From a bacterium (GTDB lineage Bacteria > JAJVIF01 > JAGGVT01): a stretch of 5,971 nt of DNA. The first letter of the stretch is position 1. The number at the start of each line of letters is the position of its first letter. The stretch lies in NCBI GenBank assembly GCA_021157815.1, contig JAGGVT010000065.1, positions 1 through 5,971 on the forward strand, in the 5' to 3' direction. This document shows positions 1 to 5,971 of the stretch, one piece after another. A program made the position numbers and the translations under genes. The notes beneath the pieces were generated by a model. That model was not told the DNA's origin. It was given only the letters and a program-made list of their open reading frames with translations, and did no database searches.

Positions 1-1
1 A

Positions 2-394
2 ACGAGTATCCCAATGGCTGGTGAGGGTGTAAATGGTGATTTGTATTGCTATGGTGCCAATCGTTTCGATTACAGCATACTAATGGAAGACCTTATGGCG
101 CACAATTGCGATCTGTTTATTGTCACGATGGCACACGATCCAACCAAGCAGGGGACAGATGGCAACATGGGTCCAACTCAGATGGTTCTGGATTATAAAT
201 ACACGGGTGAGAAATACAAGTATGGTAATTCATATATTAATAACGACCCGCTCACTGGTGTCATTGCAATTGACAAAAAGCCGTGGGCCAGTACGGAATA
301 TGGTAATATGGGTGATCGCGAAATCGTTACCGACTGGCTTGATCCAAACTACAAGCAATCACCTGTTGGGATGTGGCACGACTGGTGTGGATAA
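2..394 (+). CDS. C-terminal part of an unrecognised protein, truncated by the window edge
   Basis: This is an open frame that enters from the left edge (TSIP then MAGEG...) and ends at TAA 392-394. About 130 residues are visible and the true start lies outside the window; the ATG at 14 has no Shine-Dalgarno and should not be taken as the start. The sequence is rich in Tyr, Asp, Asn, Gly and Trp, with segments such as DLFIVTMAHDP, DGNMGP and a final GMWHDWCG, and it has no membrane segment. The composition suggests an extracytoplasmic or enzymatic domain, but I do not recognise the family and assign no function. The stop codon falls inside a short palindromic repeat (391-410), so the natural C-terminus may have been cut by that repeat. 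That the frame is real is supported by its length without stops and its protein-like composition. Confidence 0.7.
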   Translation, partial: TSIPMAGEGVNGDLYCYGANRFDYSILMEDLMAHNCDLFIVTMAHDPTKQGTDGNMGPTQMVLDYKYTGEKYKYGNSYINNDPLTGVIAIDKKPWASTEYGNMGDREIVTDWLDPNYKQSPVGMWHDWCG

Positions 395-410
395 AGGGGA
401 CAGCGCCTTT
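391..410. repeat. Short palindromic repeat (GGGGACAGCGCC type) at a gene end
   Basis: ATAAAGGGGACAGCGCC at 391-407 recurs exactly at 5521-5537. AAAGG (393-397) can pair with CCTTT (406-410). The TAA stop of the upstream reading frame is part of the repeat. Its GGGGAC core resembles the inner arms of the MITE-like elements in this window. It is followed by a T-run on the plus strand (408-412) and so could act as a weak terminator. Confidence 0.6.
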
Positions 411-578
411 TTAGTTGACAGGTTATCACAAATGTTCTACGATAAGTGCATGTCAAGGATATTTCGGGATTGTGATTATAATGTACCGCATCATATAACA
501 TAGCATTTGACCAAGCGATTTCCGGAAAGTATGTCGAGGAAAGCGGACACAAAACAGGTTTCGGACTCATTTATATAT

Positions 579-640
579 GGAACGCGGACAGCCTTGTCCG
601 CATACTACGATAAAAAGACGGACAAGGCTGTACGTGTTCC
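579..640. repeat. Large inverted repeat, 22-bp arms
   Basis: Left arm 579-600 and right arm 619-640 are reverse complements at 20 of 22 positions (core CGGACAAGGCTGT), separated by an 18-nt loop. The left arm can also fold on itself (CGGACA-GCCT-TGTCCG), so alternative cruciform structures are possible. It lies 9 bp beyond the stop of the minus-strand SPOR gene and could stop its transcription. However, no clear T-run follows on that strand, so a Rho-independent terminator is not proven; a REP/BIME-like repeat is equally likely. Confidence 0.65.
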
Positions 641-648
641 GTTGTTTC

Positions 649-1278
649 TTAAAAGCGAAAGTCGCTGGATTCCTCATTATCGTCAGGTTGTTTCTCGGAT
701 GTTGTTTTGCCTGATATTGGAACGGTTTTATATCCCTTCGCCTCGAGTTCTTTTACACGTTTATTGTAGTTCTTAATACTGCTGAAAGCGCCGACCTGGA
801 CAAGGAATACTGTTTTGTTATCGACTTTTTCCTTTGCCACGTAGGGCGTAAAACCATCGTCAATCAGCGCCTTAGCCAACTTGTCAGCGTTCGATTGTGT
901 ATCAAAGGAGCCTACAATCACCCTGTGAAGAGTTTTCTTGTCTATCGGCATCTTTTTCTTATTCACGGATGCTTTACCGGTTGACGGCTTTTTTTCACTA
1001 ATCGATTCGGGGCTTTTTCTTGGTGTATCGGATTTGGCGTCCCCGGATACTTCATCTCCATTAGCTGGAATCTCACCGGTTGCATCGGCATCGGGACTCC
1101 CGACCGTTCCATCTGCATTGCTGGTGCCGTCAATCGGAGTTTCCTGCCCAATTTTATCATCAGGTGTCGGATCGGTTTTTTTGGGTTGAGCATTGCTGCT
1201 GCAGCCGGCAATTGCCGCGAGAAAAGCGATAGATATAATCACAATCAAAGCGTGGTGGAATTTTCGATTTAGCATCAT
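649..1278 (-). CDS. SPOR-domain lipoprotein
   Basis: A 209-residue envelope lipoprotein. The N-terminus has a short basic region (NRK), a hydrophobic stretch (residues 10-24) and a lipobox ending AIAGC with the lipidated Cys at 26, followed by SSNAQ. With no Asp at +2, outer-membrane sorting is likely by the E. coli rule. Residues 27-115 are a low-complexity Pro/Asp/Ser/Lys linker that probably crosses the periplasm. Residues 117-188 form a SPOR domain with the typical two halves, RVIVGSF...A..LAKALIDDGF.PYV and FLVQVGAFSS...A-like helix...GYKTV. SPOR domains bind glycan strands stripped of stem peptides at septa, so a role in division or cell-wall remodelling is inferred. The first ATG (1276-1278) is chosen because GAGG (1287-1290) sits 8 nt upstream; a second ATG follows at once. 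The gene appears monocistronic, with a candidate promoter at 1319-1324. Confidence 0.92.
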   Translation of the reverse strand: MMLNRKFHHALIVIISIAFLAAIAGCSSNAQPKKTDPTPDDKIGQETPIDGTSNADGTVGSPDADATGEIPANGDEVSGDAKSDTPRKSPESISEKKPSTGKASVNKKKMPIDKKTLHRVIVGSFDTQSNADKLAKALIDDGFTPYVAKEKVDNKTVFLVQVGAFSSIKNYNKRVKELEAKGYKTVPISGKTTSEKQPDDNEESSDFRF

Positions 1279-1318
1279 GGCATAAACCTCACTGGCGGTG
1301 GATTTAGTAACTGGCCAT

Positions 1319-1324
1319 AGTATA
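1319..1324 (-). promoter_or_regulatory. Candidate -10 box of the SPOR lipoprotein gene
   Basis: TATACT on the minus strand matches the sigma-70 type -10 consensus at 5 of 6 positions and lies in an AT-rich stretch about 40 nt upstream of the ATG at 1278. No good -35 box is seen at 16-18 nt (the best is TGTTTA-like), so this rests on position and the -10 alone. Confidence 0.35.
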
Positions 1325-1392
1325 TCGGATTTTATGTAATTTAAACAGTTTTAATTTCCAGATCCGTGCTGCCAACGTGTGTTAATCATGAT

Positions 1393-1620
1393 TTAATCCT
1401 TATTTTGGTTATCTATGGCATCGCGAATTTCATCCAGAACAGGTTTTATCTCTTGTGCAAGAGCGGAATAACCGTGATCTGTTGCCATGTTGTATGCCTC
1501 CTCGGCAAGTTTCAGAGCCTCGTCGAGTTTACCCCATTCTCTGAGTATTTTCGCCTGGTTGTTAAGGCTTTTTGAAAGTTCAGATGAATTCTCTATTGTG
1601 CGAAAGTGTTTAACTAAGGG
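1393..1620 (-). pseudogene. 3' remnant of a TPR-repeat protein gene, 5' part replaced by a MITE-like repeat
   Basis: About 74 codons read LVKHFRTIENSSELSKSLNN... to the stop at 1393. They hold one full TPR motif (SLNNQAKILREWGKLDEAL, then KLAEEAYNMA) with the consensus small and hydrophobic positions 8, 11, 15, 20, 24 and 27 (Ala, Leu, Gly, Ala, Ala, Ala) in register. A further amphipathic helix (EIKPVLDEIRDAI) caps the repeat. The frame stays open into the repeat element up to a GTG at 1812, but those ~64 codons lie wholly within the dispersed element (copy A). No Shine-Dalgarno precedes that GTG and a TAA lies just before it, so it is not a credible start. I read this as the 3' end of a longer TPR gene that lost its beginning. 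TPRs of this spacing are common in STAND-type and regulatory proteins. It follows the HEAT gene on the same strand and may once have shared its operon. Confidence 0.7.
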
Positions 1621-1839
1621 TCTTAAATAAATCGTGTGGGTTGAGTTTAGATTGAGTAAAAAAAAAGGCCTATCCCAACCAAGTGAATAAACACAGTATA
1701 AATAAGGGGTTACAGCATAGTATATTGATAATATCAGATTTGAACCATCATGGGGACGTACCCCGTTATCGGGGAATGCCCCTTTTTTTACGGGGGTGCA
1801 AATAATCCACACAGTTTATTGAAGCGACCCTTTTTAAGT
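1618..1839 (+). mobile_element. MITE-like nested repeat, copy A (full length)
   Basis: This is the first of three same-orientation copies (others at 3315-3471 and 5251-5453). Outer terminal inverted repeats are 1622-1642 and 1804-1824, matching at 17 of 21 positions; the conserved core is CTT-AATAAA, two variable bases, then GTGTGG-TT. Inside lies a second inverted repeat: nine A then GGCCTATCCC (1658-1676) against GGGGAATGCCCC plus T-run (1771-1789). Between them is a conserved ~75-bp AT-rich core with GTGAATAAACACAGTATAAA and TTGATAATATCA. Compared with copy C, copy A has roughly 18 extra bases near 1754-1771 that add a CCCCG-TTAT-CGGGG hairpin. It encodes no transposase, so it would be non-autonomous. 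It ends about 9 bp before the stop of the HEAT gene and abuts the TPR remnant on its other side. Confidence 0.75.
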
Positions 1840-1847
1840 AGGCTAAG

Positions 1848-2867
1848 TCAGTTACTACCCGCGATATGCTCAACGTTCCTGAAAATATTCGCTGGGATTT
1901 CGAGTTTGTTCGGTGATAATCCGCAGTTGTCATGGATTACGCAGTCTATTTCACTGCACTTTTTCAAAAGAAGTTGATTTGAATTCAACGACAGTTTTTT
2001 GCAGAATGAATCGAAAATGGAATCTGAGACATTAACAATCTCAACTTTATCAAAATCGAAGAGTTCGTTGTGTTTAATGTAGTTAACCTCGAGTACTCCA
2101 TCATCCAGAAGCGCCGGCAAGTGCATATTCAAATCAAGGACAGCGACAACCTCACGGATATCTGTAAGCGCGTTTATCGACCTGCCGCAAATTCTGCAGC
2201 CGTAATAGGGGAGTTTTTTCAGCAATCCGATTTTAATATCCTGTCGAGTGTATTTTGCGAATCGTGTAAAGTGATTAAGGCATAGCAATTCGCCCGATTT
2301 TGGTCTGAATTCATTATAGGCATCAAAAAGAGCTCTTTTGATTGTTGTCAGGTGTATGTTGTTTTCAGATTTAATACGTTCCAGTAGAGGTTCCACAGCT
2401 CTGGGATCGCCTTTCAATACAATCCTGATAAGATCATCGATATCATTATTCAGGATAGCTCTTGCCAGCCTGCCATCACCGATATTTTTAAGGGCTGTAA
2501 ACGCGGCGTTGCGGATTTCAGGATAACCATCCTGCAATCGAGCCATCAACGGAGCGATTGAGATTGGGTCGCCAAGTTTGTCAAGCGCTTGACATGCGGC
2601 AACCCGTACATCCTTGTCAGGATCTCTCAGGCAGCCAACGAGAAATCTCAAAGCGCTGTCATCGCCAATATTGCCTAAAGTGGTGCAAACAGTGGCGCGA
2701 ATAGTGGAACTACGGGTTCCAATCATGCTTATCAGTGGCGCGACAGCTCTGGTTTCTCTTAAAGCGACAAGTTCCCTGCGTGCCTGATATCGTTCATTAA
2801 AATCTGATGATTCCAATCTTACGAACAAATCTCTGATTTGCTCAATCAAGGTGTCCTTCTTCTCCAA
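1848..2867 (-). CDS. HEAT-repeat protein with a C-terminal CxxH/CxxC domain, N-terminus probably frameshifted
   Basis: Numbered from an upstream in-frame TTG at 2891 (347 residues), residues 25-165 form a series of HEAT/PBS-lyase-type helical repeats (RAVAPLI, SALRFLVGCLRDPDKDVRVAACQAL, ISIAPLMARLQDGYPEIRNAAFTAL). These make a protein-binding solenoid. Residues 200-343 are a different domain: CLNH at 204-207, CRIC at 232-235 (a possible zinc site), then ELFDFDKVEIV near 276-286 and more Cys at 297, 312, 317 and 323. I do not know a name for this domain. The start given is the TTG at 2865-2867 because GGAG (2875-2878) lies 7 nt upstream; the TTG at 2891 is an alternative. A stronger Shine-Dalgarno and GTG start upstream in another frame (2888-2938) suggest the original gene began there with a membrane helix. 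The neighbour downstream is a TPR remnant. A scaffold or regulatory role is inferred, with no enzymatic motif seen. Confidence 0.82.
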   Translation of the reverse strand: MEKKDTLIEQIRDLFVRLESSDFNERYQARRELVALRETRAVAPLISMIGTRSSTIRATVCTTLGNIGDDSALRFLVGCLRDPDKDVRVAACQALDKLGDPISIAPLMARLQDGYPEIRNAAFTALKNIGDGRLARAILNNDIDDLIRIVLKGDPRAVEPLLERIKSENNIHLTTIKRALFDAYNEFRPKSGELLCLNHFTRFAKYTRQDIKIGLLKKLPYYGCRICGRSINALTDIREVVAVLDLNMHLPALLDDGVLEVNYIKHNELFDFDKVEIVNVSDSIFDSFCKKLSLNSNQLLLKKCSEIDCVIHDNCGLSPNKLEIPANIFRNVEHIAGSN

Positions 2868-2887
2868 TTCTTTTCTCCTCAGGTAGA

Positions 2888-2938
2888 TCAAGCAAACAGT
2901 AGAACTAATCCGGTGTTAATCAGTGCGGTTAAGTCCAC
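2888..2938 (-). pseudogene. Out-of-frame N-terminal segment of the HEAT gene, or a leader peptide
   Basis: A GTG at 2936-2938 opens a 16-residue peptide, MDLTALINTGLVLLFA, ending at TGA 2888-2890. GAGGAGG (2945-2951) sits 6 nt upstream, the best ribosome site in the window. The peptide is a hydrophobic half-helix. One added base, for example in the TTT at 2894-2896, would fuse it to LIYLRRKELEKK of the HEAT frame, giving a typical membrane anchor followed by positive charges. I therefore read it as the true start of the HEAT gene, separated by a one-base frameshift (mutation or sequencing error). The alternatives are a coupled leader peptide, since TTGA overlaps the TTG at 2891, or programmed slippage, although no canonical slippery heptamer is present. 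Confidence 0.6.
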
Positions 2939-2984
2939 CTTTGCCCTCCTCACAGGAATGGACATAAGGTTGTTACTGAGCTTG

Positions 2985-2996
2985 ATACAGCTGTAT
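2985..2996. promoter_or_regulatory. Perfect palindrome ATACAGCTGTAT, candidate operator
   Basis: A 12-bp perfect dyad lies between the candidate -10 box (3013-3018) and the GTG/Shine-Dalgarno at 2938-2951 of the HEAT gene, a position suited to a repressor site in the untranslated leader. It does not match the standard LexA pattern. Function is inferred only from symmetry and position. Confidence 0.35.
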
Positions 2997-3012
2997 AAAT
3001 TTACTTCCTGGT

Positions 3013-3018
3013 ATTATA
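3013..3018 (-). promoter_or_regulatory. Candidate -10 box of the HEAT gene
   Basis: A perfect TATAAT on the minus strand, preceded by TGC, lies about 75 nt upstream of the GTG at 2938. The -35 region at 17 nt spacing (TTTATC) is weak. The local AT-richness makes a chance match possible. Confidence 0.4.
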
Positions 3019-3130
3019 GCAAAATTTGGCTAAAAGATAAAACCCAAATCACTAATTTTAGGAAATTGTTTGAGGGTCAATCCATGGAAGATGTCTCAGA
3101 ACTCCATATTTTTTAAGATTCTGAATTTTC

Positions 3131-3241
3131 TGTCATTCTGAACTAATTGAAGAATCTATTCGCGATAACGTAAATATTCCTCACTTAGATATAATCACCA
3201 ACACAGTAGCATATAGATTTTTCGCTGCGCTCAGAATGACA
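3131..3241. repeat. Inverted repeat of the TGTCATTCTGA family (MITE-like)
   Basis: Two 29-bp arms, 3131-3159 and 3213-3241, pair as inverted repeats. Both ends are identical (TGTCATTCTGA outside, AATCTAT inside), while the 11 middle bases differ at about half the positions (23 of 29 match overall). The right arm reads TGTCATTCTGAGCGCAGCG on the minus strand. From memory, this motif is a very common dispersed repeat in uncultured bacterial genomes. No ORF lies between the arms. Confidence 0.7.
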
Positions 3242-3314
3242 ATCTATCCTGTTTAAATCAAGGTTTTAAGACAGTTTCCAAGCACCGCTCCTACGATGGT
3301 TTTATTATTTTATA

Positions 3315-3471
3315 AGGGTTTTCAATAAATCGTGCGGGTTGAATTTGGATTGAGTAAAAAAAGGGGAATGTCCCAACAAAGTGAATAAACACAGTATAAA
3401 TAAGGGATTACAGCATAGTATATTGATAACATCAGATTTGAAGCCTCATGTGGACTGTCCCCTTTTTACGG
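3315..3471 (+). mobile_element. MITE-like nested repeat, copy B (right end missing)
   Basis: It shares the left terminal repeat (3320-3340), the inner left arm (3356-3374, AAAAAAAGGGGAATGTCCC), the AT-rich core with TTGATAACATCA, and the inner right arm (3452-3467, GGACTGTCCCC plus T-run) with copies A and C. After the common TTTTTACGG the sequence diverges, so the outer right terminal repeat is absent. The break falls at the outer edge of the inner inverted repeat and joins a short coding fossil on the minus strand. Confidence 0.75.
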
Positions 3472-3564
3472 ATAGAACGAATCGATGTTAACTTTCGATT
3501 CATGTCTGGTAAATACCCATAAGCCGGCATATCCTTTATTAATCAGCATGTCGGTAATTGGGTT
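3466..3564 (-). pseudogene. Short coding fossil joined to MITE copy B
   Basis: Between an upstream TAG (3565-3567) and a TAA at 3466-3468 that belongs to the MITE arm, the minus strand reads NPITDMLINKGYAGLWVFT and then RHESKVNIDSFYP. The composition (GYAGLWVFTRHE) looks like real protein, loosely like the late strands of an acetyltransferase-type domain, but the piece is too short to name. No Shine-Dalgarno is seen before the ATG at 3549. It is best taken as a remnant of a gene cut at one end by the repeat and at the other by mutation. Confidence 0.4.
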
Positions 3565-3622
3565 CTAACTTAACAGGACACTTGTGAGCCCATTTATAAA
3601 GGGATTCAACCATTCAAACAAT

Positions 3623-3641
3623 AAAGGTGACGGACACCTTT
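3623..3641. repeat. Small palindrome AAAGGTG-ACGGA-CACCTTT
   Basis: A perfect 7-bp stem with a 5-nt loop, followed by one more T. It has the same design (A-run, G-rich stem, GAC-type loop) as the short palindromes at 391-410 and 5521-5543 and probably belongs to the same broad repeat class. Confidence 0.5.
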
Positions 3642-3685
3642 TACATCCCCGGCCACACCTGCCATTCCGACCACTACCCACCTAC

Positions 3686-3722
3686 AAAAAAAGGGACTGT
3701 TCGCAGTGGAACTGTCCCTTTT
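3686..3722 (-). terminator. Rho-independent terminator of the LamG-like gene, built from a repeat arm
   Basis: Arms 3689-3702 and 3709-3722 pair with a single mismatch around a 6-nt loop; on the minus strand the stem is GGGACAGTTC / GAACAGTCCC followed by seven T. It lies about 30 nt beyond the stop of the 3754-5109 gene, exactly where a terminator is expected. The left arm (A7 then GGGACTGTTC) closely matches the inner arm of MITE copy C (5291-5309), so this looks like a collapsed copy of the repeat acting as a terminator. Confidence 0.75.
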
Positions 3723-3753
3723 ACTAACTATAAACCTTATCGTTAGCGCTTTC

Positions 3754-5109
3754 TTATTTCAGTTTGGTTATCACCACATTATCAATGTAGCGTTCACTGC
3801 CTCTACTGCCGACTCCCCATATTCTAACCTTTGTCTTGTCAAATGAGCCGGCAGACACCCATGACGTGGTGATAGTCTTGCCTTCATCATTGGTGAATGA
3901 CATCTGAACTTTTTTCTTCGCGTATGTGAAAGTAATTCTACCTTCGGAAACACCTTTATGGTCAAGCTCACGAAGGTAGTTCGGATCTCTAATGCAATCC
4001 CAGTTTTTTGCTGTATTTAAAGTTGGGGGAGTTCCGACATTGATGCTTTCCTTTGCGTCCAAACCATACCTGAAGCGCATAATTCCCGCCGGAGCTCTAA
4101 CACTTACGAGCTCGACATAGTAATCCGCGCACTGATGGCTTCCGGCTTTTCTGATAACATCAAAAGAGATTTCAAGGTCGCCATCAAAAGAATATTTTGT
4201 CTCGATATAGTCATAGAGTTGTGAAAAACTAACCTGGCCGTCAACAATAGATACAGTCGGCCCGCCGGAATTCTGGTGTGAGTTGGTTCCGGTTGTCCAG
4301 TTATCACTTAGCGAACCGCTGAAATTATTCTTTAATACTATTACATCCCCATCGCTGGGTGTATCGTTATTAGTTCCAGGTTCAGGTTCAACTGCAATTG
4401 CAACATCAGTTGTTATAACAAAATTATCGACATAGCGCTGGCTGTTTTTTCCGCCGACTCCCCATATTCTAACCTTTGTCTCATTAAATTCGGAGACAGG
4501 CACCCATGATGTGGTGACAGTGTTTCCCTCATCATTGGTGAATGACATTTGAATTTTGCTGTCCTTATATTCGAATTTAATTTTCCCCTCCGAAACTCCA
4601 TTATGGTCAAGCTCACGAAGGTGGTTCGGGTCTCTAATGCAATCCCAGTTTTTTGCTGTATTTAAAGTTGGGGGAGTGCCGATATTGATGCTTTCTTTTG
4701 CGTCCAAACCATACCTGAAGCGCATAATTCCCGCCGGAGCTCCAACACTTACGAGCTCGATATAATAATCCGCACACTGATGGCTTCCGGCTTTTCTGCT
4801 AACATCAAACGTAATTACAAAGTCATTGGAAAAAGAATCTCTGGTTTCAATATAGTCATATTGTTGTGAAAAACTAACCTGGCCGTCAACAATTGCTACA
4901 GACGGCCCACCGGAATTCTGGTTTGAGTTGGTTCCGGTTGTCCAGTTTGCACTTAGCGAACCGCTGAAATCATCGCTTAAAAGCACTGTCACGCTTTCTG
5001 CTTGAGCACCGCTTTTGGCATGGGTGAAGCCGGTTAAAAGAATAAATGAAACCGCTATCAATCCAATAATGCTGAATAATGACAGTCCGTTGAAATTATG
5101 GTTTTTCAT
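3754..5109 (-). CDS. Secreted protein with two tandem LamG-like units
   Basis: A 451-residue exported protein. ATG 5107-5109 is chosen over the ATG at 5127 because AAGGAG (5115-5120) lies 5 nt upstream. A signal peptide is clear: a hydrophobic core (residues 14-28) with likely cleavage after THA31 or AQA37. Two homologous units follow, about 45-233 and 260-448, offset by exactly 215 residues without gaps and identical at about 147 of 189 positions by hand count. A linker rich in Pro, Asp and Asn (EPEPGTNNDTPSDGD) joins them. Each unit begins with D/N-FSGSLS.NWTTG, contains VDGQVSFS, IETxxSF and HQCADYY, then NWDCIRDP, and ends RIWGVG..xxRY.DN. This pattern suits a concanavalin-A/LamG-like beta sandwich. 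The two Cys per unit (112/157 and 327/372) may form a disulfide. There is no anchor or sorting tail and no catalytic signature, so a glycan- or surface-binding role is inferred. Confidence 0.88.
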   Translation of the reverse strand: MKNHNFNGLSLFSIIGLIAVSFILLTGFTHAKSGAQAESVTVLLSDDFSGSLSANWTTGTNSNQNSGGPSVAIVDGQVSFSQQYDYIETRDSFSNDFVITFDVSRKAGSHQCADYYIELVSVGAPAGIMRFRYGLDAKESINIGTPPTLNTAKNWDCIRDPNHLRELDHNGVSEGKIKFEYKDSKIQMSFTNDEGNTVTTSWVPVSEFNETKVRIWGVGGKNSQRYVDNFVITTDVAIAVEPEPGTNNDTPSDGDVIVLKNNFSGSLSDNWTTGTNSHQNSGGPTVSIVDGQVSFSQLYDYIETKYSFDGDLEISFDVIRKAGSHQCADYYVELVSVRAPAGIMRFRYGLDAKESINVGTPPTLNTAKNWDCIRDPNYLRELDHKGVSEGRITFTYAKKKVQMSFTNDEGKTITTSWVSAGSFDKTKVRIWGVGSRGSERYIDNVVITKLK

Positions 5110-5156
5110 TACGTCTCCTTGCTGCATAACAATTAGGTGAAATTTTTTTCCTGTCC

Positions 5157-5175
5157 AATATCACTATCTGATATT
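5157..5175. promoter_or_regulatory. Dyad AATATCA-N5-TGATATT upstream of the LamG-like gene
   Basis: A perfect 7-bp inverted repeat with a 5-nt spacer lies about 48 nt before the start codon at 5109, in the AT-rich region where the promoter should be. It could be a repressor or activator operator. TTGATAATATCA inside the MITE cores has similar half-sites. No confident -35/-10 pair could be fixed nearby. Confidence 0.35.
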
Positions 5176-5250
5176 AGAATACGGAAATTTTACTTGCTAA
5201 TATTTCATATGGAAATCTGGATTCGGTGTCTCCAAATGAATAAATATTTT

Positions 5251-5453
5251 GGGTCTTCAATAAATCGTGTGGGTTGAGATTAGATTGAGTAAAAAAAGGG
5301 GACTGTTCCAACCAAGTGAATAAGCACAGTATAAATGAGGGGTTGCAGAATAGTATATTGATAATATCAAACTTGAAACTCATGTGGACGGTCTCCTTTT
5401 TTTACGGCGCAGCAAATAACCCACAAAGTTTATTGAAGCGCCAAATTTTTAAG
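5251..5453 (+). mobile_element. MITE-like nested repeat, copy C (full length)
   Basis: The outer terminal inverted repeats are 5255-5275 and 5418-5438 (18 of 21 positions match; CTTCAATAAA, three variable bases, TGTGGGTT). The inner inverted repeats are 5291-5309 (A7 then GGGGACTGTTCC) and 5386-5403 (GGACGGTCTCC then T7). The core contains a perfect TTGATA-A-TATCAA dyad. It shares its right-hand segment after TTTACGG (CAAATAA-CCACA, TTTATTGAAGCG) with copy A but not copy B. No coding capacity for a transposase is present. Confidence 0.75.
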
Positions 5454-5667
5454 AGGGAATACTATGCGATTTTTATTCTTCTGTCAAGAGAGGAAAATGT
5501 CACTGTTTAATAAACATTAGATAAAGGGGACAGCGCCCTTTATTGTAGTTGATTATATCATTTATGCGCAATGTGCTCCATGATAATTCGCAAAATCATA
5601 TTATGATGTTCAAGGTATCCTTGTTAATCGACCTGTTCATTTTATCATGGATGCTGATTATTGCCAC
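5454..5667. other. AT-rich intergenic stretch without a recognised gene
   Basis: Only short frames are present, for example an 18-codon ATG frame at 5464-5520, and these have no protein-like features. The palindrome at 5521-5543 is the only clear structure. Confidence 0.55.
5521..5543. repeat. Short palindromic repeat, second copy of the GGGGACAGCGCC type
   Basis: ATAAAGGG (5521-5528) pairs perfectly with CCCTTTAT (5536-5543) around a 7-nt loop. The first 17 bases are identical to 391-407, about 5.1 kb away, in the same orientation. Confidence 0.65.
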
Positions 5668-5699
5668 TATTCGACATCGACCAAATTGCTTCGTATTCA

Positions 5700-5790
5700 C
5701 CCATAAACTCGTAGCCTCGTTTATGGGCGGCACCCGGGTAATGATGCGAATAGCTTGGCAATGCCCCGGTTAATGAGAAACCGGGCTACG
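5700..5790. repeat. Palindromic repeat cluster with CGTAGCC ends
   Basis: Three pairings overlap. CCCATAAAC (5700-5708) pairs perfectly with GTTTATGGG (5719-5727). CCCGGTT (5765-5771) pairs with AACCGGG (5779-5785). The outer ends CGTAGCCTCGTTT (5710-5722) and AAACCGGGCTACG (5778-5790) are inverted repeats with two mismatches. The design resembles a REP/BIME-type unit. It lies just beyond the stop of the minus-strand PKD-like gene and may protect or end its transcript, though no T-run follows. Confidence 0.65.
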
Positions 5791-5827
5791 ATATGGATTC
5801 CGTTTATTGCGTGGATGCAAGATTCAT

Positions 5828-5971
5828 TTATTCGACATCGACGGATATTACTACTCCCATTTCGCATTCGCCCTGGTAGTTGTCGGTTACTTTTAGGCAG
5901 ACGGGACCCTCGAAATCGGCGGTGTATTCGTGGGTTGGATTGGATGGCGTGCCGGTGTAGGCGTCGTCGAT
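5828..5971 (-). CDS. C-terminal part of a secreted PKD/Ig-like domain protein (truncated by the window edge)
   Basis: Reading the minus strand from the right edge gives 47 codons ending at TAA 5828-5830: IDDAYTGTPSNPTHEYTADF, then EGPVCLKVTDNYQGECEMGV and VISVDVE. The pattern (EY-x-A-DF-x-GP-x-CLKVTDNYQG...VVISVDV) matches the last strands of a PKD or Ig-like beta-sandwich, which is typical of large extracellular proteins. The two Cys (in VCLKV and GECEM) could pair. The start lies outside the window. The DNA is more GC-rich than the repeat-laden region to its left. A palindromic repeat cluster follows its stop. Confidence 0.75.
   Translation of the reverse strand: MDDAYTGTPSNPTHEYTADFEGPVCLKVTDNYQGECEMGVVISVDVE

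Follow-up and report, generated by a model that had tools for sequence, protein, structure and literature searches.

What kind of DNA occurs three times within 4 kb of a bacterial contig as one pair of inverted repeats enclosed by another? The window analyzed here, a stretch of 5,971 nucleotides (contig JAGGVT010000065.1), carries three such copies, A, B and C, which an earlier note made from its letters alone had described as MITE-like, being either an element that had inserted into another or a single unit with two recognition sites. The host genome, a fragmented assembly of 3.2 Mb in 221 contigs that is 91% complete, was searched for their parts.

Three elements in the window

The three copies are real: all lie in the same orientation, close to where they had been placed, with limits that now run from 1618 to 1828 for copy A, from 3316 for the type-1 part of copy B and from 5251 to 5442 for copy C, all on the plus strand. 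Copies A and C, in both of which the outer inverted repeat is found, are complete members of what we call type 1, a non-coding MITE of 189–213 bp with outer inverted repeats GGCTCTTCAATAAATCGTGTGGGTT...AACCCACACARTTTATTGAAGCGCC and ends of 25 nt. Copy A (211 bp) has a long right inner arm and flanks in which a target duplication is unrecognizable, and copy C (192 bp) has a short right inner arm and flanks (AATATTTT / AAATTTTT) that match at 6/8 positions. Inside the type-1 ends sits an inner unit with inverted arms of its own, which bears out the nested structure that had been proposed. On the plus strand, it occupies positions 3359–3466 in copy B (108 bp, both arms intact) and 5294–5400 in copy C (107 bp), where the inverted pairs measure 16 nt (88% complementary) and 18 nt (89%), respectively. 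In copy A it lies at approximately 1661–1786, and the pair is weaker (21 nt, 76%), the left arm being decayed and the long right arm, GGACGTACCCCGTTATCGGGGAATGCCCCTTTT, being of the longer variant GGACGTACCCCGTTATCGGGGAATGCCCC.

Copy B had been thought to lack merely what lies outside the inner pair on the right. This is not the case. Its left part (3316–3358, plus strand) is a type-1 left end with the linker GGGTTTTCAATAAATCGTGCGGGTTGAATTTGGATTGAGTAAA, and beyond the inner unit the sequence continues at 3467–3586 (plus strand), for 120 ungapped bases, as the right half of type 2, a second MITE family, through its terminal repeat AACTTAACAGGACACTTGTG; this match scores 84, and the best of 500 shuffles 26.5. 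Copy B is a chimera of a type-1 left half and a type-2 right half. A candidate remnant of a type-2 left end upstream of copy B was weak, 9 of 500 shuffles being equally good.

A longer tandem or genic duplication is ruled out, as similarity ends at the element ends and the flanks are unrelated. The inverted repeats also exceed chance: at three or fewer mismatches the genome has 124 matches to the 21-nt outer end and 97 to the 20-nt inner arm, vs 0 to the reversed control of each. The same-strand clustering had been called odd, and proves unremarkable: with ~62 copies simulated in 3.2 Mb, three fall within 3.9 kb somewhere with a chance of 0.14, and the chance that three copies share a strand is 1/4.

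Several other features were observed in the window. A minus-strand TPR-like fragment at 1393–1620 has a frame that runs into copy A, and is possibly a gene truncated by it. Within the reading frame at 3754–5127, which has no Pfam match, 300 nt are duplicated (83%) at a spacing of 645. Further palindromic sequences are a 22-nt inverted repeat (91%) at 579–640, GGAACGCGGACAGCCTTGTCCG, whose arms are 18 nt apart; an inverted pair TGTCATTCTGAAC...CAGAATGACA at 3131–3241, a similar TGTCATTCTGAAC stretch being found inside a type-2 derivative at L228; and a compact palindrome resembling the inner arms, AAAAAAAGGGACTGTTCGCAGTGGAACTGTCCCTTTT, at 3686–3722. Rfam and tRNA scans of the window gave no matches.

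Outer elements and inner units across the genome

Type 1 has at least about 60 copies in the genome, and at least 51 complete ones were collected from the fetched loci; these counts are lower bounds, taken from outer ends among the 100 matches listed. Complete copies measure 189–193 bp with a short right inner arm and 209–213 bp with a long one, and one derivative of 105 bp has lost the core between the inner arms. A perfect 8-bp direct repeat stands outside the ends of 24 of the 51 copies, and one with at least seven of eight bases in 33, vs 0.3% and 1% of randomly paired flanks. When duplication lengths from 3 to 12 were compared only 8 stood out, and the duplications are 90% A+T. Because they lie directly outside the ends, the whole type-1 unit, inner part included, transposed as a single piece, and the MITE-like character first noticed in the window is confirmed by end-to-end copies and target duplications together. 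The element was not found in 39 other genomes, the nearest of which are class-level relatives only, and its exact end pattern occurs in none of the viral contigs searched.

The type-2 family has ends CACTACTGTCCGGTTAA and its complement, a paired-end span of 264–310 bp and 9-bp duplications, which are perfect in 12 of 26 rows vs none in mismatched pairs; as both strands are counted, these rows stand for about half that number of elements. Since some type-2 copies hold a further insert with CCCTAAATCCGCGAT ends, nesting goes one step deeper. A type-3 family, with ends near TGAGACCGTTGCAAAA, is less well defined; at least five of its copies share a right flank.

The inner unit measures 107–126 bp and consists of inverted arms, AAAAGGGGACTGTCC...GGACTGTCCCCTTTT, around ~75 bases; short-arm units are mostly 106–108 bp, which amounts to an inverted pair of conserved arms at fixed spacing, as in REPINs. 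About 90 units are scattered through the genome, in types 1, 2 and 3 and also, in about six cases (solo units), without recognized outer ends, some of them in unique flanks. The edges of most solo units are GCAA/TTGC, as in type 3, and several of these units show no trace of outer ends. The units at L158, L159 and L175 lie in palindromic flanks (10–12 of 12 nt), L159 counting as type 3 under a loose pattern. An IS630-like insertion with TA duplication is rejected for the inner unit, the edges being GC/GC in most type-3 and solo units. Within each outer type the inner unit occupies one fixed site.

The genome search thus found inner units apart from the type-1 element, as the earlier note had anticipated. 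The outer units lacking the inner part that it had also envisaged were absent among paired ends (type 1 at 105 or 189–213 bp, type 2 at 264–310 bp), for which reason the insertion of the inner unit into outer elements is something that we infer. Its suggestion that the inner unit may move independently holds in part: separate mobility is likely, given the several contexts.

Chimeras and the exchange of inner units

Chimeras occur beyond the window. L179 is built like copy B; in L085 the left half of type 1 is followed by an inverted left half of type 2; and in all three chimeras the junction lies at the edge of the inner unit. A tree computed from 93 inner units over 97 columns leaves many forks unresolved. 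Labels of outer type cluster in it yet are mixed: ‘type 1’ has to change 10 times, with at least seven of these changes forced by well-supported branches, and a single lineage (support 100/99) comprises seven type-3, six solo and six type-1 units and one chimera. Independent insertion and gene conversion both fit this mixing. The tree splits the units into two core lineages, between which identity is 94% and 97% in the two arms and 58% in the core. The retention of the arms while the cores diverged suggests that the arms matter in their own right. The type-1 copies L045 and L180, which carry the second core lineage, have intact 8-bp duplications.

Search for transposases

That no transposase was visible in the window agrees with the genome as a whole, in which none with type-1 outer ends was found. 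PF01610 and PF12762 are absent from this incomplete assembly, and none of its four PF01609 matches has type-1 or type-2 ends of its own. Two of these matches were considered as outer partners and rejected: L241, a complete gene of 337 aa, has ends GGTACCGTTGCAAAA with only a partial resemblance to type 3, and L242, a fragment, merely adjoins a type-1 copy. The type-1 ends (GGC...GCC) and 8-bp A/T-rich duplications resemble those of MITEs of the ISL3 or IS1595 families; unlike those, the element has no such transposase found in its genome, which leaves both as rejected partners, and the ISL3 loci searched in other genomes showed no type-1-like ends. Multi-copy autonomous insertion sequences are often missing from fragmented, incomplete assemblies.

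Nine Y1_Tnp genes were found in the genome, none of them flanked by exactly the inner-unit arms in the way that a RAYT is flanked by its REP. The nearest flank, AATAGGGACAGTCCCC at L036, differs from the inner arm itself; inverted repeats of inner-arm style are carried by some RAYT loci (AATAGGGACAGTCCCC at L036, AAAGGGGACGGACAC and AAAGGGGACGGACACTTTTT at L031, CCCGGGGACGCTTCCCCGGG at L038). Separately, inverted pairs AATAGGGACAGTTACC...GGTAACTGTCCCTATT, 79–80 bases apart, occur in about seven places (L276–L298) and probably make up one of the genome's REPIN families, close to the repeats on either side of the L036 RAYT. In the window, a REP-like AAAGGGGACAGCGCC followed by MSRIFRDCDYNVPHHIT* at 394–503 is a RAYT pseudogene remnant that matches the repeat and N-terminus (MPRIPRIVITDVPHHITQRGN) of the L035 RAYT, and the REP-like repeat has a second copy at 5520–5541.

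Discussion

The recurrence of one inner unit in several outer elements hints at mobile DNA of two levels. We give about an even chance to the reading that a REPIN- or TIR-dimer-like unit is nested in several MITEs of the DDE kind, whose halves have been swapped by recombination. At the outer level, judging by ends and duplications, the type-1 elements are non-autonomous MITEs of the DDE-transposase kind that moved whole, leaving 8-bp A/T-rich duplications, as type 2 did with 9-bp ones. The inner level is, in its anatomy, a dimer of ~108 bp of inverted REP-like arms; dimers of this sort are believed to owe their movement to RAYT/TIRYT tyrosine transposases, and the inner unit is probably a unit of a RAYT-type (Y1) transposase. 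At least three different MITE families would have received it, and their transposases would then have amplified it. Because ~90 inner units are dispersed over the genome, recombination or gene conversion inside these units would exchange cores and outer halves, giving rise to chimeras such as copy B.

Known systems offer partial parallels. Like REPINs, the REP dimers that go with RAYT (PMC3116915), the inner unit has inverted, conserved arms of ~16 nt, a less conserved spacer of fixed length, a high copy number and the capacity to form hairpins, and its genome has Y1_Tnp/RAYT genes; unlike them, it has no RAYT with exactly these arms, and most units lie inside other transposons. The inner arms AAAAGGGGACTGTCC / AAAAGGGGACAGTCC lack both of the tags, GTAG and CGTC, that mark the classical REP superfamilies. 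RAYT-like TIRYT genes are flanked by terminal repeats that share GGGGWSAS and form dimers (‘TIRtrons’, PMC3733652). The inner units form dimers too, and their right arm fits this motif (49/53), whereas the left arm, GGGGACTG, does so in 1/53 and no cognate gene was identified. REP dimers are regularly inserted in longer palindromes, as GTAG-15 of A. variabilis and CGTC-1 of H. neapolitanus are (PMC3733652). These share with our unit the nesting of a dimer in a longer sequence with no empty hosts found; here, however, there are three host elements, two of them with target duplications, and for that reason the composite itself can be said to transpose. In addition, 18 stretches from other phyla contain dimers with the inner-arm motif, many with the full AAAGGGGACAGTCCCCTTT, and other cores; the dimers with GGGGACAGTCC arms in other phyla have unrelated cores. 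By these resemblances, a REPIN/TIR-dimer origin is our best guess. Because no gene flanked by exactly these arms was found and the GTAG and CGTC tags are absent, we do not claim membership in the REPIN family, and at most suggest that the inner unit works like a REPIN.

How far the inner unit has moved by itself is a separate matter. It would be tempting to regard it as a hitch-hiker that still moves, entering palindromes as well as MITE families unrelated to one another, being spread by several transposases and having its outer ends shuffled by recombination, which we consider possible yet rather unlikely. About equally doubtful is the opposite view, in which each outer family received the unit a single time in the distant past and all later mixing was homologous recombination or gene conversion. 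This would account for chimeras that join exactly at the inner unit, for the single fixed site per outer type and for L045 and L180, whose intact duplications alongside a second core are what conversion and outer transposition predict; the continued conservation of the arms while cores drift and the solo units in unique flanks speak against it.

The nesting itself could also be only apparent, although we think this improbable. If the inner arms were subterminal sites, for binding or structure, in a single ancestral MITE, with types 2 and 3 derived by end replacement and solo units being copies with decayed ends, one would expect a fixed position in each outer type, no empty elements among paired ends and GCAA/TTGC edges common to most solo units and type 3, all of which were found. 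It is harder to reconcile with arms that, unlike the cores, stay conserved in lineages whose outer ends differ, with the several solo units that bear no trace of such ends, or with the palindromic flanks at L158, L159 and L175. Least probable of all, to the point of being very unlikely, is conservation for a transcript function, for example as a bidirectional terminator (A-run, GC stem, T-run). The consensus fold does pair both arms, through 19 pairs of which the two outermost change on both sides, and AAAAAAAGGGGACTGTCCCCTTTTTTT, which remains in the 105-bp derivative, is a terminator-like hairpin; but arms held ~75 nt apart in nearly all copies would make a poor terminator, and the changes in the outermost pairs may only mirror the TA/GC edge differences between contexts.

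In summary, one REPIN-like cassette rides in at least two, and probably three, MITE families of a single genome, a situation documented here with target duplications. Whole element halves appear to have been exchanged at this inner cassette, such that ends and cassettes are mixed and matched. If the inner units still move, repeats of tyrosine transposases could spread by borrowing DDE transposases.
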